A DNA stretch of 64,000 bases from Methylacidimicrobium sp. B4 (GTDB taxonomy: Bacteria; Verrucomicrobiota; Verrucomicrobiia; Methylacidiphilales; Methylacidiphilaceae), in NCBI RefSeq assembly GCF_017310545.1, contig NZ_CP066203.1, positions 1,612,001 through 1,676,000 of the forward strand, in the 5' to 3' direction. The position numbers and the translations under genes are program-made. Numbering within the stretch: the first letter of the stretch is position 1; each line of letters begins with the position of its first letter. This document shows positions 1 through 64,000 of this stretch, one piece after another. Under the pieces are notes generated by a model that did not search any database, had not been told where the DNA came from, and saw only the letters and a list, made by a program, of their open reading frames with translations.

Positions 1-2
1 CG

Positions 3-1532
3 ATTTTTCATGTCAACGGCGACGACCCGATGGCGGCCGTCTTCGCGATCCGGCTGGCTTTCGAATATCGTCAGCTCTTTGCGCGAGACGTGGTCGTCGA
101 TCTGTTCGGCTACCGGCGGCACGGGCACAACGAAGGCGACGAGCCGAGCTTTACGCAGCCGACCCTCTATCAGGAGATCGCCGCGCATCCGAAAATCAGC
201 GAGGTCTTTCTCGAGCGTCTGGTCGCTTCCGGGGAAATGAGCCGGGACGAAGCACAGGCCTACCGCAAGGCATTCGTGGAGCAGCTCGCCGCGGACATGG
301 CGCAGTCGAAGCAGTGGGCAACCCAAGCCAAGCCGAAGCTCCGAGAACGACTCTCCTGCCCACGGCTCTTGGAACCCGTCCGTACCGCCGTGGTGGAGGA
401 AGAGCTGCTCGCGATCGGCCGGGCGATCACGCAAGAACCGCCGGACATTAGCCTCAATCCCAAGATCGCCCGAATGCTGCAGGATCGCCGAGCGGTCTTG
501 GAGAACAAGGGTCCCATTCTCTGGCCGCTGGCGGAGGCGCTCGCGTTTGGCTCTCTGCTCAAGGAGGGAGTGCCGGTCCGGCTTTCGGGGCAGGATAGCC
601 GGCGCGGTACCTTCAGCCAAAGGCACGGGGTCCTGTATGACATCCATTCCCGGGCGAGGTATGTCCCCCTCGACCATGTCAGCCCGGATCAGGCGATCTT
701 CTGCATCTACAATAGCCCGCTTTCGGAGAATGCCGTGCTCGGGTTTGATTTCGGCTACTCTCTGGACTATCCCGAAGCCCTGATCCTCTGGGAGGCGCAG
801 TACGGTGATTTTGCGAACGGGGCGCAGGTGATCATCGACCATTACCTGTCGAGCTCGGAATCGAAATGGGGCACGGTGGCCAACCTGGTCGTCCTTCTCC
901 CTCACGGCTACGAAGGCCAAGGGCCGGAGCACTCGACCGCGCGCATCGAGCGCTTCCTGCAGCTCTGCGCCGAGGACAACATGGTCGTGGCCCAATGCTC
1001 GACTCCGGCCAACTACTTCCATATCCTGCGCCGTCAGGCCCTTCGAGGCTTTGTGAAACCCCTGGTGCTCTTCACGCCGAAAAGTCTCTTGCGCGATCCA
1101 CACTGTTCCTCGCCGCTTGCCGATTTCTCGCAAGGCGGCTTCGAGGAGATTCTCCCGGATCCGGCCCGACCGGAAGGGGCGCGGCGAGTTCTCTTCTGCT
1201 CCGGCAAGATCTACTACGATCTGGTCGCCCATCGGGAGAAACTCGGGGAGAGCGACACCGCCATCCTTCGGCTCGAGCAGTTCTACCCGCTCCATCGGGA
1301 AAAGCTCTCCCGCTTGCTCGCGGGTCACCGCGCGGAAGATCTGGCTTGGTGCCAAGAGGAGCCCGAGAACATGGGCGGGTGGCATTATATGGAAAGGCGG
1401 CTGCGCGCGCTCCTCGGTCGGGAGATCCGTTACGTGGGTCGCGAGGCTTCCGCGAGCACGGCGGCCGGAAACCTCGGAGTCCACCGCTTGGAACAGGAAC
1501 GGATCTGCCGGCAGGCCTTCGGGGAGGGCTAG
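3..1532 (+). CDS. sucA: 2-oxoglutarate dehydrogenase E1 component, C-terminal part (5' end outside window)
   Basis: This is the thiamine-diphosphate E1 subunit of the 2-oxoglutarate dehydrogenase complex, which decarboxylates 2-oxoglutarate and transfers the succinyl group to the E2 lipoyl arm in the TCA cycle. The frame is open from base 3 and begins with [13 protein letters not shown], the conserved ThDP/Mg-binding segment of Suc[17 protein letters not shown] and the pyrimidine-domain stretch [14 protein letters not shown] follow. About 510 residues of a usual 900 or more are present. The stop lies 8 bases before sucB, so the two are cotranscribed. The frame is intact and the family assignment is secure. 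Confidence 0.97.
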
Positions 1533-1540
1533 GGAGGGAC

Positions 1541-2743
1541 ATGGCGGTCGAGGTGAAAATGCCCTTCCTGGGCGAGTCGATCCAGGGAGGTGTGCTGGGA
1601 AAGTGGCTGAAGAGCAAGGGGGATCGAGTCGAGCCGGGAGACGCTCTCGGTGAGATCGAGACCGAAAAGATCACTTCGGAGATTTATGCCGAGGTCGCTG
1701 GTTCCTTTACCCCGCTGGTCGAACCCGGGACGAAGGTCGAGATCGGACAGGTCGTAGCGCAAATCGAGGAGAGTCCGGGCCCGGGCGACGGGGAGAATCG
1801 GCCGAGCCGCCCACCCGCAGCCTCGGCGCAGAGGCTCCCTCCGATGGTCGAAGCCCGACCCGTTCCTGTGGAGGCGCCGGGTGCTGCGGAAGCCCGCAGG
1901 GAAGCATCCGCAGCTCTTCCGGTCGCACCAGAGCCTGCGCCGCCGTTCCGGCCTTCCGGCGGCGGACGGGTGCTGCGGGAGGAAGAGTGGCAAGGGTTTG
2001 CTCCGGCCCAGAAAGAGTCGCCGGAGGAACCCGGCGCTTCTCCGAAGCCTCCGCATCGCAAGCCGATGAGTCCCATTCGGCTCAAGATTGCGGAACGTCT
2101 TTTGTCCGCGCATCGGAACACGGCCCATTTGACGACCTTCAACGAGGCCGACCTTACGGCGGTCAAGGATCTGCGGGAGCGATTCGGGGAACGATTCGAG
2201 AAGAGGCACGGAGTCCGACTCGGCTTCATGGCCTTTTTCGTCCGGGCCGTTGTGGAGGCGCTTCGACAGGTGCCCCAGGTCGGAGCGCAGATCGACGGAA
2301 CCGATCTCGTCTACCCCGGTCGCTATGATATCGGAATTGCTGTCTCGACCGATCGGGGCTTGATCGTTCCCGTTCTCCGCGACGCAGAGGAGAAGAGCTT
2401 TGCGGAAATCGAGCGGTCGATCCGCGAATTCGCAGAGCGGGCCAAGTCGGGAAAGCTGACCCTTCCGGAGCTCGACGGCGGTCTCTTTACGATTACCAAC
2501 GGGGGAGTCTTCGGTTCGCTGCTCTCGACGCCGATTCTCAATCCTCCGCAAAGCGCCATCCTCGGCATGCATGCGATTCAGGACCGTCCCGTCGCCGTTC
2601 GCGGCTCCGTGGAGATTCGTCCAATGATGTACCTGGCGTTGACCTACGATCATCGGGTGATCGACGGGAGGGAAGCCGTCACCTTCCTGACGCAGGTCAA
2701 GTCATTCCTCGAACATCCGGGGATCGTCCTGCTCGATCTCTGA
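1541..2743 (+). CDS. sucB: Dihydrolipoamide succinyltransferase (E2 of 2-oxoglutarate dehydrogenase)
   Basis: This 400-residue E2 core protein accepts the succinyl group from E1 on a lipoyl lysine and passes it to CoA. Residues 1-78 form a lipoyl domain, with the lipoylated lysine at about K43 in ETEKITSE. A Pro/Ala-rich linker follows to about residue 170. The catalytic domain ends with [14 protein letters not shown], which carries the active-site His and Asp. The start at 1541 follows GGGAGG directly after sucA. The peripheral subunit-binding domain is not complete: only a [10 protein letters not shown]-like second half is visible in the linker. The product could bind E1/E3 unusually; otherwise it is a standard 2-oxoacid dehydrogenase E2. 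Confidence 0.93.
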
Positions 2744-2766
2744 GCAAGGCGAGAAGGGAGGCTCCG

Positions 2767-4179
2767 GTGGCCAGTCAAGCCGCCTTCGATCTGGTCGTCA
2801 TCGGTGCAGGGCCGGGAGGCTATGTCGCCGCGCTTCGCGCCGCCGAGCTCGGCCTGCGAACGGCGTTAGTCGAGCGCTGCTCTCAATTGGGAGGGACCTG
2901 CCTCCGGGTCGGCTGCATTCCCAGCAAGACCCTTCTCTCCTCGACGGAAGCCTATGTCCATGCCCGCGATCGGCTTTCGCAGAACGGCATTATGGCGAAT
3001 GGCTTCGGGATCGATCTGCCGCAGCTTCAGGCGCACAAGGAGGCGGTCGTGGAAAAGCTGGCCAAGGGCATCTCCTTCCTGATGCGGCAAAACGGCGTCC
3101 ACGTATGGGAGGGGACGGCCCGGGTCGCCGGGCCGCACGCCGTTGCGGTACGGGGAGCCGAGGGCGAGGAAATCCTGGAGACGCGCGCCATTCTGCTCGC
3201 CACGGGCAGCGAACCCGCCGAGCTCCCCTTTCTCCCCTTCGACCAGAAGCTCGTCGTCGACAGCACCGAAGCTCTCTCCTTCCGGGAGGTCCCCAAAAGG
3301 CTTCTGATCATTGGAGCGGGTGCCATCGGGCTTGAGCTAGGATCGGTGTGGAGTCGGTTGGGAAGCGAAGTGATTGTGGTGGAGCGGCTCCCTCGCATCG
3401 CGGCGGGATTCAGCCCGATCGTGGCCAGGGTGCTGCAGCAAGAGCTCGAGAAGCAGCGGATGCAGTTTCTCCTCGGGGCCCGGGTTGCCGGTGCGGAGAT
3501 CGGAGAAGCCTCCGTCACGGTACGAGCCGAGGAAAGAGGCAAGGAGCGGACGCTCACCGCCGAACGAGCTCTGGTCGCCGTAGGGAGAAGACCGCACCAT
3601 GCGGATCTTGCGCTCGTCGAGGCGGGGATCCACTTGACGGAGAGCGGTCGGGTTGCGGTCAATCGGTTCTGGCAGACTTCTCTCCCCTCGATCTATGCCA
3701 TCGGCGACCTGATCGAAGGCCCGATGCTGGCTCATCGCGCCCAGGCCGAAGGCAGGGCCGTCGCCGAGCTGCTGGCGGGAAGGCCTGCCCGAGTCCGCTA
3801 CCGGAACATCCCGAACGTCATCTACACGGAGCCGGAGGTGGCCTGCGTCGGCTTCTTGGAGGAAGATCTGCGCGTCGCCAAGCGCCCCTATCGGCGAGGA
3901 ATCGCTTATTTTCAGGCAAACGGCAGAGCGCTGGCGGCAGACACGCCCCATGGGTTCGTCACCGTCTGGATGGACGAACTCTCGGGCAAGCTCGCAGGCA
4001 TGGAGATTGTGGGCAGTCGCGCCTCCGAGCTGATCGGAGCGGGTGTCGTCGCCTTGGAGACGGGAGCCACCGTCGAGTCCCTGGCGCAGGCGGTTCCGGC
4101 CCACCCCTCGCTCATGGAAAGCGTCCATGAGGCCGCGCTTGCCGCGCTAGGTGCGCGGCGATCGGATGGTCGTCCTTGA
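2767..4179 (+). CDS. lpdA: Dihydrolipoyl dehydrogenase (E3)
   Basis: This 470-residue FAD flavoprotein reoxidises dihydrolipoamide with NAD+ for 2-oxoacid dehydrogenase complexes. The N-terminal GAGPGGYVAALRAAELG is the FAD dinucleotide fold. GGTCLRVGCIPSKTLL holds the redox-active disulfide CxxxxC. GAGAIGLELGSVWSRLG is the NAD fold, and the C-terminal AHPSLMESVHE keeps the catalytic His-Glu pair. The start is GTG at 2767, 23 bases after sucB, so sucA-sucB-lpdA form one operon supplying all three subunits. The last 33 bases overlap the 3' end of alr on the other strand. Confidence 0.96.
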   Translation: MASQAAFDLVVIGAGPGGYVAALRAAELGLRTALVERCSQLGGTCLRVGCIPSKTLLSSTEAYVHARDRLSQNGIMANGFGIDLPQLQAHKEAVVEKLAKGISFLMRQNGVHVWEGTARVAGPHAVAVRGAEGEEILETRAILLATGSEPAELPFLPFDQKLVVDSTEALSFREVPKRLLIIGAGAIGLELGSVWSRLGSEVIVVERLPRIAAGFSPIVARVLQQELEKQRMQFLLGARVAGAEIGEASVTVRAEERGKERTLTAERALVAVGRRPHHADLALVEAGIHLTESGRVAVNRFWQTSLPSIYAIGDLIEGPMLAHRAQAEGRAVAELLAGRPARVRYRNIPNVIYTEPEVACVGFLEEDLRVAKRPYRRGIAYFQANGRALAADTPHGFVTVWMDELSGKLAGMEIVGSRASELIGAGVVALETGATVESLAQAVPAHPSLMESVHEAALAALGARRSDGRP

Positions 4180-5397
4180 CGCTCCAGCGCGAATGCCTTC
4201 AGAGGCAGCAGAGCGGGCCTCTGGCGCCTTTTCCCGGCGGGCCTCGGCAGCTTTTCGACTCCGCTGCGTCTCTTCGCGTTGCGACAAGGAGTGAAAGTTC
4301 CGGTAGATCCGAAAGACGCGCCCGCCGACGGCGGTGACGATTTCGTATCCGATCGTTCCAGCAATCTTCGCCAGCTCCTCGGCGTAGATGACCTGATCAC
4401 CCTGGGGGCCGAGGAGAACGACCTCATCACCGACCTTGCATCCCGGCACACCGCTCACATCGACGATCGACTGGTCCATCGTCACCCGCCCCCGAATCCG
4501 GCAGCGGCTCCCGCGGACCAGGACCTGCGCACGATTCGAAAGGGTGCGGAAATAACCGTCTCCATATCCGACGGCAAGCGTCGCCAGCTTCTGTGCCTTG
4601 CGAAGCACATAGGTAGCTCCGTAGCTAACGGTTCGACCGGCCGGGAGGTGGCGGAGGAGGGTGATCCGCGTTTTCCAGGATAGGACCGGTCGAAGCAGCC
4701 GGCGAAGGAAGGGCATGGGAGGCAATCCATAGAGAGCGAGGCCAACCCGGACAAACGAGCAGGCGTAGACGGTCTTGCGCCAAAGGGCAGCGCTGTTGGC
4801 GACGTGGAGCTTCTTGTCGGCGAAGTGCGGCCGCCAGCGCATGAGCTCGTTCCACTGCTCCTCCGTTCTCTCCGGATCCTCATCGGCCGAGCTGAAGTGG
4901 GTACAGACGCCTCCGATCTCGACGGCAGGAAGCCGCTCGGCCCGCTTGAGCTCCTTCACGGCTTCCGCTCCCCATAGGCCGAGCCTGCCCATGCCCGTGT
5001 CGATCTTGAAGTGAGCGGTGGCGCGCACCCCGGCCTTCCGGGCCGCGGCATTGAGCCGCTTCGCCTCCTCATAGGTCGAGATGGTCGGCCAAGCGTGGTA
5101 TTCGATCGCCCGCGCGAACTCTTCGGGAAGGCAGGCACTCAGCAGGAGGATGGGAGTCGTCGCTACGCCCGCCGCTCGAAGCTCGGCCGCCTCCTCGACG
5201 TTACTGACGCCGAGGATATCCGCCCCTCCTCCGACGAGCTCCTTGGCTACCGGGATCAGGCCGTGGCCGTAGGCATTGGCTTTGACCACCGCAACAAGCT
5301 TGGTCTCCTCTGAAATCCGGCTTCGCACCACGGCGAGATTGTGGCGAAGCGCGGAACCATCGATTTCCGCCCAACAGCGTGGCACGCGATCTTTCAT
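4147..5397 (-). CDS. alr: Alanine racemase
   Basis: This PLP enzyme interconverts L- and D-alanine for peptidoglycan synthesis. The N-terminal VKANAYGHG contains the PLP-binding lysine (about K39). The TIM-barrel segment and the C-terminal Greek-key domain (SYGATYVLR, LAVGYGDGY, RVTMDQSIVD) are all present. At 416 residues it is longer than the usual 360-380 because of a basic, Arg/Ala-rich tail of about 45 residues, part of which is encoded over the 3' end of lpdA. It lies 6 bases after tsaB, at the end of the run thiL-tsaE-tsaB-alr. The tail may be a natural extension rather than a functional domain. Confidence 0.95.
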   Translation of the reverse strand: MKDRVPRCWAEIDGSALRHNLAVVRSRISEETKLVAVVKANAYGHGLIPVAKELVGGGADILGVSNVEEAAELRAAGVATTPILLLSACLPEEFARAIEYHAWPTISTYEEAKRLNAAARKAGVRATAHFKIDTGMGRLGLWGAEAVKELKRAERLPAVEIGGVCTHFSSADEDPERTEEQWNELMRWRPHFADKKLHVANSAALWRKTVYACSFVRVGLALYGLPPMPFLRRLLRPVLSWKTRITLLRHLPAGRTVSYGATYVLRKAQKLATLAVGYGDGYFRTLSNRAQVLVRGSRCRIRGRVTMDQSIVDVSGVPGCKVGDEVVLLGPQGDQVIYAEELAKIAGTIGYEIVTAVGGRVFRIYRNFHSLSQREETQRSRKAAEARREKAPEARSAASEGIRAGASRTTIRSPRT

Positions 5398-5403
5398 GAA
5401 AGC

Positions 5404-6003
5404 CTAGGATGGGGAACCGGCCGGAGCGGCAAGCGGGCTCCGGAAATAAAGGGGTTCGGGAAAGGGCTCTTCCGAAAAGGCGGGGCTCTCCTCCTCGATC
5501 CGAAGAAAATCCTCGGCCCGCGGGAAGGCGCGGTGCAAGCCTGGCCCGAGCTCTTCAGATGCGATGGCCAAATCCAGGCTTTGCACCCGGATCGCCAGCT
5601 CCTCCTTGGGAAAGACGAAGGTGGATCGCACCAGTCGGCCGAAGGAGAAAAGTGTTCCGTAAAGCTCTCCCCGCCGGGCGTCGGAAAAGACGCCGAGCCG
5701 TGCCACATCGCAGAATTGGAGGGCGAGGGAGCAGGCGCTGCAGACGGAACGGAGACGGGAGCCCTTGGCGAACGCGATTGCCTGGGCTGCGGCGATGGAA
5801 GCACGGATCGAGGAGAAGGAGCCCGGTCCCACACCGACGATCACGGTCTCGATCCGGAGCGAGGGAAGCGTCAACTCTCGCAGGGAAGAAAAAAGAGCGG
5901 CGGAATGGCGAGCACCGGCAAATTCCCGGGTCTCGACGAGTCGCCCCGGCTCCCCGATCGCCAAGCTGCCCAGGGACGAGGACGTTTCCAGGGCGAGAAT
6001 CAT
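5404..6003 (-). CDS. tsaB: tRNA threonylcarbamoyladenosine biosynthesis protein TsaB
   Basis: TsaB is the pseudo-enzyme partner of TsaD in making t6A37 on ANN-decoding tRNAs. The 199-residue product starts MILALETSSSLGSLAI and contains HSAALFSSL and VGVGPGSFSSIRASIAAAQAIA, the typical ASKHA-fold signatures of TsaB. It sits between tsaE and alr, and tsaE encodes another member of the same t6A complex. The 42-base gap to tsaE and the 6-base gap to alr indicate one transcript. Confidence 0.93.
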   Translation of the reverse strand: MILALETSSSLGSLAIGEPGRLVETREFAGARHSAALFSSLRELTLPSLRIETVIVGVGPGSFSSIRASIAAAQAIAFAKGSRLRSVCSACSLALQFCDVARLGVFSDARRGELYGTLFSFGRLVRSTFVFPKEELAIRVQSLDLAIASEELGPGLHRAFPRAEDFLRIEEESPAFSEEPFPEPLYFRSPLAAPAGSPS

Positions 6004-6045
6004 GGGAGCGCAAGATCGGATGCGGGTCTTCGTCCGAGCGAGTCC

Positions 6046-6465
6046 TTACCCCGCCTTTCGGCGGATCATCCGCTCATTTTCCGAAAGAAGCAAGAGCTCC
6101 CATCGCTCGGTTTGCGGGGGAAGCAGCTCTTCCATCTTCTCGGGCCACTCGATCACGACGACCGCCGGCTCGTTCCAGAACTCCTCGAGATGAAGCGCCT
6201 CCGCCTCCTGGGGCCCCTCCAGCCGGTAGAGGTCGACGTGAACAAGGGGAAGCCGCCCGCTTCGATATTCCTGCACCAGCGTGAAGGTCGGGCTGGTTAC
6301 CGGCTCCCGGGCGCCGATCCCGTGAGCGAGGCCGCGCGCGAGGGTCGACTTGCCGGCTCCCAGCTCGCCGTAGAGGGCGAAGACGGAGCGAGGAGAGGCT
6401 CCCTCCCCGAGGCGGCGGCCGAAGCGCTCGGTTTCTTCAGGGGAGGCGGAAATGATCGAACCCAT
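6046..6465 (-). CDS. tsaE: tRNA threonylcarbamoyladenosine biosynthesis ATPase TsaE
   Basis: TsaE is a small P-loop ATPase that cycles the TsaB-TsaD complex during t6A synthesis. GELGAGKSTLARGLA is the Walker A motif. SPTFTLVQEY and HVDLYRLEG are family signatures, and VIEWPEK follows. The start MGSIISASPEET at 6465 gives 139 residues, close to the family norm of about 150. An upstream in-frame ATG at 6516 would add a Pro-rich leader lying within thiL and is less likely. The gene overlaps the 3' end of thiL by 29 bases, which suggests translational coupling. Confidence 0.92.
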   Translation of the reverse strand: MGSIISASPEETERFGRRLGEGASPRSVFALYGELGAGKSTLARGLAHGIGAREPVTSPTFTLVQEYRSGRLPLVHVDLYRLEGPQEAEALHLEEFWNEPAVVVIEWPEKMEELLPPQTERWELLLLSENERMIRRKAG

Positions 6466-7360
6466 AGGCGGTGGATCTCTTCCTGGAGATGGCGGAGGAG
6501 GGGTGGAGGCAGGCACCGATCCGGGTCAATCGCGTGGAGAACGGCCACTCCTGGAGAAGGGCACTCTCGCGATCCGGTTCCACGGTGAAGAGAAGCTCGT
6601 AGTCCTCTCCATCGCAGAGCGCCTGCTGGAGTGAGCAGCCTCGGCGTCGAGGGACACGGTTCTCGTCCAGGGACCAGTCGACCTCGGAAGCCTGGGCGAG
6701 CCGTGGCAGGTCGGAGGCCAGTCCGTCGCTGATGTCCATGAGGGAGCTGGCCCAACGGCCTTGGGCAAGCCATTGTCCTTCGGCCAGACGTGGCCGGAAT
6801 CGAAGGTGACGACCGCTCCCCAGGCTGCCGCCGAGGCTTCCGGTCACATAGAGCCCCGCCCCTGGCTCGGCTCCCGAACGCAGGACCGGAGGATAACCTG
6901 GAGTCTCCCCGATCAGCGCAACCGTGAGAACGATCTGGCGGCTCCGGCTGAGCTCCCCACCAACCAGATCCACGGCGAACCGCCGGGCTAAGCTCTCGAT
7001 GCCTCGATAGATCTCCTGGACGAGAGCGGGGGCGGCCGTAGGCGGCAGGGCGAGCGCGATCAGTGCGTAGAGCGGACATCCCCCCATGGCGGCGATATCG
7101 CTGAGCGCCCGTCCGAGCGCCTTGCGCCCGACCAACCGCCATGGGGTTTCCCGAGAGAAGTGAACCCCCTCGACCACCGAGTCGGCCTTGAAGAGCAGGG
7201 AGTTGTCCTTTCCCCGCCCTTCGAGAACGGCGCAGTCCTCACCGACCCCCGCCCGCACGCTGGGCCCATGTCGCCAATGCCGGGTCAGCAGGCGAAGCAG
7301 CCCCTCTTCACCCAAGGCATCGAGGGAGCGGCAATGGGCAAGCGGCTTTCTCGGGGTCAT
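6437..7360 (-). CDS. thiL: Thiamine-monophosphate kinase
   Basis: ThiL phosphorylates thiamine monophosphate to the active cofactor thiamine diphosphate. The 307-residue protein belongs to the AIR synthase/PurM-like superfamily. GVGEDCAVL and KADSVVEGVHF are the Mg-ATP-binding signatures, followed by GRKALGRALSDIAAMG and MDISDGLASDL. The start chosen is the ATG at 7360 (MTPRKPLAHCRSL), matching the family's N-terminus; a further upstream start would add about 50 residues without similarity. It leads a run with tsaE, tsaB and alr. Confidence 0.92.
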   Translation of the reverse strand: MTPRKPLAHCRSLDALGEEGLLRLLTRHWRHGPSVRAGVGEDCAVLEGRGKDNSLLFKADSVVEGVHFSRETPWRLVGRKALGRALSDIAAMGGCPLYALIALALPPTAAPALVQEIYRGIESLARRFAVDLVGGELSRSRQIVLTVALIGETPGYPPVLRSGAEPGAGLYVTGSLGGSLGSGRHLRFRPRLAEGQWLAQGRWASSLMDISDGLASDLPRLAQASEVDWSLDENRVPRRRGCSLQQALCDGEDYELLFTVEPDRESALLQEWPFSTRLTRIGACLHPSSAISRKRSTAYGFDHFRLP

Positions 7361-7391
7361 CGGGCGCGTTCGCAGGCCTCTCTTCACTTCC

Positions 7392-8162
7392 TCAACCGAA
7401 TTTCGCCAGGAGCAACAGGCCTGTCGTAAAGCTATTGAACCAGCAGTGAATCGCAATGGAGAGCAGGAGCGATCCCGAAAATTCGTAAGCGATGCCGAGC
7501 AGGAGTCCAAAGAGAAAGAGCGGGAGAAAGGTCGGCCAGTTGAAATGGAGAAAGGCGAAGAGGAGAGCGGTTACGATGAGTGCGGATCTACGCGAGAGCC
7601 GGTTTTTCAGATAGACGTAGAGGAATCCACGGAAGAGCACCTCCTCCCCCAACGGGGCCAGCACGAGAATGAAGACGAGGAGCAGGGAGAGGGACGGCCA
7701 GTTGTGGGTGCGTACAAAGATCTCGACTGCGGGCTGGGGAGGGGCGGGAACTCCGAAGACTTTCCCGAGCAGCTCGCCAAGAGCCGCCACGAGGCGGAGA
7801 GGAAGGTCGGCCGCCAGAGCGATCCAGAAACCGGCTCCGAGGCTTTTCCAGACGGGGAGGCGGTTGGTGCCGAAGTAGGCGTCGAAATTGAGCCGGTGAA
7901 AGCGGACCAGGAGCAGGACGGCGATGAGGGCGAGAGTCGTGCCTGCCGAGAAGAAAACCCCGGAGATCAGGAACAGGGATACGGTTACGAGCTCGATCGA
8001 GGAAAAGGGGATCGTTGGAGCCTGCCCGTAGGGTAGTGCTCCCGCATGGCGGAGCTTACGGAAAGCCAGGCCCAAGGCCGCCGCCGCCGCCGCGCTAGTC
8101 AGGAAAAAGCCTGCAACCAGCGCTCCATATTGGTGCAGAAGCTTGGCGGTGACCTCGTTCAT
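7392..8162 (-). CDS. CPBP-family intramembrane glutamic endopeptidase (CAAX protease-like)
   Basis: This is a polytopic inner-membrane protein with the Abi/CPBP fold. The motif GEEVLFRGFLYVYL (EExxxR) and the later FAFLHFNW (HxxxN-type) supply the expected catalytic residues. At least six hydrophobic segments are visible. The start at 8162 (MNEVTAKLLHQ) gives 256 residues; an in-frame start at 8279 would overlap sppA by 26 bases. The substrate is unknown. Relatives process CAAX proteins or bacteriocin-related peptides, or act in membrane-protein regulation. Its position next to the signal peptide peptidase gene suggests membrane proteostasis, but that is inference. Confidence 0.85.
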   Translation of the reverse strand: MNEVTAKLLHQYGALVAGFFLTSAAAAAALGLAFRKLRHAGALPYGQAPTIPFSSIELVTVSLFLISGVFFSAGTTLALIAVLLLVRFHRLNFDAYFGTNRLPVWKSLGAGFWIALAADLPLRLVAALGELLGKVFGVPAPPQPAVEIFVRTHNWPSLSLLLVFILVLAPLGEEVLFRGFLYVYLKNRLSRRSALIVTALLFAFLHFNWPTFLPLFLFGLLLGIAYEFSGSLLLSIAIHCWFNSFTTGLLLLAKFG

Positions 8163-8253
8163 TCCCGGCGGCGGCGCAGCTTGAGGTTCCGGAAGCCGAT
8201 GAGCAATCCGGAAAGAGGAGAGGCCAAGGGCGCAGAGGAGAGCCGCCGGAATC

Positions 8254-9267
8254 TCACGGGAGGAATCCACCGGATCCAAAGACGGTCGGCGCCAGGTAGT
8301 AGAGACGACCGGAGATCAGGGGAAGCCGATCGGAGGAGAGGAGGCTTTTCGCACGAGCTTCGCTCCCGAAAAGGCCTCGGACCAGCGCCGAAAGCCGGAA
8401 GGGGGGAGCGTACCGGACGACGCGGGCCGTCTTGACCTTGCCGAGCTCCTTGCATTTGTCAACGGCGTCTTCAAAGTAGCCGAGCTCGTCGATCAACTTG
8501 GCCTGCAGGGCCATCGCGCCGGAGAGGATTCTCCCGTCGGCCCAACGGACCTTCAGTTGCTCCAAGTCCAGGTGCCTTTCCTGGGAGACGATGCCGACGA
8601 ACCGATCGTAACTGGCGTTGATGAGCCCTTGAACGTAGGCCTGCTCTTCCGGAGTCATTTCCCGTGTCGGATTGAGAATGTCCTTCATTTTGCCCGACTT
8701 CAGGGTCAGCGCCTTCACGCCGATCTTGTCGAGAAGATCCTTGACGTTGAAGGTTTGGAGGATGACCCCGATGCTTCCGGTGAGGGAGAGATCGTTGGCC
8801 ATCAGGTAACTGGCGCCCATGGCCGCGTAGTAGCCACCCGAGGCGGCAACCGATTCCATGTAGACGACGATCGGCTTGACCCGCCGAACCCGTTCGAGCT
8901 CGTGATAGAGAACGTCACTCGCATCGACCTCTCCGCCCGGGGAGTTGATCGCCAGGAGGATGGCTTTGACCCGACGGTCATCGCGTGCCTGCCGGAGCTG
9001 GAGGGTGATGTCCTCGATCATGCTGTCTGAGAATTGGCCGGGCTCCTCTCGTGCGATCAGCCCTTGCAAGCGAATCAGGACGATCTTCTGGTCGCGATCG
9101 GGATCGCCAGCGACATATTCCTCCGGGAACTCCGGAGGTTTCATGTCCGGGCTGGTGCCCTTCTTCATCTGGAGCGCGTTCCAGAAGATCAAATTGAGCA
9201 AAAGGCTGACGGCCAGGAGGACGAGGAAGGACACCGTCCCGCATCCGACCCGTCTTTCGACCCTCAT
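8254..9267 (-). CDS. sppA: Signal peptide peptidase SppA (36-kDa type)
   Basis: SppA is a membrane-anchored serine protease of the ClpP/crotonase superfamily that degrades released signal peptides. The start MRVERRVGCGTVSF at 9267 is followed at once by a single hydrophobic anchor. SVAASGGYYAAMGA carries the nucleophile Ser. KSGKMKDILNPTREMT carries the catalytic Lys of the Ser-Lys dyad, as in short Gram-positive-type SppA. The length is 337 residues with one protease domain. Frame readable upstream to 9426 has no similarity to the family and overlaps metG. Confidence 0.93.
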   Translation of the reverse strand: MRVERRVGCGTVSFLVLLAVSLLLNLIFWNALQMKKGTSPDMKPPEFPEEYVAGDPDRDQKIVLIRLQGLIAREEPGQFSDSMIEDITLQLRQARDDRRVKAILLAINSPGGEVDASDVLYHELERVRRVKPIVVYMESVAASGGYYAAMGASYLMANDLSLTGSIGVILQTFNVKDLLDKIGVKALTLKSGKMKDILNPTREMTPEEQAYVQGLINASYDRFVGIVSQERHLDLEQLKVRWADGRILSGAMALQAKLIDELGYFEDAVDKCKELGKVKTARVVRYAPPFRLSALVRGLFGSEARAKSLLSSDRLPLISGRLYYLAPTVFGSGGFLP

Positions 9268-9349
9268 GGCGCAAGAGCATGACAGAGAGAGCAGTGCTGA
9301 GCAATGGCAAGCTCGTGAACGGACGGAAAATCTTCCGATCTCACAGCCC

Positions 9350-10867
9350 CTATCCCTCCACCCGGGGGAAAAGGGGCTCGGGGGCTCCGGCGGAGTAGCT
9401 CTCTCTGGGCGGTGCAAAGACGGCACGGGAGAGGAGCGGGGGTTCGGAGACGCCGAGCTCGGTCAGCAGCTTTCGGCTGCTTCGAGGTAGTGCGGGTTCG
9501 ATGAGGATGGCAATCCGCCGGAGCGTCTCTGCCAGGATCGCCAAAATGAGGTCCAGCCGCTTTTCCGAAGCGGGTGCCCGGGCTACTTTCCAAGGAGCGG
9601 CCTGGTCGACGTAGCGGTTGGCTCGGCCGATGAAGGCCCACGCAACCGCGAGGCCCGTGCCCGTGTCGCCCTGGTCGAAGGCGACTCGGTAGGCCTCTTC
9701 GTCGAAGGCCGAAGCGAGCTCCCTCTCCGACTGCCCGGCTTCCGAATCGATCCAGCCGGGAACGCGTCCTCCCCGATAACGTGCGATCATGGAGAGGGAA
9801 CGGTGCGCGAAATTCCCCAAATCGTTGGCCAGATCGCTCTGGTACCTCTGGAGAAGCTTCTCGTCCGAGAAGTCGGCATCGTTGCCGAGGGTCATCTCTC
9901 GCAAGAGAAAGTAACGGAGGGCTTCGGAACCGAAGCGGTCGAGGTAGGGGAGGGGATCGATTGCGTTCCCCGTCGATTTGCTCATCTTGGCTCCCCGATT
10001 GAGCCACCAGCCGTGTACCAGGAGCCTCCGCGGGAGCGGAAGCCCTAATGCCGCGAGGATCGCCGGCCAGTAGACGCCGTGCGCCGGCACGAGGATGTCC
10101 TTTCCGATGATCTGAAGGTCGGCGGGCCACCAGGTGCCGCCCTCCCCTTCTCGGGCAAAAGAGACATAATTGAGGAGGGCGTCGAACCAGACATAGGTGA
10201 CATAGCGCTCATCGAAGGGCAGCGGAATGCCCCAGGCAAGGCGGCTTCGCGGCCGGGAAATGCAGAGCTCCTGCAGTGGACGTCGCAAGGCGGCCAGGAG
10301 TTCGTTACGGCGAAATTCGGGGACGATCCAGTCCGGTCGGGATTCGATTTCGCGCCGGATCTGCTCTCCGAATCGGGAAAGAAGGAAGAAGTAGTTCGGC
10401 TCGCGCATCGGGACCACTTCGCCGAAGATCTCCGGCCAGCGGCCATCCACCCTCTCCTTTTCGGTCACGAACTGCTCTTGCCGCAGGCTGTAAAAGCCCT
10501 CGTGCTCCTCAAAGCGGAGGAGCTCCTTCTCCTGGAGACGGCAGAGACAGGACTGAACCGCTTCCTTGTGCCGTGGTTCGGTCGTGCGGGCGAACTGGTC
10601 GAAGGAGATGTCGAGTCGGTCCCAGAGCGCGCGGAAGAGGCCGCTTTGCCGATCGCAGAAATCCTGCGGATCGAGCCCGAGAGCCCGGGCCGATTGCTGC
10701 ACCTTTTGCCCATGCTCGTCGACCCCGGTCAGGAAAAAGACTGAGCGCCCGCAGAGGCGCTGGTAGCGCGCAAGGGCGTCGGCAAGGGTCTTTTCGTAGG
10801 CATGCCCCAGATGAGGGGAGCCATTGACGTAGTCGATCGCCGTCGTGAGGAAAAAGCGCTCTGCCAT
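9350..10867 (-). CDS. metG: Methionyl-tRNA synthetase
   Basis: This class I synthetase charges tRNA-Met. The HIGH-type motif is NGSPHLGHAYEK near the N-terminus, and KMSKSTGNAID is the KMSKS loop. No zinc-knuckle cysteine pairs are seen in the connective peptide, and there is no C-terminal tRNA-binding domain, so this is a short 505-residue form. The start at 10867 (MAERFF) is favoured because a GAGGAGG Shine-Dalgarno lies 9 bases upstream; an ATG three codons earlier would touch that sequence. It is transcribed away from the HU/IHF gene. Confidence 0.95.
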   Translation of the reverse strand: MAERFFLTTAIDYVNGSPHLGHAYEKTLADALARYQRLCGRSVFFLTGVDEHGQKVQQSARALGLDPQDFCDRQSGLFRALWDRLDISFDQFARTTEPRHKEAVQSCLCRLQEKELLRFEEHEGFYSLRQEQFVTEKERVDGRWPEIFGEVVPMREPNYFFLLSRFGEQIRREIESRPDWIVPEFRRNELLAALRRPLQELCISRPRSRLAWGIPLPFDERYVTYVWFDALLNYVSFAREGEGGTWWPADLQIIGKDILVPAHGVYWPAILAALGLPLPRRLLVHGWWLNRGAKMSKSTGNAIDPLPYLDRFGSEALRYFLLREMTLGNDADFSDEKLLQRYQSDLANDLGNFAHRSLSMIARYRGGRVPGWIDSEAGQSERELASAFDEEAYRVAFDQGDTGTGLAVAWAFIGRANRYVDQAAPWKVARAPASEKRLDLILAILAETLRRIAILIEPALPRSSRKLLTELGVSEPPLLSRAVFAPPRESYSAGAPEPLFPRVEG

Positions 10868-11121
10868 GAAGGGCATCCTCCTCAGCGGGAATGCGGCCGC
10901 AAGAGGTGATTGAAGAAGGACATGCTGAGCCCAACAAAAGCAGACGCATCCCGATTTGCAAGCCGCAGAGACAACTTTTGCGGACCGAGGGCTGCAAAAA
11001 GAGGTGCGCCTCCGGCGCTCCAACGGCCCTTCGACCGCTTTTTCTGTTGTGCAACCTTCTTTTCAGATTATCCTTTCCCTAGAAAGGGCTTCTGGAGGGG
11101 GGAGCCGCAACGGATCGATCT

Positions 11122-11457
11122 ATGGGAAACCTGACGCGAAGGGATTTGGTGGTGCAGGTTGCGGAGGAGACCAATCTACCGCAGCAGCAGGCGGCAAGGG
11201 TCCTGGGCTCTTTATTGCGAATTCTCATGGAGAGCTTCGGGAATCGCCAGAATATCGAGCTGCGGAATTTCGGCGTGTTCGAAATCGCGTTGCGTCGTGC
11301 CCGTGTCGGCCGGAACCCTCGGAGCCCGGGACGGGACATCACGATCCCTCCTCGCGCGGTCGTCCGCTTCAAGCCAGGGAAGCAGGTCAAGCGAATCCTG
11401 CAAAAGGTGACGCAAGAGCTTCTGGAGGAGGGTGCGGCGAAAAAAAGCTCGCCCTGA
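11122..11457 (+). CDS. HU/IHF-family DNA-bending protein
   Basis: This 111-residue nucleoid protein has the typical order: an N-terminal helical dimerisation segment (LTRRDLVVQVAEETNL), FGVFEIALRRARVGRNPRSP and the DNA-binding beta arm (PPRAVVRFKPGKQVK). The C-terminal helix is extended by a charged tail. A strong GGAGGGGGGAG purine run lies just upstream. It is divergent from metG and followed by hisS. The sequence cannot say whether it acts as an HU homodimer or an IHF subunit. Confidence 0.93.
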   Translation: MGNLTRRDLVVQVAEETNLPQQQAARVLGSLLRILMESFGNRQNIELRNFGVFEIALRRARVGRNPRSPGRDITIPPRAVVRFKPGKQVKRILQKVTQELLEEGAAKKSSP

Positions 11458-11524
11458 ACCAGGCGGTTGGGGATAGTGCCTGATCTCGCTATCCCGCTTG
11501 GAAGCTAGAGCGGGGAGCCGCGCC

Positions 11525-12802
11525 ATGCAGCCTCTTCCCGGATTTCGAGACTTTTACCCGGAGGAACTCGCTTTCCGGGAAGCGATCCTGTCCCGCTGGC
11601 GGGGCACCGCGCGACGCTATGGCTTCGTCGAGTACGACGGTCCCGTCCTTGAGCCGCTCGATCTCTATCGAAAAAAATCCGGCTCCGAGATCCTGGATCA
11701 GGTTTACCAGTTCAGCGATCGCGGAGGCAGGCTGGTCGCCATGCGGCCCGAGATTACGCCGACGCTCGTGCGCATGGTCCGGGCGCGTCACCGGGACTAT
11801 CGCAAGCCGTTGAAATGGTTCTCGATCCCCCAAGTGTACCGCTACGAGCGGGCGCAGCGAGGCCGGCTGCGGGAGCATTTCCAGTGGAATTGCGACATCC
11901 TCGGGGAGGAGTCCCGGGAAGCCGATATCGAAGTCATCGCCCTGTTGATCGACTCGCTCCGCGGCTTTGGGCTGGGGCCGGAGGACTTCGTGGTGCGGTT
12001 GAGCGACCGCGGGTTCTGGGCCAGGTTTTTTGAGCGGCACCAAGTGCGGGAGGAAGAGCGGTATGGCCTCTTTCAGGCGATCGACAAGATCGAGCGTCAA
12101 CCGCGCGAAAAGACCGAGGAGGCCCTGGGCCCCTTGGCGGCTCCGGTTTTTCGGCTGATCGAGGAGGGTGAGCCTTGGGAGCCGGTGGAACGGGTGTTGG
12201 CCGGGTTGGGCGCGCGCGGGCTTGCGCCATTCGCCGAGCAGGATTACCGCGTCGTGCGCGGCCTTGCCTATTATACCGGGACCGTCTTCGAAGCGTTCGA
12301 CCGGCAAGGAGCCTTTCGGGCCATCGCCGGAGGGGGTCGGTATGATGACCTTCTGGAGCGTCTGGGCGGCGAGTCGATGCCGGCGGTCGGATTTGGCATG
12401 GGCGATGTGGTGCTGGGAGAGCTGCTTCGCGAGAAAGGGAAGCTTGAGGCGACGCTCCCGCAGCCGGAGATCTCCGTCATCATTTCCGAGGAAGAGGTTC
12501 GTCCGGCGGCCGTCCGGCTGGTACAGTTGCTGCGGGATCAGGGATTTTCGGTCGATTACCCTCTCCACGCCGCCAAGCCCAAGAAGCAGTGGGAGCGGGC
12601 CGAGGCGATCGGCGCCCGTCATGCCCTCGGTGTGGACGTCCGCGTGATCGAGGGGATGGTGGAATTCCGGGAGATGGCTTCCCGGAAGAGCCGGCTCATA
12701 TCGCTGGAAGCCATCGGATCGCTTCTCCAAGCGGCGAGAGCGGAGCCCGAATTTCCTGGAGAATCGACGACGCTCGGGCTGCCCCGGGAGGGGAAGGGAT
12801 AG
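11525..12802 (+). CDS. hisS: Histidyl-tRNA synthetase
   Basis: This class II synthetase charges tRNA-His. The start MQPLPGFRDFYPEE at 11525 is preceded by GGGGAG at good spacing. RPEITPTLVRM, the motif 2 region RYERAQRGRLREHFQW, and the histidine-specific LAYYTGTVFEAF and GGGRYDDLL are present. A C-terminal anticodon-binding domain ends the 425-residue protein. aspS starts only 2 bases after its stop, a common hisS-aspS arrangement. Confidence 0.95.
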   Translation: MQPLPGFRDFYPEELAFREAILSRWRGTARRYGFVEYDGPVLEPLDLYRKKSGSEILDQVYQFSDRGGRLVAMRPEITPTLVRMVRARHRDYRKPLKWFSIPQVYRYERAQRGRLREHFQWNCDILGEESREADIEVIALLIDSLRGFGLGPEDFVVRLSDRGFWARFFERHQVREEERYGLFQAIDKIERQPREKTEEALGPLAAPVFRLIEEGEPWEPVERVLAGLGARGLAPFAEQDYRVVRGLAYYTGTVFEAFDRQGAFRAIAGGGRYDDLLERLGGESMPAVGFGMGDVVLGELLREKGKLEATLPQPEISVIISEEEVRPAAVRLVQLLRDQGFSVDYPLHAAKPKKQWERAEAIGARHALGVDVRVIEGMVEFREMASRKSRLISLEAIGSLLQAARAEPEFPGESTTLGLPREGKG

Positions 12803-12804
12803 GC

Positions 12805-14589
12805 ATGAGAACCGCGAATCGGTGGCGCACGCATCATTGCGCTCAGCTGCGGAAGACAGACGTGGGCCGAAACGTGCGGCTCTGCGGCTGGGTCGACCGG
12901 CGGAGAGACCATGGCGGGCTTGTCTTTGTCGATCTCCGGGATCGAGAGGGAATCTCCCAGATCGTCTTTCATCCAGAGGAGCACCCGGAGGCTGCGGAGA
13001 TCGGGAAGGCCCTGCACGCCGAGGATCTCGTGCAGGTGGAAGGGTTGGTGGCGAGACGGCCCGAAGGGACCGAAAACACCGGTTTGGCCACCGGGGAGAT
13101 CGAGGTGGTTGCCCAGTCGGTTCGACTGCTCAACTCCTGCCTGCCGCTGCCGTTTCCCCTCGATGCGACCGTGGAGAACGAAGAGCTGCGGTTAGCCTTC
13201 CGTTTCCTCGACTTGCGGCGTCCTCGGATGCTCGAAAACCTCCGGCTCCGCCATCGGATCGTCAGGGCGGTGAGAGAATACCTGGACGGGCAGGGCTTTC
13301 TGGATGTGGAAACTCCCATCCTCTCGAAGAGCACACCCGAAGGAGCGCGGGATTTCCTGGTTCCAAGCCGGATGGCTCCCGGCTCCTTCTATGCCCTGCC
13401 TCAGGCTCCCCAACAGTACAAACAGCTGCTCATGGTCGGCGGAGTCGAACGCTACTATCAGATCGCCCGCTGCTTCCGCGACGAAGACTTGCGGGCGGAC
13501 CGCCAGCCCGAATTTACCCAGATCGATCTGGAGGCGTCCTTCGTCGAGACCGAAGACGTCCAGTTCTGGGTCGAAGGAGTGCTTGGGAAGATCTTTCGCG
13601 ATGTTCTCGATACCGGCCTCCCGCTCCCCTTCCCTCGAATGAGCTATCACGAAGCGATGGATCGTTACGGGAGCGACAAGCCCGATCTGCGGTACGGGAT
13701 CGACCTTTACGATGTTGGGGAGATCTTTCGGGAGTCGGACCTGAAAGTCTTCCGAACGGTCCTGGATGAGGGTGGGGTAGTCAAGGCGGTGAACGGGAAA
13801 GGGCTGGCGAAGATGGGAGCCTCAGAGCTGGCGGCGCTCGAGGAGCTCGCTCGAAGCCTGGGGGCCAAGGGCCTGGCCTACGTTCGGGTGGAGAGTTCCG
13901 GCTGGAGATCGCCGATCGGGAAATTTCTTACGGCCGGGCAGCGGGAGGCGCTTGCGCGCACGCTCGGTGCGAGCGAAGGCGATCTGCTCCTTTTCGCGGC
14001 CGATCGCTGGGAGCTCGCCTGTGAAATTCTTGGCCGCATCCGGCTGCGGCTGGCGGAGCTCTCCGGGGAACGAAGAGCCCATTCCGAATGGAAATTCCTC
14101 TGGGTGACCGATTTTCCTCTGTTTGCCTTCGACCGGGAGGAGGGCCGGTGGACTTCCATGCATCATCCCTTCACTCGGCCGCATCCGGAGGATCTGGAGC
14201 TTTTGGAGGAAGGGCGCTTTGGAGCGGTTCGGGCGTTGGCCTACGACGTCGTGCTCAACGGGACGGAGCTGGGCGGGGGCAGCATCCGGATTCATGAGTC
14301 GGAACTGCAGCAGAAGATCTTTTCGATCCTGGGGATCGATCCCCAGATGCAGGAGGAGCGTTTCGGCCATCTGCTCCGGGCCTTCCGTTATGGAGCTCCT
14401 CCCCATGGGGGCGTCGCGCTCGGCCTCGACCGGCTCGTCATGCTTTTGGCTGGCGCGGAATCGATTCGGGACGTCATCGCCTTTCCGAAGAACCGGCATG
14501 GTGCCGATCCCCTCACGGGCTCTCCCTCGGGGGTCGAGGCGAAGCAGCTTCGGGAGCTGCGGATCACTGCGGGGAGGGGAGAGGCGTGA
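12805..14589 (+). CDS. aspS: Aspartyl-tRNA synthetase (bacterial type)
   Basis: This 594-residue class II synthetase contains an N-terminal OB anticodon-binding fold (VRLCGWVDRRRDHGGLVFVDLRD). The motif 2 region is FRDEDLRADRQPEFTQID. The bacterial GAD insertion covers roughly residues 310-420, and motif 3 is GLDRLVMLLAGAESIRD. The sequence alone does not settle whether it is discriminating or also charges tRNA-Asn; no gatCAB genes are in view. Its stop overlaps an upstream GTG of the pyruvate kinase frame. Confidence 0.95.
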   Translation: MRTANRWRTHHCAQLRKTDVGRNVRLCGWVDRRRDHGGLVFVDLRDREGISQIVFHPEEHPEAAEIGKALHAEDLVQVEGLVARRPEGTENTGLATGEIEVVAQSVRLLNSCLPLPFPLDATVENEELRLAFRFLDLRRPRMLENLRLRHRIVRAVREYLDGQGFLDVETPILSKSTPEGARDFLVPSRMAPGSFYALPQAPQQYKQLLMVGGVERYYQIARCFRDEDLRADRQPEFTQIDLEASFVETEDVQFWVEGVLGKIFRDVLDTGLPLPFPRMSYHEAMDRYGSDKPDLRYGIDLYDVGEIFRESDLKVFRTVLDEGGVVKAVNGKGLAKMGASELAALEELARSLGAKGLAYVRVESSGWRSPIGKFLTAGQREALARTLGASEGDLLLFAADRWELACEILGRIRLRLAELSGERRAHSEWKFLWVTDFPLFAFDREEGRWTSMHHPFTRPHPEDLELLEEGRFGAVRALAYDVVLNGTELGGGSIRIHESELQQKIFSILGIDPQMQEERFGHLLRAFRYGAPPHGGVALGLDRLVMLLAGAESIRDVIAFPKNRHGADPLTGSPSGVEAKQLRELRITAGRGEA

Positions 14590-14681
14590 GCGCGCGAAGC
14601 GACCGTCCGGGGCCGCACCCCTTCGGATCGATGGGGTTGGACGTCTCAGGGAGAGGGGAAGAGGATCGGAGGGAAGCAGCC

Positions 14682-16103
14682 GTGAACGAACCGATGTGGA
14701 AGCGGAAAACGCGGATCATTGCCACGCTTGGGCCGAGCACGGAGTCCGAAGAGAAGATCGGTGAGCTGATTTCTCGCGGGGTCGATGTCTTCCGTTTCAA
14801 TATGTCCCATGCTTCTGCGGATTGGGTGCGGAGAACCAGCGCCATCGTGCGCGAGCAGAGTCGCCGCTTCGGGAGACATGTGGGACTCCTTCTCGACACC
14901 CAGGGGCCGGCCATTCGCACGGGAGATCTCTCGAGCCGGCTCGAGCTTCATCCCGGCGACATCTTCACCTTTACGGTGAGGGGGGATCCGAGCGTCGATG
15001 AGCGCTCCGTCTCCGTGAACTACGACGACCTGGCCCAAGACCTGCGAGTCGGCGACGTGGTTTTGGTGGACAACGGGGTCATTCAGATGAAGGTGCTCGA
15101 GAAGCAGGGATTCCGCGTCCGCTGCGAAGTCGTCACCCGTGGCGTCATGGGGAGCCGACGGCACATCAATCTGCCTGGCGTTCGAGTGAACCTTCCTCCT
15201 TTGACCAAGAAGGACTTGCTGGATGTCGACCTCGGAGTGGAGTGCCAGATGGACTATTTCGCGCTCTCCTTCGTGCGGGAGGCGAACGACGTCGATCTGC
15301 TACGGCAGATCCTGATTGCCAGGGGATCCAAGGCGGTGATCGTCGCAAAGATCGAGGACCAAGCCGCCGTCCAGAACCTGCCGCAGATTCTCGAGTCGGC
15401 CGACGCGATCATGGTGGCCCGCGGGGATCTCGGGATCGAGTGTCCCTTCGAGGAGCTGCCGATCATCCAACGACGGATCGTGAAGATGTGCCTCCAGAAA
15501 ATGAAACCAGTCATCGTGGCGACGCACCTACTGGAGAGCATGACCCAGAATCCCGTGCCCACCCGAGCCGAGATCACCGACATCGCCAATGCGGTCTACG
15601 AGCAGGCCGATGCCTTGATGCTTTCGGGTGAGACCGCGGCGGGACGCTATCCCCTCGAGTGCGTCTCTCTCCTGGACCGGGTCATCCGGCGGACCGAGCG
15701 GAGCGGAGGAGCCGGCTACGCGGCATTTGCCGAGCTCCTCGAGGATCAGCAGAAAATCGCCAGCGCGGCCGTTCACTTGGCGGACCAGGTCCGTGCGGCG
15801 GCCATCTGCGTGTTCACTCGTCAGGGGAAGCTTACGGCGACGGTGGCCAGCCTTCGACCTCGCTATTCTCCCATCTACGCCCTGGCCGGCGAGGAGGACC
15901 TCTGCCGCAGGCTCATCCTTCGCTACGGGACCGAACCGATCCCTTCGCGCTATCCCACGAGTCAGGAAGAGGGGATCGTGATCGCGGAAGAAGAGCTGCG
16001 GAAGCGAGGGGTCGTTAGTTCCGGAGACAAGGTCATCCTCCTTTCCGAGGTCCCCCTTCACAGCGAGAGGGCCCGTCTGGTCGTCTTCTACCAGGTCGAA
16101 TAG
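14682..16103 (+). CDS. pyk: Pyruvate kinase
   Basis: Pyruvate kinase converts phosphoenolpyruvate and ADP to pyruvate and ATP. The 473-residue sequence begins with KTRIIATLGPSTESEEKI, followed by FRFNMSHAS, DTQGPAIRTG, the active-site lysine segment AVIVAKIEDQ, MVARGDLGIE and MLSGETAAGRYP. GTG at 14682 is preferred because GGAGGGA lies 7 bases upstream and it matches the family N-terminus. The frame is open further back to 14586, but that leader has no similarity. It is likely cotranscribed with aspS and the following SDR. Confidence 0.94.
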   Translation: MNEPMWKRKTRIIATLGPSTESEEKIGELISRGVDVFRFNMSHASADWVRRTSAIVREQSRRFGRHVGLLLDTQGPAIRTGDLSSRLELHPGDIFTFTVRGDPSVDERSVSVNYDDLAQDLRVGDVVLVDNGVIQMKVLEKQGFRVRCEVVTRGVMGSRRHINLPGVRVNLPPLTKKDLLDVDLGVECQMDYFALSFVREANDVDLLRQILIARGSKAVIVAKIEDQAAVQNLPQILESADAIMVARGDLGIECPFEELPIIQRRIVKMCLQKMKPVIVATHLLESMTQNPVPTRAEITDIANAVYEQADALMLSGETAAGRYPLECVSLLDRVIRRTERSGGAGYAAFAELLEDQQKIASAAVHLADQVRAAAICVFTRQGKLTATVASLRPRYSPIYALAGEEDLCRRLILRYGTEPIPSRYPTSQEEGIVIAEEELRKRGVVSSGDKVILLSEVPLHSERARLVVFYQVE

Positions 16104-16119
16104 GCGAATCGGGAGAGCG

Positions 16120-16998
16120 GTGAAGCATTCTTTTTCGGGTTCTTCGGCATGGATCACCGGAGCCTCTTCCGGGCTGGGGGCCGAGTTTGCGCGGCGGCTC
16201 GCTCCGGAGGTTGCCTGCCTGATTCTCACGGCTCGCCGGGAGGAACGGCTACACGAGCTGGCCAGGGAGATCGAGCGGGAGCACCGGAAGGTGCAGATCC
16301 TCGTAGCTCCCGCTGACTTGACTGCTCCGGAGGGCATCGAAGGGGTGATCGATCGGATCGCGGCCAAGCGGGTCGAGGTCGATCTGCTGGTCAACAACGC
16401 CGGAGTCGGAGATTTCGGGTTGTTTTATCAGGGCGACGCGGACCGCCTTCGTGAGATGCTCGACCTCAATGTCAAAGCCTTCACTTTTCTTCTCTGGTGG
16501 TTGTTGCCGGGAATGATTCGGCGAGGGAGAGGATGCATCATCAACGTTGGATCGATCGCCGGGCTGCGGCCCGTTCCATCTTATGCGGCCTATGCGGCGA
16601 CCAAGGCCTACGTCCACAGCCTCTCTCACGGATTGGAATGGGAGCTGGCGGGAACCGGTGTCACCCTGACCCAAGTCTGTCCCGCGTCGGTGGCGACCGA
16701 GTTCTTCGAGCGGGCGGTCCGATGCCCGGAAGACCAGAAGAAGGTTGGCGGTCCCCCGTTCATGTGGACCTCCCCCGAGGAGGTCGTCCGCATCTCCCTT
16801 GACGCGGCCAGGCGAGGCAAGCCGCAGGTCACGCCAGGCTTCCTTCCCGGGCTTTGCGCGTCGATCTTCTCCTACGTTCCGCTCTCTCTCCTGGGGAAGG
16901 TCTACCGGGCGGTTCTCTCCGGAAAGCGCAAGCCGGGAGGGGAATGGGCGGAAGAGCGGATGCTTGTGGAGAAGCGGAGCCATGGGCGTCCACTCTGA
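16120..16998 (+). CDS. Short-chain dehydrogenase/reductase
   Basis: This is a classical SDR oxidoreductase of 292 residues. [16 protein letters not shown] is the NAD(P)-binding TGxxxGxG motif, NNAGVGDFG the NNAG motif, and [10 protein letters not shown] the YxxxK active site preceded by the catalytic Ser region. The translation start is GTG at 16120 after GGGAGAGC. The C-terminal half has a hydrophobic stretch that may associate with membrane. The gene overlaps dcd by 17 bases. The substrate cannot be predicted. Confidence 0.88.
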
Positions 16999-17551
16999 CT
17001 CCTGGATCCGTCGAAAGGCTCTGGAGGAGGGGATGATTGAACCCTTCGTCGAAACCCAGGTCCGAAAAGCCGCCTCCGAAGAGCCGGTGGTTAGCTACGG
17101 CCTCTCGAGCTACGGCTACGACCTGCGCGTGTCGAATGAATTCAAGATCTTCACGAACGTGTTCCACACCGTGGTCGATCCGAAGCTCTTCGACCCCCGC
17201 TCCTTTGTCGACGTCACCGCCGACGCGTGCATCATTCCCCCCAATTCCTTTGCGCTTGCGCGCAGCGTCGAGTACTTCCGCATTCCCCGAAGTGTGATCA
17301 CGATCTGCCTGGGAAAATCGACCTATGCCCGGTGCGGGATCATCGTGAACGTGACCCCATTCGAGCCGGAATGGGAAGGGCACGTCACCTTGGAGATTTC
17401 CAACACGACCCCGCTTCCGGCCAAAGTCTACGCCAATGAAGGCTTGGCCCAGGTCATCTTTCTGGAAGCGGCCGAGCCGTGCGAGGTTTCGTACGCCGAG
17501 CGTAACGGCAAGTATATGCGACAGAGGGGAATCACTTGCCCCAGGCCGTGA
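16982..17551 (+). CDS. dcd: dCTP deaminase
   Basis: Dcd converts dCTP to dUTP for thymidylate synthesis. The 189-residue product contains [18 protein letters not shown], the nucleotide-binding [18 protein letters not shown] and the catalytic-glutamate segment [20 protein letters not shown]. This fits the trimeric dUTPase-fold family. Start ATG 16982 lies inside the end of the SDR gene, preceded by GCGGAG, so translational coupling is likely. Some relatives are bifunctional deaminase/dUTPases; that is not resolved here. Confidence 0.94.
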
Positions 17552-17595
17552 CGGCAGGGTTGGAGCCAAGGCGTACACGCATAGGAGGATCCTTC

Positions 17596-18717
17596 ATGAA
17601 ACGGCATCTCCTCGACCAGACTCCCGAGGAGTGGGAGATGGGAAGCGGGCCCCCCTATCAACGCAGGGTCTTGAGCCAATGGGTTTTCGAGAAGCGTGTT
17701 CCTTCCTTTGAGCAGATGACGAACCTGCCTCTCTCGCTACGGAAAGAGTTGGCCGACCGATACCGGCTCCGCTCGCTCCGCCTGGCCCGCCGGCTCGAGA
17801 ACGCCGACGGCGTCCAAAAGCTGCTCTGGGAGATGGAAGGAGGGGATGCTGTCGAAAGCGTCTTGATCCCCTCCGAGGCGGACCCCGGCAGCGGGAGGCT
17901 TACACTCTGCCTTTCCAGCCAGATCGGCTGTGCCTACCGTTGCGCCTTTTGTGCAAGCGGCCTTCAGGGCTTCCGACGCAACCTCTCCTCGGGAGAGATC
18001 CTCGAGCAGCTCCTGCAAGCCGAGGAGGGGGTGGGTCGGCGCATCGACAACCTGGTCTTCATGGGAATGGGGGAACCGCTGGCCAACTGGGATTCCCTTG
18101 TGCGCTCCCTCCGCCTCCTCACGGCCCCCGGGGGTTTTGCCATGAGCCCTCGGCGGATTACGGTGTCGACCAGCGGCTTGGTTCCGGAGATTCGAAGGCT
18201 GGCGGAGGAGCCTTTGGCCGTGGGGCTCGCCGTATCGCTCCATGCCGCAAGCGATACCCTTCGTTCCCGTCTCATGCCGGTGAACCGCAAGTATCCCCTT
18301 CCCTTGCTGCTGGAGGCCTGCGAAGAGTACAGCCGAAAGAAGCGGCAGCCGATTACCCTGGAGTACATCCTCCTGGCTGGGGTCAACGACTCGGACGCAG
18401 AGAGCGCGCGCTTGGGCCGGGTCGCTCGTCGGCTTCGGGCGAAGATCAACCTGATCCCGTATAATCGGGTTCCGTCGTTGCCTTGGGAGCGGACCGAGCC
18501 CGACCGAGTGGATCGGTTCGAGCGCTTGTTGCGGGAGAGCGGCTGTCGGGTCACGGTGAGGAGGCGGAAAGGGGAAGAGATCCTTGCGGCTTGTGGCCAG
18601 CTTCGCCTGGCTGCCACCGAGGATTCGCCAGTTCCGGAATCCACCCAGCGCTCCAGGGATGCGTCGTTCTCGCAGCCGCCACATTTGTTGCTCGTCGATC
18701 CGCAAAAAGGTCGGTAG
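17596..18717 (+). CDS. rlmN: Dual-specificity 23S rRNA/tRNA adenine-C2 methyltransferase RlmN
   Basis: RlmN methylates A2503 of 23S rRNA and A37 of some tRNAs by radical SAM chemistry. CAYRCAFCASG is the [4Fe-4S] CxxxCxxC motif. FMGMGEPLANWDS follows, and EEILAACGQL carries the methyl-carrying cysteine near the C-terminus. A near-ideal TAGGAGG lies 7 bases before ATG 17596, which decides the start. The 373-residue protein has an extra C-terminal tail of about 35 residues beyond the catalytic cysteine region. Confidence 0.95.
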   Translation: MKRHLLDQTPEEWEMGSGPPYQRRVLSQWVFEKRVPSFEQMTNLPLSLRKELADRYRLRSLRLARRLENADGVQKLLWEMEGGDAVESVLIPSEADPGSGRLTLCLSSQIGCAYRCAFCASGLQGFRRNLSSGEILEQLLQAEEGVGRRIDNLVFMGMGEPLANWDSLVRSLRLLTAPGGFAMSPRRITVSTSGLVPEIRRLAEEPLAVGLAVSLHAASDTLRSRLMPVNRKYPLPLLLEACEEYSRKKRQPITLEYILLAGVNDSDAESARLGRVARRLRAKINLIPYNRVPSLPWERTEPDRVDRFERLLRESGCRVTVRRRKGEEILAACGQLRLAATEDSPVPESTQRSRDASFSQPPHLLLVDPQKGR

Positions 18718-18734
18718 GGTTTCCCGCGGATCCT

Positions 18735-19358
18735 ATGGAACATCGCTTTCCCCGAGGCGCCGCATTGCTGCGGATCGCCATGGTTCTTGCGGGAGGCTTT
18801 TCCCTCTGCGCAGCTCTGTCTGCGTCGAGCGAGCCGGCTAAGGAACCGTACAGGCTGGCCAATCAATTCTCCGTTATCCAGACGATCCAGGTCGATGGTG
18901 GGAAGGCCTTCGTGCAGCACCTCTATCGGGATGGGGACAAGCTTCGGGTCGACGTCCAGGAGGGCCCGGAGACCCAGATCATCATCCTGCGCAAGGACCA
19001 GAAGAAGGTCTACACGATTCTCCCGGCGCAGAAGCTCGTCCTGGAGAGCGCCTACCGGGATGCCGGAGCGTCGACCAATCTGGGCCTCCCAGGTGAGGCG
19101 GGTGCCGTCTGGGAGTGGCAAGGGAAGGAGACGATTCACGGTCATTCCTGCGCGAAGTATCTCGTACGGGGAGACTCGAAGAGCCTCTCTGTCTGGCTGG
19201 ACGAAGCCGGCAACTATCCCTTGCGCGTCGCGCCAGCGGCCGGGAAGACCGTGATCGATTGGGATCAGTATCAAGTGGGACCGCAGCCTTCCAATCTCTT
19301 TGAGCCGCCGGCGGATTTCCGGAAAATGTCGATGAGCTTTCCCGAACGGCCGCGGTAA
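18735..19358 (+). CDS. Secreted protein of unknown function (DUF4412/LolA-like appearance)
   Basis: This 207-residue protein has an N-terminal signal peptide (positively charged start, then IAMVLAGGFSLCAALSAS). The mature part is rich in beta-strand patterns: YRDGDKLRVDVQEG, IIILRKDQKKVYTILPAQK, then WEWQGKETIHGHSCAKYLV and VWLDEAGNYPLRV. The alternation resembles periplasmic LolA/DUF4412-type beta sheets, but the resemblance is weak and no function should be assigned. It begins 17 bases after rlmN with no clear Shine-Dalgarno. Confidence 0.7.
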   Translation: MEHRFPRGAALLRIAMVLAGGFSLCAALSASSEPAKEPYRLANQFSVIQTIQVDGGKAFVQHLYRDGDKLRVDVQEGPETQIIILRKDQKKVYTILPAQKLVLESAYRDAGASTNLGLPGEAGAVWEWQGKETIHGHSCAKYLVRGDSKSLSVWLDEAGNYPLRVAPAAGKTVIDWDQYQVGPQPSNLFEPPADFRKMSMSFPERPR

Positions 19359-19435
19359 AGCCCTTCCGCCCCGCACCGATGCCGGCAATGCCCTGTCGGC
19401 CTTTGTTGGGTTAGCGGAAAGCGTTCCGGCTCGGC

Positions 19436-19762
19436 ATGAAAACAATTCTTCTGCTCGTCGTCTCGAACCTCTTCATGACCCTTGCCTGGTATGGGCATTT
19501 GAAATTTCGCGAGCAACCGCTTCTGCTGGCGATTGTCGCAAGCTGGGGGCTCGCTTTCTTCGAATATATCTTTCAGGTGCCGGCCAACCGGATGGGATCC
19601 TACGAATTCTCCGTGACCCAGCTCAAGGTCCTCCAGGAGTGCATCACCCTCCTGGTCTTCACGGTCGTGGCCTATTTTCTCTTCGGCGCAGTCCCCCGAT
19701 GGAATCTTCTGATCGCCTACGGCTTCCTGGTCGCCGCGGTCTATTTCGCCTTCAAAGGGTAG
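19436..19762 (+). CDS. DUF486 / DMT-like small membrane protein
   Basis: This 108-residue integral membrane protein has four predicted helices. The pattern MTLAWYGHLKF, FFEYIFQVPANRMG and FTVVAYFLFG is characteristic of the DUF486 family, relatives of the drug/metabolite transporter fold. Substrate and role are unknown. It faces apt tail-to-tail with a 12-base gap. Confidence 0.87.
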   Translation: MKTILLLVVSNLFMTLAWYGHLKFREQPLLLAIVASWGLAFFEYIFQVPANRMGSYEFSVTQLKVLQECITLLVFTVVAYFLFGAVPRWNLLIAYGFLVAAVYFAFKG

Positions 19763-19774
19763 CCGGAGGGCCGG

Positions 19775-20317
19775 CTAAGGAAACTGCAGGATCGAGTAGA
19801 CCGGGTATCGCGAGAGCCGCTCCTTGCCTTTGAGCCCGCGAAGCTCGATCAGGAAACCGAGCTCGATCGGGGTCCCGCCGCAGCGCTCGATCAGCCTGGT
19901 GGCTGCCTCCGCCGTGCCACCCGTGGCGAGCACGTCATCGAGAATCAGCACCTGCTCGCCCTTTGCCACGGCGTCCCGATGGATGGTCAACGTGTTAAGA
20001 CCGTATTCGGAGCTGTACGTGACTTCGAAGGTCTCATGGGGAAGCTTCCCTTTCTTGCGAATCGGGATGAGCCCGATGCCGAGGATGTGGGCCAGCGCTC
20101 CAGCAAAGATGAATCCCCGGGCGTCAATCGCGGCGATCTTGTCGATCTTTCTCCGCTGGTATCGTTCCAGGAAGATCATCATCACCAGCCGGAAGAACTG
20201 TCCGTCACCGATGAGGGGGGTAATATCCCGATAGAGGATCCCCTTTTCTGGAAAATCCGGAATGGTCCGAACCTTCTCTTTGAGACGGGACAGGGTGCTT
20301 TGCAGAAGGAAGGTCAT
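19775..20317 (-). CDS. apt: Adenine phosphoribosyltransferase
   Basis: Apt salvages adenine to AMP with PRPP. PDFPEKGILYRDITPLI, the dimer/active-site IDARGFIFAGALAHILGIG, and the PRPP-binding VLILDDVLATGGTAEAA are present in 180 residues. Its ATG overlaps the stop of the upstream sigma-factor gene in an ATGA arrangement, so the two are translationally coupled. Confidence 0.95.
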   Translation of the reverse strand: MTFLLQSTLSRLKEKVRTIPDFPEKGILYRDITPLIGDGQFFRLVMMIFLERYQRRKIDKIAAIDARGFIFAGALAHILGIGLIPIRKKGKLPHETFEVTYSSEYGLNTLTIHRDAVAKGEQVLILDDVLATGGTAEAATRLIERCGGTPIELGFLIELRGLKGKERLSRYPVYSILQFP

Positions 20318-21150
20318 CGGACGAGTTGACGCTTCTCCTTCTTCTCCAGGGCTCGGCGCACCTTCCGCAAGGCGATGTTCTGGAGCTGTCGAATCCGTTC
20401 GCGTGTCACATGGAATTTCTTGCCGATCTCTTCCAAGGTCATCTCCTCGTTCCCCTCCAGCCCGAAGCGAAGCGCCAGGATCTTGCGTTCTCGGGCGTCG
20501 AGGATGGGCAAGAGCTCCATCACCGTCCTTTTCAGGTTTTCGCTCTGGATGATGGATGCCGGATCGATGGCGCTTTCATCCTTGACCAGCTCCCCGAGCG
20601 AAGTGCCGTCCTCCTCCTCCCCGACTGCCGCGTTGAGAGAGGCGGGCTGAATGGCGATCGTGCGAAGCTCCGCGACGCGGGAGGTGGAGATGCCCAGCTC
20701 ATGCGCGAGCTCTTCGTCAGTCGGTTCCCGGCCAAATTCCTCTGCCAGGCGGATGGCCGTCCGCCGCATCCGCGCGATCTTGTCGACCAGGTGAACGGGA
20801 AGCCGAATCGTTTTGCTCTGGTTGGCGAGCGCTCGCTTGATCGACTGCTTGATCCACCAGGCCGCATAGGTGCTCAGCTTTCCTCCTTTGGAGGGATCGA
20901 AGCGGTCGACGGCTTTCATCAAGCCGATGTTTCCTTCGGAGATCAAGTCGAGTAGCGGCAGGCCGCTGGTGGAGTAATCGTGCGCGATTTTCACGACCAG
21001 GCGCAGGTTGGCTTGGATCATCTTCTGGCGGGCGGCCGCATCGCCTTTTTGAATGCGATGAGCGAGCTCCACCTCTTCCTCTCGGCGCAGGAGGGGGATT
21101 TGGCTGATTTCCCGCAGATAGAGCTTGAGCGCTGAATCGTTATCGATCAT
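20314..21150 (-). CDS. Sigma-70 family RNA polymerase sigma factor (group 1/2, lacking region 1.1)
   Basis: This 278-residue sigma factor starts with region 1.2 (DSALKLYLREISQIPLL). Region 2 (NLRLVVKIAHDY, DLISEGNIGLMKAVDRFD, YAAWWIKQSIKRAL), region 3 and region 4 (MTLEEIGKKFHVTRERIRQLQ) follow. The -10 and -35 recognition helices look like those of the housekeeping class. The absence of region 1.1 and the short length fit either a compact RpoD or a stationary-phase type group 2 factor. It overlaps apt by 4 bases. Confidence 0.92.
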   Translation of the reverse strand: MIDNDSALKLYLREISQIPLLRREEEVELAHRIQKGDAAARQKMIQANLRLVVKIAHDYSTSGLPLLDLISEGNIGLMKAVDRFDPSKGGKLSTYAAWWIKQSIKRALANQSKTIRLPVHLVDKIARMRRTAIRLAEEFGREPTDEELAHELGISTSRVAELRTIAIQPASLNAAVGEEEDGTSLGELVKDESAIDPASIIQSENLKRTVMELLPILDARERKILALRFGLEGNEEMTLEEIGKKFHVTRERIRQLQNIALRKVRRALEKKEKRQLVR

Positions 21151-21321
21151 GCCGAATCTATGATACGCAAGGAGCTGCCCAACCGTTTAGGATTGAGCCA
21201 GAGGGCGAACTTCGCAATCAAAAAGCGCGGCTCCACAAGGCTACCGAAGACGTAGTGGTGGGGGAATGAGCGGTGAGGCGAACGCGGCCCCAAGCCGGAG
21301 AAGCAATGGGGACGATCGGGG

Positions 21322-22287
21322 CTACGCCGAACCGACGCGACGCCGGGCCTCTTCGGCGAGTGCAGTGCTCAGATAGCGCTCCCCGGTGCTGGCGCCGACG
21401 GCGACGATCAACTTTCCTCGATTTTCCGGCCTCTTCGCCACTTCGATGGCCGCATGGACGGTCGCTCCGGTGGAAATCCCGGCCAGGATCCCTTCTTCGT
21501 CGGCAAGACGGCGCGCCATGGTCAAGGCATCGATATCGGCGACGGAAAGGGCCTCATCGACCACCGAGAGGTTGAGATTCTTGGGAACGAAGCCGGCTCC
21601 AATGCCCTGGATCTTGTGGGGGCCGGGCTTAGGCGGCTCCCCACGCAACGTCTGTGAAATCACGGGCGATCCGGCGGGCTCCACCGCCACGGTGCGGAAC
21701 TGGGGCTTTCGCGCCTTGATCACCTCACCGACGCCGGAGATCGTACCGCCGGTGCCGACACCGGAAACGAAGATGTCGATGGATCCCTCCGTATCCGTCC
21801 AAATTTCTTCTGCCGTGGTGCGCCGGTGAATCTCGGGGTTCGCGGGATTCTCGAACTGCTGCGGAATCCAGGAGTTGCCTCGTTTTTCCTTCAGGGCGAT
21901 GGCCCGACGGATGGCTCCGGCCATCCCTTCGGCCGCCGGGGTGAGTACCAGATGCGCTCCCAGGAGGGCGAGCAGGGTGCGGCGCTCGAGGCTCATGCTT
22001 TCAGGCATCGTCAAGGTCAGGTGGTAGCCCTTGGCCGCGGCGACGAAGGCGAGCGCGATCCCCGTGTTGCCGGAGGTCGGCTCGATGATTTCGGTCTCCG
22101 GGGTGAGGAGGCCCGCGTTTTCCGCGGCCTCGATCATCGCGGCTCCGATCCGATCCTTGACGCTGCCGAGCGGGTTGAAAAACTCGGCCTTGAGTGCTAA
22201 CCTTGCATCGATCCCCCGCGCAACCCGGTTGAGTTGAATGAGCGGCGTGCGCCCGATCGTCGCGATGACGGAGGGGAAGATCGGCAT
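21322..22287 (-). CDS. cysK: Cysteine synthase A (O-acetylserine sulfhydrylase)
   Basis: This PLP enzyme makes cysteine from O-acetylserine and sulfide. [12 protein letters not shown] and [13 protein letters not shown] (PLP lysine), [20 protein letters not shown] and [14 protein letters not shown] are all standard. Start ATG 22287 ([15 protein letters not shown]) gives 321 residues; a start 12 codons upstream would read through the promoter. A TTGACA promoter with a palindromic spacer lies immediately upstream. Confidence 0.95.
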
Positions 22288-22294
22288 GCTTGAT

Positions 22295-22323
22295 TCTCTA
22301 TAGAGTTCCGGAACATATGTCAA
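22295..22323 (-). promoter_or_regulatory. Putative cysK promoter with palindromic spacer
   Basis: Read on the minus strand, TTGACA (22318-22323) and TAGAGA (22295-22300) are separated by 17 bases. The alternative -10 TATAGA has a 15-base spacer. Between the boxes lies the perfect 10-base palindrome GTTCCGGAAC, followed by CTCTATAGAG. The expected transcription start falls at or next to the cysK ATG, so the mRNA would have almost no leader. The palindrome is a possible operator. Confidence 0.5.
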
Positions 22324-23372
22324 GCGGCAGTCTCGGTCAAAATGGGATGACTGGTCGGGCGACCAGGCCTCGGGTTGGACGGATCGCGGAGGAGGGGTTC
22401 TCGCCGAAGAAGATCTTGATTCTCAAGTTCAGCTCCCTTGGGGACGTGATCCAGGCCTTGCCGGTGGCGTCCGGCTTGAAGCGCCGATGGCCATCGGCCC
22501 AGATTCATTGGATGGCCTTTGCTCCCTACCGGGAGCTGCTGGCGGATCATCCGGCGATCGACCGGTTTGTCGAGTTCCCCCGTCGGCGAGCGACGCGGGG
22601 CGGGCTCTTTCGCGATCTTGCGCACTGCCTTGCCTCCGTTCGCGGTGAGCAGTACGACCTGCTTCTTGACCTGCAAGGGCTTCTGCGCAGCGGCGTGCTC
22701 TGCCTTTTGAGCGGGGCAAAGCGTCGCATCGGCCCATGGAATGGCCGGGAAGGCTCGATCCTGCTCTATCGTGAGCGGATCATGCCTCCCCCTCCGCCGG
22801 CTCAGGAGCGGTACCTCGCCTTTCTTCGCTACTTGGGAGTACCCGAGGGGCCTGCGGACTATGGGCTGAGGGTCGAGCCGCTGGAGCTGGCGGGATTGCG
22901 GAAGGGCTCGTACGTGGTGCTGCATCCCTACGCCCGGTGGAGGACCAAGCTCTGGCCATGGCGGTATTACGAAGAGCTGGCACGGTCTCTTCCGGATCTC
23001 TCCTTCGTGGTGATGGGGATGGGGCCATGGTTTCCGCTGGAGGCGAGGAATGTGGTGGATCTCCGCGGCGCGCTTCCCATGCGGCGGATGACGGCGATCC
23101 TGGGGAATGCCGCCGCGGTCGTCGGCCCCGATTCTGGTCCCGCCCACTTGGCGGCCGCTCTCGGGGTGCCGACGTTGATTCTTTTTGGCCCTACCGACTG
23201 GCGCGAATCCGCGGCGGTGGGCGAGAATGTGCGGGTGCTCTCCGCGTCCGCGAGCTGTGCGCCTTGCTGGAGGACCCGATGTCCGCAGAAGAGACCGGTT
23301 GCCTGCCTCTCGGAGATTGGGCCCGGCTGGGTCCGTGAGGAGCTGAAGGCAATCTGCGCAGAAGCCTTCTAG
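22317..23372 (+). CDS. Glycosyltransferase family 9 (ADP-heptose:LPS heptosyltransferase-like)
   Basis: This is a GT9 enzyme of about 350 residues, related to WaaC/WaaF/WaaQ, which add heptoses to the LPS inner core on the cytoplasmic side. [21 protein letters not shown] is the N-terminal signature. [28 protein letters not shown] and [26 protein letters not shown] are the nucleotide-sugar-binding C-terminal motifs. The start is uncertain: 22317 or 22347, both before the first conserved strand. It implies an LPS-bearing outer membrane. Confidence 0.87.
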
Positions 23373-23406
23373 CTGGCACGCGATGTGCTTTCATTAGGGA
23401 AGATAA

Positions 23407-23435
23407 TTGACAGCGATCGCCGCAAAGACTATTCT
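23407..23435 (+). promoter_or_regulatory. Putative promoter of the four-repeat protein gene
   Basis: TTGACA at 23407-23412 and TATTCT at 23430-23435 are exactly 17 bases apart. They lie 18 bases before the ATG at 23453, so the leader would be about 10 bases. A small inverted repeat, TCTC(7)GAGA, covers the predicted start region. Confidence 0.55.
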
Positions 23436-23452
23436 CTCGAGTTAAGAGAACT

Positions 23453-24280
23453 ATGAAAACAACCGAAGCTCCGGCTGAGAGCGGAAATCGGGAGTGGAGC
23501 GAAGAGATTCTCCTGCGAGAGATCCGTGCGTGGCGGCGCCAGGGGAGGCCGCTCTACTCGCACTACATGCGCCAGCATTATCAGGAACTGCTTGCGGCGG
23601 GAATCCGCTACTTCGGCAGCTGGGAGAAGGCCGTAGAAACGGCAGGAATTTCGTATGCGGAGGTGCGGCGCTACCAGCGGTGGTCCAAGAAGAGCATCGT
23701 CGAGAAGATTCGTGCGCTCCACGCGCAGGGGGCTGATCTCTCCTTCCGGGCCTTGATGCTGAGCCCCTATGCTCCCATGGTCTATGCGGCCATTCGTCCG
23801 GTCTACTTCGGCAGCTGGAAAGACGCCCTTCTCGCTGCGGGGCTTGCCCCTGCCGATATCTATCGATACCGGTCCTGGAAGGATGCAGATATCCTGCGGG
23901 AGATCCGTCGTCTCCATGCCGAAGGGGCTGACTTGAGCTCGAAGCACATGGATGAGCAGGCCAACTCCCTGATCGCCACCGCGAGGCGGCGGTTCGGGTG
24001 CTGGGGTGCCGCCGTGGAGCGCGCTGGGCTCGATTATGCGAAGATTCGGAAGCGGAAGCGCTGGAGCGAAGCGGAGATCATCGAGCAGATCCGCGCCCTG
24101 CAGGCGCAGGGGGTGCCCCTGACGAGCACGGAGGTGCGCAATCGGGAGCCTTCCCTCTTTGCAGCGGCATGCAAGCGGCGCTTTTTCGGAAGCTGGAGGC
24201 AGGCGATCCAGTCGGCCCTAGGCAAAGCGGAGAGAGCTAGCCAGGATTGCACGACGGCTGGCCGCGGGTCTAACCGCTAG
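23453..24280 (+). CDS. Protein made of four tandem ~60-residue helical repeats, function unknown
   Basis: Almost the whole 275-residue sequence is four copies of one unit starting near residues 15, 77, 142 and 204. Each unit follows W-x-x-x-x-I-[LV]-x-x-I-R-x-L-x-x-x-G, a middle helix, then R-x-FG-[SC]W-x-x-A-[VIL]. Examples are YFGSWEKAVETAGISYAEVR and RRFGCWGAAVERAGLDY. The FGSW...A..AG pattern recalls the homing-endonuclease-associated repeat (HNH_repeat, PF18780) that flanks nuclease or DNA-binding domains, but here no nuclease domain accompanies it. It is basic (many Arg/Lys), so DNA or RNA binding is a reasonable guess. It has its own promoter. Confidence 0.75.
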   Translation: MKTTEAPAESGNREWSEEILLREIRAWRRQGRPLYSHYMRQHYQELLAAGIRYFGSWEKAVETAGISYAEVRRYQRWSKKSIVEKIRALHAQGADLSFRALMLSPYAPMVYAAIRPVYFGSWKDALLAAGLAPADIYRYRSWKDADILREIRRLHAEGADLSSKHMDEQANSLIATARRRFGCWGAAVERAGLDYAKIRKRKRWSEAEIIEQIRALQAQGVPLTSTEVRNREPSLFAAACKRRFFGSWRQAIQSALGKAERASQDCTTAGRGSNR

Positions 24281-24341
24281 GACGGCAGAACGCGATCGGT
24301 CGGGTACCCGTGCCTACCGGCGGAAAGGCTGGGCGCGCTGC

Positions 24342-25469
24342 ATGATGCGCGGTCGCGGACAGGACGGCTCTCGCCATTGGCGCAGGGTATTGCCCCGCAT
24401 CGGCCTAGCAGCGATCGTGGGATGGTCGTTCCTTTCGTCCTCTATGGCCAAGACGGGCTTCTCCGCCGTCTCCAAGCCCTCTCCAGTGCTGCGCGTCGGA
24501 GTCAGCGAGGAACCTCCGTTTGCCCTCCGCGATTCCTTGGGAGAATGGCGAGGCTATGCGGTCGACTTGTGGCGGGAAATTGCGGGCGATCTGGGCTTGG
24601 CCTATCGCTTCATCGATGTACCGGGCGACTCCCAAGCGATGCTCCGGGCACTCAAGGAAGGCCGAGTAGATGTGGTGGCCCTGGGGGTCGCCGTGACGCC
24701 GGAGCAGGCTCGCGAGGTTTCCTACAGCTACCCCTACTATCCATCCGCTCTGGCCTTGGCTTTTCGCTCGGAGAGATCGAGCACCGCATGGGCGGTGCTC
24801 CACTTTCTGCTCAGCCGCGAGTTCGCCTATGTCATGGGTGGCCTCCTTCTTGCCACCTTTCTTGCGGGAATCTTGATCTGGGCTGTCGAACGCAAGGAGA
24901 ATCCGGATCATTTCGGCGGCAAGACCCTTCATGGCATTGGCAGCGCCTTCTGGTGGGCGGCCGTGACGATGACGACGATCGGGTACGGGGACAAGGTGCC
25001 GCGAACCCCGAAAGGGAGGGCGATCGCTCTGGTCTGGATGTTTGTGGGCGTGGTCTTGGTCTCGTTTTTCACCGCTTGGGTGACGGCGGCCGTCGCCGTA
25101 GAAAAGGTAAGCAACCGGTCTCTACAGCACCGGAGCCTGGAGGAGCTGCGCTTGGGGTGTGTCCGGGGTGGCATGGGCGAGAAGTTCCTGGCGGCGGAAA
25201 AAGTCCATGCGCTCTCCTTTTCCACGGCGCCCGACTGCCTGGCGGCGCTGGTCGCCGGAAAGATCGATGCGGCCGTTTTGCGTGAGCCTGAGCTGCGCTA
25301 TCTGGTCCGAACCGCATACGCCGGGGAGATTGACATCGTACCCCGGTCGCTGGAACGGATCGACTATGCCTTTGCCTTCCCGCGGGGCAGCCCCTTGCAA
25401 GAACCGGTCAACGAAGAGATCATCCGCCGGATCGGACAGTTGAGCTACCGGGTGCGCCATGGGCTTTGA
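24342..25469 (+). CDS. GluR0-like ligand-gated potassium channel
   Basis: This 375-residue protein has a signal-like hydrophobic N-terminus, then lobe 1 of a type II amino-acid-binding fold (residues ~50-145: VLRVGVSEEPPFALRDS, GYAVDLWREIAGDLGL, ALKEGRVDVVALGVAVTPEQARE). A TM helix (~161-183), a pore loop with TTIGYGD (211-217) and a second TM helix (~226-250) follow. Lobe 2 (~255-365, CLAALVAGKIDAAVLREPELRY) closes the protein. This order is that of prokaryotic ionotropic glutamate receptors such as GluR0; TIGYGD is a potassium selectivity filter. Ligands are probably amino acids in the periplasm; the exact ligand cannot be read. Confidence 0.88.
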   Translation: MMRGRGQDGSRHWRRVLPRIGLAAIVGWSFLSSSMAKTGFSAVSKPSPVLRVGVSEEPPFALRDSLGEWRGYAVDLWREIAGDLGLAYRFIDVPGDSQAMLRALKEGRVDVVALGVAVTPEQAREVSYSYPYYPSALALAFRSERSSTAWAVLHFLLSREFAYVMGGLLLATFLAGILIWAVERKENPDHFGGKTLHGIGSAFWWAAVTMTTIGYGDKVPRTPKGRAIALVWMFVGVVLVSFFTAWVTAAVAVEKVSNRSLQHRSLEELRLGCVRGGMGEKFLAAEKVHALSFSTAPDCLAALVAGKIDAAVLREPELRYLVRTAYAGEIDIVPRSLERIDYAFAFPRGSPLQEPVNEEIIRRIGQLSYRVRHGL

Positions 25470-25491
25470 GAGCGGAGGCGGCCCGAGGCCG

Positions 25492-25818
25492 TCAAAAAAG
25501 AGGGATGAAGGCCAAGACCACCAGCGCGAGGAGCGCGTTGATGGCAACGCCGATCGAAGGGGTGACCTTCGAAGTCTTTCCCTGACTCAAGGCAAGGCCA
25601 CCGACCAGGACCCCGGATGCATTGAGCATGAAGCCCGTCACGGCGCATAGCCCGAGGAATTCGGAGGTGAGCTCCGTCTGGCTGTCGGTGGAGCGAAGGA
25701 TCAGGTTGAGGAAGCCTACGGCGATCCAGAAGAAAATTCCACCGATTGCCAGAGTGAGGGAGAGGCGACCCCCGATCGGGCTGAGCTTCTCTGCCGCTTC
25801 CGGCAACTGGATGGCCAT
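25492..25818 (-). CDS. Small three-helix membrane protein, unknown function
   Basis: From ATG 25818 (MAIQLPEAAEKL) this is a 108-residue protein with three hydrophobic segments: SLTLAIGGIFFWIAVGFLNLI, LGLCAVTGFMLNASGVLVGGL and SIGVAINALLALVVLAFIPLF. The second and third are joined by a basic loop, SQGKTSKVTP. The family is not recognised. It converges with the channel gene with a 22-base gap. Confidence 0.65.
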   Translation of the reverse strand: MAIQLPEAAEKLSPIGGRLSLTLAIGGIFFWIAVGFLNLILRSTDSQTELTSEFLGLCAVTGFMLNASGVLVGGLALSQGKTSKVTPSIGVAINALLALVVLAFIPLF

Positions 25819-25910
25819 TGCGTGGAAAGAATAGCAAATGCGCTGTTGTGCTAAAAGAGAAAAAGAAGCAAAGGCTCTGAAAATTTGCCCTGCGGCGCGC
25901 CGCCGGCGGC

Positions 25911-25939
25911 TTGACAAAGGGAGATGGCGGACGCATGAA
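25911..25939 (+). promoter_or_regulatory. Weak candidate promoter upstream of the RND operon
   Basis: TTGACA at 25911-25916 is followed 17-18 bases later by CATGAA/ATGAAT, a poor -10. It lies about 90 bases before the RND permease ATG. Only the -35 is convincing. Confidence 0.25.
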
Positions 25940-26026
25940 TCCATCAATTAACGCGTTCTTAAACGATCATCGGTACTTCTTCGCGGCCTAGCTTGGCTCC
26001 GCCAAGCGGTAGAGAGCATTTTCCCC

Positions 26027-29000
26027 ATGATGGCGCTGGTTCGATTGGCCTTGCGGAAACCCTACACGGTTGCGGTGATGGCGGCGCTCATCTTCGTGCT
26101 CGGTCTATTGACCATCACCACCACCCCCACGGACATCTTTCCCGAGATCGACATCCCCGTCGTCAACGTCGTCTGGTTCTACCAGGGTATGACGCCGGAG
26201 GACATGACCAATTACATCACGACCTTCAGCGAGTTCACGTTGACCCAGTATGTCGACAACGTTCAGCGGGTGGAATCGAGGACCCTGTACGGGCTCAACG
26301 TCATTCGCATGTACTTTCAGCCGGGGACCAGCATCGACATGGCCCTTGCGGAGACGGCGGGGATCTGCCAGACCGTCATCAAGCGGATGCCCTTAGGGAC
26401 GACCCCGCCCTATGTGCTCCGCTATTCCGCTTCGGAGGTCCCGGTGATCCAGGTGGCGGTGAGCGGGAAGACCAAGTCGGCCGCCGAGCTCTTCGATTAC
26501 TCCTGGTACGGGCTCCGTAGGGATCTGGCGACCATTCGCGGATCGACCTGGCCTCCCCCGTGGGGAGGCACGCCGCGGTTCATCATGGTTGATACCGACC
26601 CCAATCAGCTCCTGGCCCGAGGGATGACGGCCGACGGCGTCATGACCGCCTTGAGCGATCAAAACCTCGACCTTCCCTCGGGAGACATCAAGATCGGCGA
26701 CTACGACTACCTGGTCAGCGTCAACAACATCCCAAAGAAGGTCGTCCAGCTCAATGACTTTCCCCTGCAGAAGGTCAACGACCAGATCGTCTATCTCCAC
26801 GACATCGGCCATGCGCGCGACGGGGGGGCGGTCCAGTGGAATGTCGCCCACGTCGATGGGGTCCCGGCGGTCGTCCTGCCGATGCTCAAGAACGGCATGG
26901 CTTCGACGCTCCAGCTGGTCGCGGACCTTCGAAAGCTTCTTCCCAAGGCGATGGCGGCGGCGCCCGAGGGAACCGACATCCGGCCGATCTTCGACCAGTC
27001 GGTCTTCGTGCGGGCCTCGATCGAGGGGGTGGTGAAAGAAGGGCTGATTGCGGCGGGACTGACCGGAATCATGATCCTGGTGTTTTTGGGGAGCTGGCGG
27101 AGCACGCTCATCGTCCTCACCTCGATCCCGCTCTGCATCCTGGTCGCCCTCTTTCTCATGAGCCGGATGGGCTACACCATCAACATCATGACCCTGGGCG
27201 GACTGGCGCTCGCGGTCGGGGTGCTGGTGGACGATGCGACCGTGGAGGTGGAAAACATCCACCGGAACCATGGGATGGGGAAGCCCCTGATTCAAGCGAT
27301 CCTCGACGGTGCCGCGCAGATCGCCAACGCCGCATTGATGGCAACTCTGGCCATCTGCATCGTCTTCACCTCCGTGATCTTTCTCGAAGGACCGCCCAAG
27401 TTCCTCTTTACCCCGATGGCCTTGGGCGTCGTCTTCGCGATGCTCTTCTCCTACTTTCTCTCCCGGACCCTCGTGCCGACGATGGCCGATATGCTGATCG
27501 GCGCAGAGGAGGAGGAAAAGGAGCGCCGGCTGGCCGCGGGAAAGCCGCCGAGCTGGTTCGAGCGTTTCCACCATCGGTTTGAAGAGCGCTTCGAGGCCTT
27601 CCGGGACCGTTTTGCCGGCGTGTTGCGCCTCGCTCTTGACCATCGCTCGGCGGTCTTCGTTCTGCTCGGCGTTCTGGTCGCCGTGAGCGCTCTGGTCGTC
27701 CCGGTGGTCGGACGGGATTTCTTCCCGTCGGTCGACGCGGGGAAGTTCCGGCTCCACGTCTTCACCCCACCGGGCACACGGATCGAGAGGACCCAGCGGA
27801 TCTTCAGCGAGATCGAGCGCTACATTCGAAAGACGATCCCGGAGGAGGAGATCGATTCGATCGTCGACAACATGGGCATCCCCTTCTTCTATCCCGCAGC
27901 CCTCGCCTACAGCGATACGATCAACGAAGGAACCTTTGATGGGGAGATCCTGGTTTCGCTCAAGGAGGACCACCGTCCGACGCCCTACTACATGAAGAAA
28001 TTGCGGGTGGAGCTGCCGCGACACTTTCCGGGTTGCTGCTTCTTCTTCCAGGCTGCGGACATGGTCAACCAGATCCTCAACTTCGGGTCGGCCGCCCCGA
28101 TCGACATCCAGATCGCAGGGAAGAACGAGAAGCTCGTGAGCGACGTTGCCATGGAGATGCAGAAGCGCATCCGGAAGATTCCCGGGGCGGTGGACGCGAT
28201 CGTCTATCAGATGAAGCAGCCCTATCTCCACATGGAGGTCGACCGGATCCGGGCACTCGACTTGGGAATGACCCAGAAGCAGGTTGCCGACAACGTCCTG
28301 AACCATCTGAGCTCGAGCTACGTGGTCGCCCCCAACTATTGGGCGGATCCGGAGACGACCATCAACTATCCGCTCGTCGTGCAGAGCCCGCAATTCAAGC
28401 TCGACTCCCGAAACTGGTTGATGAATCTCAACGCGGGCTACCCCTCGAACGAGATCTATTCGCGGCTCCTGACCACGCATCTCGAGCCCCAGCTCATCAG
28501 CAACCTGATGGAGATCCACCGGACGAAGAAGACGGCCGTGATCAGCCACTACAACATGAAGCCGCTCAAGAACATCTTCGTGAACATCCAGGGCCGGGAC
28601 CTCGGGGGTGTCTCCGGGGACGTGGAAACGGTGGTCGGCGAGTTTCAAAAGAAGCTGCCGCCCGGCTACGACATCCACGTCCGAGGCCAGGCGCAAAGCA
28701 TGAACAGCGCCTTCCTCCGGCTGGGCTTGGGCACAGTCTTCGCCATCATGATGGTCTACTTCCTGCTTGTCGTGAACTTCCAGGGATGGCTCGATCCGTT
28801 CATCATCCTGACCGCTCTCCCTGTCGGCGGCTGCGGGATCATCTGGATGCTCTACCTGACCGGAACGACCTTCAACGTCCCCTCCCTCATGGGAACGATC
28901 ATGACGGTCGGCGTGGCGACCTCGAACAGCATTCTCTTGATCACCTTCGCCAACGAGGCGATGCGAAACGGGAACGATGCCACCACGGCGGCATGGCTCG

Positions 29001-29215
29001 CCGGGAAGATCCGCCTGCGGCCGGTGGTGATGACGGCAGGGGCCATGATCTTGGGGATGTTGCCCATGTCCCTGGGATTGGGTGAGGGCGGAGAGCAGAA
29101 TGCGCCCTTGGGAAGGGCGGTCATCGGAGGGTTGCTTTTCGCCACCGTGGGCACGCTCTTCGTCGTGCCGGTGATCTACTCGCTCATTCGAGGACGGACG
29201 GAGGCAAGGGAATGA
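26027..29215 (+). CDS. RND-family efflux permease (HAE1/AcrB-like)
   Basis: This inner-membrane proton-driven RND transporter has 1,062 residues, the family's usual length. It has TM1 at residues ~10-30, a first periplasmic loop beginning PTDIFPEIDIPVVNVVWFYQG, TM2-TM6 around 340-500, TM7 near 545, a second large loop and a C-terminal TM bundle. TM4 carries GVLVDDATVEVENIH, the proton-relay Asp-Asp pair. Substrates may be drugs, solvents or metals; the sequence does not decide. It overlaps the adaptor gene by 4 bases (ATGA). No outer-membrane factor gene is adjacent. Confidence 0.93.
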   Translation: MMALVRLALRKPYTVAVMAALIFVLGLLTITTTPTDIFPEIDIPVVNVVWFYQGMTPEDMTNYITTFSEFTLTQYVDNVQRVESRTLYGLNVIRMYFQPGTSIDMALAETAGICQTVIKRMPLGTTPPYVLRYSASEVPVIQVAVSGKTKSAAELFDYSWYGLRRDLATIRGSTWPPPWGGTPRFIMVDTDPNQLLARGMTADGVMTALSDQNLDLPSGDIKIGDYDYLVSVNNIPKKVVQLNDFPLQKVNDQIVYLHDIGHARDGGAVQWNVAHVDGVPAVVLPMLKNGMASTLQLVADLRKLLPKAMAAAPEGTDIRPIFDQSVFVRASIEGVVKEGLIAAGLTGIMILVFLGSWRSTLIVLTSIPLCILVALFLMSRMGYTINIMTLGGLALAVGVLVDDATVEVENIHRNHGMGKPLIQAILDGAAQIANAALMATLAICIVFTSVIFLEGPPKFLFTPMALGVVFAMLFSYFLSRTLVPTMADMLIGAEEEEKERRLAAGKPPSWFERFHHRFEERFEAFRDRFAGVLRLALDHRSAVFVLLGVLVAVSALVVPVVGRDFFPSVDAGKFRLHVFTPPGTRIERTQRIFSEIERYIRKTIPEEEIDSIVDNMGIPFFYPAALAYSDTINEGTFDGEILVSLKEDHRPTPYYMKKLRVELPRHFPGCCFFFQAADMVNQILNFGSAAPIDIQIAGKNEKLVSDVAMEMQKRIRKIPGAVDAIVYQMKQPYLHMEVDRIRALDLGMTQKQVADNVLNHLSSSYVVAPNYWADPETTINYPLVVQSPQFKLDSRNWLMNLNAGYPSNEIYSRLLTTHLEPQLISNLMEIHRTKKTAVISHYNMKPLKNIFVNIQGRDLGGVSGDVETVVGEFQKKLPPGYDIHVRGQAQSMNSAFLRLGLGTVFAIMMVYFLLVVNFQGWLDPFIILTALPVGGCGIIWMLYLTGTTFNVPSLMGTIMTVGVATSNSILLITFANEAMRNGNDATTAAWLAGKIRLRPVVMTAGAMILGMLPMSLGLGEGGEQNAPLGRAVIGGLLFATVGTLFVVPVIYSLIRGRTEARE

Positions 29216-30606
29216 GCTCGCCCGAAGGGTTGGATGGAATCGGAGGAGGCGAGCTTCCGCACAAGGAGAGGCCGATGCTGGACGATGCCGTGAAGCGTAG
29301 GAGCTTGGCCCACCATGGGGGAGACGAGGCGATCGAAACGCGAGAGCCAGACCGGATGTCAGAGTCGGCCGGGCAAGCGGGGTTCGTCGGGGGAGCGAAC
29401 GGAGCGCCTTCGAAGGGAAGGGGAGTTCGCCGCTTCGCGGTCCTCTTTGGAGGCGTCTTGCTCCTTCTCTTCCTGATCGGGCTGGTTCCTCGCTTCTTCA
29501 ACCAGATCTCCCTCCGGCGGGCGGTGGTGGCAAGCGAGAAGATCCCCGTTTCCGTGATCTTGCCTGAAAAGCCCAAGCCCGAGAGCGATCTTCTGCTGCC
29601 TGGGACCGCACGGGGTTACTACGAGACGCCGATCTGGGCTCGGGTCAACGGCTATATCAAGAACTGGTGGGTCGATATCGGCGAGCGGGTCCAGGAAGGG
29701 CAGCTGATGGCGGAGATCGATGCCCCCGATATCGACAAGTCGGTCGAAGCCTACGAGGGCTCGCTCCATCAAGCCGAAGCCAACCTGGTGATCGCCCGGA
29801 TCACGCTCGACCGGTGGAAGGGGCTCATCCTGACGCGGGCGGTCTCCCAACAGGCGCTCGACGAAAAGCAGGCGATGTACGACGCGGCGCTGGCCCGAGT
29901 GAATGCGGCGCGCGGGCAATTGCAGCATTACGAGGAGCTCCAGAGCTTTAAGAAGATCATTGCCCCCTTCTCGGGAATTGTTACCGCGCGCAACATCGAC
30001 ATCGGGACCTTGGTTTCGCTCGGAAGCGACAAGGCGGTTCACGAGCTCTACCGGGTCTCGGTCAATGACCTGATGCGGGTCTACGTCGCCGTTCCTCAGA
30101 ACTATGTCCCGCAAATCCAGTTGGGAACCTGGGCCGATGTGACCGCGTCCGAGCTTCCCGGGGTCATCTATCATGGGCTCGTCGTCCGGACCGCTCAAGC
30201 CGTCGATCCCCTCTCGCGGACCCTGCTGACCGAGGTAGACGTTGGCAATCCGGATGGAAAGATCGTCGTCAACATGTATGTCGACGTCATCTTCCATCTC
30301 CCGACCGCGAGCACGCTCCTGCTCGTGCCGGTCAATGCGGTTGTCTATCGGTCCGACGGAACCTTTCTGATCACCGTGGACAAGCATTCCAGGGTCCATT
30401 ACCGGAAGGTCGAGCTTGGGCATGACCTTGGGAACCAGATGGAGATCGCCTCGGGCCTCCGTCCCGACGAGAAAGTGATTTTGAATCCGCCGGAGTCGCT
30501 CGAGGAGGGAGAGGAGGTCCTCGTAGCGTCCGATCTCAGCAAATCCAAACCGAGAAGCGAAAGAGCAGAAACGGGGGAGGGGAAAAAGCACCATGCCAGC
30601 AGGTGA
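29212..30606 (+). CDS. RND periplasmic adaptor (membrane fusion protein)
   Basis: This HlyD/AcrA-type adaptor of 464 residues links the permease to an outer-membrane channel. An unusually long N-terminal cytoplasmic part (~70 residues, charged) precedes a single TM helix (~75-93). The lipoyl/barrel-sandwich halves (YETPIWARVNGYIKNWWVDIG ... FSGIVTARNIDIGTLVS), an alpha hairpin and beta-barrel segments follow. The start overlaps the permease stop (ATGA), so the two are produced together. Confidence 0.9.
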   Translation: MSSPEGLDGIGGGELPHKERPMLDDAVKRRSLAHHGGDEAIETREPDRMSESAGQAGFVGGANGAPSKGRGVRRFAVLFGGVLLLLFLIGLVPRFFNQISLRRAVVASEKIPVSVILPEKPKPESDLLLPGTARGYYETPIWARVNGYIKNWWVDIGERVQEGQLMAEIDAPDIDKSVEAYEGSLHQAEANLVIARITLDRWKGLILTRAVSQQALDEKQAMYDAALARVNAARGQLQHYEELQSFKKIIAPFSGIVTARNIDIGTLVSLGSDKAVHELYRVSVNDLMRVYVAVPQNYVPQIQLGTWADVTASELPGVIYHGLVVRTAQAVDPLSRTLLTEVDVGNPDGKIVVNMYVDVIFHLPTASTLLLVPVNAVVYRSDGTFLITVDKHSRVHYRKVELGHDLGNQMEIASGLRPDEKVILNPPESLEEGEEVLVASDLSKSKPRSERAETGEGKKHHASR

Positions 30607-30934
30607 AGCGATGAGCCATGGAGCAGGGGGAGCTACGGAGGGCGGGGGCATTCGGCAAGCGGAAGAGAGAGTCGCCTTCTTCAGCATCGAATCCCCGGGA
30701 AGGAGCTGGGTCTTTCCGTACAGCCGAGTGCTCTTCGCGCATGCAGACACCGAAGGCCATCGCTTCTTCATGCGCACCATGAGCCATGACCTCTGGGTGA
30801 CCGGCAAGAAACTCGGGAACCTGATCCTGCTCTTCCAGCGGGAGCAGGTTGCGGAGATTCGCACGGGAAGCAACGAATGGGGAACGGTCGAGGAGATCGA
30901 GATCAGCGAGAACCCGGCGGGAATGTTCCAATAA
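30593..30934 (+). CDS. Small conserved-looking protein at the end of the RND operon, unknown function
   Basis: This 113-residue soluble protein contains VAFFSIESPGRSWVFPYSRVLFAHADTEGHRF, a beta-rich segment ending in LILLFQREQVAEIRTG. GGGAGGGG lies about 10 bases before ATG 30593, and the gene overlaps the adaptor by 14 bases, so it belongs to the same transcript. No family is recognised. It could be an accessory or regulatory component of the pump. Confidence 0.65.
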   Translation: MPAGEAMSHGAGGATEGGGIRQAEERVAFFSIESPGRSWVFPYSRVLFAHADTEGHRFFMRTMSHDLWVTGKKLGNLILLFQREQVAEIRTGSNEWGTVEEIEISENPAGMFQ

Positions 30935-30983
30935 CGCCGGTCAGACTACGTCGCGGCAGGTCAAATCGGTCTTGCTTATCCGG

Positions 30984-31925
30984 GTGAAGATCGGGGTCGT
31001 AGGATCGGGGGCGGTGGGCTCCTACTACGGGGCTCGGCTGGCCCGGGCGGGCTGCGAGGTCGTCTTTCTTCTGCGCAGCGACTGGGAAGTCGTCGGGCGC
31101 TCCGGATTCTCGATCGAGGAGCCGACCAAGGAGTCCTTCCAGCACTACCCGGTGCGGGGCTATCGCCGGACCGAGGAGATGGGGCGCTGCGACCTGGTCA
31201 TCATCGCCCTCAAGGCGACGGCGCGGGAGGCGCTGCGGGAGCTGTTGCCTCCGCTCCTCGGGCCGGAGACGGCGGTCTTGGCCCTGCAAAACGGCCTCGG
31301 CAACGAGGAGTGGCTGGCGCAGGAGTTTCCCAATCGTGCAATTCTGGGCGGGATCGTCTTCGCCTGCCTGACAAGGATAGCACCCGGGAGGATCAAGAAC
31401 AGCGGGTTTGGCAAGATCGAGCTCGGGGCCCACGGGAGGCTAGATACCGCTCTTCTCGAGGATGTTGCTGCCCTCTTCGAGCGGGCGGAGGTGCCGTGCG
31501 CGGTCGTCGAAAGCCTCGAAAGTGCCCGCTGGCGCAAGCTCGCATGGAATATCCCTTTCAACGGTGTTTCGGTGGCCGCCGGCGGAGTTGACGTCGCGGA
31601 GATCCTGCGCGATGCGGAGTTGAGGCAATTGGCCGTTGGCCTCATGGAAGAAGTTGCGGCGGTCGCCGCAAAGCACGGGCTTCCCTTCCCCGAGGGCTGG
31701 ATCGAGCGGTTGATGGCCGACACCGCCCGAATGGGGCCTTACCGGCCCTCCACGCTGCTCGACTTTCTGGCAGGGAGAACGATCGAGGTCGAGGCAATCT
31801 GGGGCGAGCCACTGCGGCGCGCCCATCGGGCGGGCATGCTCACCCCTCGATTACAGACGATCTACGCCCTTCTCCGCGCTCTGGATCGCCGCGAGGAGTC
31901 CGAGCGGGACCTCACGCCGTCGTAG
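30984..31925 (+). CDS. panE: Ketopantoate reductase family protein (2-dehydropantoate 2-reductase)
   Basis: The expected reaction is NADPH-dependent reduction of 2-dehydropantoate to pantoate for CoA synthesis. GVVGSGAVGSYYGARLARAG is the Rossmann motif and ALQNGLGNEEWL follows. WRKLAWNIPFNGVSVAAGG carries the catalytic lysine region, and TIEVEAIWGEPLRRA the C-terminal Glu. GTG 30984 gives 313 residues; no good Shine-Dalgarno is visible and TTG 30972 is an alternative. The family has paralogues with other substrates. The 3' end overlaps clpC tail-to-tail by 14 bases. Confidence 0.87.
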   Translation: MKIGVVGSGAVGSYYGARLARAGCEVVFLLRSDWEVVGRSGFSIEEPTKESFQHYPVRGYRRTEEMGRCDLVIIALKATAREALRELLPPLLGPETAVLALQNGLGNEEWLAQEFPNRAILGGIVFACLTRIAPGRIKNSGFGKIELGAHGRLDTALLEDVAALFERAEVPCAVVESLESARWRKLAWNIPFNGVSVAAGGVDVAEILRDAELRQLAVGLMEEVAAVAAKHGLPFPEGWIERLMADTARMGPYRPSTLLDFLAGRTIEVEAIWGEPLRRAHRAGMLTPRLQTIYALLRALDRREESERDLTPS

Positions 31926-34422
31926 CGGGAGAAGGCTCGCTCGGCTCGCTCTCCGCACCTCCAGGCGTGAAGGTCAGGACGCCTTCGCGAACATCGACCA
32001 CGATCGACTTGGCGCCGTCGAAGCGTCCCCGGAGGATCTCCTCCGCCAGAGGGTGCTCGACATGCTTCTCGACTGCGCGCCGCAAGGGCCGAGCCCCGTA
32101 GGTGGGATCGTAACCCTTCTCGATCAGGAAGTCGGTTGCTGCCGGGGTCAGCTCCAACACCAGCTTGCGGCTTTTCAAGCGGGAGGTCACCTTTTCCACC
32201 TCCAGAGAGACGATCTTGACCATGTCTTCCCGGTTGAGGGGTCGGAAGACCACGAGCTCGTCGACGCGGTTGAGGAACTCGGGCTTGAAGGTCCGCTTGG
32301 CCGAATCGATCATCCTCTCCTTCATCTGGCCATATCCCGCCTCGTCGCGCTTGGCGGTGAATCCAAGAACCCCCTGCTTGACGCCGACGTCGGCCCCGAC
32401 ATTCGAGGTCATGATGATGATCGTATTGCGAAAGTCGATCTTCCGGCCAAGGCTGTCCGTCAAGATGCCGTCCTCCAAAATCTGGAGGAGGACATTCCAG
32501 ACATCCGGATGCGCCTTCTCGATCTCATCGAAGAGGACGACGCTGTAGGGTCGGCGTCGCACCTTTTCGGAGAGCTGGCCGCCTTCCTCGTAACCCACAT
32601 AACCGGGAGGAGCCCCGACGAGCCGGGAGACATTGAACTTCTCCATGTATTCGCTCATGTCGAGCTGAATCAGCGCCTCGGCGCTCCCGAAGACCTGTTC
32701 GGCCAATGTCTTGGCGAGCATGGTCTTTCCGACGCCTGTGGGTCCCAGGAAGATGAAGGAGCCAATCGGGCGCTTCGGGTCCTTGAGATCGGCGCGAGAT
32801 CGTTGCAGGGCGCGAGCCAGGGCATCGATCGCCTCGTCCTGGCCGATCACTCGGCCTTTGAGATCCTCCCCGATGCGAAGGAATCGGTCCTGGTCCCGCT
32901 CGGTGATACGGGTAATCGGGATCCCGGTCGATTTCGCCACGACCTGCATCATGTCGTCCTCGGTGATGACGACCTCCTTCTCGTCGCGATTCTGCCTCCA
33001 TTCGGCGAGCACCCGCTCGAGTCGCTCCTTGCTCTCGCGCTCCTTGTCCCGAAGTGCAGCCGCCTTCTCGAAATCCTGCAGCTTGATGCATTCGTCCTTC
33101 CGGCTCCGAACCTCGGCCAGCTCCGCTTCGAGCTCCTTGACGTTGGGCGGCCGCATCGTGGCGGAAATCCGGGCACGCGCTCCCGCCTCGTCCATCACGT
33201 CGATCGCCTTGTCGGGCAGGAAGCGTCCGGTCAAGTAGCGTTCGGAGAGATGGACGGCCGCCTCGATTGCGGCATCGGTGAAGTGGGCCTTATGGTGCGC
33301 TTCGTACTTGGGCTTGAGCCCATGAAGGATCTGCACCGCCTCCTCCCGGGAGGGAGCTTCGACCAGGACGGTCTGGAATCGCCGCTCGAGGGCGGCATCC
33401 TTCTCGATGTACTTCCGATACTCCGCCAGGGTCGTGGCTCCGACGCACTGGAGCTCGCCGCGGGAAAGGGCGGGCTTGATGATGTTCGAGGCATCCATCG
33501 CCCCTTCCGCCGAGCCAGCACCCACGATGGTGTGGAGCTCGTCGATGAAGAGAATCACATTCTTGCTCCGGCGGATCTCCTCCATCACGGCCTTGATCCG
33601 TTCCTCGAACTGCCCCCGGTATTTCGTCCCGGCCACCATCAGAGCCAGATCCAGGGTAATGACCCGCTTCTCCCGCAGCATCTCGGGGACGTTATCGGCC
33701 GCGATCTCCTGCGCCAGCCCTTCGACGATCGCCGTCTTGCCCACCCCCGCCTCCCCAATCAGCACCGGATTGTTCTTGGTCCTCCGACAGAGGATCTGCA
33801 TCACCCGCTCGATCTCGTTCTTTCGGCCGATGACCGGATCGAGCTCCCGGCGCCGGGCGAGGTCGGTCAGATCGCGACCGAAGGCTTTGAGTGCGGGAGT
33901 CTTGACCTCCTTCTTCGTCCCGGCCTCGGCTCCGCCGGCAAATGCGGGCTCCGACCCTTCCTCTTCCGCCCCTTCGGAAGCGGAGAAATTGGGATCGAGC
34001 TCCTTGAGGATCTCGTTGCGAACCCGCTCCAGATCGATCTCGAGGTTCTTGAGCACCCGGGCGGCGACTCCTTCTCCCTCGCGCAAGAGGCCAAGGAGAA
34101 TGTGCTCGGTCCCGACGTAGCTATGGTTGAGCCCCTTGGCCTCCTTCTGCGCGAGCGCGAGCACCTTCTTCACCCGCGGCGTATAGGGAATCGGGGTCGT
34201 GGGCTTGCCCTCGACCTCCGTGGTCATCTGCTTCTCCAGCTCGGCTCGCACCGTCTCCAGGTCGACGCCAAGCTTCTGCAGGACGTTGACGGCGACCCCT
34301 TGGGCCAGCTTGATGAGCCCGAGCAGGAGGTGCTCGGTTCCCACGTAGTTGTGGTTGAAGCGCTCCGCTTCCTTCCGGGCCAAAGTCAACACTTGTTGTG
34401 CTCGCGGAGTAAAATTGGTCAT
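31912..34422 (-). CDS. clpC: ATP-dependent Clp protease ATP-binding subunit ClpC
   Basis: This 836-residue AAA+ unfoldase feeds ClpP. Two Clp-N repeats at residues 1-145 (FTPRAQQVLTLARKEAERF, YVGTEHLLLGLIK) precede AAA-1 (GEAGVGKTAIVEGLAQ). A coiled middle domain with a UVR-like segment (KDECIKLQDFEKAAALRDKE) and AAA-2 (GPTGVGKTMLAKTLAE, GAPPGYVGYEEGGQLSE) follow. The UVR-type middle domain marks ClpC rather than ClpA or ClpB. It follows mcsB by 15 bases. McsB labels substrates with phosphoarginine for ClpCP in Firmicutes, so the pair suggests the same pathway here. Confidence 0.96.
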   Translation of the reverse strand: MTNFTPRAQQVLTLARKEAERFNHNYVGTEHLLLGLIKLAQGVAVNVLQKLGVDLETVRAELEKQMTTEVEGKPTTPIPYTPRVKKVLALAQKEAKGLNHSYVGTEHILLGLLREGEGVAARVLKNLEIDLERVRNEILKELDPNFSASEGAEEEGSEPAFAGGAEAGTKKEVKTPALKAFGRDLTDLARRRELDPVIGRKNEIERVMQILCRRTKNNPVLIGEAGVGKTAIVEGLAQEIAADNVPEMLREKRVITLDLALMVAGTKYRGQFEERIKAVMEEIRRSKNVILFIDELHTIVGAGSAEGAMDASNIIKPALSRGELQCVGATTLAEYRKYIEKDAALERRFQTVLVEAPSREEAVQILHGLKPKYEAHHKAHFTDAAIEAAVHLSERYLTGRFLPDKAIDVMDEAGARARISATMRPPNVKELEAELAEVRSRKDECIKLQDFEKAAALRDKERESKERLERVLAEWRQNRDEKEVVITEDDMMQVVAKSTGIPITRITERDQDRFLRIGEDLKGRVIGQDEAIDALARALQRSRADLKDPKRPIGSFIFLGPTGVGKTMLAKTLAEQVFGSAEALIQLDMSEYMEKFNVSRLVGAPPGYVGYEEGGQLSEKVRRRPYSVVLFDEIEKAHPDVWNVLLQILEDGILTDSLGRKIDFRNTIIIMTSNVGADVGVKQGVLGFTAKRDEAGYGQMKERMIDSAKRTFKPEFLNRVDELVVFRPLNREDMVKIVSLEVEKVTSRLKSRKLVLELTPAATDFLIEKGYDPTYGARPLRRAVEKHVEHPLAEEILRGRFDGAKSIVVDVREGVLTFTPGGAESEPSEPSPATTA

Positions 34423-34437
34423 GGGTTTTCCTCTTCC

Positions 34438-35538
34438 TTAACTATGCAACGGCGGGGAGAGTTGTCCAGTTTCCGGAGGGGGCACATCCCGCAAACGCGC
34501 CCGGAGAAAGTCCGCCCGAAGAGCGTCCCGCTCCTCCGTGGAAAGCTTCTTTTCGTGGGAGAGCTGCAAATGCGCGGGCTGCGTGTTGATCAGGCACTCC
34601 TCGTCCACGACCGCCCGGCAACGAACCGGGAAGAGCCCCATATCCGTTCCCAAGCGCAGCAGCGAAAGAAGGTTGAGGGCTTCCTTGGAAGAAATCGTGT
34701 AGGCATTGCCCAGGACCCCGTAGGCCCGGCTCACCTGGTCGACAACGAGCCTCGGGCGCTCTTCCATCAGCTTCTGCCGGGCATTCTCCTCGTGCTGGAC
34801 CACCTGGCCGATCACCTTGTGCATCCGCTCGAGAATCTCCTCTTCGCTTTCCCCGAGCGTCATCTGGTTCGAGATCTGGAAGAGATTCCCCAGCGCCTCG
34901 GTCCCCTCCCCGTAGAGACCGCGCACGGCGAGGCCGATCCGGTTGACCGCCTTGACGATCTGGCCGATCTGCTCGCTCAGGACCAGTCCCGGAAGATGCA
35001 TCATCGCCGACGCCCGCAAGCCCGTGCCCACGTTGGTCGGACAGGCGGTCAGGTAACCGAGCTTGGGAGAGAAGGCGAACTCGAGCTTCTCGTCGAGCTC
35101 GGTGTCGGCTTTGTCCGCAATCCTCCAGGCGGCCTTCAACTGGAGGCCGCCCTTGAATGCCTGAATGCGAAAGTGATCTTCCTCGTTGATCATCAGGCTG
35201 ATCGTTCGAGCCCGGTTGACCACGACCCCGCTACCGGCGTTGCGGCCCGCATGCTCCCGGCTGATCAGGTGCTCCTCCACCAGGACCTGCTTTTCCACCG
35301 GGGTGAAGTGGTCCATCGAGTCGGAAAGAACCGCTTCCTTCATGCCGCTCAACCCCACGGCCGTGGGCAGGGCCAGCGCCAACACCTTCTCCCGTTCGGT
35401 TCTCCTGGCCCAGCCGGGGAAGGGAAACCGGCTGAGATTCCGAGCAAGCCGGATCCGGCTCGACAGAACGATGCGGCTATTCTGCTCTCCGGCATGGAGC
35501 CATTCGCAGGGAGACTGCAAGAGCGCCTGAATCTTCAA
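34438..35538 (-). CDS. mcsB: Protein-arginine kinase McsB
   Basis: This phosphagen-kinase-fold enzyme phosphorylates arginine side chains on proteins, marking them for ClpCP. VLSSRIRLARNLSRFPFP is the ATP-guanido N-terminal signature. MINEEDHFRIQAF and CPTNVGTGLRASAMMHLPG are the nucleotide- and arginine-binding loops. It has 366 residues, typical of McsB. It lies between hisD and clpC on one strand with short gaps. The zinc protein McsA, the usual activator, is not encoded next to it. Confidence 0.94.
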   Translation of the reverse strand: MKIQALLQSPCEWLHAGEQNSRIVLSSRIRLARNLSRFPFPGWARRTEREKVLALALPTAVGLSGMKEAVLSDSMDHFTPVEKQVLVEEHLISREHAGRNAGSGVVVNRARTISLMINEEDHFRIQAFKGGLQLKAAWRIADKADTELDEKLEFAFSPKLGYLTACPTNVGTGLRASAMMHLPGLVLSEQIGQIVKAVNRIGLAVRGLYGEGTEALGNLFQISNQMTLGESEEEILERMHKVIGQVVQHEENARQKLMEERPRLVVDQVSRAYGVLGNAYTISSKEALNLLSLLRLGTDMGLFPVRCRAVVDEECLINTQPAHLQLSHEKKLSTEERDALRADFLRARLRDVPPPETGQLSPPLHS

Positions 35539-35586
35539 GTTACCTCACCTTATCCGAAGGGGGACCCTCCCGCAAGGAAGCCCGCT

Positions 35587-36873
35587 TCATTTCCGCACAT
35601 TCCTCGGGCGAATGCGGACGGAGGCTGACTGGCCATGCGCCGCGAGCCCTTCGATCTCTGCGAATTGCGCGATCTGGGGCTCCACGCGCGCGAGCGCCGC
35701 CCGCGAATATGCGATGAGGCTGGTGCGCTGGAAGAAGTGGTCCATCCGGAGCCCGTCGAAGGCGCGAGCCGATCCGCCCGTAGGCAAGGTGTGGCTCGGG
35801 CCCGCCAAGAAGTCACCGGCGGCGACGGGCGAATAGTCGCCCAGGTAGATCGCTCCACAGTGACGCACCTCTTTGGCGGCCAGCCGGGGATGGCGGACGG
35901 CAAGGCTCAGATGCTCGGGCGCAAACTCTCCCACCAGCTCCAAGGCTTCTTCCAGGTTCCGGGTCAAGACGAAGAGCGCATGCTCGGCCAAGACCGATCC
36001 GACCATGCTTCGGCGAGGCAGGGTTGGAACCGCCTTCTCGATCTCTTGGAGCACCGCTTCCAAGACCTTCGGGCTCGGGGTCAGCAGCAGGATACGGCTC
36101 GAGGAGCCATGCTCGGCTTGCGCCAGCAGGTCGGCGGCTACGAACTCTGCTCGCGCGCTCTCATCGGCCACGACGGCAACCTCGCTCGGGCCCGGGAGCA
36201 GGTCGACCGCGACCAGCCCGAAGAGCTGCCGCTTGGCTTCCACGACGTAAGCATTGCCGGGTCCAAAAATCTTATCGACCGGGCGAATGCTTTCGGTGCC
36301 ATAGGCCAAGGCGGCGACGGCCTGGGCGCCTCCCACCGAGTAGACTTCGGTGGCTCCGGCGGTACGAAGAGCGTAGGAGAGAACGGGATGGATCGGTGGA
36401 GGGCTTACCGCTACGATCTCCTTGACGCCCGCTTCCCGCGCAAAGGGGATCGTCATCAGGGCGGTGGAGATCAAGGGAGCGGTTCCGCCTGGGACATAGA
36501 CGCCGACCCGGTCGAGGGGAAGAAAGCGTTCCCCGACCCAAGCGCCCTCCCGGTTGCGCATCCGCCAGTCCCGCGGACGGGATGCCCGGGCGAAGCGGCG
36601 CACGTTGGAAAGCGACCAAGCCAGAGCCTTGCGGACCGCCGCGGAAGGAGCCTCGGCCACCTCCTTGCGGCGCAATTCCGAAGGCGCGAGGGTTACCCGG
36701 TCGAGCTCCTGGGTGAGCTCGACCAGCGCCTTGTCCCCTTTGGCTGCAACGCGTTCCAGGATGCCGCGGACCCTCTCGGCAAGCTCAAGGCTGGGAAGGG
36801 GGCGTCGGCGAAGCTGCTTTCGGACCAGGCGCGGGTCTTCCCGGTCGCAGTGAAGAATCCGGTAACGGCTCAT
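35587..36873 (-). CDS. hisD: Histidinol dehydrogenase
   Basis: This zinc enzyme performs the last two oxidation steps of histidine synthesis, from histidinol to histidine. VGVYVPGGTAPLISTALM, VGGAQAVAALAYGT and KIFGPGNAYVVEAK precede DLLPGPSEVAVVAD, then EHGSSS and EFAPEHL (zinc/catalytic residues) and GPSHTLPTGGSAR. Start at 36873/36876 (MMSRYRILH) gives about 428 residues; a longer frame to 37062 has no similarity. An extended -10 lies just upstream. It heads a run with mcsB and clpC, an unusual association. Confidence 0.95.
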   Translation of the reverse strand: MSRYRILHCDREDPRLVRKQLRRRPLPSLELAERVRGILERVAAKGDKALVELTQELDRVTLAPSELRRKEVAEAPSAAVRKALAWSLSNVRRFARASRPRDWRMRNREGAWVGERFLPLDRVGVYVPGGTAPLISTALMTIPFAREAGVKEIVAVSPPPIHPVLSYALRTAGATEVYSVGGAQAVAALAYGTESIRPVDKIFGPGNAYVVEAKRQLFGLVAVDLLPGPSEVAVVADESARAEFVAADLLAQAEHGSSSRILLLTPSPKVLEAVLQEIEKAVPTLPRRSMVGSVLAEHALFVLTRNLEEALELVGEFAPEHLSLAVRHPRLAAKEVRHCGAIYLGDYSPVAAGDFLAGPSHTLPTGGSARAFDGLRMDHFFQRTSLIAYSRAALARVEPQIAQFAEIEGLAAHGQSASVRIRPRNVRK

Positions 36874-36885
36874 CATGGCCGACTC

Positions 36886-36894
36886 ATTGTAGCA
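36886..36894 (-). promoter_or_regulatory. Extended -10 element before hisD
   Basis: TGCTACAAT on the minus strand is an extended -10 (TGnTAnAAT). It ends about 10 bases before the hisD start, giving a very short leader. No matching -35 is seen. Confidence 0.4.
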
Positions 36895-37152
36895 GGTCAT
36901 GCGCCAATCTCCCGCGAAATTTTGCCCTCCTCGTCTCTCAGGCATTCGCTTTCTCCCCGAATCTCTCTCCCACGGGCTGGCGAACGGATCACGGATGCGG
37001 GGCCTCGAGCAAGCCCTTCGGTTTCGAGGGAGAGAAAAAAGGGCTCGCTCTTCATCCGCCATTCTGATGTAATGTCAACCACTCAAGCCCCTGGGAGAGA
37101 AAGGATGGGGCCCATGCCCTTCCGATGCTCCGCAGGTTCCGGGAGAAACAAC

Positions 37153-37593
37153 ATGAAAAACACCGCGTTTGTCAGGAAATCGACCCTCTTGTTGGGTGCG
37201 CTCGGTCTCTTGGGAGCCTTCTCGCTTTTTCCGCTCCACGCCCAGCACCAGCATCACGGGGGAGCCAAGAAGGCCGATACCGAGCAGTCCGCCGAAGATC
37301 AGGACGAGCACGAAGGCCACGAGATGGAAGGAATGGAGCATGGCAAGAAGAGCAGCTGTATGGGTGGCATGGGGGGCATGGGAGGTATGGGTGGGATGGG
37401 TGGCATGAGCCACGGCATGGGCGGTATGGGTGGCGGAGGCGGGGAGAATTGGGATCAGATCATGCACGAGGTGGAAACCACGAAGAACCCCAAAGCCACC
37501 GCCCGCAAGCTCCGGATGAAAGCCGATCTCATGAAGGCCGATGCCGAAGTCCTGGAGAAGTACGCCAAGGAGCTCGAAGCCGGGAATCCCTAA
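37153..37593 (+). CDS. Secreted His/Met/Gly-rich protein, probable metal binder
   Basis: The 146-residue product starts with a signal peptide (MKNTAFVRKSTLLLGALG, cleavage likely after LHA). It continues with a His-rich stretch (QHQHHGGAKK), an acidic part with EGHEMEGMEH, and a run of GGM units ending in SHGMGGMGGGG. The C-terminal 45 residues are helical (ATARKLRMKADLMKADAEVL). His and Met clusters of this type commonly bind copper(I) or nickel in the periplasm, which is inference here. ATG 37153 has GGGAGA upstream. Confidence 0.7.
   Translation: MKNTAFVRKSTLLLGALGLLGAFSLFPLHAQHQHHGGAKKADTEQSAEDQDEHEGHEMEGMEHGKKSSCMGGMGGMGGMGGMGGMSHGMGGMGGGGGENWDQIMHEVETTKNPKATARKLRMKADLMKADAEVLEKYAKELEAGNP
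37365..37436 (+). repeat. Short tandem GGN-GGN-ATG-type codon repeats
   Basis: About 70 bases inside the secreted-protein gene consist of imperfect 9-base units encoding Gly-Gly-Met. Such runs can expand or contract by slippage in whole codons. Confidence 0.7.
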
Positions 37594-37649
37594 GCGCTTC
37601 TTCGAACCACCCGCGGCGAGGAGGCATCGCGGGCGGAGCGGAAGCGCCA

Positions 37650-38138
37650 TCACGCTTTGGATTGGAGATAGGAGACCATTCCGATGACATCGTCGGCGAC
37701 CAGCCTGCCGATCGGTCCGCTCGAATAGACCGCATTGAGGACCCGACCGTCGGGATCGAGCAAAAATCCCGTCGATTGCAGGTAGTGCGACTCCTCATTG
37801 GTGTACGCGCCGGTGAGCGCCGCAATCCCGTCGGCATCGGCGCTATGCCCTACGGGGAAGCGTAGCCGAAACTTTTCGACGGTTTCTTGCGCGCTCACCT
37901 CGTCGTCGACCGAAAGCGCCGCGACCTGAATGCCGGTTTGGGTCAACCTTTCGCTCGCGCGCTGGAAGCCTCCGAGCTGGGCGGCACAGTAGGGACACCA
38001 GGCGCCGCGGTAGAAAAGGACAACGCCAAAGGATCCGGCAAGGCGGTCGGGGAGGCGAAGCGTGCCGCCCCCGACCGCAGGGACCTCGATCGTCGGAAAC
38101 TTCTGGCCATTCTGCAAACGGAGCGTGGGCGTTTTCAT
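37650..38138 (-). CDS. AhpC/TSA-type redoxin (peroxiredoxin-like)
   Basis: This 162-residue thioredoxin-fold protein has GVVLFYRGAWCPYCAAQLGGF, with CPYC at the active site, followed by ETVEKFRLRFPVGHSADAD and a GFLLDPDGRVLNAVYSSG strand. This fits alkyl hydroperoxide reductase/thiol-oxidant defence proteins. Start ATG 38138 is preferred; a start at 38159 would translate the operator. It is divergent from the TetR gene with two similar inverted repeats between, so the regulator very likely controls it. Confidence 0.85.
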   Translation of the reverse strand: MKTPTLRLQNGQKFPTIEVPAVGGGTLRLPDRLAGSFGVVLFYRGAWCPYCAAQLGGFQRASERLTQTGIQVAALSVDDEVSAQETVEKFRLRFPVGHSADADGIAALTGAYTNEESHYLQSTGFLLDPDGRVLNAVYSSGPIGRLVADDVIGMVSYLQSKA

Positions 38139-38140
38139 AT

Positions 38141-38160
38141 TATGGACTGTATAGTCCATA
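38141..38160. promoter_or_regulatory. Perfect inverted-repeat operator for the TetR regulator
   Basis: TATGGACTGTATAGTCCATA consists of two exact 8-base arms around GTAT. It sits immediately upstream of the redoxin start codon, in the redoxin-tetR intergenic region. Confidence 0.75.
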
Positions 38161-38176
38161 CAATGCCCTCCTTTGA

Positions 38177-38196
38177 ACTAGACCGTCAAGTCCAAT
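38177..38196. promoter_or_regulatory. Second, imperfect copy of the same operator
   Basis: ACTAGACCGTCAAGTCCAAT repeats the layout of the first operator: GAC, a 4-5 base centre and an exact AGTCCA right half. It is 16 bases from the first and 17 bases from the tetR start. Two sites in a divergent region fit joint repression of both genes. Confidence 0.55.
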
Positions 38197-38213
38197 GTTG
38201 TCACAATCGGCGT

Positions 38214-38897
38214 ATGCCGAAGGAGACGGAGCCCCAAAGACGCCTCACCGCCCGCGGCGCTGCGATGCGCGGTCGCTTGATCGAGGTGGCGGCCGCGCTG
38301 ATCTACGAAAAGGGAGCCAGCCGGACGAGCCTCGACGACGTCCTTGAGAAGAGCGGAGCAAGCAAGTCGCAGCTCTACCACTACTTCGCCGACAAGGACG
38401 CGCTCATCCTCGGCGTCATCCGTTGGCAGATCGAGCGGGTGCTTGCGCTGCAGCAGCCCCACTTGGCGCAGCTCGACTCCCTTGAGGCGCTCTGGCGATG
38501 GCGGGATGCCGTTCTTGCCCTCGCAACAGCCGCACCCGGGTTGCGGGGTTGTCCGCTCGGCTCGCTTGCCAATGAATTGGCCGGCCGGTTCGAGAATGCC
38601 CGATCGCTCTTGGCCGGCGGCTTCGACCGTTGGCGAGAGGCGCTCGAAGCGGGTCTGGGGGCGATGCGGGCCCGCGGGGAGCTCGCAGGCTCAGCGAACC
38701 CCCGCGAGTTGGCGCTGGCCATCCTTGCGGCGCTACAGGGCGGCCTGCTTCTCGCCAAGACGGCCCAGACGATTGAGCCACTCGAAGCCGCGCTCGAGAT
38801 GGCCCTGGAGCATGTCGCCCGTCACGCGACCAGGAAATCCGCTCGCAAAGGCGGAGCTGCGGCTGCGCGATCGAGCCCAGAACCCAGGAGACCTTGA
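38214..38897 (+). CDS. TetR-family transcriptional regulator
   Basis: This 227-residue regulator has the N-terminal helix-turn-helix RGRLIEVAAALIYEKGASRTSLDDVLEKSGASKSQLYHYFADKDALI, typical of TetR. The C-terminal ligand-binding domain includes LRGCPLGSLANEL, a cysteine-containing segment seen in a YxaF/LmrA-like subgroup. ATG 38214 lacks a Shine-Dalgarno. Two operator-like repeats lie upstream, so it probably represses itself and the divergent redoxin, responding to an unknown small molecule or oxidant. Confidence 0.9.
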   Translation: MPKETEPQRRLTARGAAMRGRLIEVAAALIYEKGASRTSLDDVLEKSGASKSQLYHYFADKDALILGVIRWQIERVLALQQPHLAQLDSLEALWRWRDAVLALATAAPGLRGCPLGSLANELAGRFENARSLLAGGFDRWREALEAGLGAMRARGELAGSANPRELALAILAALQGGLLLAKTAQTIEPLEAALEMALEHVARHATRKSARKGGAAAARSSPEPRRP

Positions 38898-39196
38898 GCG
38901 ATGGGCTGGCATTCTGCCTCGCGGTTCGCCGGATCGCTGATTTCCTGTCCAGCGGCCAGGGAGCAGGATTTTGCCGGCGGATCGGAGAAGCGCTTCTGCC
39001 GCTCTTCCTGCTCTGCCGATCTCTTTGGGGTCACGCTCGCTCAATCGGCCAGACCGCTCAGATGGTGGCGAGGAGGCGGGCAATCCGCCTGCAGTGCACA
39101 CATCGCGACCCAGAGCGGCGAATGCGCGAGCTGCGACCATTGGCTCCTTGCGTGCTCAGCAAAGCTTGGGCCTCCCTCGCGTCGCCGAATCTCCTA
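38898..39196. other. Intergenic region at left edge of the accessory island
   Basis: About 300 bases between tetR and the stop of the Tiki-like gene. Open frames here are shadows without family features. No tRNA, repeat or attachment site is visible, so the exact left border of the island is not defined. Confidence 0.5.
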
Positions 39197-41017
39197 TTAT
39201 GCTCTCCCTCCCCGGTCGGCTTGGCGGCTTCGCTCCACCCTGGGATCCGTTCGGGTGAACTCGATCTTCTGGAGCCCTTCGGTCGAAAGGGGCGGGGGCG
39301 AATGGGGATCGAAGGGCTGCCTCCCCAAGGAGCTCTGCCGAGCGTGGATCTTCTCCCACATCTGCCCGAATGTCTCGGCTTGTCGCTGGGCATGGATCTC
39401 TTGACCCTGGACGAGCAGCGCCAGCAGCTGCGCCTTCCGCTCGCGAGCCATGGGCGGAGAAGAAGCCACCTCCTTTCGAGCGGGGGGCTCTTTGGGAAGC
39501 TCCTGGAGCCGAGCAACCGCCTTGGCGATTTCGGCAGAGGCGAGGCTCCGGAGCGTCCCAAACGGGTTTTTGGAAAGATCGATCGGCCGTTCCTCGGCGC
39601 GCCGTTGCCGAAGGGCATCTAGGCCCCCATTGCGAGCCCAGTTCTCCCTCGCGATCGCGATCTTCTCCCGCATGACCGCGATCCAAGCCTCATGCGTCAA
39701 TGGCCCGCTTTTTGCTACCTTCTGGTTGGAGGCCTTCTCGAGAGAGGCGCTGGGCTGGCGCTGCGGGGAGTCGGGCATGCCCGGAGGGTCCTTTTGGGGC
39801 GGCCGTGCCTCGAAGAAAGCCTTCCCCGCCTTTTTGGTCTCGTGCTCCTTCCCATCCGAGACCAGCTTCCCGCCCACTTCGGAATAGATCTGCCAGAGCT
39901 GCGAGCCGTCAGCGGCACTAACGGGCTCGCCATTCTCGTCGATACTGGCTACGATGATCTGCCTCCGCGCAATGTTCTGAAAGAAACGGGGCAACGTTCC
40001 ATTGGGGAGCTCTGGGTGGACATGGGCATCGCCATTCCAAGCAAAAATGCCGCAAGAGCCTTCCTTCGACACGACCGATTGCCCAATCGCTTGGAGCTTG
40101 CTGGCCATGTACTCGTTCCGCTCCCGGATGTTCTTGGGGGTGAGCCCGTCACCAAGCGGTGGCACCAATTCGGAAGCCCTTTCCCCTAGACGCTCGCGTA
40201 CCTTGTTCCAAAATTGGGTGTCATCGACCCCGCTGGTCCGTATCGTAATCTTTCCGCCGGCCCACCGACGCTCGGCGTTGATCACGGAAGTCATGCCCTC
40301 CATCTGCTCCCAAAAATCGTTGGACGGCTGCCATTTCGGATTGCCCTCTTGGAGCTTATGCGCGATCGCTTCCCCAAACCATTTTGCGTCCCGTGCCGAA
40401 AGGGTCTTACCCACCTTGGCGAGCGCCTCCCCGCGAGCAAGATAGTCATCGATCACCCCCTGGCAGCTTCGGGGAACGCCCATCACAAGACACACATCTC
40501 CATCCCGGTATGCCTTCCGGTACCGCTCACTAGGTACATCGATGCAGTGGACCCGCATTCGCGCTTCGGGATGTTGAGCGTTCTTGTATGCGACCTCGGA
40601 GAGGACCGCGCACCATTCCCGGCTGTGGAGATTGTCATCCAGTAGGGATGCAGGGCCTGCCTTTTGTGCCACGTTCCGCCACATCCGCTCCCCAAGCTGC
40701 CAGATCTGGTCAGCTGCCTCCGCTACCGCCTTGTCGCGTGCGCCTCCGACTAATCCCTTCTCGTGGATCTTCCTTAGGCAGGAACCCCACCGAGCCTCGG
40801 CTTGCCCGAGGAAGTGATCGACATCCCGCTGGATATCCTCCGGGAATTCGAGCGCAAGGTCCCGAAAGCCCCGCTTGCGCAACTGCTCGAGAAATTCCGG
40901 GTTTTTCAGCAGCTGGAAGCAGTGGTCCTTTAGCGGGCGTTGGTCGCCGTATGAGTGATACTCTCCCCCGAAGGCGATCTGAAAATTATGGGGATTTAGG
41001 GTCGTTTGGTGGCGCAT
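39197..41017 (-). CDS. Protein B: Tiki-superfamily (EreA/ChaN/TraB-like) protein of 606 residues
   Basis: No close family is recognised, but three spaced motifs fit the Tiki/EreA/ChaN/TraB fold. These are FGGEYHSYGD (E19, H21) followed by LALEFPE (E57), then MRVHCIDVP near residue 155, then RNEYMA at 300-305 with GIFAWNGDAHVHPELPNGTL at 323-342. Known members are esterases, haem-binding or peptidase-like proteins, and toxin domains. There is no signal peptide. The last ~200 residues are charged and Pro/Arg-rich without a visible domain. The start overlaps the end of gene A2 by 22 bases, so A and B are translationally coupled. The fold call is motif-based and moderate. Confidence 0.6.
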   Translation of the reverse strand: MRHQTTLNPHNFQIAFGGEYHSYGDQRPLKDHCFQLLKNPEFLEQLRKRGFRDLALEFPEDIQRDVDHFLGQAEARWGSCLRKIHEKGLVGGARDKAVAEAADQIWQLGERMWRNVAQKAGPASLLDDNLHSREWCAVLSEVAYKNAQHPEARMRVHCIDVPSERYRKAYRDGDVCLVMGVPRSCQGVIDDYLARGEALAKVGKTLSARDAKWFGEAIAHKLQEGNPKWQPSNDFWEQMEGMTSVINAERRWAGGKITIRTSGVDDTQFWNKVRERLGERASELVPPLGDGLTPKNIRERNEYMASKLQAIGQSVVSKEGSCGIFAWNGDAHVHPELPNGTLPRFFQNIARRQIIVASIDENGEPVSAADGSQLWQIYSEVGGKLVSDGKEHETKKAGKAFFEARPPQKDPPGMPDSPQRQPSASLEKASNQKVAKSGPLTHEAWIAVMREKIAIARENWARNGGLDALRQRRAEERPIDLSKNPFGTLRSLASAEIAKAVARLQELPKEPPARKEVASSPPMARERKAQLLALLVQGQEIHAQRQAETFGQMWEKIHARQSSLGRQPFDPHSPPPLSTEGLQKIEFTRTDPRVERSRQADRGGRA

Positions 41018-41946
41018 GGCGCTTTTGCCTCCTTTTGGCTTGGGCTTTCCGAAGGACGATCACGGGGATAGCGACACAAGACCGTCAGCGGTACCTCGAG
41101 AGCCTTGTCACGGCCCTCGTCACGGAAGGTGCGGTCAGGGTTGAGGTAAAAGTAGAATTCTGCCGAGCAGTGGGGGCCGGCATGGTCGTATGCCAGCTTG
41201 CGATATGACCGCCCTTTGGAGAGTTGATCGGTCGTGTTTTCGGGCAGTTCGCACACCGAGCTCGGCTCTCCCCACCGCCGGATCAGCTCGGGCCCCTGCA
41301 AGGAGCAGCGGCCCTTGCGGAAGGCCAATGCCACCACCGTCTCAGGGGCCTTAGGATAGGGATCAGACCAGAAGGCGATCGCGCCAACCGCCCGATCCTT
41401 GGGAGCCGATATCCCCTTGTGCTTATTGTGCTTCCCGGCACCACGGGGATAGCCAATGGGGTACCACTCCGGAGGCGTCGGCGGGCGGCCAACAATGATG
41501 CCGCCGACAGGGAGACTCCCAAGCCAGATCCACCAATTCTTACGGACGGCTATGTAGTTCGGATAGATGGGGGGCCAGTCTGGGCTTGAGAGTGGGAAAA
41601 AGACGTTTCCGGAAAATCGAGAAAATCCAAAATAAGGAGGATCAAGGGAGCTCCACTGGAGATCGAAGGATTCGTCGGGATAGTTACCCTCTCGCTTACC
41701 GACAAACTTCACCCCAAAGGCATCGGGCAGCTTCCCAAGGTCGGCGATCGGCCAGTTGGCGATCGTCTGGACCATGGCGAGAACCTCCTCGTCGGTGAGC
41801 TCCTGCTTTTGGACGAGGGCCGCCAGGTCGATCTTTGGTGAAGGTTCCTCCGCGCGGAGGGAGAGCGGGGCGGTGGCCAGGACGAGGAGCAAGGAGAGGG
41901 AAAGTAAGACGGTCCTGATGCACTTCTCGACCCTGCCAAAGTTCAT
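40996..41946 (-). CDS. Protein A2: secreted protein of unrecognised family (second copy)
   Basis: From ATG 41946 (MNFGRVEKCI), with GAGG 8 bases upstream, this is a 316-residue protein. It has a signal peptide (TVLLSLSLLLVLATAPLSL, cleavage before EEPSPK). The conserved start of the mature part is DLAALVQKQELTDEEVLAMV ... ANWPIADLGKLPDAFGVKF. The C-terminal half has AVGAIAFWS, ALAFRKGRCSLQGPELIRRW and HAGPHCSAEFYF, with four cysteines shared with A1. The frame is also open upstream to 42273 through a truncated B copy. Function is unknown. It differs from A1 mainly in the central Pro/Trp-rich segment. Confidence 0.65.
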   Translation of the reverse strand: MNFGRVEKCIRTVLLSLSLLLVLATAPLSLRAEEPSPKIDLAALVQKQELTDEEVLAMVQTIANWPIADLGKLPDAFGVKFVGKREGNYPDESFDLQWSSLDPPYFGFSRFSGNVFFPLSSPDWPPIYPNYIAVRKNWWIWLGSLPVGGIIVGRPPTPPEWYPIGYPRGAGKHNKHKGISAPKDRAVGAIAFWSDPYPKAPETVVALAFRKGRCSLQGPELIRRWGEPSSVCELPENTTDQLSKGRSYRKLAYDHAGPHCSAEFYFYLNPDRTFRDEGRDKALEVPLTVLCRYPRDRPSESPSQKEAKAPCATKRP

Positions 41947-42273
41947 GGGGGAGACCTCGCGGAAGGCCAATGCGCCTTGTACGGGAAGCGCCGCCTTCGG
42001 GTCAACCCCTTTTCCAGCCCGGGCTGGCGCGGCCAACCCGGCCCACCGAGCCTCGGCTTGCCCGAGGAAGTGATCGACATCCCGCTGGGAATCCTCCGGG
42101 AGTTCGAGCGCAAGGTCCCGAAAGCCCCGCTTGCGCAACTGCTCGAGAAATTCCGGGTTTTGCGGCAGATGGAAGCAGTGGTGCTTTAGCGGGCGACGGT
42201 CGCCGTATGAGTGGTACTCTCCCCCAAAGCCGATCTGAAAATTATCGGGATTTAGGATCCTTTGCTGGCTCAT
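41947..42273 (-). pseudogene. Truncated B copy (first ~77 codons) fused in frame to A2
   Basis: This begins MSQQRILNPDNFQIGFGGEYHSYG and follows protein B closely to FLGQAEARW, then switches to the sequence that precedes the A genes. All later Tiki motifs are lost. It starts with an ATGA overlap on the A1 stop, as expected for an A-B pair. Because the frame stays open into A2, a 425-residue fusion could be made in which the A signal peptide would become internal. Confidence 0.65.
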
Positions 42274-43187
42274 GGCGCTTTTGCCTCCTTTTGGCTTGGG
42301 CTTTCCGAAGGACGATCACGGGAATAGCGACACAAGACCGTAAGCGGTAGCTCTTGAGCCTCGTCACGGCCCTCGTCACGGAAGGTGCGGTCAGGGTTGA
42401 GGCAAAAGTAGAATTCTGCCGAGCAGTGCGGGCCGGCATGGTCGTATGCCAGCTCGCGATATGACCGCACTTCGGACAGTTGAAAGGCCGTTTTTTCGGG
42501 CAGTTCGCACAGCGAGCTGGGCTCTCCCCACCGCCGGATCAGCTCGGGCCCCTGCAAGGAGCAGCGGCCCTTGCGGAAGGCCAATGCCACCACCGTCTCA
42601 GGGAGCTTAGGATTGCGATAAGACCAGAAGGCGATCGCGCCAACCGCCCGATCCTTGGGAGCCGATATCCCCTTGCGCTTATTGTGCTTCCCGGCACGAC
42701 GGGGATAGCCAATGGGTTGCCACCCCGGAGCCGACGACGGGCCGCCCATAAAGATGTCGCCGACAGGGGGGCCAATAAAGATGCCGAAGGCAGGAGGCAA
42801 AGGCTGGCACCACCTTTCGTAACGGTCGGCTGTGTACGCCGGATAGACGGGGGGCCAGCCTGGGTGCCCGAAATAAGGAGGATCAAGGGTGCTCCACTGG
42901 AGATCGAAGGATTCGCCGGGATAGTTGCCCTTTCGCTCACCGACAAACTTCACCCCAAAGGCATCGGGCAGCTTCCCAAGGTCGGCGATCGGCCAGTTGG
43001 CGATCGTCTTGACCATGGCGAGAACCTCCTCGTCGGTGAGCTCCTGCTTTTGGACGAGGGCCGCCAGGTCGACCTTTGGTGAAGGTTCCTCCGCGCGGAG
43101 GAAGAGCGGGGCGGTGGCCAGGACCAGGAGGAAGGAGAGGGAAAGTAAGACGTTCCTCACGCACTTCTCGACCCTGCCAAAGTTCAT
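42270..43187 (-). CDS. Protein A1: secreted protein of unrecognised family (first copy)
   Basis: This 305-residue paralogue of A2 begins at ATG 43187 (MNFGRVEKCV), with AAGG 8 bases upstream, and carries the same signal peptide and conserved blocks. The central part is a divergent Pro/Gly/aromatic segment (WCQPLPPAFGIFIGPPVGD). Four cysteines are conserved with A2 in the C-terminal half, suggesting disulfides in the periplasm or outside. Its stop overlaps the start of the truncated B copy by 4 bases. The family and function are not recognised. Confidence 0.65.
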   Translation of the reverse strand: MNFGRVEKCVRNVLLSLSFLLVLATAPLFLRAEEPSPKVDLAALVQKQELTDEEVLAMVKTIANWPIADLGKLPDAFGVKFVGERKGNYPGESFDLQWSTLDPPYFGHPGWPPVYPAYTADRYERWCQPLPPAFGIFIGPPVGDIFMGGPSSAPGWQPIGYPRRAGKHNKRKGISAPKDRAVGAIAFWSYRNPKLPETVVALAFRKGRCSLQGPELIRRWGEPSSLCELPEKTAFQLSEVRSYRELAYDHAGPHCSAEFYFCLNPDRTFRDEGRDEAQELPLTVLCRYSRDRPSESPSQKEAKAP

Positions 43188-43354
43188 GGGGGAAACCTTG
43201 CGGAACGCCGATGCGCCTTGTACGGGAAGCGCCGCCTTCGGGTCAACTCCCTTTTCCAACCTGGGCCTGAGGGATCGAGTCGGCCAAGGAGGTTGATCCC
43301 TCGGAAAAGAAGCTCCGAGTCGGAGGACGAGAGTTGGAGTGGCCCTCTCTCTTG

Positions 43355-44215
43355 CTACGGATGGGAACCGGTTGCCGGGGCCGGCTCTGACTGCTCGACC
43401 CCTTTGCTGCCTTCATGGGGTCTTCTCTCCATCAGGGCTTGGCCCTTGGATGGAGGAGTGCTGGAAAACGTGCACTCGATCACCAGGGGAACTTTTTTCT
43501 TTTTGGCCGTATAGAAAAAGAACGTTACGGAGCAGTGCGGGCCAACCTGCTCGTAGGTTAGCTTTGAGCCGGGGCCTCTGTCCTCGACAGGGCTCCGGTG
43601 CTTGAGCAGCTCGATCGAGGTGGGCTTGCCCCATCGCTCGATGAGCTCCCACTGCCGCAAAGAGACGCGGCCTTTTCGGAAGGCAAAAGCCACGGTCGTC
43701 CAACGTGCATGGAGGGATGGCGCCCAGAAAGCGATGGCCCTCACTGCCGCCTTCTTTTCAACATGGGGCTCAAGGGTGGAGGACCAGGGGAATCGCATCG
43801 ATATGCCTTGGAGGACGGGCTTGGCGTCGCCTGGCGTCCAGTCCTGGCCAACGGGATTTCCGGAGATCTGCGATCCTCCATGGAGCAAGGTCTGGCCATT
43901 GGTGCGGAAATAGGGACGGCCCCACTGGAGATCAAAGGGGTAGCCGAGAGATGGGCCCGTCGCGGTTCCGTGAAAGTCGACGTGAAAGGCAGCGGGCAGC
44001 CATCCAAATTCGGCAATCGGCCAGTTGGCAACCGCCTTCACCATGGCGAGGATCTCCCCACTGGAAAGCTTGCGCTTTTGGACAAGCTCTGCCAGGTCGA
44101 CCTTTGGTGGAGGCTCTTCCGCCCGCGAAGAGGACGGCGAGCTGGGCAGGACGAGGAGGAAGCAGAGGGAAAGTAAGACGAGTTCTCGGCAGCACCGCCT
44201 TCTAGCCAAGTGCAT
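43355..44215 (-). CDS. Protein A3: more distant secreted paralogue of A1/A2
   Basis: This 286-residue protein has the same layout: ETSPM start context (ATG 44215), signal peptide (ELVLLSLCFLLVLPSSPSSS), then PKVDLAELVQKRKLSSGEIL, AMVKAVANWPIAEFGWLPAAF, VRAIAFWA, AFRKGRVSLRQWELIERWGKP and VGPHCSVTFFFY. The C-terminus has an added basic/Pro tail. By eye it is roughly half identical to A1/A2. No B gene follows directly, so either it lost its partner or it shares B in trans. Confidence 0.65.
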   Translation of the reverse strand: MHLARRRCCRELVLLSLCFLLVLPSSPSSSRAEEPPPKVDLAELVQKRKLSSGEILAMVKAVANWPIAEFGWLPAAFHVDFHGTATGPSLGYPFDLQWGRPYFRTNGQTLLHGGSQISGNPVGQDWTPGDAKPVLQGISMRFPWSSTLEPHVEKKAAVRAIAFWAPSLHARWTTVAFAFRKGRVSLRQWELIERWGKPTSIELLKHRSPVEDRGPGSKLTYEQVGPHCSVTFFFYTAKKKKVPLVIECTFSSTPPSKGQALMERRPHEGSKGVEQSEPAPATGSHP

Positions 44216-44651
44216 GGGAGAGGTCTCGCGGAGGAGCCGCAGCATCTATGCAGGAAGGGCCGCACTCTCGTCAATCCCTTTCCCAATCCGGATGGAAGCG
44301 CTCCAATTGGGCGCACCCAGCTTCGGCTACGGGAAGCAAGCTCCTCACATCGGGCGGGGCATCCTCGGGGGAGCTCGAGGGCAATCTGATGTTACCCCTC
44401 CTTGAAGATGCCCTCGACAAGCGCCAAATCCCTGAGGCGCCCAAAACAGTGCTTTGGATGAAGCGCGAGCCTTCCGCATCGGCGCTCCCTCGGCGGGGAT
44501 CAGCCCCCCTTGCTGGGCCGCAAAGAGGGGCTGACCCGCGATGCGATCGTTCCCTTCGAGAGCGTCGGGTCGATCTCACCAGAGAGGGCGGCTTCCATTG
44601 GAAGCGGTGCCTGGCGTGGGCCGGACTACGCAAGGCGGCGTCCGAGATGGT
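44216..44651. other. Non-coding stretch between A3 and the distal end of the CRISPR array
   Basis: No supported gene. It contains an 8-base inverted repeat (TCAGCCCC at 44500-44507 with GGGGCTGA at 44527-44534) that could be a terminator for array or cas transcription, without a T run. A3's promoter should lie in the first part, but no convincing boxes are visible. Confidence 0.45.
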
Positions 44652-45053
44652 GCTTCCATGAGGCCGAGGCGCGAAAGCCTCGGATACATCTGGATTCTTC
44701 CCGCCCATCCCGCTATGGACCCAAGTGCTTCAATGAGGCCGAGGCGCGAAAGCCTCGGATACTCAAGATCTTTCGCGAGGTTAATCTCCCTCGAATCGAA
44801 CTTCAATGAGGCCGAGGCGCGAAAGCCTCGGATACTTCGGTCTCGTCGGACTGCAGCCATTCATGCGACCAGCTTCAATGAGGCCGAGGCGCGGAAGCCT
44901 CGGATACCCAGGATGCGCGCGGGAGAGCCGCCATGGAGGACCAGCTTCAATGAGGCCGAGGCGCGGAAGCCTCGGATACCTGCGGAAGGAGAACGAGACG
45001 CTTCCCCATGAGGTCCTACTTCAATGAGGCCGAGGCGCGAAAGCCTCGGATAC
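44652..45053 (-). CRISPR. CRISPR array, six 36-base repeats and five spacers (type I-G)
   Basis: Repeats start at 44652, 44727, 44800, 44872, 44944 and 45018; spacers are 39, 37, 36, 36 and 38 bases. Each repeat contains the hairpin CCGAGGC-GCGAAA-GCCTCGG (loop GCGGAA in the fourth and fifth). Read on the minus strand the repeat begins GTATCCGAGG and ends CTCATTGAAGC, so the crRNA 5' handle would be ATTGAAGC, as in many type I systems. The repeat at 44652 has an A-to-C change in the handle region, as expected for the leader-distal end. The leader then lies at 45054-45321, beside cas2. Confidence 0.96.
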
Positions 45054-45321
45054 GCCCACCTTAGAAGCTTCTGGATACCAGCGCAATCTCGGTGCCTTTT
45101 CGACCGGTGGCAATTCGAGACCAGCGAAGCCTGCTGGATTCTACGCCTGATCACATCCCCCATATCAAAGAACGCACGACTCCAGCAGCTTACCAAGATT
45201 CGAGCGGGTTTGGGCTCCCGTGCAGCACCTCGCCGCTTGAAGACATCCGGCAGCGCCGGAACGCCTTCACTCAAGCCCGTTCTTCCTTTTTCGGAATTGC
45301 CAAGGAACGTATCAGACTCCG
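45054..45321 (-). promoter_or_regulatory. Probable CRISPR leader region
   Basis: This 268-base gap between the cas2 stop and the first repeat in the minus-strand orientation has no supported gene. Its position and the array orientation make it the expected leader. It is not strikingly A/T-rich, and no clear promoter is seen. Confidence 0.5.
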
Positions 45322-45612
45322 CTAAATGACAATAGCTCGACGTTCCATTTTTGAGAATGTCTTTCCGATGCTCTCTATCGCCAGCTTGATTCTATCTGCG
45401 GGTCCGACGTCGATCAGGAGCACATGATCCTCGCCATTCTTGATGAGCTCCCGTAGGCGCGTCTCGAGCTCCGCGCGACGCCGTCGCGTAAGCCGACACT
45501 GGAAAACGGAAAGCTGCAGCCACTCCCCATACCCATGCAGGGCCTTGAAGACGCATCGCCAACGCTTGCGGTTGGAAATGTCGTAGGCCACGATCCACAC
45601 GTGTTCGTCCAT
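45322..45612 (-). CDS. cas2: CRISPR-associated endoribonuclease/integration factor Cas2
   Basis: This 96-residue ferredoxin-fold protein forms the spacer-integration complex with Cas1. VWIVAYDISNRKRWRCVFKAL contains the conserved first strand and Asp, and YGEWLQLSVFQCRL the second half of the signature. It follows the cas1 part by 9 bases and is the last cas gene before the leader and array. It is intact, but its Cas1 partner is frameshifted. Confidence 0.95.
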   Translation of the reverse strand: MDEHVWIVAYDISNRKRWRCVFKALHGYGEWLQLSVFQCRLTRRRRAELETRLRELIKNGEDHVLLIDVGPADRIKLAIESIGKTFSKMERRAIVI

Positions 45613-45621
45613 CGGAAAGCC

Positions 45622-46107
45622 TCAGCGCAGTAGAAAATGGGGATAGCTCGAGAGCTCACCCAGCAGGAAACGGGAGAGCAGCCGCGCCTGCACCAGCAAC
45701 AGACGCCGCATGCTCAGCTGGTAGCCGAAGATGGGGTGTCTGGTCTCCTGGGAGAGCCGGCGCTCAAAGGCTTCGATAAAACGGCGGCGTCCCGCTTGGG
45801 ATAGGGCTGTGCCGGTGACCGCTACGACGAAATCGCTCGGCCCGACCTCGCCGGTATTGACAGCGGAAAGCACGACCGAATCAGCGATGATCGCGCGGAA
45901 CGGCTCCATAAGATCAAGCGCCAGAGCCGGACGGCCGTAGCGCGGCGCGTGATAGAAGCCGCGATAGGGATCAAGACCGACCGAAGCGAGCGCGATCGTC
46001 AAGTGCCGAGTCAAGAGGGCGTAGGCAAGGGAGAGCATCGCATGGATTGGATCCCTTGGCGGTCGGCGATTGCGCGCCTCGAACCGGAAGACCGCCAGCT
46101 CGCCTGC
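45622..46107 (-). pseudogene. cas1: C-terminal part of cas4-cas1, out of frame with its N-terminal part
   Basis: This frame opens at about 46107, after a TAA. It reads [30 protein letters not shown], a perfect continuation of Cas1, then [23 protein letters not shown] with the catalytic His and Asp. Cas1 needs these together with the Glu encoded in the preceding frame. Translation could restart only at ATG 46038, giving 138 residues without that Glu. A one-base loss near 46098-46107 explains the break. Confidence 0.9.
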
Positions 46108-47357
46108 TTATCCTCGGGTGGCTTCCATAGGCTCGCGAAGGCCCGGAAATAGACCGCTGCCGCGTCCCCCTCGATGCCGAGCAACTGCGTGAGCGTTGTC
46201 GCAGCGTCGGCGGACTTGCGCGCGGCCGAGAGCCGGTCGAGAACCGCCTGCCGCTCCTCTGCCGTTCCACGCCAGTTGCGGCGAAGGATCGTCCGCTGGT
46301 TGGCGATCTTTGCCGCGACCAGGTCTTTTGCGAACTTCCGGCAGGCAACCTCCTCAAAGCTCATGCGATCTTGCGCCGTGCGGACCTCGACATTGCGCTG
46401 GCCGATGCCGTGGGCCACACCGCGAAACCACCCGCCATGACTGTGGAAGGTGACGGGAATCTCTCGCTCCAGCAGCGCTGTAAGCGCTGGCGTGATGATC
46501 GATACATTGCCGAAGAGCGCCACATCCGAAATGTCAAGGAAACGCACCACCGTCTGGCCGCTCCCCTCATCGGTAATCTTGAGCGCCTCACCCTCCTTGC
46601 CAATCCGCGCATGCTGGGACTGCACGACGAGGGGGAGAGCCTCGTCGGGGGGAACGGCGATCGGCCGCGGCGCAAGGGAGGAGCCCGAAAGGGTGCGCAC
46701 CTCGTCCGGAAGGCAGACTGTCACAAGCGCACAGCGTGGGCATTTTGGGCTGTCCTCGAGGGGAGGGGGAATGCGATGCTCCAAGACCGTCCGGCGCAGC
46801 TCCTTCACCGCGCTTCGTGCGGCCAGGCGCAGCGAATCCTCGAGCGCAACGCGCACCCGTTCCCGGCTCTCGGCGTAGTAGATGACGCCCTCTTTGACGC
46901 GGTAGCCATGCTCTTCCAGCAGCAGGGCTTGAAGGCAGATCTGGATTCGCTCCGGTTCGTAAGCTCCCTGCCCTACATGCGGGCGCTTGCCCCGCTTGTA
47001 ATCAACCGGTACGGTAAACCCATCCTCTGCCTCGGCGAGGTCGAGCTTCGCGATGACGCCCAGCTCCGTCGACGAAAGCAACAGCGAGCGAGTGACGATT
47101 CTCTCGCCCCCTGTTGCTTGATCGCCTTCGAGGGCCTGCGGGGCTGGTAGCGGCGCATTGGCGCTGTCCACGCGCGCGTGAGCACGGTGGCCTTCGACCG
47201 TATCGGCTGTTTCCGCCCACTCGCCTTGCGCCCACATCAAGTAGGCGAGCCGGGGACAATACACGAACTCGTTTACCATGCGCGCAGGGATGAGCGGCAT
47301 ATCGCCGCTCACCGGAGGCGCGGAGAGGGGGGATTCAGGTTGTGTGTCGGAGCTCAC
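46011..47357 (-). pseudogene. cas4-cas1: Cas4-Cas1 fusion, N-terminal part (frameshifted)
   Basis: This is the Cas4 nuclease domain fused to the start of Cas1, as is typical of type I-G. Cas4 features are FVYCPRLAYL with the first Fe-S cysteine, KLDLAEAED and VDYKRGKRPH (nuclease Asp and Lys), and CPRCALVTVC with the last three cysteines. Cas1 begins near PLVVQSQHARIGKEGEALKI and includes GIEGDAAAVYFRAFASL with the first metal ligand. After KPPEDK the frame is wrong and ends with ~35 unrelated residues. GTG 47357 overlaps the csb2 stop (GTGA). Repairing one base restores about 578 residues ending at 45622. Confidence 0.93.
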
Positions 47358-48871
47358 GTGGCACTTGGCGAAAACAGTCCAAGTCCAAAGCTGCTCGAAT
47401 GTCCCAACCGAATCGGCCCAACCAGTGGATTTTTGAACGCGATCCGGAGCCAGTAGCCGCGGCGGCCGCCATGAAATGACCGTTGACCGGCGTGCCGCCG
47501 TGGCAGATGTACGGCCACCCATGTCGGAGGCGCGATTTCCTCAACAGATAGAAGCTCGGTGTCTGACAAGTAGCCACGAGCGGCAAGCTCACGACGAATT
47601 TGATTTCCTATCGTCTCCGATTCCCGGACCTTTCCTCGGCGCAAATTGTGGCGAGGTGGAACATAAGGCGTGAGGGTTTCCCAAATCGACCTTGGCGCTC
47701 CGTCAAATCCCGGCGGTGGTGGCACTGCGGTGTCGAGTGGAACAAGCTTGATCTTCCACAAATCCGCTTCCGGTCCGATGGCCGCCCACGACAGTTCTTG
47801 TGCAGCAGCCTCAAGGATCGCATTCTCCTCCTCTTCATCGAAGGGCCTGGAGCCTCTCCAGACAAGAAGGCGTGTCGGGACACCACCTTCCCACCAAAGG
47901 AGAAACTCAGCATGCCGTCTTGGCCCCCGCAGGGGTTCGCCTCGCGAGTCCTTGCCGGTCATCTCCGCGATCGCTTCGCGAATCTCCACGGGCGTTTCGC
48001 TCCATTTCTTAGCAGTATTGTTTGTTCGTGAGCGGATAAGGTTGCGGAGCACGGCAGCACGAAATCGATCCGTCAACCGAACAGTTGCGCGCGCTTCCGG
48101 CCGTACCGCCCAGCCGAGCGCAAACTGAATGAGCTGCCTGTGGGAGCGCTTGGGCGTACAGCGGGGCTCGCAAGCGGAAGGTCGCTGCGGTCTTTCCGTA
48201 TAGAATAGGCGCGCGCCTTGCGGGACGTTGCGCGCGGCGACTTCCTCTTCAGTAACTCGCTCGATGTCGGCTCGAGGTTCATCCGGAGTTGCCTCCGAGT
48301 CTGGGGCGAGCACCGGCACCTGGTTTTTGGATGTCCTTTCTTTCAATAGGTTCACGTTTGGCGACTTAGATGTGTGATCGATGCGGCTTAAGCTTGTCAG
48401 TGACTCAGCGCGCCCGAAATAGACGATCCGTTGCAGGCATTGATCGAGAACGCGCGCAAGATCATCGGTCCAGTCATCTCCTTCAATGAACCAGAGCAAC
48501 TCTTTGTCGGGTGAAACGCACCAAGCATTGTCCTGGATAAGGCTGGTCACGTAAGACCTGATCCCGAGGGGGGGGCGATCAGGCTGAACTGGATGGTATT
48601 GGCGAAGACTGAAGGACTGACGAGCCTGCTCCGGCAGATAAAAACGGTATTCACTCTTGCACAAGGCCCGGACGAGTCTGTTCAGTTCACCCTCGGGCGC
48701 AGCGTCGGTTGTCTCGCGGCGCCATTGATGCCAGCGCGCGACAACAGCGCGGATCAAACGCCAAGGACTCGGAGGCCATTCGCCAGAGACCTCTTTGTCA
48801 AAGGCATTCGTCTTCCAAAACGTCGCGTGGAAACGCCCTAAAGGAAACGACTGGCGCAGGATTAACCGCAT
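47354..48871 (-). CDS. csb2: Type I-G CRISPR protein Csb2 (Cas5-Cas6 fusion, GSU0054 family)
   Basis: Csb2 combines the Cas5 role at the crRNA 5' end with Cas6-type processing of the precursor. The 505-residue protein begins with the family signature GRFHATFWKTNAFDKEVSGE, then WPPSPWRLIRAVVARW. Its second half carries SHRQLIQFALGWAV and ends with the RAMP-like glycine-rich GPIRLGHSSSFGLGLF. It lies 3 bases after csb1 and overlaps cas4-cas1 by 4. No separate cas6 is present, consistent with the fused role. Confidence 0.92.
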   Translation of the reverse strand: MRLILRQSFPLGRFHATFWKTNAFDKEVSGEWPPSPWRLIRAVVARWHQWRRETTDAAPEGELNRLVRALCKSEYRFYLPEQARQSFSLRQYHPVQPDRPPLGIRSYVTSLIQDNAWCVSPDKELLWFIEGDDWTDDLARVLDQCLQRIVYFGRAESLTSLSRIDHTSKSPNVNLLKERTSKNQVPVLAPDSEATPDEPRADIERVTEEEVAARNVPQGARLFYTERPQRPSACEPRCTPKRSHRQLIQFALGWAVRPEARATVRLTDRFRAAVLRNLIRSRTNNTAKKWSETPVEIREAIAEMTGKDSRGEPLRGPRRHAEFLLWWEGGVPTRLLVWRGSRPFDEEEENAILEAAAQELSWAAIGPEADLWKIKLVPLDTAVPPPPGFDGAPRSIWETLTPYVPPRHNLRRGKVRESETIGNQIRRELAARGYLSDTELLSVEEIAPPTWVAVHLPRRHAGQRSFHGGRRGYWLRIAFKNPLVGPIRLGHSSSFGLGLFSPSAT

Positions 48872-48874
48872 TGC

Positions 48875-50155
48875 TCAATCGCCCTCACTCTCGTCATTGT
48901 GAGCTTCGTTGCCCTCGTCGTCTTCGGCGGTAGCGCCCACCGCAGGCTTGGCCGCATTCTCTTCCTTTTCCTCACGGTAGATGTCGTCTCGCTTCCAGAA
49001 CACGTCCGTAATGATCGGAGCCTTATCGCCCTCCTCTCTGAACGCAGCACTCTGGATTGCCTGCTTGATGTCTACTTCCAGTTTGACATGCGGCGAGTAG
49101 TCATTGTTGGGATGCCCGAGCTTGAGACCAACGAGCTCTAGATGACATCCCGAACGGTATCGGAACGGTGCCTTGAGCAATCGGTCGATCTTCCAAAGCG
49201 CCAGAGCAGCGAGAAACTCCTTCTGCTTTTCAGACAAGCCCAATAATCTGCCCATCGTTTCCGAGCGGCCGAACGAGCGCAAGAGCGCCAGGTCGAGAAT
49301 GAAAGTTGCCCGGATTTCGCGGGCGGTGACGTCATCCACGGCGAAGATCGGCTGGCCCGACTTCGTCCGACCGAGTCGGTCGAACTTGACCCCTGAGCGA
49401 TCGACGCGAGCAGCGCCGAATGCCTCAAGATGCGCGGTCAGGAAGCGGGCGATCCGGATCTGCCACTGCGGAAATAGAACCCCGTGGACGAGCGCATTCG
49501 GATCGTAGCGAAATATCGTTTGAAAGACGTTCCACCATTTCTCCGAGGGCGGATGGGCTTTCTTGTCGTTCGGGAGAACGATGCCAAATTCCTTAACAAG
49601 GAAATCTAGGAATGGCTGCGGCTGATCTTCCTCTTCTATCGTTTTGCCGGTGGCCTTGCCCTTTTTCTTCGACTTGACTCGTTTGGTGGCCAGTTCGCCG
49701 TTAGCATGGAGGAATTGACCTTCGAGGAAATATGTCGAGGCAAGCCGGTGACCTTCCGTCAAGCTCGTGACCACAACCTCACGCCGATCTTCCGGCAGCG
49801 CCCCGTTCACCTCCTCGCCAGTCACGCAGCGTACGTAAGGCATGCCCGCAAGCTCTTCGACGAGTTCATAATCATGCTCGCCGCGCAGGCACACCGATTC
49901 TAGGTGGTTCGCCATGCTGGCGGAGCTATCGACGATGCAGACATTTTCAACGTGACCGTCGCTTCGCAGCGCCTTGTAGATGACGTGTCCGATCTCAGGA
50001 AATCCGGCGGGCTGGAATCGGTCGCTGGCGACAGGGGCCAACGTCGCGCTCAGCACCAGCGGCCTACCTTTTAAGATCTTCTTGTTGAGATCGCTTTGAG
50101 GATTCACCAAGTCGGCTGGCGTTAGGACAAGTGGCTGAGTCTGGGTTTCAGGCAT
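48875..50155 (-). CDS. csb1: Type I-G CRISPR protein Csb1 (Cas7, GSU0053 family)
   Basis: Csb1 is the backbone subunit that coats the crRNA spacer in the interference complex. Start ATG 50155 (MPETQTQPLVLTPADLV) gives 426 residues; it overlaps the csx17 end by 8 bases. LNKKILKGRPLVLSATLAPV, ENVCIVDSSASMANHLESVC and FDRLGRTKSGQPIFAVDDVTAREI fit the family. The C-terminal 35 residues are acidic and low complexity. Confidence 0.92.
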   Translation of the reverse strand: MPETQTQPLVLTPADLVNPQSDLNKKILKGRPLVLSATLAPVASDRFQPAGFPEIGHVIYKALRSDGHVENVCIVDSSASMANHLESVCLRGEHDYELVEELAGMPYVRCVTGEEVNGALPEDRREVVVTSLTEGHRLASTYFLEGQFLHANGELATKRVKSKKKGKATGKTIEEEDQPQPFLDFLVKEFGIVLPNDKKAHPPSEKWWNVFQTIFRYDPNALVHGVLFPQWQIRIARFLTAHLEAFGAARVDRSGVKFDRLGRTKSGQPIFAVDDVTAREIRATFILDLALLRSFGRSETMGRLLGLSEKQKEFLAALALWKIDRLLKAPFRYRSGCHLELVGLKLGHPNNDYSPHVKLEVDIKQAIQSAAFREEGDKAPIITDVFWKRDDIYREEKEENAAKPAVGATAEDDEGNEAHNDESEGD

Positions 50156-52382
50156 AAGGGACCTTCGAGAGTTGGCGTTGCGGGCGCCGCCACCGCCAGA
50201 AAAGGGCGGAGCGATCGGCATGGGAAATGGAAAACAAGAAGGCGGCCAGCAGGCGCTCGGGGTCTTCGGCGGCAAACGGCGCGTCAGTCCGCACAAGAGG
50301 GGCACGCGCCATCGCGTAGCGAGAACGAGCTACCTCAACCGCTCGCTCGATATCCCTACTACGGATCAGCGCCGCGATGCGCCGTGCGGCCGCAGGCGTA
50401 CGTGCGCCGCTTTGTGGGTCGAGAAGATCAGGTCTCTCATCAAGGTCCTCGTCGAAAAGCGGCCTCAGATCGAAGAGCGGATGAAGGAGGCCGTAGAGCG
50501 CCAATAGGGGATCCACTGAGGGCTGCGCGTTGTTCTTGAGCCGAGGAGCGGGGTTGCGCGGTGGATGGGACCAGTCGAATAGCGCAAGACGAGAGATCCA
50601 GCGCGTCAGCAATGCTTCATCGATCTTGCCGTCGAGCCAGTCTCTGACGTCGACCAAGCGGGCGGCTATCAGCGTGGGAGTGGTTGAACCTTTTCTCTCT
50701 CGCTCGTTCTCCCAATCAAGCAAGCGACGCTCCAGGACCGCGCCGAGGTTTTGCGTGAGCGAACCGATGCGCCATACCCAGCGTGCCGGCTCTCTCCGCG
50801 GATGAAAGTAGGGGGAATCCTTTCTTGGCCGTCCGTCGTCAGCCTGGTTCGCCCATTTCACTCCAAAGCGGTATAGCGCAAAGGGATAGTCGCGAGGGAA
50901 GGCCGAGACCAACGATCGGGCGAGGCGGAGCTCGGGCGTTTCGTCGCCGAGCGGCAGCCAAGCGACCGGCAGTGGCCGCCAGGTCACCTTTTTTTCGCGA
51001 AATGATCGATTTGCATCCACCCGGTCAAGCGCTTGCACCGCAGCGTCGAGCAGAGCGGCAGCCGCTTCGGGATCATCCGGCGCACTAGATGCATCGATCA
51101 GAGCGCGTTCCATTGGCCCGCGAAGGCCAACGAAGCGCCGCCGGCTCCCTTCTTCGTCTCGGGGTAGGCTTTCCAACAGCTGGAGCATCCGCTCGAATGC
51201 CTCGGATCGCTCATATGCCTCGGATCGCTCATATGCCGCGGATCGCTTATCGGACGAGTCCGGCGGAACCGTTATCGCACCGAGATAGCGGGGCTCGAAG
51301 GTTTTTTTGCTTGTGGTCTTGCCCAACGCGAAGCGACGGAACTCGCTGACCCCCGCATCCACCCCGCGCCGCGTAATGGCTGCGGCGAAGGCAGCGGGCG
51401 TGACGGCACCACGCCCGCCGATCTCGGCTCGGCCCCGAGCGAACAAAGCGGCGACTTCGGGCACTGTCATGGGCCGGGACCAGAGCGGAGCCCAAACTTC
51501 TCCCTTGTCGCGACCGGCTTCTCCCGCCGTTTCTGGGGCGGCTGCCGCGATGACGAACGGAAAGGCACCGATGGAGCGGGTGCGCGCACCCAGCCGACGT
51601 GAGGCGCTGCCAGCAAAAAACGCTAGCCCCTCGCATGCCAGCACCATTGCCCAAGGAGAGATGCCGCCCTCGCGGAATGGGCCCTGCCCGTTGTTATAGA
51701 GCTTGTTCCCCTCGCTGAACCATGAGGCAGCATTCAGTGACCGCCCTTTGCTTTTCTTGCTCGAATGACCGTTGGAATTGAGAGACGCTTTACCGACAGG
51801 CCAGCGGATTGGCCTGTCGTAGAGGAGGTCCTTCAAGTGGTCCATCTTTTGAGCGCGATCCGGTCCCTTCTCCGTCTTTTGCGCGAGCAGTTCTTTTGCC
51901 AGATTACAGCCATCCGAGAAGTCTCGCCGTCCCGCGTTGCCGCCAGATCCAAGCAAGGGATTGAAACGACCGTGAACCGCCGGCGCTATGTGAGCCGCAA
52001 AGAGCTCCAACTGTTCCTCCTCTGCTGTCGATTGCCAAAGAAGCAATGAATGATCGAACGACGAATCCTCGCGGTCCTTATCTTGCGACTGGTCGTATTC
52101 CTTCTTTTGTTTCTTGCCTTCGTCCCGATCCCTGTTCCAATCGCGCTTGTAGGGCGTCCAGGCTTTTTCATCGGCGATCTTCATCAGGGCCTCTGCGAGC
52201 TCCTCACCGCCTTTGGGGCCGCCGACGATATAAAGCACCCCGTCCCGCCATGCTGCGCGCACTTGCGGCCACTGCCCGGAGAGGACTCGCAACAATCCAA
52301 GCGCAGCAAGATAGCCACCAAGGCTGGTTGGGCGCAGCCCCGGAAGGGCAATAGCCGGTAAGACCAGTCGGTTTGTGCTCAT
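50148..52382 (-). CDS. csx17: Type I-G CRISPR large subunit Csx17 (Cas8-type)
   Basis: This is the large subunit of the type I-G effector, expected to recognise the PAM and recruit Cas3. ATG 52382 overlaps the cas3 stop (ATGA) and gives 744 residues. The family start is recognisable as LPGLRPTSLGGYLAALGLLRVL. HGRFNPLLGSGGNAGRRDFSDG and PWAMVLACEGLAFFAGSASRR are further conserved blocks. It contains a short in-frame repeat of Ala-Tyr-Glu-Arg-Ser-Glu units near residue 390. The neighbours and order support the assignment. Confidence 0.91.
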   Translation of the reverse strand: MSTNRLVLPAIALPGLRPTSLGGYLAALGLLRVLSGQWPQVRAAWRDGVLYIVGGPKGGEELAEALMKIADEKAWTPYKRDWNRDRDEGKKQKKEYDQSQDKDREDSSFDHSLLLWQSTAEEEQLELFAAHIAPAVHGRFNPLLGSGGNAGRRDFSDGCNLAKELLAQKTEKGPDRAQKMDHLKDLLYDRPIRWPVGKASLNSNGHSSKKSKGRSLNAASWFSEGNKLYNNGQGPFREGGISPWAMVLACEGLAFFAGSASRRLGARTRSIGAFPFVIAAAAPETAGEAGRDKGEVWAPLWSRPMTVPEVAALFARGRAEIGGRGAVTPAAFAAAITRRGVDAGVSEFRRFALGKTTSKKTFEPRYLGAITVPPDSSDKRSAAYERSEAYERSEAFERMLQLLESLPRDEEGSRRRFVGLRGPMERALIDASSAPDDPEAAAALLDAAVQALDRVDANRSFREKKVTWRPLPVAWLPLGDETPELRLARSLVSAFPRDYPFALYRFGVKWANQADDGRPRKDSPYFHPRREPARWVWRIGSLTQNLGAVLERRLLDWENERERKGSTTPTLIAARLVDVRDWLDGKIDEALLTRWISRLALFDWSHPPRNPAPRLKNNAQPSVDPLLALYGLLHPLFDLRPLFDEDLDERPDLLDPQSGARTPAAARRIAALIRSRDIERAVEVARSRYAMARAPLVRTDAPFAAEDPERLLAAFLFSISHADRSALFWRWRRPQRQLSKVPYA

Positions 52383-55204
52383 CCGCCATCTCCCGGCCGA
52401 ATGATCTGAGATGCGCGCTTGCTCGCACGCCAGTCGGCAACGCGAACGAGCGCCTCGAGCCACGCGAGCGCGAAAGGACCGAACGCACGTGGTTCGTCCT
52501 TGGGAACGGATCCAGTCCAAGCTGCGTCCGCTTCGCCGCGCCACGGGCCAAGCAGGTCGGCGACGATGCCGGTCCATCCAGGGCCGATCATCTCAAAGCC
52601 CTCGTCGGTCCATTCGCCCGCCGCGCCGTCAAAAGCTATCGAAAAGTCCATTGGCCACTCCCGGCCATCGTATTCGAGTGCTTTGCGCTTTCGATCGACT
52701 CCAAATACGTCGTCGCCCTTGCCCGAAAGAGATCTCAGGACGGTGCGAACCTTGCCGTGGTGTGCTGCGGCGAGATAGACACTCAGGGCGGGATAAGGTG
52801 CTGGGTTCGAGATCCGGTATTGGTGCCACAGGGCGAGGGCAGACGCGGCCTCGTGTCGCATCCCAGTACCTTCTGGGCCCGGACGAAAAGCACGGTATCC
52901 CGCACGGCGGACGCCCGGCAGGGCTCGAATGCTTGCAAGGACGTCGTAAGACTTGCTAGCAAGAGCCCAGCAGAGGCAAATGCCGCTCTCATCGTCCAGG
53001 AGTTCGTCGGGTAAGGCCTCGGCTCCCTGAAGCTTCGCCTCCACCGCGCCTCGCACGGTGCTCACATCATCCTTGGAAGCCTTGACGCGCAAGACGGTCG
53101 GAAACTTCGCCACTGCATCGTGGTCAAGTGGGCCGCCCTTGGGTACTGCTCCTTGCCAATCCGGGTGCGCCTTGCCAAGGTCATGATTCCCTGTGGCTTC
53201 GACAACGGCTTTTCGAATCGGGCCTTCCAGATGAAGCCCATCGCATAGGTTTTCGGCTTCGCGCCGTGCATCGGCGTGGTGCGATGGTAAGCTTGACCAG
53301 TAGCCTGCTTCCGCGCGCCGGTCCTCACGCAAGGCGCGCCCAGGACCCGGCTGTGGCAAGTCGCTCAGCCGGTGCTCGGGTTCACCCGTCCACCCAAGCT
53401 CCCGGCTGTAGCCACCGAGATTGCCCCGGAGCATCACAATCATGCCCGGTTTTATGTTCTGCGGACGAACGGGTGACCACGACTCCTCCTCATCGTTCCA
53501 AAGCCAGGCCTCTTCATCCGCGGTCTTGAGGAATTTCTGCAATGACCAGTGCGCGACCGGGCAAGTCTCAGCATTGAGATCAAGCGGCGGGCCATCAAGG
53601 TCGCCACCCGACTGTGGCCCCCGATCATCCCAGTCTCGCCAAAACACGGTCACGTCAGCGTCGGGATCCGTGCCGCGCACGAACCGGCTCACATCCGTGA
53701 AGCCCCCGTACGGATCTGGCTCTGTCGAGAACAGGGCATGCATGTCGAAAGCCCGCGGGCAGGGTTCAGGCGGAATCGCAATCGCTTTCTTGATCGCCTC
53801 GGGAGCATCCCGCTCAAGTTCTTCGAGCGCTTCGCACGCCTTCTTCCCCCTCGCCTGCGATCGCGGCGCGAACTCCTCAAGCAGCGACCATGCCCGATCC
53901 AGGTCCGCCTTCCGATAAGGTCCGACCCACTCTTCGTTCTTGAACTTCTTTTCCGGTGTCAGCTTCCAAACAACCGCGCAAGCTTCATTGTCCTTGCCGT
54001 CACGATTGAGACGGCCAAGACGCTGGATTAGCGGAGCCCAGGGGGCGTGTTCGGTCCATAGACGATGGGCCGAGATATCGAGGCCTGCTTCGACGACCTG
54101 CGTGCTCACGCAGATTAGCCCTAAATGATCTTCGACGCGACCGGCTGAACAAGCGCTCCGTCGGGCTTCAAAGTCCAGCAACGCCTGCTCGTGGCAACGA
54201 CGATCGCATGCCCGAAAGCGCGACGTGATGAGAATCTTCTTCATCGTTTTGCACACTTCCAGCTTCTGAAAGACCCTTTGCGCCGTCTCTACTGTGTTGC
54301 AGACGATGAGCGTCAGCGTACCAGGTACGTGCTTGTCTCGTGCTTCCAAAGCGATCTGCTCTGGAACGCTTTTGGCGTTACCGCCTTGCTTTGGCTTGTG
54401 GATTTCGGTCTTCCGGCAGGCCGACCGACGCCGCTTGAACTCCTCGCTCGCGTCGTCGAAGTCTAGATGAAAAGCCTCGACTTTATCGCAGCCATCGCGC
54501 TTTCGGTCAGTCGTTTGGAGGAACTCCTGGCCCATCGTTGCGCTCATCCAGGTTGTCCGACAGGGCTTTAGACAGGGCTTTGATGAGGGGAAGCGCTTTT
54601 GCCGCATCCAATCCAGTTGAGCCGTAGTCCAGAGACCAGGCCCCATGAGCTGCACCTCGTCGATGATCCAACGGCAATCCTGATTGAGAAGGCCGAAGTG
54701 CACAGGCCAATCAAAGCGGCTCACCCCATAACCTCGGTTCAATGCGCGGGACAAAAGCATGTCCTGCGTACCCACAAGCACCCAGGAACGATCCGGCATC
54801 GAAGTCCAAGTGTCGTCGGCTTCCCCACCGATGAGCTGATAGACGGGAATATCGCACCATCCGTTCTGTCCTTGCAGCTTCTTAAAATATCCTTCGAGTC
54901 GCGTGGTCGTTTGCCGGACGAGGCTCCGCATCGGAAGGCAATAAATGAGATGAAGCGGTTCGCAATCCCCAGCCACGGAGCGGCGCCACGCCCACGCGAG
55001 TACGCTTCCTTCGGTCTTTCCCAATCCGGTTGGGACCGGCAGTATCTCTGGGAGTCCTTCTTTTCTGAGAGCAACGCAAATTTGCCATCGGTATGGGGGG
55101 AAACCCGTTGCGGATTGGAAGAAATGAACGAACTCCTGCTCCCTCGCAAAAAGAGAGTTCCCGAGATCCGATTCTCCCGAAAGCCCGCTATCCTCGGTGC
55201 TCAT
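52379..55204 (-). CDS. cas3: CRISPR-associated helicase-nuclease Cas3 (type I-G, C-terminal HD)
   Basis: Cas3 unwinds and degrades target DNA after Cascade binding. The helicase comes first: VPTGLGKTEGSVLAWAWRR (Walker A), WIIDEVQLMGPGL (DEVQ box), WMSATMGQEF (motif III) and CVSTQVVEAGLDISAHRLW with QRLGRLNRDG (motifs V/VI). The HD nuclease is at the C-terminal side, GNHDLGKAHPDWQGAV, the permuted order typical of type I-U/G Cas3. ATG 55204 gives 941 residues; GTG 55216 is an alternative. It is the first gene of the cas operon, with short overlaps to the following genes. Confidence 0.94.
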   Translation of the reverse strand: MSTEDSGLSGESDLGNSLFAREQEFVHFFQSATGFPPYRWQICVALRKEGLPEILPVPTGLGKTEGSVLAWAWRRSVAGDCEPLHLIYCLPMRSLVRQTTTRLEGYFKKLQGQNGWCDIPVYQLIGGEADDTWTSMPDRSWVLVGTQDMLLSRALNRGYGVSRFDWPVHFGLLNQDCRWIIDEVQLMGPGLWTTAQLDWMRQKRFPSSKPCLKPCRTTWMSATMGQEFLQTTDRKRDGCDKVEAFHLDFDDASEEFKRRRSACRKTEIHKPKQGGNAKSVPEQIALEARDKHVPGTLTLIVCNTVETAQRVFQKLEVCKTMKKILITSRFRACDRRCHEQALLDFEARRSACSAGRVEDHLGLICVSTQVVEAGLDISAHRLWTEHAPWAPLIQRLGRLNRDGKDNEACAVVWKLTPEKKFKNEEWVGPYRKADLDRAWSLLEEFAPRSQARGKKACEALEELERDAPEAIKKAIAIPPEPCPRAFDMHALFSTEPDPYGGFTDVSRFVRGTDPDADVTVFWRDWDDRGPQSGGDLDGPPLDLNAETCPVAHWSLQKFLKTADEEAWLWNDEEESWSPVRPQNIKPGMIVMLRGNLGGYSRELGWTGEPEHRLSDLPQPGPGRALREDRRAEAGYWSSLPSHHADARREAENLCDGLHLEGPIRKAVVEATGNHDLGKAHPDWQGAVPKGGPLDHDAVAKFPTVLRVKASKDDVSTVRGAVEAKLQGAEALPDELLDDESGICLCWALASKSYDVLASIRALPGVRRAGYRAFRPGPEGTGMRHEAASALALWHQYRISNPAPYPALSVYLAAAHHGKVRTVLRSLSGKGDDVFGVDRKRKALEYDGREWPMDFSIAFDGAAGEWTDEGFEMIGPGWTGIVADLLGPWRGEADAAWTGSVPKDEPRAFGPFALAWLEALVRVADWRASKRASQIIRPGDGG

Positions 55205-55434
55205 GCTAGCCCACACCGAAACAGCGGTACGGAAGCCTCATTGTCCCTTTCCAACCCCATCGCCATGGGCCCGCTCTGACTTCCCCTCATCCGGTCGCCG
55301 CTCGAGGTGCCTGTCGATTGGAACTACGTAGTAGCCACATTTCGGGTGCAACTCAAGGCCTATGGCATATCTCGAGCAACCACGGTCAAGGCGCGAGACG
55401 AGCAGCGGAAATCATGCATTTCGGGGTATGAGAA
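55205..55434. other. Upstream region of the cas operon
   Basis: About 230 bases before cas3 on the minus strand, where the cas promoter must lie. A 10-base palindrome, ACTACGTAGT, is at 55322-55331. No convincing -35/-10 pair is seen, and the region ends at a degenerate IS copy. Confidence 0.35.
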
Positions 55435-56325
55435 GGAGCTGTTCCAGAGCACTGTCGAGGCGCGGAAAGCAACGCAGCAATTCTCGGTAAGCGGAAGCTG
55501 CCAAAGCCGCTGGCCATCCTTGTGAACCGTTGGATCTGGCCGTGGATCGTTTCGATGGTGCCGCCAGTGATCCGACTCTGGAGAAAGGCGCCTGATTCCC
55601 CCGCAGGTATTCTTGTGATTGTCTTGGAGCATCTCCGGAAGGAGCCAAGCTCTCCGCCATCTCCCTACGGGAACCACCACCCGAGCTCTTGGGGATCCCC
55701 CTGGGAGAGCATTGCGTGCCGAGCCTCCCGCAACCCAATGGCTGCTTGGCAGCAAAGACCGGAGAGGCAAAGGGGACGGCGTATCCCTTGCCATTCCCCG
55801 CTTCGCGTGGTTTCGTTGACTTGGATCTCCCTGCGCATCGGATCGACCGCCCCTCCCGCCTCCACTCGCCGAGCCCGATGCTCCAGGCAGGCGGCCCGAG
55901 GAACCCAAGCGATTCACTCCGTCCGGCTCTGCTAGCAGGCTACGCGCCTCCACCGCTTCACTCCCGTGTCGTGCATACAGGGGAAGGTCTTGGGCAATCC
56001 GGATAGGGGAACCGATGACCTTGCTGAAAAGCCTACCGAGATCTTCAGAGCATTGTCCTCCGGGGGAAGGTCATTCCGGCTCCTCTTCGCTTCCTAACCC
56101 GGTGGCACGGCCGCCTCCAAACGCTTCTTGAGGTCTATCTCGCAAGCATCAAGCAAGCTGCCCGGTCCGGCCGTCGAGGCCGATCGGCGAAGTCGAAGTG
56201 CCCTGATGAGCTCCGGGCTCCTCTCTCCCCAAAAATCCTTCGAAGATAGATGGCAAGAACCCTGCCTCTTGCCGTCCCCTAACGGAAAATCCGCTCCCCT
56301 TACCGGCTCAATTCAGCGGGGAGCC
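55435..56325 (-). mobile_element. Degenerate, internally deleted ISL3-type element (copy 1)
   Basis: DNA here matches the complete ISL3 element at 58395-59806 over its 3' transposase part, its 5' part, the hairpin region and the right inverted repeat (…AATTCAGCGGGGAGCC, ending 56325). The left end is poorly preserved. The transposase frame is destroyed by frameshifts and lacks the segment equivalent to 58886-59342 of the intact element, with the joint at about 55860. The same deletion is present in copy 2. Confidence 0.8.
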
Positions 56326-57215
56326 CGTTTTCCCTTTTGCGGAGCCTTGTCTTCTGGATGCTGCGGTTCGTACATCCAGAAGTTGATCGGGTTCTTTGGG
56401 TCGCGAGTCCGAAGTCCTTGTGTGCTCTTCAAACTGACGCCCAATTTACTGCCCTTGCACAGCTCATCAAACTCCTTCAACACCTGGAACCGTGCCCTCT
56501 CGCTCTGCGACATGCTGACTTGCTCCTCGGCACTGTCAAATAACCGCGCCTGCGGTGATTGATTCGCGCGCCACTGTTCGTATTTCTCATATTTGTTACG
56601 AGAGAACACGGCCAAACCCGCGAACAGGTCGGCAAGCTGAAGGACCGGATTAGCTTCCGAATGCACCGACTGTATGACTTCAATGCCAAAATCGCGGCGC
56701 AATCTGATGGGGAACGGCCCGCCAGCAAAAAGCGAATCATCTATCTTAACCCGGGTGCTTTGCGCCGCAAGACAGTCTTGCAGCGTTCCCCAGTCTAGCT
56801 CGGTGTGCTCGTCGGGATGCAGTCTCCAGACTGCATCATTCGGCCATCGCTTTCTCAAGACGTTGCAGAAAAGGTGGTAATACATCCGCTCAAGATTGGC
56901 GATGTCGTCTCGCCTCAGTATAGTATGCCGGCTGTCTTCGGTATCCCAAACAAGCACATCAATGCGAAGGTGATGAGCGGACGCTTCTTTGACGGCGAAT
57001 GCACAGAGCCTATTGGCAGCGAAGCGCTCCTTCGCTCCTGCTAACTTATTCCACTTGAACTCAGTAAGCTGCGACTTTTCAAGCAGCTCCCGAAGCTCGG
57101 TGTCGAGCGCATCGACAAAACAGGCGGACGTGCTTATCAGGCCAAGGCTGCGAAAGCGACCAGTTTTCCAATTGGATTCGTCGGCGAAGCCAATGTGGGT
57201 GATCCTACTGCTCAT
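56313..57215 (-). CDS. DUF3800 domain protein, 3' end replaced by an IS terminus
   Basis: The 300-residue protein starts HIGFADESNWKTGRF, the first strand and Asp of the RNase H-like DUF3800 family. FKWNKLAGAKE, a DIANLERMYYHLF helix and SEANPVLQLADLFAGLAVF, the usual C-terminal Asp motif, follow. These proteins are common in defence islands and phage-linked loci; their biochemical role is not established. The final residues (GKRAPR) and the stop codon are read from the right end of the degenerate IS copy, so the natural C-terminus has been lost or altered. ATG 57215 overlaps the upstream small frame by 4 bases. Confidence 0.8.
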   Translation of the reverse strand: MSSRITHIGFADESNWKTGRFRSLGLISTSACFVDALDTELRELLEKSQLTEFKWNKLAGAKERFAANRLCAFAVKEASAHHLRIDVLVWDTEDSRHTILRRDDIANLERMYYHLFCNVLRKRWPNDAVWRLHPDEHTELDWGTLQDCLAAQSTRVKIDDSLFAGGPFPIRLRRDFGIEVIQSVHSEANPVLQLADLFAGLAVFSRNKYEKYEQWRANQSPQARLFDSAEEQVSMSQSERARFQVLKEFDELCKGSKLGVSLKSTQGLRTRDPKNPINFWMYEPQHPEDKAPQKGKRAPR

Positions 57216-57397
57216 AGCGCACGTTCCCTCAGAAATCCCTCTGCATCCTTCACCCGCAGTTCGTCGGAAATAAGCTTGGGCAGCAGCTCATCGCGCAGGG
57301 TGGCGAGGGCGCGGGATTGATGAATATCAGCAACAATGGCCTGAAGCATCGGATGTGCAAAGTTGTCGGATTCCGTCGCAACGTCATCGGATAGCAT
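57212..57397 (-). pseudogene. Remnant of a type I restriction specificity subunit (HsdS tail)
   Basis: The 61-residue frame contains SRALATLRDELLPKLISDEL and then RVKDAEGF, matching the conserved C-terminal tail of HsdS proteins (…LRDTLLPKLLSGELRV). An in-frame TAA lies directly before its ATG, and the next 110 bases upstream lead into an IS copy, so the DNA-recognition domains are gone. Overlap with DUF3800 (ATGA) indicates they were once one operon. A stand-alone small protein is possible but less likely. Confidence 0.65.
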
Positions 57398-57509
57398 GGG
57401 CAGAGTTTAGCGGGACATTTCCGGCCAGCTGATCTTAAGCATCATCGTTCCCGTCGAGCCAAGGGCTGCGAAGGCAACGAATTCAATGCTGGAAACCACG
57501 AGTAAAAGA

Positions 57510-58394
57510 ATCTCTCCGCTGTTTCAAGTGCGTAGAGCGGGAAGATCGAGCCGCAACTTTCCGGCTTTGAGGAAGGCGGCCATTCTCCGGTAGCGGAAGC
57601 TGCGAAAGCCTCTGGCCATCCTCTTGGCTAGCTGGATAAGCCCGTGGATCGCTTCGATGGTTTCCTTGGTGATCCGGCTCTGGAGAAAGGCGATGATTCC
57701 CCTCAGATGCTCTTAGATGGTTTTGGAGAGCCTTCGGAAGGGGGCAAGCCGACGGCGATCCTCCCACTGGAACCGCCGGCGGAGCTCTTGGGGATCCTCC
57801 TGGGAGAGGATCTCTGGGAGGGCCTCCCGTAACCCAATGGCTGCTTGGCAGCGAAGACCGGAGACGCAAAGGGAACGGCGTATGCCTTTCCGATCCCCGC
57901 TTCGCGTGGTTTCGTTGGCTTGGATCTCCTTGCGCATCAGATCGACCGCCTCTCCGGCCTCCACTCGCCGAACGCCATGCGCCGGCCAAGCTACCCGAGC
58001 AACCCGAGTGATTTGCTCCGCCCGGTACTGCTAGCAGGCTACGCGCCTCCACAGCTTCTCCCCCGCGTCGTGTATGGGGAAGGTCTTTGACATTCCGGAC
58101 AGGGGAACTAATGGCCTTGTTCAAAACGCTAGCCAGGCCTGAAGAGCATGCTCGTTCGCGGAAAGTTCACTCGGCCTCACTTTTCACTCCGAACCCAATG
58201 GCAGCACCGCGGCGAAAAGCTAGTTTTCGTTCATCCCGCAAGCAATAACCAGGTAGCCCGGCCGGGCAATCCGCCGTCGAGGACGATCGACGAAGTCGGA
58301 GTGTCCTTGATGGCGTCCGGCCCTCTCTCTTCCCAGAAATCCGTCAAAGACGGATGGCAAGAACCCCCCTTCTTGCCATCCCTTAACGGAAAAT
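57510..58394 (-). mobile_element. Internally deleted ISL3-type element (copy 2), left portion
   Basis: The left inverted repeat CTCTCCGCTGTTTCAAG starts near 57510. Transposase-derived sequence follows with the same internal deletion as copy 1 (joint at ~57959), then the hairpin region. It is interrupted at 58394 by the full-length IS and resumes at 59815, ending near 59849. Reading frames are broken. The short fused version appears non-autonomous. Confidence 0.85.
58387..58394. repeat. Target site duplication, left copy (CGGAAAAT)
   Basis: The 8-base sequence CGGAAAAT directly precedes the IS left end and is repeated exactly at 59807-59814 after the right end. Eight bases is the usual duplication length for the ISL3 family. 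Confidence 0.92.
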
Positions 58395-58408
58395 GCCTCT
58401 TCGCTGTT

Positions 58409-59617
58409 TCAAGTGGGTAGAGCGGGAAGATCGAGCCGCAGCTTTCCGGCTTTGAGGAACGCGGCAATTCTTAGGTAGCGGAAGCTCCGAAAGCCTCTGG
58501 CCATCCTTTTGGCCAGCTGGATCAGCCCGTTGATCGCTTCGATGGTTCCGTTGGTGATCCGGCTCTGGAGAAAGGCGATGATTCCCCCCAGATGCTCTTT
58601 GATGGTTTTGGAGAGTCTTCGGAAGGGGGCAAGCCGACTGCGATCAGCCCACCGGAACCACCAGCGGAGCTCTTGGGGATCCTCCTGGGAGAGGATCTCT
58701 TGGAGAGCCTCCCGCAACCCAATGGCTCTTCCCAATCGAGGATAGGCGGCGCAAAGGAAACTCCGCAGACCCTTCTGCTCCTCGCTTCGCGTCCATTCGT
58801 TACCTCGGAGCGCCCAGAGGCTTCCTTTCGGCAGCAACCCTTGACGCCCGAACTCCTTGCGCACCTGGTCGACCGCCTCTCCCGCCATCTGCATGACATG
58901 GAAATGATCGAAAATCCTCTCCGCCTTCGGAAAAAACTCCCGGGCTCCAGAGATGTAGGAGGGGCTCATATCCATGCAGATCGCTTCGATCTGCCCCGGA
59001 TCGGCATTATGTTCCTTCATCTCCTTGGCGAAGGCCTCCAGAGCCTCCTTTCCTCTCCCCTCGGCCAGGAAGAGCAGCTTCCGGCTCTCCGCATCGGTAA
59101 CGACCGTCACGTAACGGTGGCCCCGCTTGCTACTGGTCTCATCCACCAGGATCTTCTTGACCTCGCTCCAGTCCTCGCGTCGGTAGGCCTTTTCCACGTA
59201 GTGCCCCAAGACCCGCCAGAGCCGGGTATCTTGCTCCTTGAGCATCTCCGCCATCGCGGAAACCGACATCTCCCGGGAAAGCATCAAAATGACCGCCTCC
59301 ATCATGAGAGTAAACCCGCTCCCCGCCCTGGCCCAAGGAACCTCCACCAGCCGAACTCCATGCTCCGGACAGTCGATCCGAGGAACCCGAGCGATCAACT
59401 CGGTCCGGTACTGCCAGAAGTTCATGTGCCTCCACCGCTTCTCCACCGTATCGTGTACGGGGGAAGCTCTTCGACATTCCGGACAGGGAAACCGATGACC
59501 TTGCTGAAAATCGAGCCAGATCTTCAGAGTGTGCTCCTTCGCGGAGAGCTCACTCCGGCTCACCTTCCATTCCGAACCCAGTTGCAGCGCCGCAGCAAAA
59601 AGCTTGTTCGCATCCAT
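58409..59617 (-). CDS. tnp: ISL3-family transposase
   Basis: This 402-residue DDE transposase has an N-terminal zinc-binding and HTH region (FPCPECRRASPVHDT, IDCPEHG). The catalytic domain has ILVDETSSKRGHRYVTVVTD (first Asp), ICMDMSPSYISGA (second Asp), FDHFHVMQMAGEAVDQVRKE, and NGTIEAINGLIQLAKRMARG (Glu). All three catalytic positions are present and the frame is intact. The stop codon lies within the left inverted repeat. Confidence 0.95.
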   Translation of the reverse strand: MDANKLFAAALQLGSEWKVSRSELSAKEHTLKIWLDFQQGHRFPCPECRRASPVHDTVEKRWRHMNFWQYRTELIARVPRIDCPEHGVRLVEVPWARAGSGFTLMMEAVILMLSREMSVSAMAEMLKEQDTRLWRVLGHYVEKAYRREDWSEVKKILVDETSSKRGHRYVTVVTDAESRKLLFLAEGRGKEALEAFAKEMKEHNADPGQIEAICMDMSPSYISGAREFFPKAERIFDHFHVMQMAGEAVDQVRKEFGRQGLLPKGSLWALRGNEWTRSEEQKGLRSFLCAAYPRLGRAIGLREALQEILSQEDPQELRWWFRWADRSRLAPFRRLSKTIKEHLGGIIAFLQSRITNGTIEAINGLIQLAKRMARGFRSFRYLRIAAFLKAGKLRLDLPALPT

Positions 59618-59655
59618 CCCGCAAGCATCAACCAGGCAGCCCGGTCTGGCAATCC

Positions 59656-59756
59656 GCCGTCAAGGAGGATCGACGAAGTCGAAGTGTCCTTGACGGCTTC
59701 CTCTCTCCCCAAAAATCCGTCGAAGACGGATGGCAAGAACCCCGCTTCTTGCCATC
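59656..59756. repeat. Three consecutive hairpins in the IS leader
   Basis: Stem 1 pairs GCCGTCAAGGA (59656-59666) with TCCTTGACGGC (59687-59697). Stem 2 is ATCCGTC-GAA-GACGGAT (59715-59731). Stem 3 pairs GATGGCAAGAA (59729-59739) with TTCTTGCCATC (59746-59756). They lie between the right end and the transposase start, and are kept in the degenerate copies. They may block read-through transcription into the transposase. Confidence 0.75.
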
Positions 59757-59806
59757 CCTTAACCGAAATCCGCTCCCCCCTTACCCACTCAATTCAGCGA
59801 GGAGCC

Positions 59807-59849
59807 CGGAAAATCCGCTCAGCTTACGCACACAATTCAGCGGGGAGCC
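59807..59849 (-). mobile_element. Second target duplication and severed right end of copy 2
   Basis: CGGAAAAT (59807-59814) is the second copy of the duplication. The 35 bases that follow end in CAATTCAGCGGGGAGCC, the right inverted repeat that copy 2 lacks at 58394. Joining 58394 to 59815 recreates the same order as at the right end of copy 1 (about 56285-56325). Confidence 0.88.
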
Positions 59850-59936
59850 CGAAAATGTGTCCACGCTTGTGCCAGTCGAGGTCGAGACTCCCTCAAGGCG
59901 CGACGAAGTTTCGTCATTGTCCAACAAGCTGGGCTT

Positions 59937-60914
59937 TCAACCGTCGAGTCCCCGATGCTTCCGCACGTTCTGGCACTTCCAGGCAAGCATCGGCATGGCG
60001 CCGATGCGAGCCCGGATCTCGGGTTCAAGATCCAGTAGATCGGTATTGACCTCCCCACGGTCGAGTACGCAGTCGAGGAACTCCCGCTCGGCCGGCGTCA
60101 AGTCGAGAAGGAAGGCAAATTTCTTTCGGCAGAGCGCGACGCTTTCCTCAACCCAACTGTCAATCGCACGCCGGTTGGCAAAATAGCCGCGCGGCAGACA
60201 AATCGTAAGCTTTTGCCGAAACTCGCGCGGATCACCTTTGATGGAATCGATGGACACTGTTCGCCAGTCTCGGCGCCCGCAGGCGCCAAAAGCGAGCATG
60301 GCGGCCTTGATCTTCTTCCAGTCGAGGCCATCGAGCGACAGGATGCGGCGTGCGTCAAAAAGATCGCGTGCTGCGTGCCGGTCGAAGAGTGCAACAAGCT
60401 TGCCGGCGACGATCTCATGGAGGTCGAGGATCAGCACCCGTTCTGCTCGCATGTCGCCAAGAGCGGTGGAGGGCATGCGAGTGGCCCCAAAGAGCGGCTG
60501 GCGCGCCATGTAGTTCACATCGAGCTCGAGCGCGGCATTACCGCCCAAAGCGGACGCAAAGCGCAGAAGCCACTTGCCGCCTGCATGTTCGTCAGGCTGG
60601 CGCCGAACGAAATAGCCTTGCGAGGCGAGGAGGCGGTTCAGAGCAGCTTCGACCTCTGGCCGCTCAGCTTCCATCGCCGACCGCTCAAGTGCGCCAACAT
60701 AGTTGAGGTCGATATCAACCGAGAGTCGGTCGAGGCTGAGATGAAAGAGATTGAGCGCCGTGCCGCCCTTGAGAGCGAACCGTTCACTCAAGATGGCGTC
60801 GCTCGCTACCTCCCGCAGGAGATCAAGGAGCCGGAATACCTTTTCGAGCGTCCCGGCCTGATGGCCCGTATCCTCAGCAATCCGCTGAAGCATTTGAACC
60901 GAAGGCGCTGCCAT
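59937..60914 (-). CDS. abiEii: AbiEii-type nucleotidyltransferase toxin
   Basis: This is the toxin of a type IV abortive-infection/toxin-antitoxin pair of the DUF1814 nucleotidyltransferase family. ATG 60914 (MAAPSVQMLQRIA) gives 325 residues. FALKGGTALNLFHLSLDRLS followed by VDIDLNY contains the GGT...DxD nucleotidyltransferase motif. ELDVNYMARQPLF and LDLHEIVAGKLVALFDRHAARDLFDA are conserved downstream motifs. It shares one base with the AbiEi stop (TGATG), so it is translated after the antitoxin. Confidence 0.92.
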   Translation of the reverse strand: MAAPSVQMLQRIAEDTGHQAGTLEKVFRLLDLLREVASDAILSERFALKGGTALNLFHLSLDRLSVDIDLNYVGALERSAMEAERPEVEAALNRLLASQGYFVRRQPDEHAGGKWLLRFASALGGNAALELDVNYMARQPLFGATRMPSTALGDMRAERVLILDLHEIVAGKLVALFDRHAARDLFDARRILSLDGLDWKKIKAAMLAFGACGRRDWRTVSIDSIKGDPREFRQKLTICLPRGYFANRRAIDSWVEESVALCRKKFAFLLDLTPAEREFLDCVLDRGEVNTDLLDLEPEIRARIGAMPMLAWKCQNVRKHRGLDG

Positions 60915-61723
60915 CACAACCCCTCGAACGGGCGTTCCACGACGTCGAGGGGTAGGATGACGTTCCAGCCCTTGGCCGTCCTCCCCTCTCCTGGCTTGGC
61001 GCCCAAGGTATACCGAGCCTGACGCGGCGCCATCGCGTGTAACGCGTTGAGCGCCGTCTCGGGCACGCCGAGCCGGCTCTGGTGACGCTCCAGCCAATAG
61101 CCGAGCGCCCCGGCTGCCGCAGCGTTACCGATTGTGCGCATGTAGCGGACGAGCGCTGCAGCATCAATCCGTGCGACGAGGTCGAGAGAGTTGAACAGCT
61201 CCTCCCTCCCGCCGGCGAGTTCGTAGCGGTCGAAGAGATCCGCGATCGTGCGCTCGACCGTCGTGACGCGAACATCGAGCCCCATCCGGTCAACCACCAT
61301 CACGCCGTCCTGCAATTCTCCGTCTTGTCGGGTAAAGCCGCGCCGCGGCCGGATGAAGCGGCACGAGAAGCCGGCGGCTTCAAGCACGCCTGGCTCCCCG
61401 GGCGCGATCACCTGGACCTCATACCCCTCCGTGTAGGCAAAGCCATGCAGCTCTAGCGCTGAGTGATAGGCGATGACACCCCCTCGGCGCAGTCGGGAGG
61501 CTGCCAAGAACCGATCGACTGACCACTTTCGGGCATCGGCGTGTCTGGGAACAGATGCGAAGACGCCACGCGCGAGCCGCTTGATGTTGCCGGCTTGAAG
61601 GTGCTGGGCAAGCATCGCGGTGACGACCTTGTCACTCGGATCCCGGCCTACCGCAGTCGCATACTCCGCGCGGTCGAAGACCGGATGTGCGCTAAAGAAG
61701 GGGGCGGAGACGAGCCGGGGCAT
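60914..61723 (-). CDS. abiEi: AbiEi-type antitoxin / transcriptional repressor
   Basis: This 269-residue protein has a winged-helix N-terminus (residues ~15-60, VTAMLAQHLQAGNIKRLARGVFASVP). The AbiEi body follows: ASRLRRGGVIAYHSALELHGF, the PRRGFTRQDGELQDGVMVVDRMGLDVRVTTVERTIADLFDRYE segment, and a C-terminal helical part. In this family the antitoxin neutralises AbiEii and represses its own promoter through inverted repeats, and such a repeat is visible upstream. Confidence 0.9.
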   Translation of the reverse strand: MPRLVSAPFFSAHPVFDRAEYATAVGRDPSDKVVTAMLAQHLQAGNIKRLARGVFASVPRHADARKWSVDRFLAASRLRRGGVIAYHSALELHGFAYTEGYEVQVIAPGEPGVLEAAGFSCRFIRPRRGFTRQDGELQDGVMVVDRMGLDVRVTTVERTIADLFDRYELAGGREELFNSLDLVARIDAAALVRYMRTIGNAAAAGALGYWLERHQSRLGVPETALNALHAMAPRQARYTLGAKPGEGRTAKGWNVILPLDVVERPFEGL

Positions 61724-61738
61724 GGCACGAGTTAATTT

Positions 61739-61744
61739 ATTCTA
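61739..61744 (-). promoter_or_regulatory. Putative -10 box of the abiE operon
   Basis: TAGAAT on the minus strand ends about 15 bases before the abiEi ATG in an AT-rich stretch. A matching -35 would fall inside the operator. The leader would be about 9 bases with no Shine-Dalgarno. Confidence 0.45.
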
Positions 61745-61745
61745 A

Positions 61746-61782
61746 ACGGACATAGCCATGTGGGAAATATGGTTGTATCCGT
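61746..61782. promoter_or_regulatory. Inverted-repeat operator upstream of abiEi
   Basis: Arms ACGGACATAGCCAT (61746-61759) and ATGGTTGTATCCGT (61769-61782) are complementary at 11 of 14 positions around a 9-base spacer. They overlap the expected -35 region, suiting AbiEi autorepression. Confidence 0.65.
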
Positions 61783-61834
61783 CAACGCAAGAGTCGAGCT
61801 TCGCAAGGCAACACTTTTCACGAACTGAAATTAA

Positions 61835-61851
61835 CCATATATAGTATATGG
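61835..61851. repeat. AT-rich 17-base palindrome
   Basis: CCATATA-TAG-TATATGG lies between the abiE promoter region and the IS fragment. It could be part of a promoter, a bidirectional terminator or a past target site. Confidence 0.4.
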
Positions 61852-61880
61852 CTTTGTACAATAATGCAAAAGATAGAGCG

Positions 61881-62029
61881 GCCTCTTCGCTCTTTCAAGT
61901 GGGTAGAGCGGGAAGATCGAGCCACCGCGCTCCCGCTTTGAGGAACGCGGCAATTCTCAGGCGCCGGAAGCTGCGAAAGCCTCTGGCCATCCTTTTGGCA
62001 AGCTGGATCCGCCCGTGGATCGCTTCGAG
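61881..62029 (-). mobile_element. ISL3 left-end fragment abutting guaA
   Basis: GCCTCTTCGCTCTTTCAAG starts a 149-base match to the left end of the complete IS, covering the last ~45 transposase codons. The match stops abruptly 3 bases before the guaA stop codon. The rest of the element is missing, pointing to a deletion or recombination that joined the island to the guaB3-guaA operon. Confidence 0.85.
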
Positions 62030-62032
62030 GGC

Positions 62033-63649
62033 TCACTCCCACTCGATCGTTGCGGGGGGCTTGGAGGAGATGTCGTAGACGACCCGGTTGATCCCACGGA
62101 CTTCCTGGATGATCCGGTTGGAGATCCGGGAGAGCACCTCGGAAGGGAGCCGGGCCCAGTCGGCGGTCATGCCGTCGACGCTCTGCACCGCGCGGACGGC
62201 GGCGGTGAGCTCGTAGGTCCGAGCATCCCCCATGACGCCCACGCTGCGGGCCGGGAGAAGGACGGCGAAGGCCTGCCAGACCTCCTCGTAGAGGCCGGCT
62301 CGCCGGATCTCCTCGATGACGATTGCATCGGCGGAGCGGAGCAGGGCGAGGTTCTCCGGGGTGATCGGGGCCAGGCAGCGGACGGCCAGGCCGGGGCCGG
62401 GAAAGGGGTGGCGGTAGAGGATCTCCCGGGGGAGGTCCAAAAGCGCGCCGAGCTCCCGGACCTCATCCTTGAAGAGGAGGCGCAAGGGCTCGACCAGGCG
62501 CATCTTCATCCGCTTGGGCAGCCCGCCGACGTTATGGTGGCTCTTGATCACGGCGGGCCTGCCGTGGCCCGCGGCAGCGCTTTCGATGCAGTCGGGATAG
62601 AGGGTGCCCTGGGCGAGGTAGCGGACCGGCCCGAGTTTTTGGGCGGCTTCCTCGAAGACCTGGATAAACTCTCTCCCGATGATCTTCCGCTTCCGCTCGG
62701 GATCGGCGACTCCCCGGAGCTTGGCAAGAAAGCGCGGAGCCGCATCAATGACATGGAGGGCAAAGCCCATCTCCTCGCCGAAGAGGTGGCGCACGGTCTC
62801 GGCCTCGCCCTGGCGCAAGAGCCCGTTATCGACGAAGAGACAGTGGAGCCGGTCTCCGATCGCCCGATGGAGCAGGGCTGCGGTGACGCTCGAGTCGACT
62901 CCCCCGCTCAAGCCGAGGATCACCTGCTCGCTCCCCACCTGCGCCCGGATTTCGGCACAGCTTCGTTCCAGGAACGACGAGAGCTTCCAGGTGGCCGGAG
63001 CATGGCAGACCCGGAAGAGAAAGTTGGCGAGAATCTCCTTCCCCAGATCGGTGTGGGTCACCTCCGGGTGGAACTGGAGCCCGTAGAGCCGCCGCTTCGG
63101 GTCGGCGATCGCCGCGTGGGGCTCCTCCTGAGTCCGCGCGAGCACGCGGAACCCCTCGGGCAGCCGAGAAACTCGGTCTCCGTGGCTGTTCCAGACCGTC
63201 GAATGGTTGGGAAGCTCGGCGGAGAGGGGGGAAGCCTCCTGCCATTCGAGGATCGCCCGCCCGTACTCGCCGGACTTGGCCCGTTCGACTTCTCCGCCCA
63301 GGAGCTGCGCCATGGCTTGGAGCCCGTAGCAGATGCCGAGCACCGGAACCCCCAGGGTGAAGATCGCCGGATCGGGCAGGGGCGCTCCTTCCTGGGCGAC
63401 GCTCGAAGGTCCCCCGGAGAGGACGAGCCCCCGCACATGGGCACGAGCCAGCTCGCTGGCAGGGCTCTCCGGGGAGACGATCTCCGAGAAGACCCCGAGC
63501 TCCCGGATGCGGCGGGCGATGAGCTGAGTGTACTGCGAGCCAAAGTCGAGGACGACGATCCGGCTTTCGGCCTCGCCATCGTCCGTCTTCCGCACGCTCG
63601 GCTCTGCTTCTTCGCGCGTTCTTTCCCGATCGCTGGGCGGATGCGCCAT
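62033..63649 (-). CDS. guaA: GMP synthase (glutamine-hydrolysing)
   Basis: GuaA aminates XMP to GMP. The 538-residue protein has an N-terminal class I glutamine amidotransferase: [28 protein letters not shown] with the nucleophile Cys, and [11 protein letters not shown] with the catalytic His. The ATP-pyrophosphatase domain ([21 protein letters not shown]) and the dimerisation domain ending PPATIEWE follow. The C-terminus is canonical, so the adjacent IS fragment did not damage it. It follows the guaB3-type gene by 4 bases. Confidence 0.96.
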
Positions 63650-63653
63650 TACC

Positions 63654-64000
63654 TTAGCGGCTGCCCATCCCGACCGACTGCACCATCTGAAAGAGCTTTC
63701 CTTCCGACTGGATGCTCGGGGCGATGATCACCTCGGTCTCTTGGAATGCCGCAATCGTGGCGGCTCCGACATTGCCCATCGAGGTCATGAGGGCGCCGAC
63801 CAGGTTCTGCGAGCCATCGTCGACCGTTGCGGGCCCGAAGAGGATCTGCCGCAAGGGGCCGCTGATCCCCATCTGAATGCGCGTTCCGCGGGGAAGGTTC
63901 GCATGGGGTGTGGCCATCCCCCAATGACTTCCTTGACCCGGGGACTCTTCGGCCCGGGCGAAGGCCGATCCGATCATCACGGCGTCCCCGCCGCAGGCGA
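63654..64000 (-). CDS. guaB3: GuaB3-type IMP dehydrogenase/GMP reductase family protein, C-terminal part
   Basis: Only the last ~115 residues are in the window. [20 protein letters not shown] is the phosphate-binding part of the barrel. [17 protein letters not shown], then [29 protein letters not shown], match the GuaB3 class (IMP dehydrogenase-related, without CBS domains) better than canonical GuaB, whose C-terminus has a flap and EGVE/YRGMGS-type features. Members have been reported with GMP reductase activity, so the reaction here is uncertain. It is cotranscribed with guaA. Confidence 0.75.

Follow-up and report, generated by a model that had tools for sequence, protein, structure and literature searches.

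A nuclease-free array of four HNH_repeat units, conserved across the Methylacidiphilales, as a candidate DNA-binding regulator

The window analysed here is a stretch of 64,000 nucleotides (positions 1612001-1676000) from the 2.37-Mb genome of Methylacidimicrobium sp. B4, which lies on a single contig. At 23453..24280 on the plus strand it holds an open reading frame with an ATG start that encodes a stand-alone four-unit HNH_repeat (PF18780) protein of 275 amino acids, an assignment that rests on the frame itself and on order-wide profile matches. Alignment of the units, all on the plus strand, places unit 1 at residues 14-75 (23492..23677), unit 2 at residues 76-140 (23678..23872), unit 3 at residues 141-202 (23873..24058, with an AlphaFold model as a further basis) and unit 4, the least conserved of the four, at residues 203-262 (24059..24238). 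A tryptophan stands near the start of each unit (W15, W77, W142 and W204), and the four units carry, in order, the motifs FGSW, FGSW, FGCW and FGSW. Pfam assigned four stretches of the protein to PF18780 with 87.7 bits (cut-off 26; E 6.5e-25), with no catalytic domain scoring above threshold. Nuclease families were absent from the Pfam, NCBIfam and PADLOC scans; the NCBIfam rows all fell far under cut-off and PADLOC returned none. The top PHROG is a family without known function, and no other PF18780 protein was found in the source genome. The sequence-only reading, which had noted an invariant Trp and FG[SC]W in each of four units, proved exact by the open reading frame, the Pfam scan and an alignment of 46 proteins; its statement that there is no catalytic domain agrees with a Pfam scan that lists PF18780 and no nuclease, and the similarity to HNH_repeat that it had set beforehand as a check is borne out by the score just given.

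An antisense open frame (23429-23947 on the minus strand, 172 amino acids, with 192-304 amino acids in four relatives) overlaps the gene and is probably a GC-rich shadow frame. No nuclease was noticed among the neighbouring genes, which were read by eye. In 13 of 34 placed loci the gene immediately upstream, on the same strand, is of GT9 type (cluster 5); the count rests on 34 of 50 loci, the ORF picker having lost the target in the other 16, often to a longer antisense frame. A conserved operon was considered and rejected: the GT9-type gene has this position in 13 of the 34 placed loci, neighbours differ in other families, and no functional partner emerged from the neighbourhood.

The four-unit protein is no chance frame: the gene is a fixture of its order. 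Each of the 13 genomes of the family has one match, and a four-unit profile built from 16 relatives matches 61 of 62 Methylacidiphilales genomes and all 15 genera, the single miss being a genome that is 66% complete. Coverage of the profile is near full length in 58 of the 61 (in G400, G418 and G427 the match is split or cut), and two genomes, G409 and G416, have extra, weaker matches besides the main one. Across a sample of the class, 66 of 384 genomes match, namely the 61 of the order and five of the 322 outside it; of these five, one match is near full length (G328, E 1.3e-122), one is intermediate (G522, E 1.1e-49) and three are weak. PF18780 as such was found in 45 of 387 genomes of a phylum sample at E 0.001, and above cut-off in 28 of the 387. 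The nearest named relatives of the protein are from Methylacidimicrobium and Methylacidiphilum. A quick tree of 46 proteins sorts them by genus and family, with these two genera, the family to which they belong and the subdivision 6 group each kept together; several of its deep nodes are flagged as unsure, and the branch of L035 is very long. Between the window and Methylacidiphilum sp. Yel (L051) the protein is 66.5% identical. Its neighbours, with names taken from reading of the sequences, span 81.7% (sigma factor-like), 74.2% (RND-type), 74.0% (cysteine synthase-like), 67.6% (Apt-like), 52.8% (GT9-like) and 45.1% (channel-like) in the same comparison. In light of this order-wide presence, a tree that follows the taxa and neighbour-like conservation, the gene behaves as a vertically kept core gene and not as a mobile one.

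The mobile, patchy distribution expected of an HNH homing endonuclease is not what was found, the gene being present in nearly every genome of the order. No match at E 0.001 occurred in 50,697 phage records, IMG/VR gave a single weak relative, and the 28 plasmid records that match are all below 60% identity, nine of the ten listed being haloarchaeal. These results give no support to a mobile element in the order at the present day. Nor is the protein to be taken as a stray piece of a homing endonuclease; 61 of 62 genomes of the order carry it, and a nuclease is absent. That the gene belongs to the core of a whole order, and has a sigma-54-type element before it in half of the relatives compared, lay beyond what the sequence-only reading could see. 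Three loci titled Bacteroidetes, Betaproteobacteria and Paceibacterota (L054, L060 and L077, respectively) hold the gene in the form typical of the order, and in the tree their proteins fall among those of the order; the titles are therefore probably wrong or the bins contaminated.

Conservation within the units was followed in the 46-protein alignment, which comprises 45 proteins of the order and L035; L046-L051 were left out as from genomes already represented, L055, L081, L083, L085 and L086 for an unsure start, a cut end or N, and L088-L094 as three-unit relatives. The four units of one protein share a mean identity of 34% and at most 50%, whereas across species units 1 to 4 are 63, 71, 72 and 55% identical, respectively. 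In every unit the Trp of FGxW is invariant (100%) and the first Trp nearly so (98-100%); the scaffold positions common to the units are W, I, G, L, FGxW, A and AG. Residues that are specific to one unit yet fixed across species lie mostly in helices 2 and 3, examples being DLSFR in unit 2 and DLSSK together with ARRRF in unit 3. Unit column 40, at or just past the end of helix 3 as limited in the AlphaFold models, is occupied by Arg or Lys in 98-100% of the sequences of each unit. Every one of the 46 proteins is basic (pI 9.5-10.4), with 22 positions that are at least 95% K/R against seven that are at least 95% D/E. This pattern would be better explained by four distinct faces, all for one fixed ligand, than by a generic binder in four copies.

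Structure prediction agrees on small helical units and leaves their arrangement loose. AlphaFold gave the whole protein, from 39 sequences, a mean pLDDT of 88.4 and a pTM of 0.51, so that how the units lie relative to one another is uncertain; residues 139-200 (unit 3), from 64 unit sequences, gave a pLDDT of 88.7 and a pTM of 0.75, with helices only. Foldseek searches of the PDB with the whole model and with unit 3 returned no match at E 0.001 or better. VIA placed TetR helix-turn-helix domains at the head of its rows for the whole model (Z up to 5.3, 2.7 A, 55 residues), and for the unit model uS15 (Z 4.0, 2.8 A, 59 residues) ahead of Tn1549 integrase (2.3) and Cre (2.2). By the tool's own scale, Z values of 5.3 and 4.0 are common, and at all of these values little can be read from helices that are arranged alike. 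BFVD held one phage protein without known function (E 1.3e-4). Sequence searches of the PDB gave chance-level rows only (best E 0.015 and 0.12), with no solved relative.

More is learned from the company that the units keep elsewhere. Among the 22 relatives of the phylum sample that were scanned with Pfam, which are the highest-scoring loci (10 + 12) and thus a non-random set, HNH is fused to PF18780 units in four (L018, L019, L020 and L031). Other partners are Helicase_C and Peptidase_S24, together in L033, a serine recombinase in L039 (with a unit just short of the cut-off, 25.9 against 26) and a Sigma70_r3 match in L017; PF18780 stands alone in 14 of the 22, and one other has a sub-threshold ROS/MucR match. 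Arrays with a ROS/MucR-like zinc-finger region under the Pfam cut-off were seen in L041, L119:4732-7470 and L124:1667-3205, of which L119 is a longer stretch of the gene of L037, itself among the 14 PF18780-only relatives. A plasmid protein of Brevibacillus sp. HD3.3A, WP_173600033.1 (L150:2560-3936), has an HNH_repeat array followed by a C-terminal XRE HTH_3. It is mainly because the defined fusion partners act on DNA that DNA is the likely ligand of the window protein.

Unit number, which the sequence-only reading had proposed to survey in homologues, ranges from 3 to 13-14 when counted with a profile of window-type units. Three units are found in proteins of about 195 amino acids from another verrucomicrobiotal order and in Armatimonadota-labelled MAGs (L088-L090), five and seven in two arrays of G522, nine in L119, and 13 and 14 in arrays of G458 and G452, respectively. 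L116:3611-7674 holds a 13-unit array and a second of six units in another frame, and L117:2030-4975 holds 14 units; the 13-14-unit arrays of these two Verrucomicrobiota genomes are part of a cell-wall gene cluster, where they adjoin mraY-, murD-, murE- and murF-type genes, as read by eye. In the long arrays all 33 units keep the equivalents of Trp 184 and of the Arg at residue 154 of the window protein. Variation is greatest at the positions that correspond to 163, 164 and 167 (helix 2), 171, 172 and 175 (turn and helix 3), 185 (start of helix 4) and 200 and 202 (linker), and helix 1 varies too. The three-unit proteins match in 44 of 137 genomes of the other order at E 0.001, two of them weakly. 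In genus g138, two genomes each hold four to five near-full-length three-unit copies plus fragments (L028, L030 and L123, from G331 and G293), and the match counts of seven in G331 and 11 in G293, unlike those of most other genomes, make expansion or mobility of these copies possible. Another three-unit relative (L034:1300-2223) ends in a long, basic Ala/Lys/Pro-rich C-terminal tail, which resembles histone H1-like tails.

Upstream of the gene lies a sigma-54-type promoter element, TGGCACGCGATGTGCT (GG-N10-GC), at 23374..23389 on the plus strand, whose pattern is conserved upstream in relatives. The spacing GG-N10-GC is that of the sigma-54 promoter consensus. Of 48 members of the order, 24 have TGGCAY-N7-GC in the 250 bases before the gene, as against 5 of 412 control upstreams, with at least six state changes on the tree (Fisher 4e-22, a value that overstates the case since the 48 sequences are related). 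Nearer the start codon is a sigma-70-type promoter-like site, TTGACA-17-TATTCT (23407..23435, plus strand), and TTGACA is enriched in relatives, where it stands within 70 bases before the start in 26 of 48 as against 5 of 424 control upstreams. The 48 upstreams omit L035, L046-L051, L083, L085 and L088-L094, and both control sets (412 and 424) are upstreams of greedily chosen ORFs of at least 100 amino acids from the same loci, some of them probably spurious. Given these conserved elements of both types, the gene probably has its own promoters. A search for RNA structure at the gene start gave no signal (z 1.03), and within the 64-kb window the sigma-54-type pattern is found once against 0.67 expected, no excess over chance.

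Across the source genome the pattern TGGCAYRNNNNNTGCT has 23 sites, as against three with the reversed control; several of the 23 fall within long open frames and may be chance. Sites lie upstream of P-II, NifH, NifB-type, NifW, homocitrate-synthase-type and ammonium transporter genes, the ammonium transporter frame starting 297 bases past its site; ten frames near the 23 sites were picked by eye for the Pfam scan, one of which (L146) had no match. With P-II, nif and ammonium transporter genes downstream, the pattern marks nitrogen-linked sigma-54 genes. The sites taken together (L126-L148, in G000) outline a putative sigma-54 regulon, in which sites also stand before BBP2-porin and TonB-type genes. 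Sigma54_DBD matches the source genome and 52 of the 62 genomes of the order. The element is missing from 24 of the 48 upstreams, including those of the subdivision 6 group, which contig coordinates suggest to be family f87. Loss of rpoN as the reason was tried and rejected, 16 of 21 f87 genomes having an rpoN match, one of them partial; as the element is absent in half of the upstreams while most f87 genomes keep rpoN, sigma-54 control is not universal. Sigma-54-dependent amtB promoters have been described in a relative, in passages of a paper (PMC3404531) that are themselves silent on the gene at 23453-24280.

Without a cutting domain, and as a core gene of its order, the protein is most likely an ordinary chromosomal DNA-binding, probably regulatory, protein. 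The explanation that we favour, as probable though by no means assured, is that of a four-unit, strongly basic chromosomal DNA-binding protein, most likely a transcriptional regulator of the Methylacidiphilales. Its four tandem units, with no known catalytic domain, would be helix-turn-helix-like, each folding into a small bundle with four main helices, of which helices 2 and 3 bear the residues that are unit-specific yet fixed across species and would form the contact face. As these residues differ between units but not between species, the four units probably grip jointly one fixed site on the DNA, or a few such sites. In this genus transcription would probably start from a sigma-54-type promoter such as nitrogen genes also have, in presumed dependence on RpoN, and the second, sigma-70-type promoter near the start codon probably drives the gene as well. 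Of the stand-alone nucleic-acid-binding array that the sequence-only reading had proposed, the stand-alone, nuclease-free part holds, and binding is the best reading that charge and fusion partners suggest.

A protein so basic, and kept across the order even in assemblies of 1.3-2.2 Mb (many of them incomplete), might instead be architectural, a nucleoid-associated protein that shapes the chromosome through four DNA-binding units with little preference for any sequence; the three-unit relative with the histone-like Ala/Lys/Pro-rich tail can be read in the same sense. This is rather unlikely, however, in that all 13 genomes of the family have separate HU-family genes, an abundant architectural protein would not usually be served by a sigma-54-type promoter, and unit-specific, fixed residues in helices 2 and 3 suggest a specific target. 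Replacement of HU is likewise not supported by those 13 genomes. HU/IHF (PF00216) is absent from the Pfam scan of the protein itself, and one of the genome's two HU-family matches lies inside the window (11131-11400; G000:C1:1623131-1623400). High basic charge would also suit an RNA-binding protein, for example a ribosome-associated one, and uS15, which heads the VIA rows for the unit model, is an RNA binder; but the Z value of that row (4.0, with 2.8 A over 59 residues) falls in the range of common helical arrangements, and none of the defined partners that PF18780 has in the scanned proteins acts on RNA by its name, which makes RNA an improbable ligand.

Helical repeat arrays often bind proteins, and the first Foldseek rows for the whole model, none of them significant, include helical-repeat proteins, the IFIT2-IFIT3 heterodimer among them. 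A protein-protein scaffold, with units that bind another protein and not nucleic acid, is nevertheless very unlikely in the face of the basic charge and the DNA-acting fusion partners, and a pTM of 0.51 gives no confident superhelix. The family name and the HNH domains of 4 of the 22 scanned relatives would be accounted for if the protein descended from a mobile homing endonuclease, had shed its HNH domain and were now left as a relic, passive or in decay. Retention in 61 of 62 genomes and 15 of 15 genera, fixed unit-specific residues, and an identity between two genera (66.5%) that is close to that of the Apt-like neighbour (67.6%) and above that of the GT9-like one (52.8%) make such a relic very unlikely: decay is excluded, and an ancient nuclease origin is possible.

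A search of the literature with partial coverage, including tandem helix-turn-helix proteins and Verrucomicrobia, found no description of the 275-amino-acid protein; in one paper (PMC8078820), the accession PF18780 appears in a table row of a section on repeat families without known structure. PF18780 is known through its association with homing endonucleases, and a protein that consists of little but the units offers a clean system for finding the ligand of the unit. It is also a candidate uncharacterised core regulator in acidophilic methanotrophs, tied by a promoter element to a nitrogen-linked sigma-54 regulon. We regard as doubtful, although worth stating, the wider proposal that PF18780 arrays are unrecognised modular DNA-readers, in which unit number would set the length of the site and helices 2 and 3 its sequence, the four-unit version being the core sigma-54-linked regulator of the order.

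Among the closest known systems is PF18780 HNH_repeat (Homing endonuclease associated repeat), with which the protein shares four matching stretches (87.7 bits), but that family is named for repeats that lie beside homing endonucleases, whereas the window protein has no nuclease and is the product of an order-wide core gene. To WP_173600033.1, annotated as a helix-turn-helix transcriptional regulator, it aligns at residues 14-225 (28% over 219 columns, E 4e-26); unlike the window protein, WP_173600033.1 has an extra N-terminal region, a C-terminal XRE HTH_3 and a location on a Bacillota plasmid. The three-unit proteins of about 195 amino acids are likewise stand-alone PF18780 arrays, with nearest named kin in Lentisphaerae/Oligosphaeraceae MAGs (L091-L094), but their last unit is degenerate, their presence patchy and their copies several in some genomes. 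TALE and other modular arrays also join tandem helical units in one chain, as do PF18780 arrays of up to 13-14 units. TALE units are near-identical, differ at one pair of residues and each read one base. The units of the window protein, in contrast, are not near-identical (34%), with variation over many positions, and in the long arrays it is spread over helices 1-4 and the linker, so that the one unit per recognition step that the first reading thought conceivable finds no support in a TALE sense; the variation of the long arrays leaves modular reading possible without establishing modularity.
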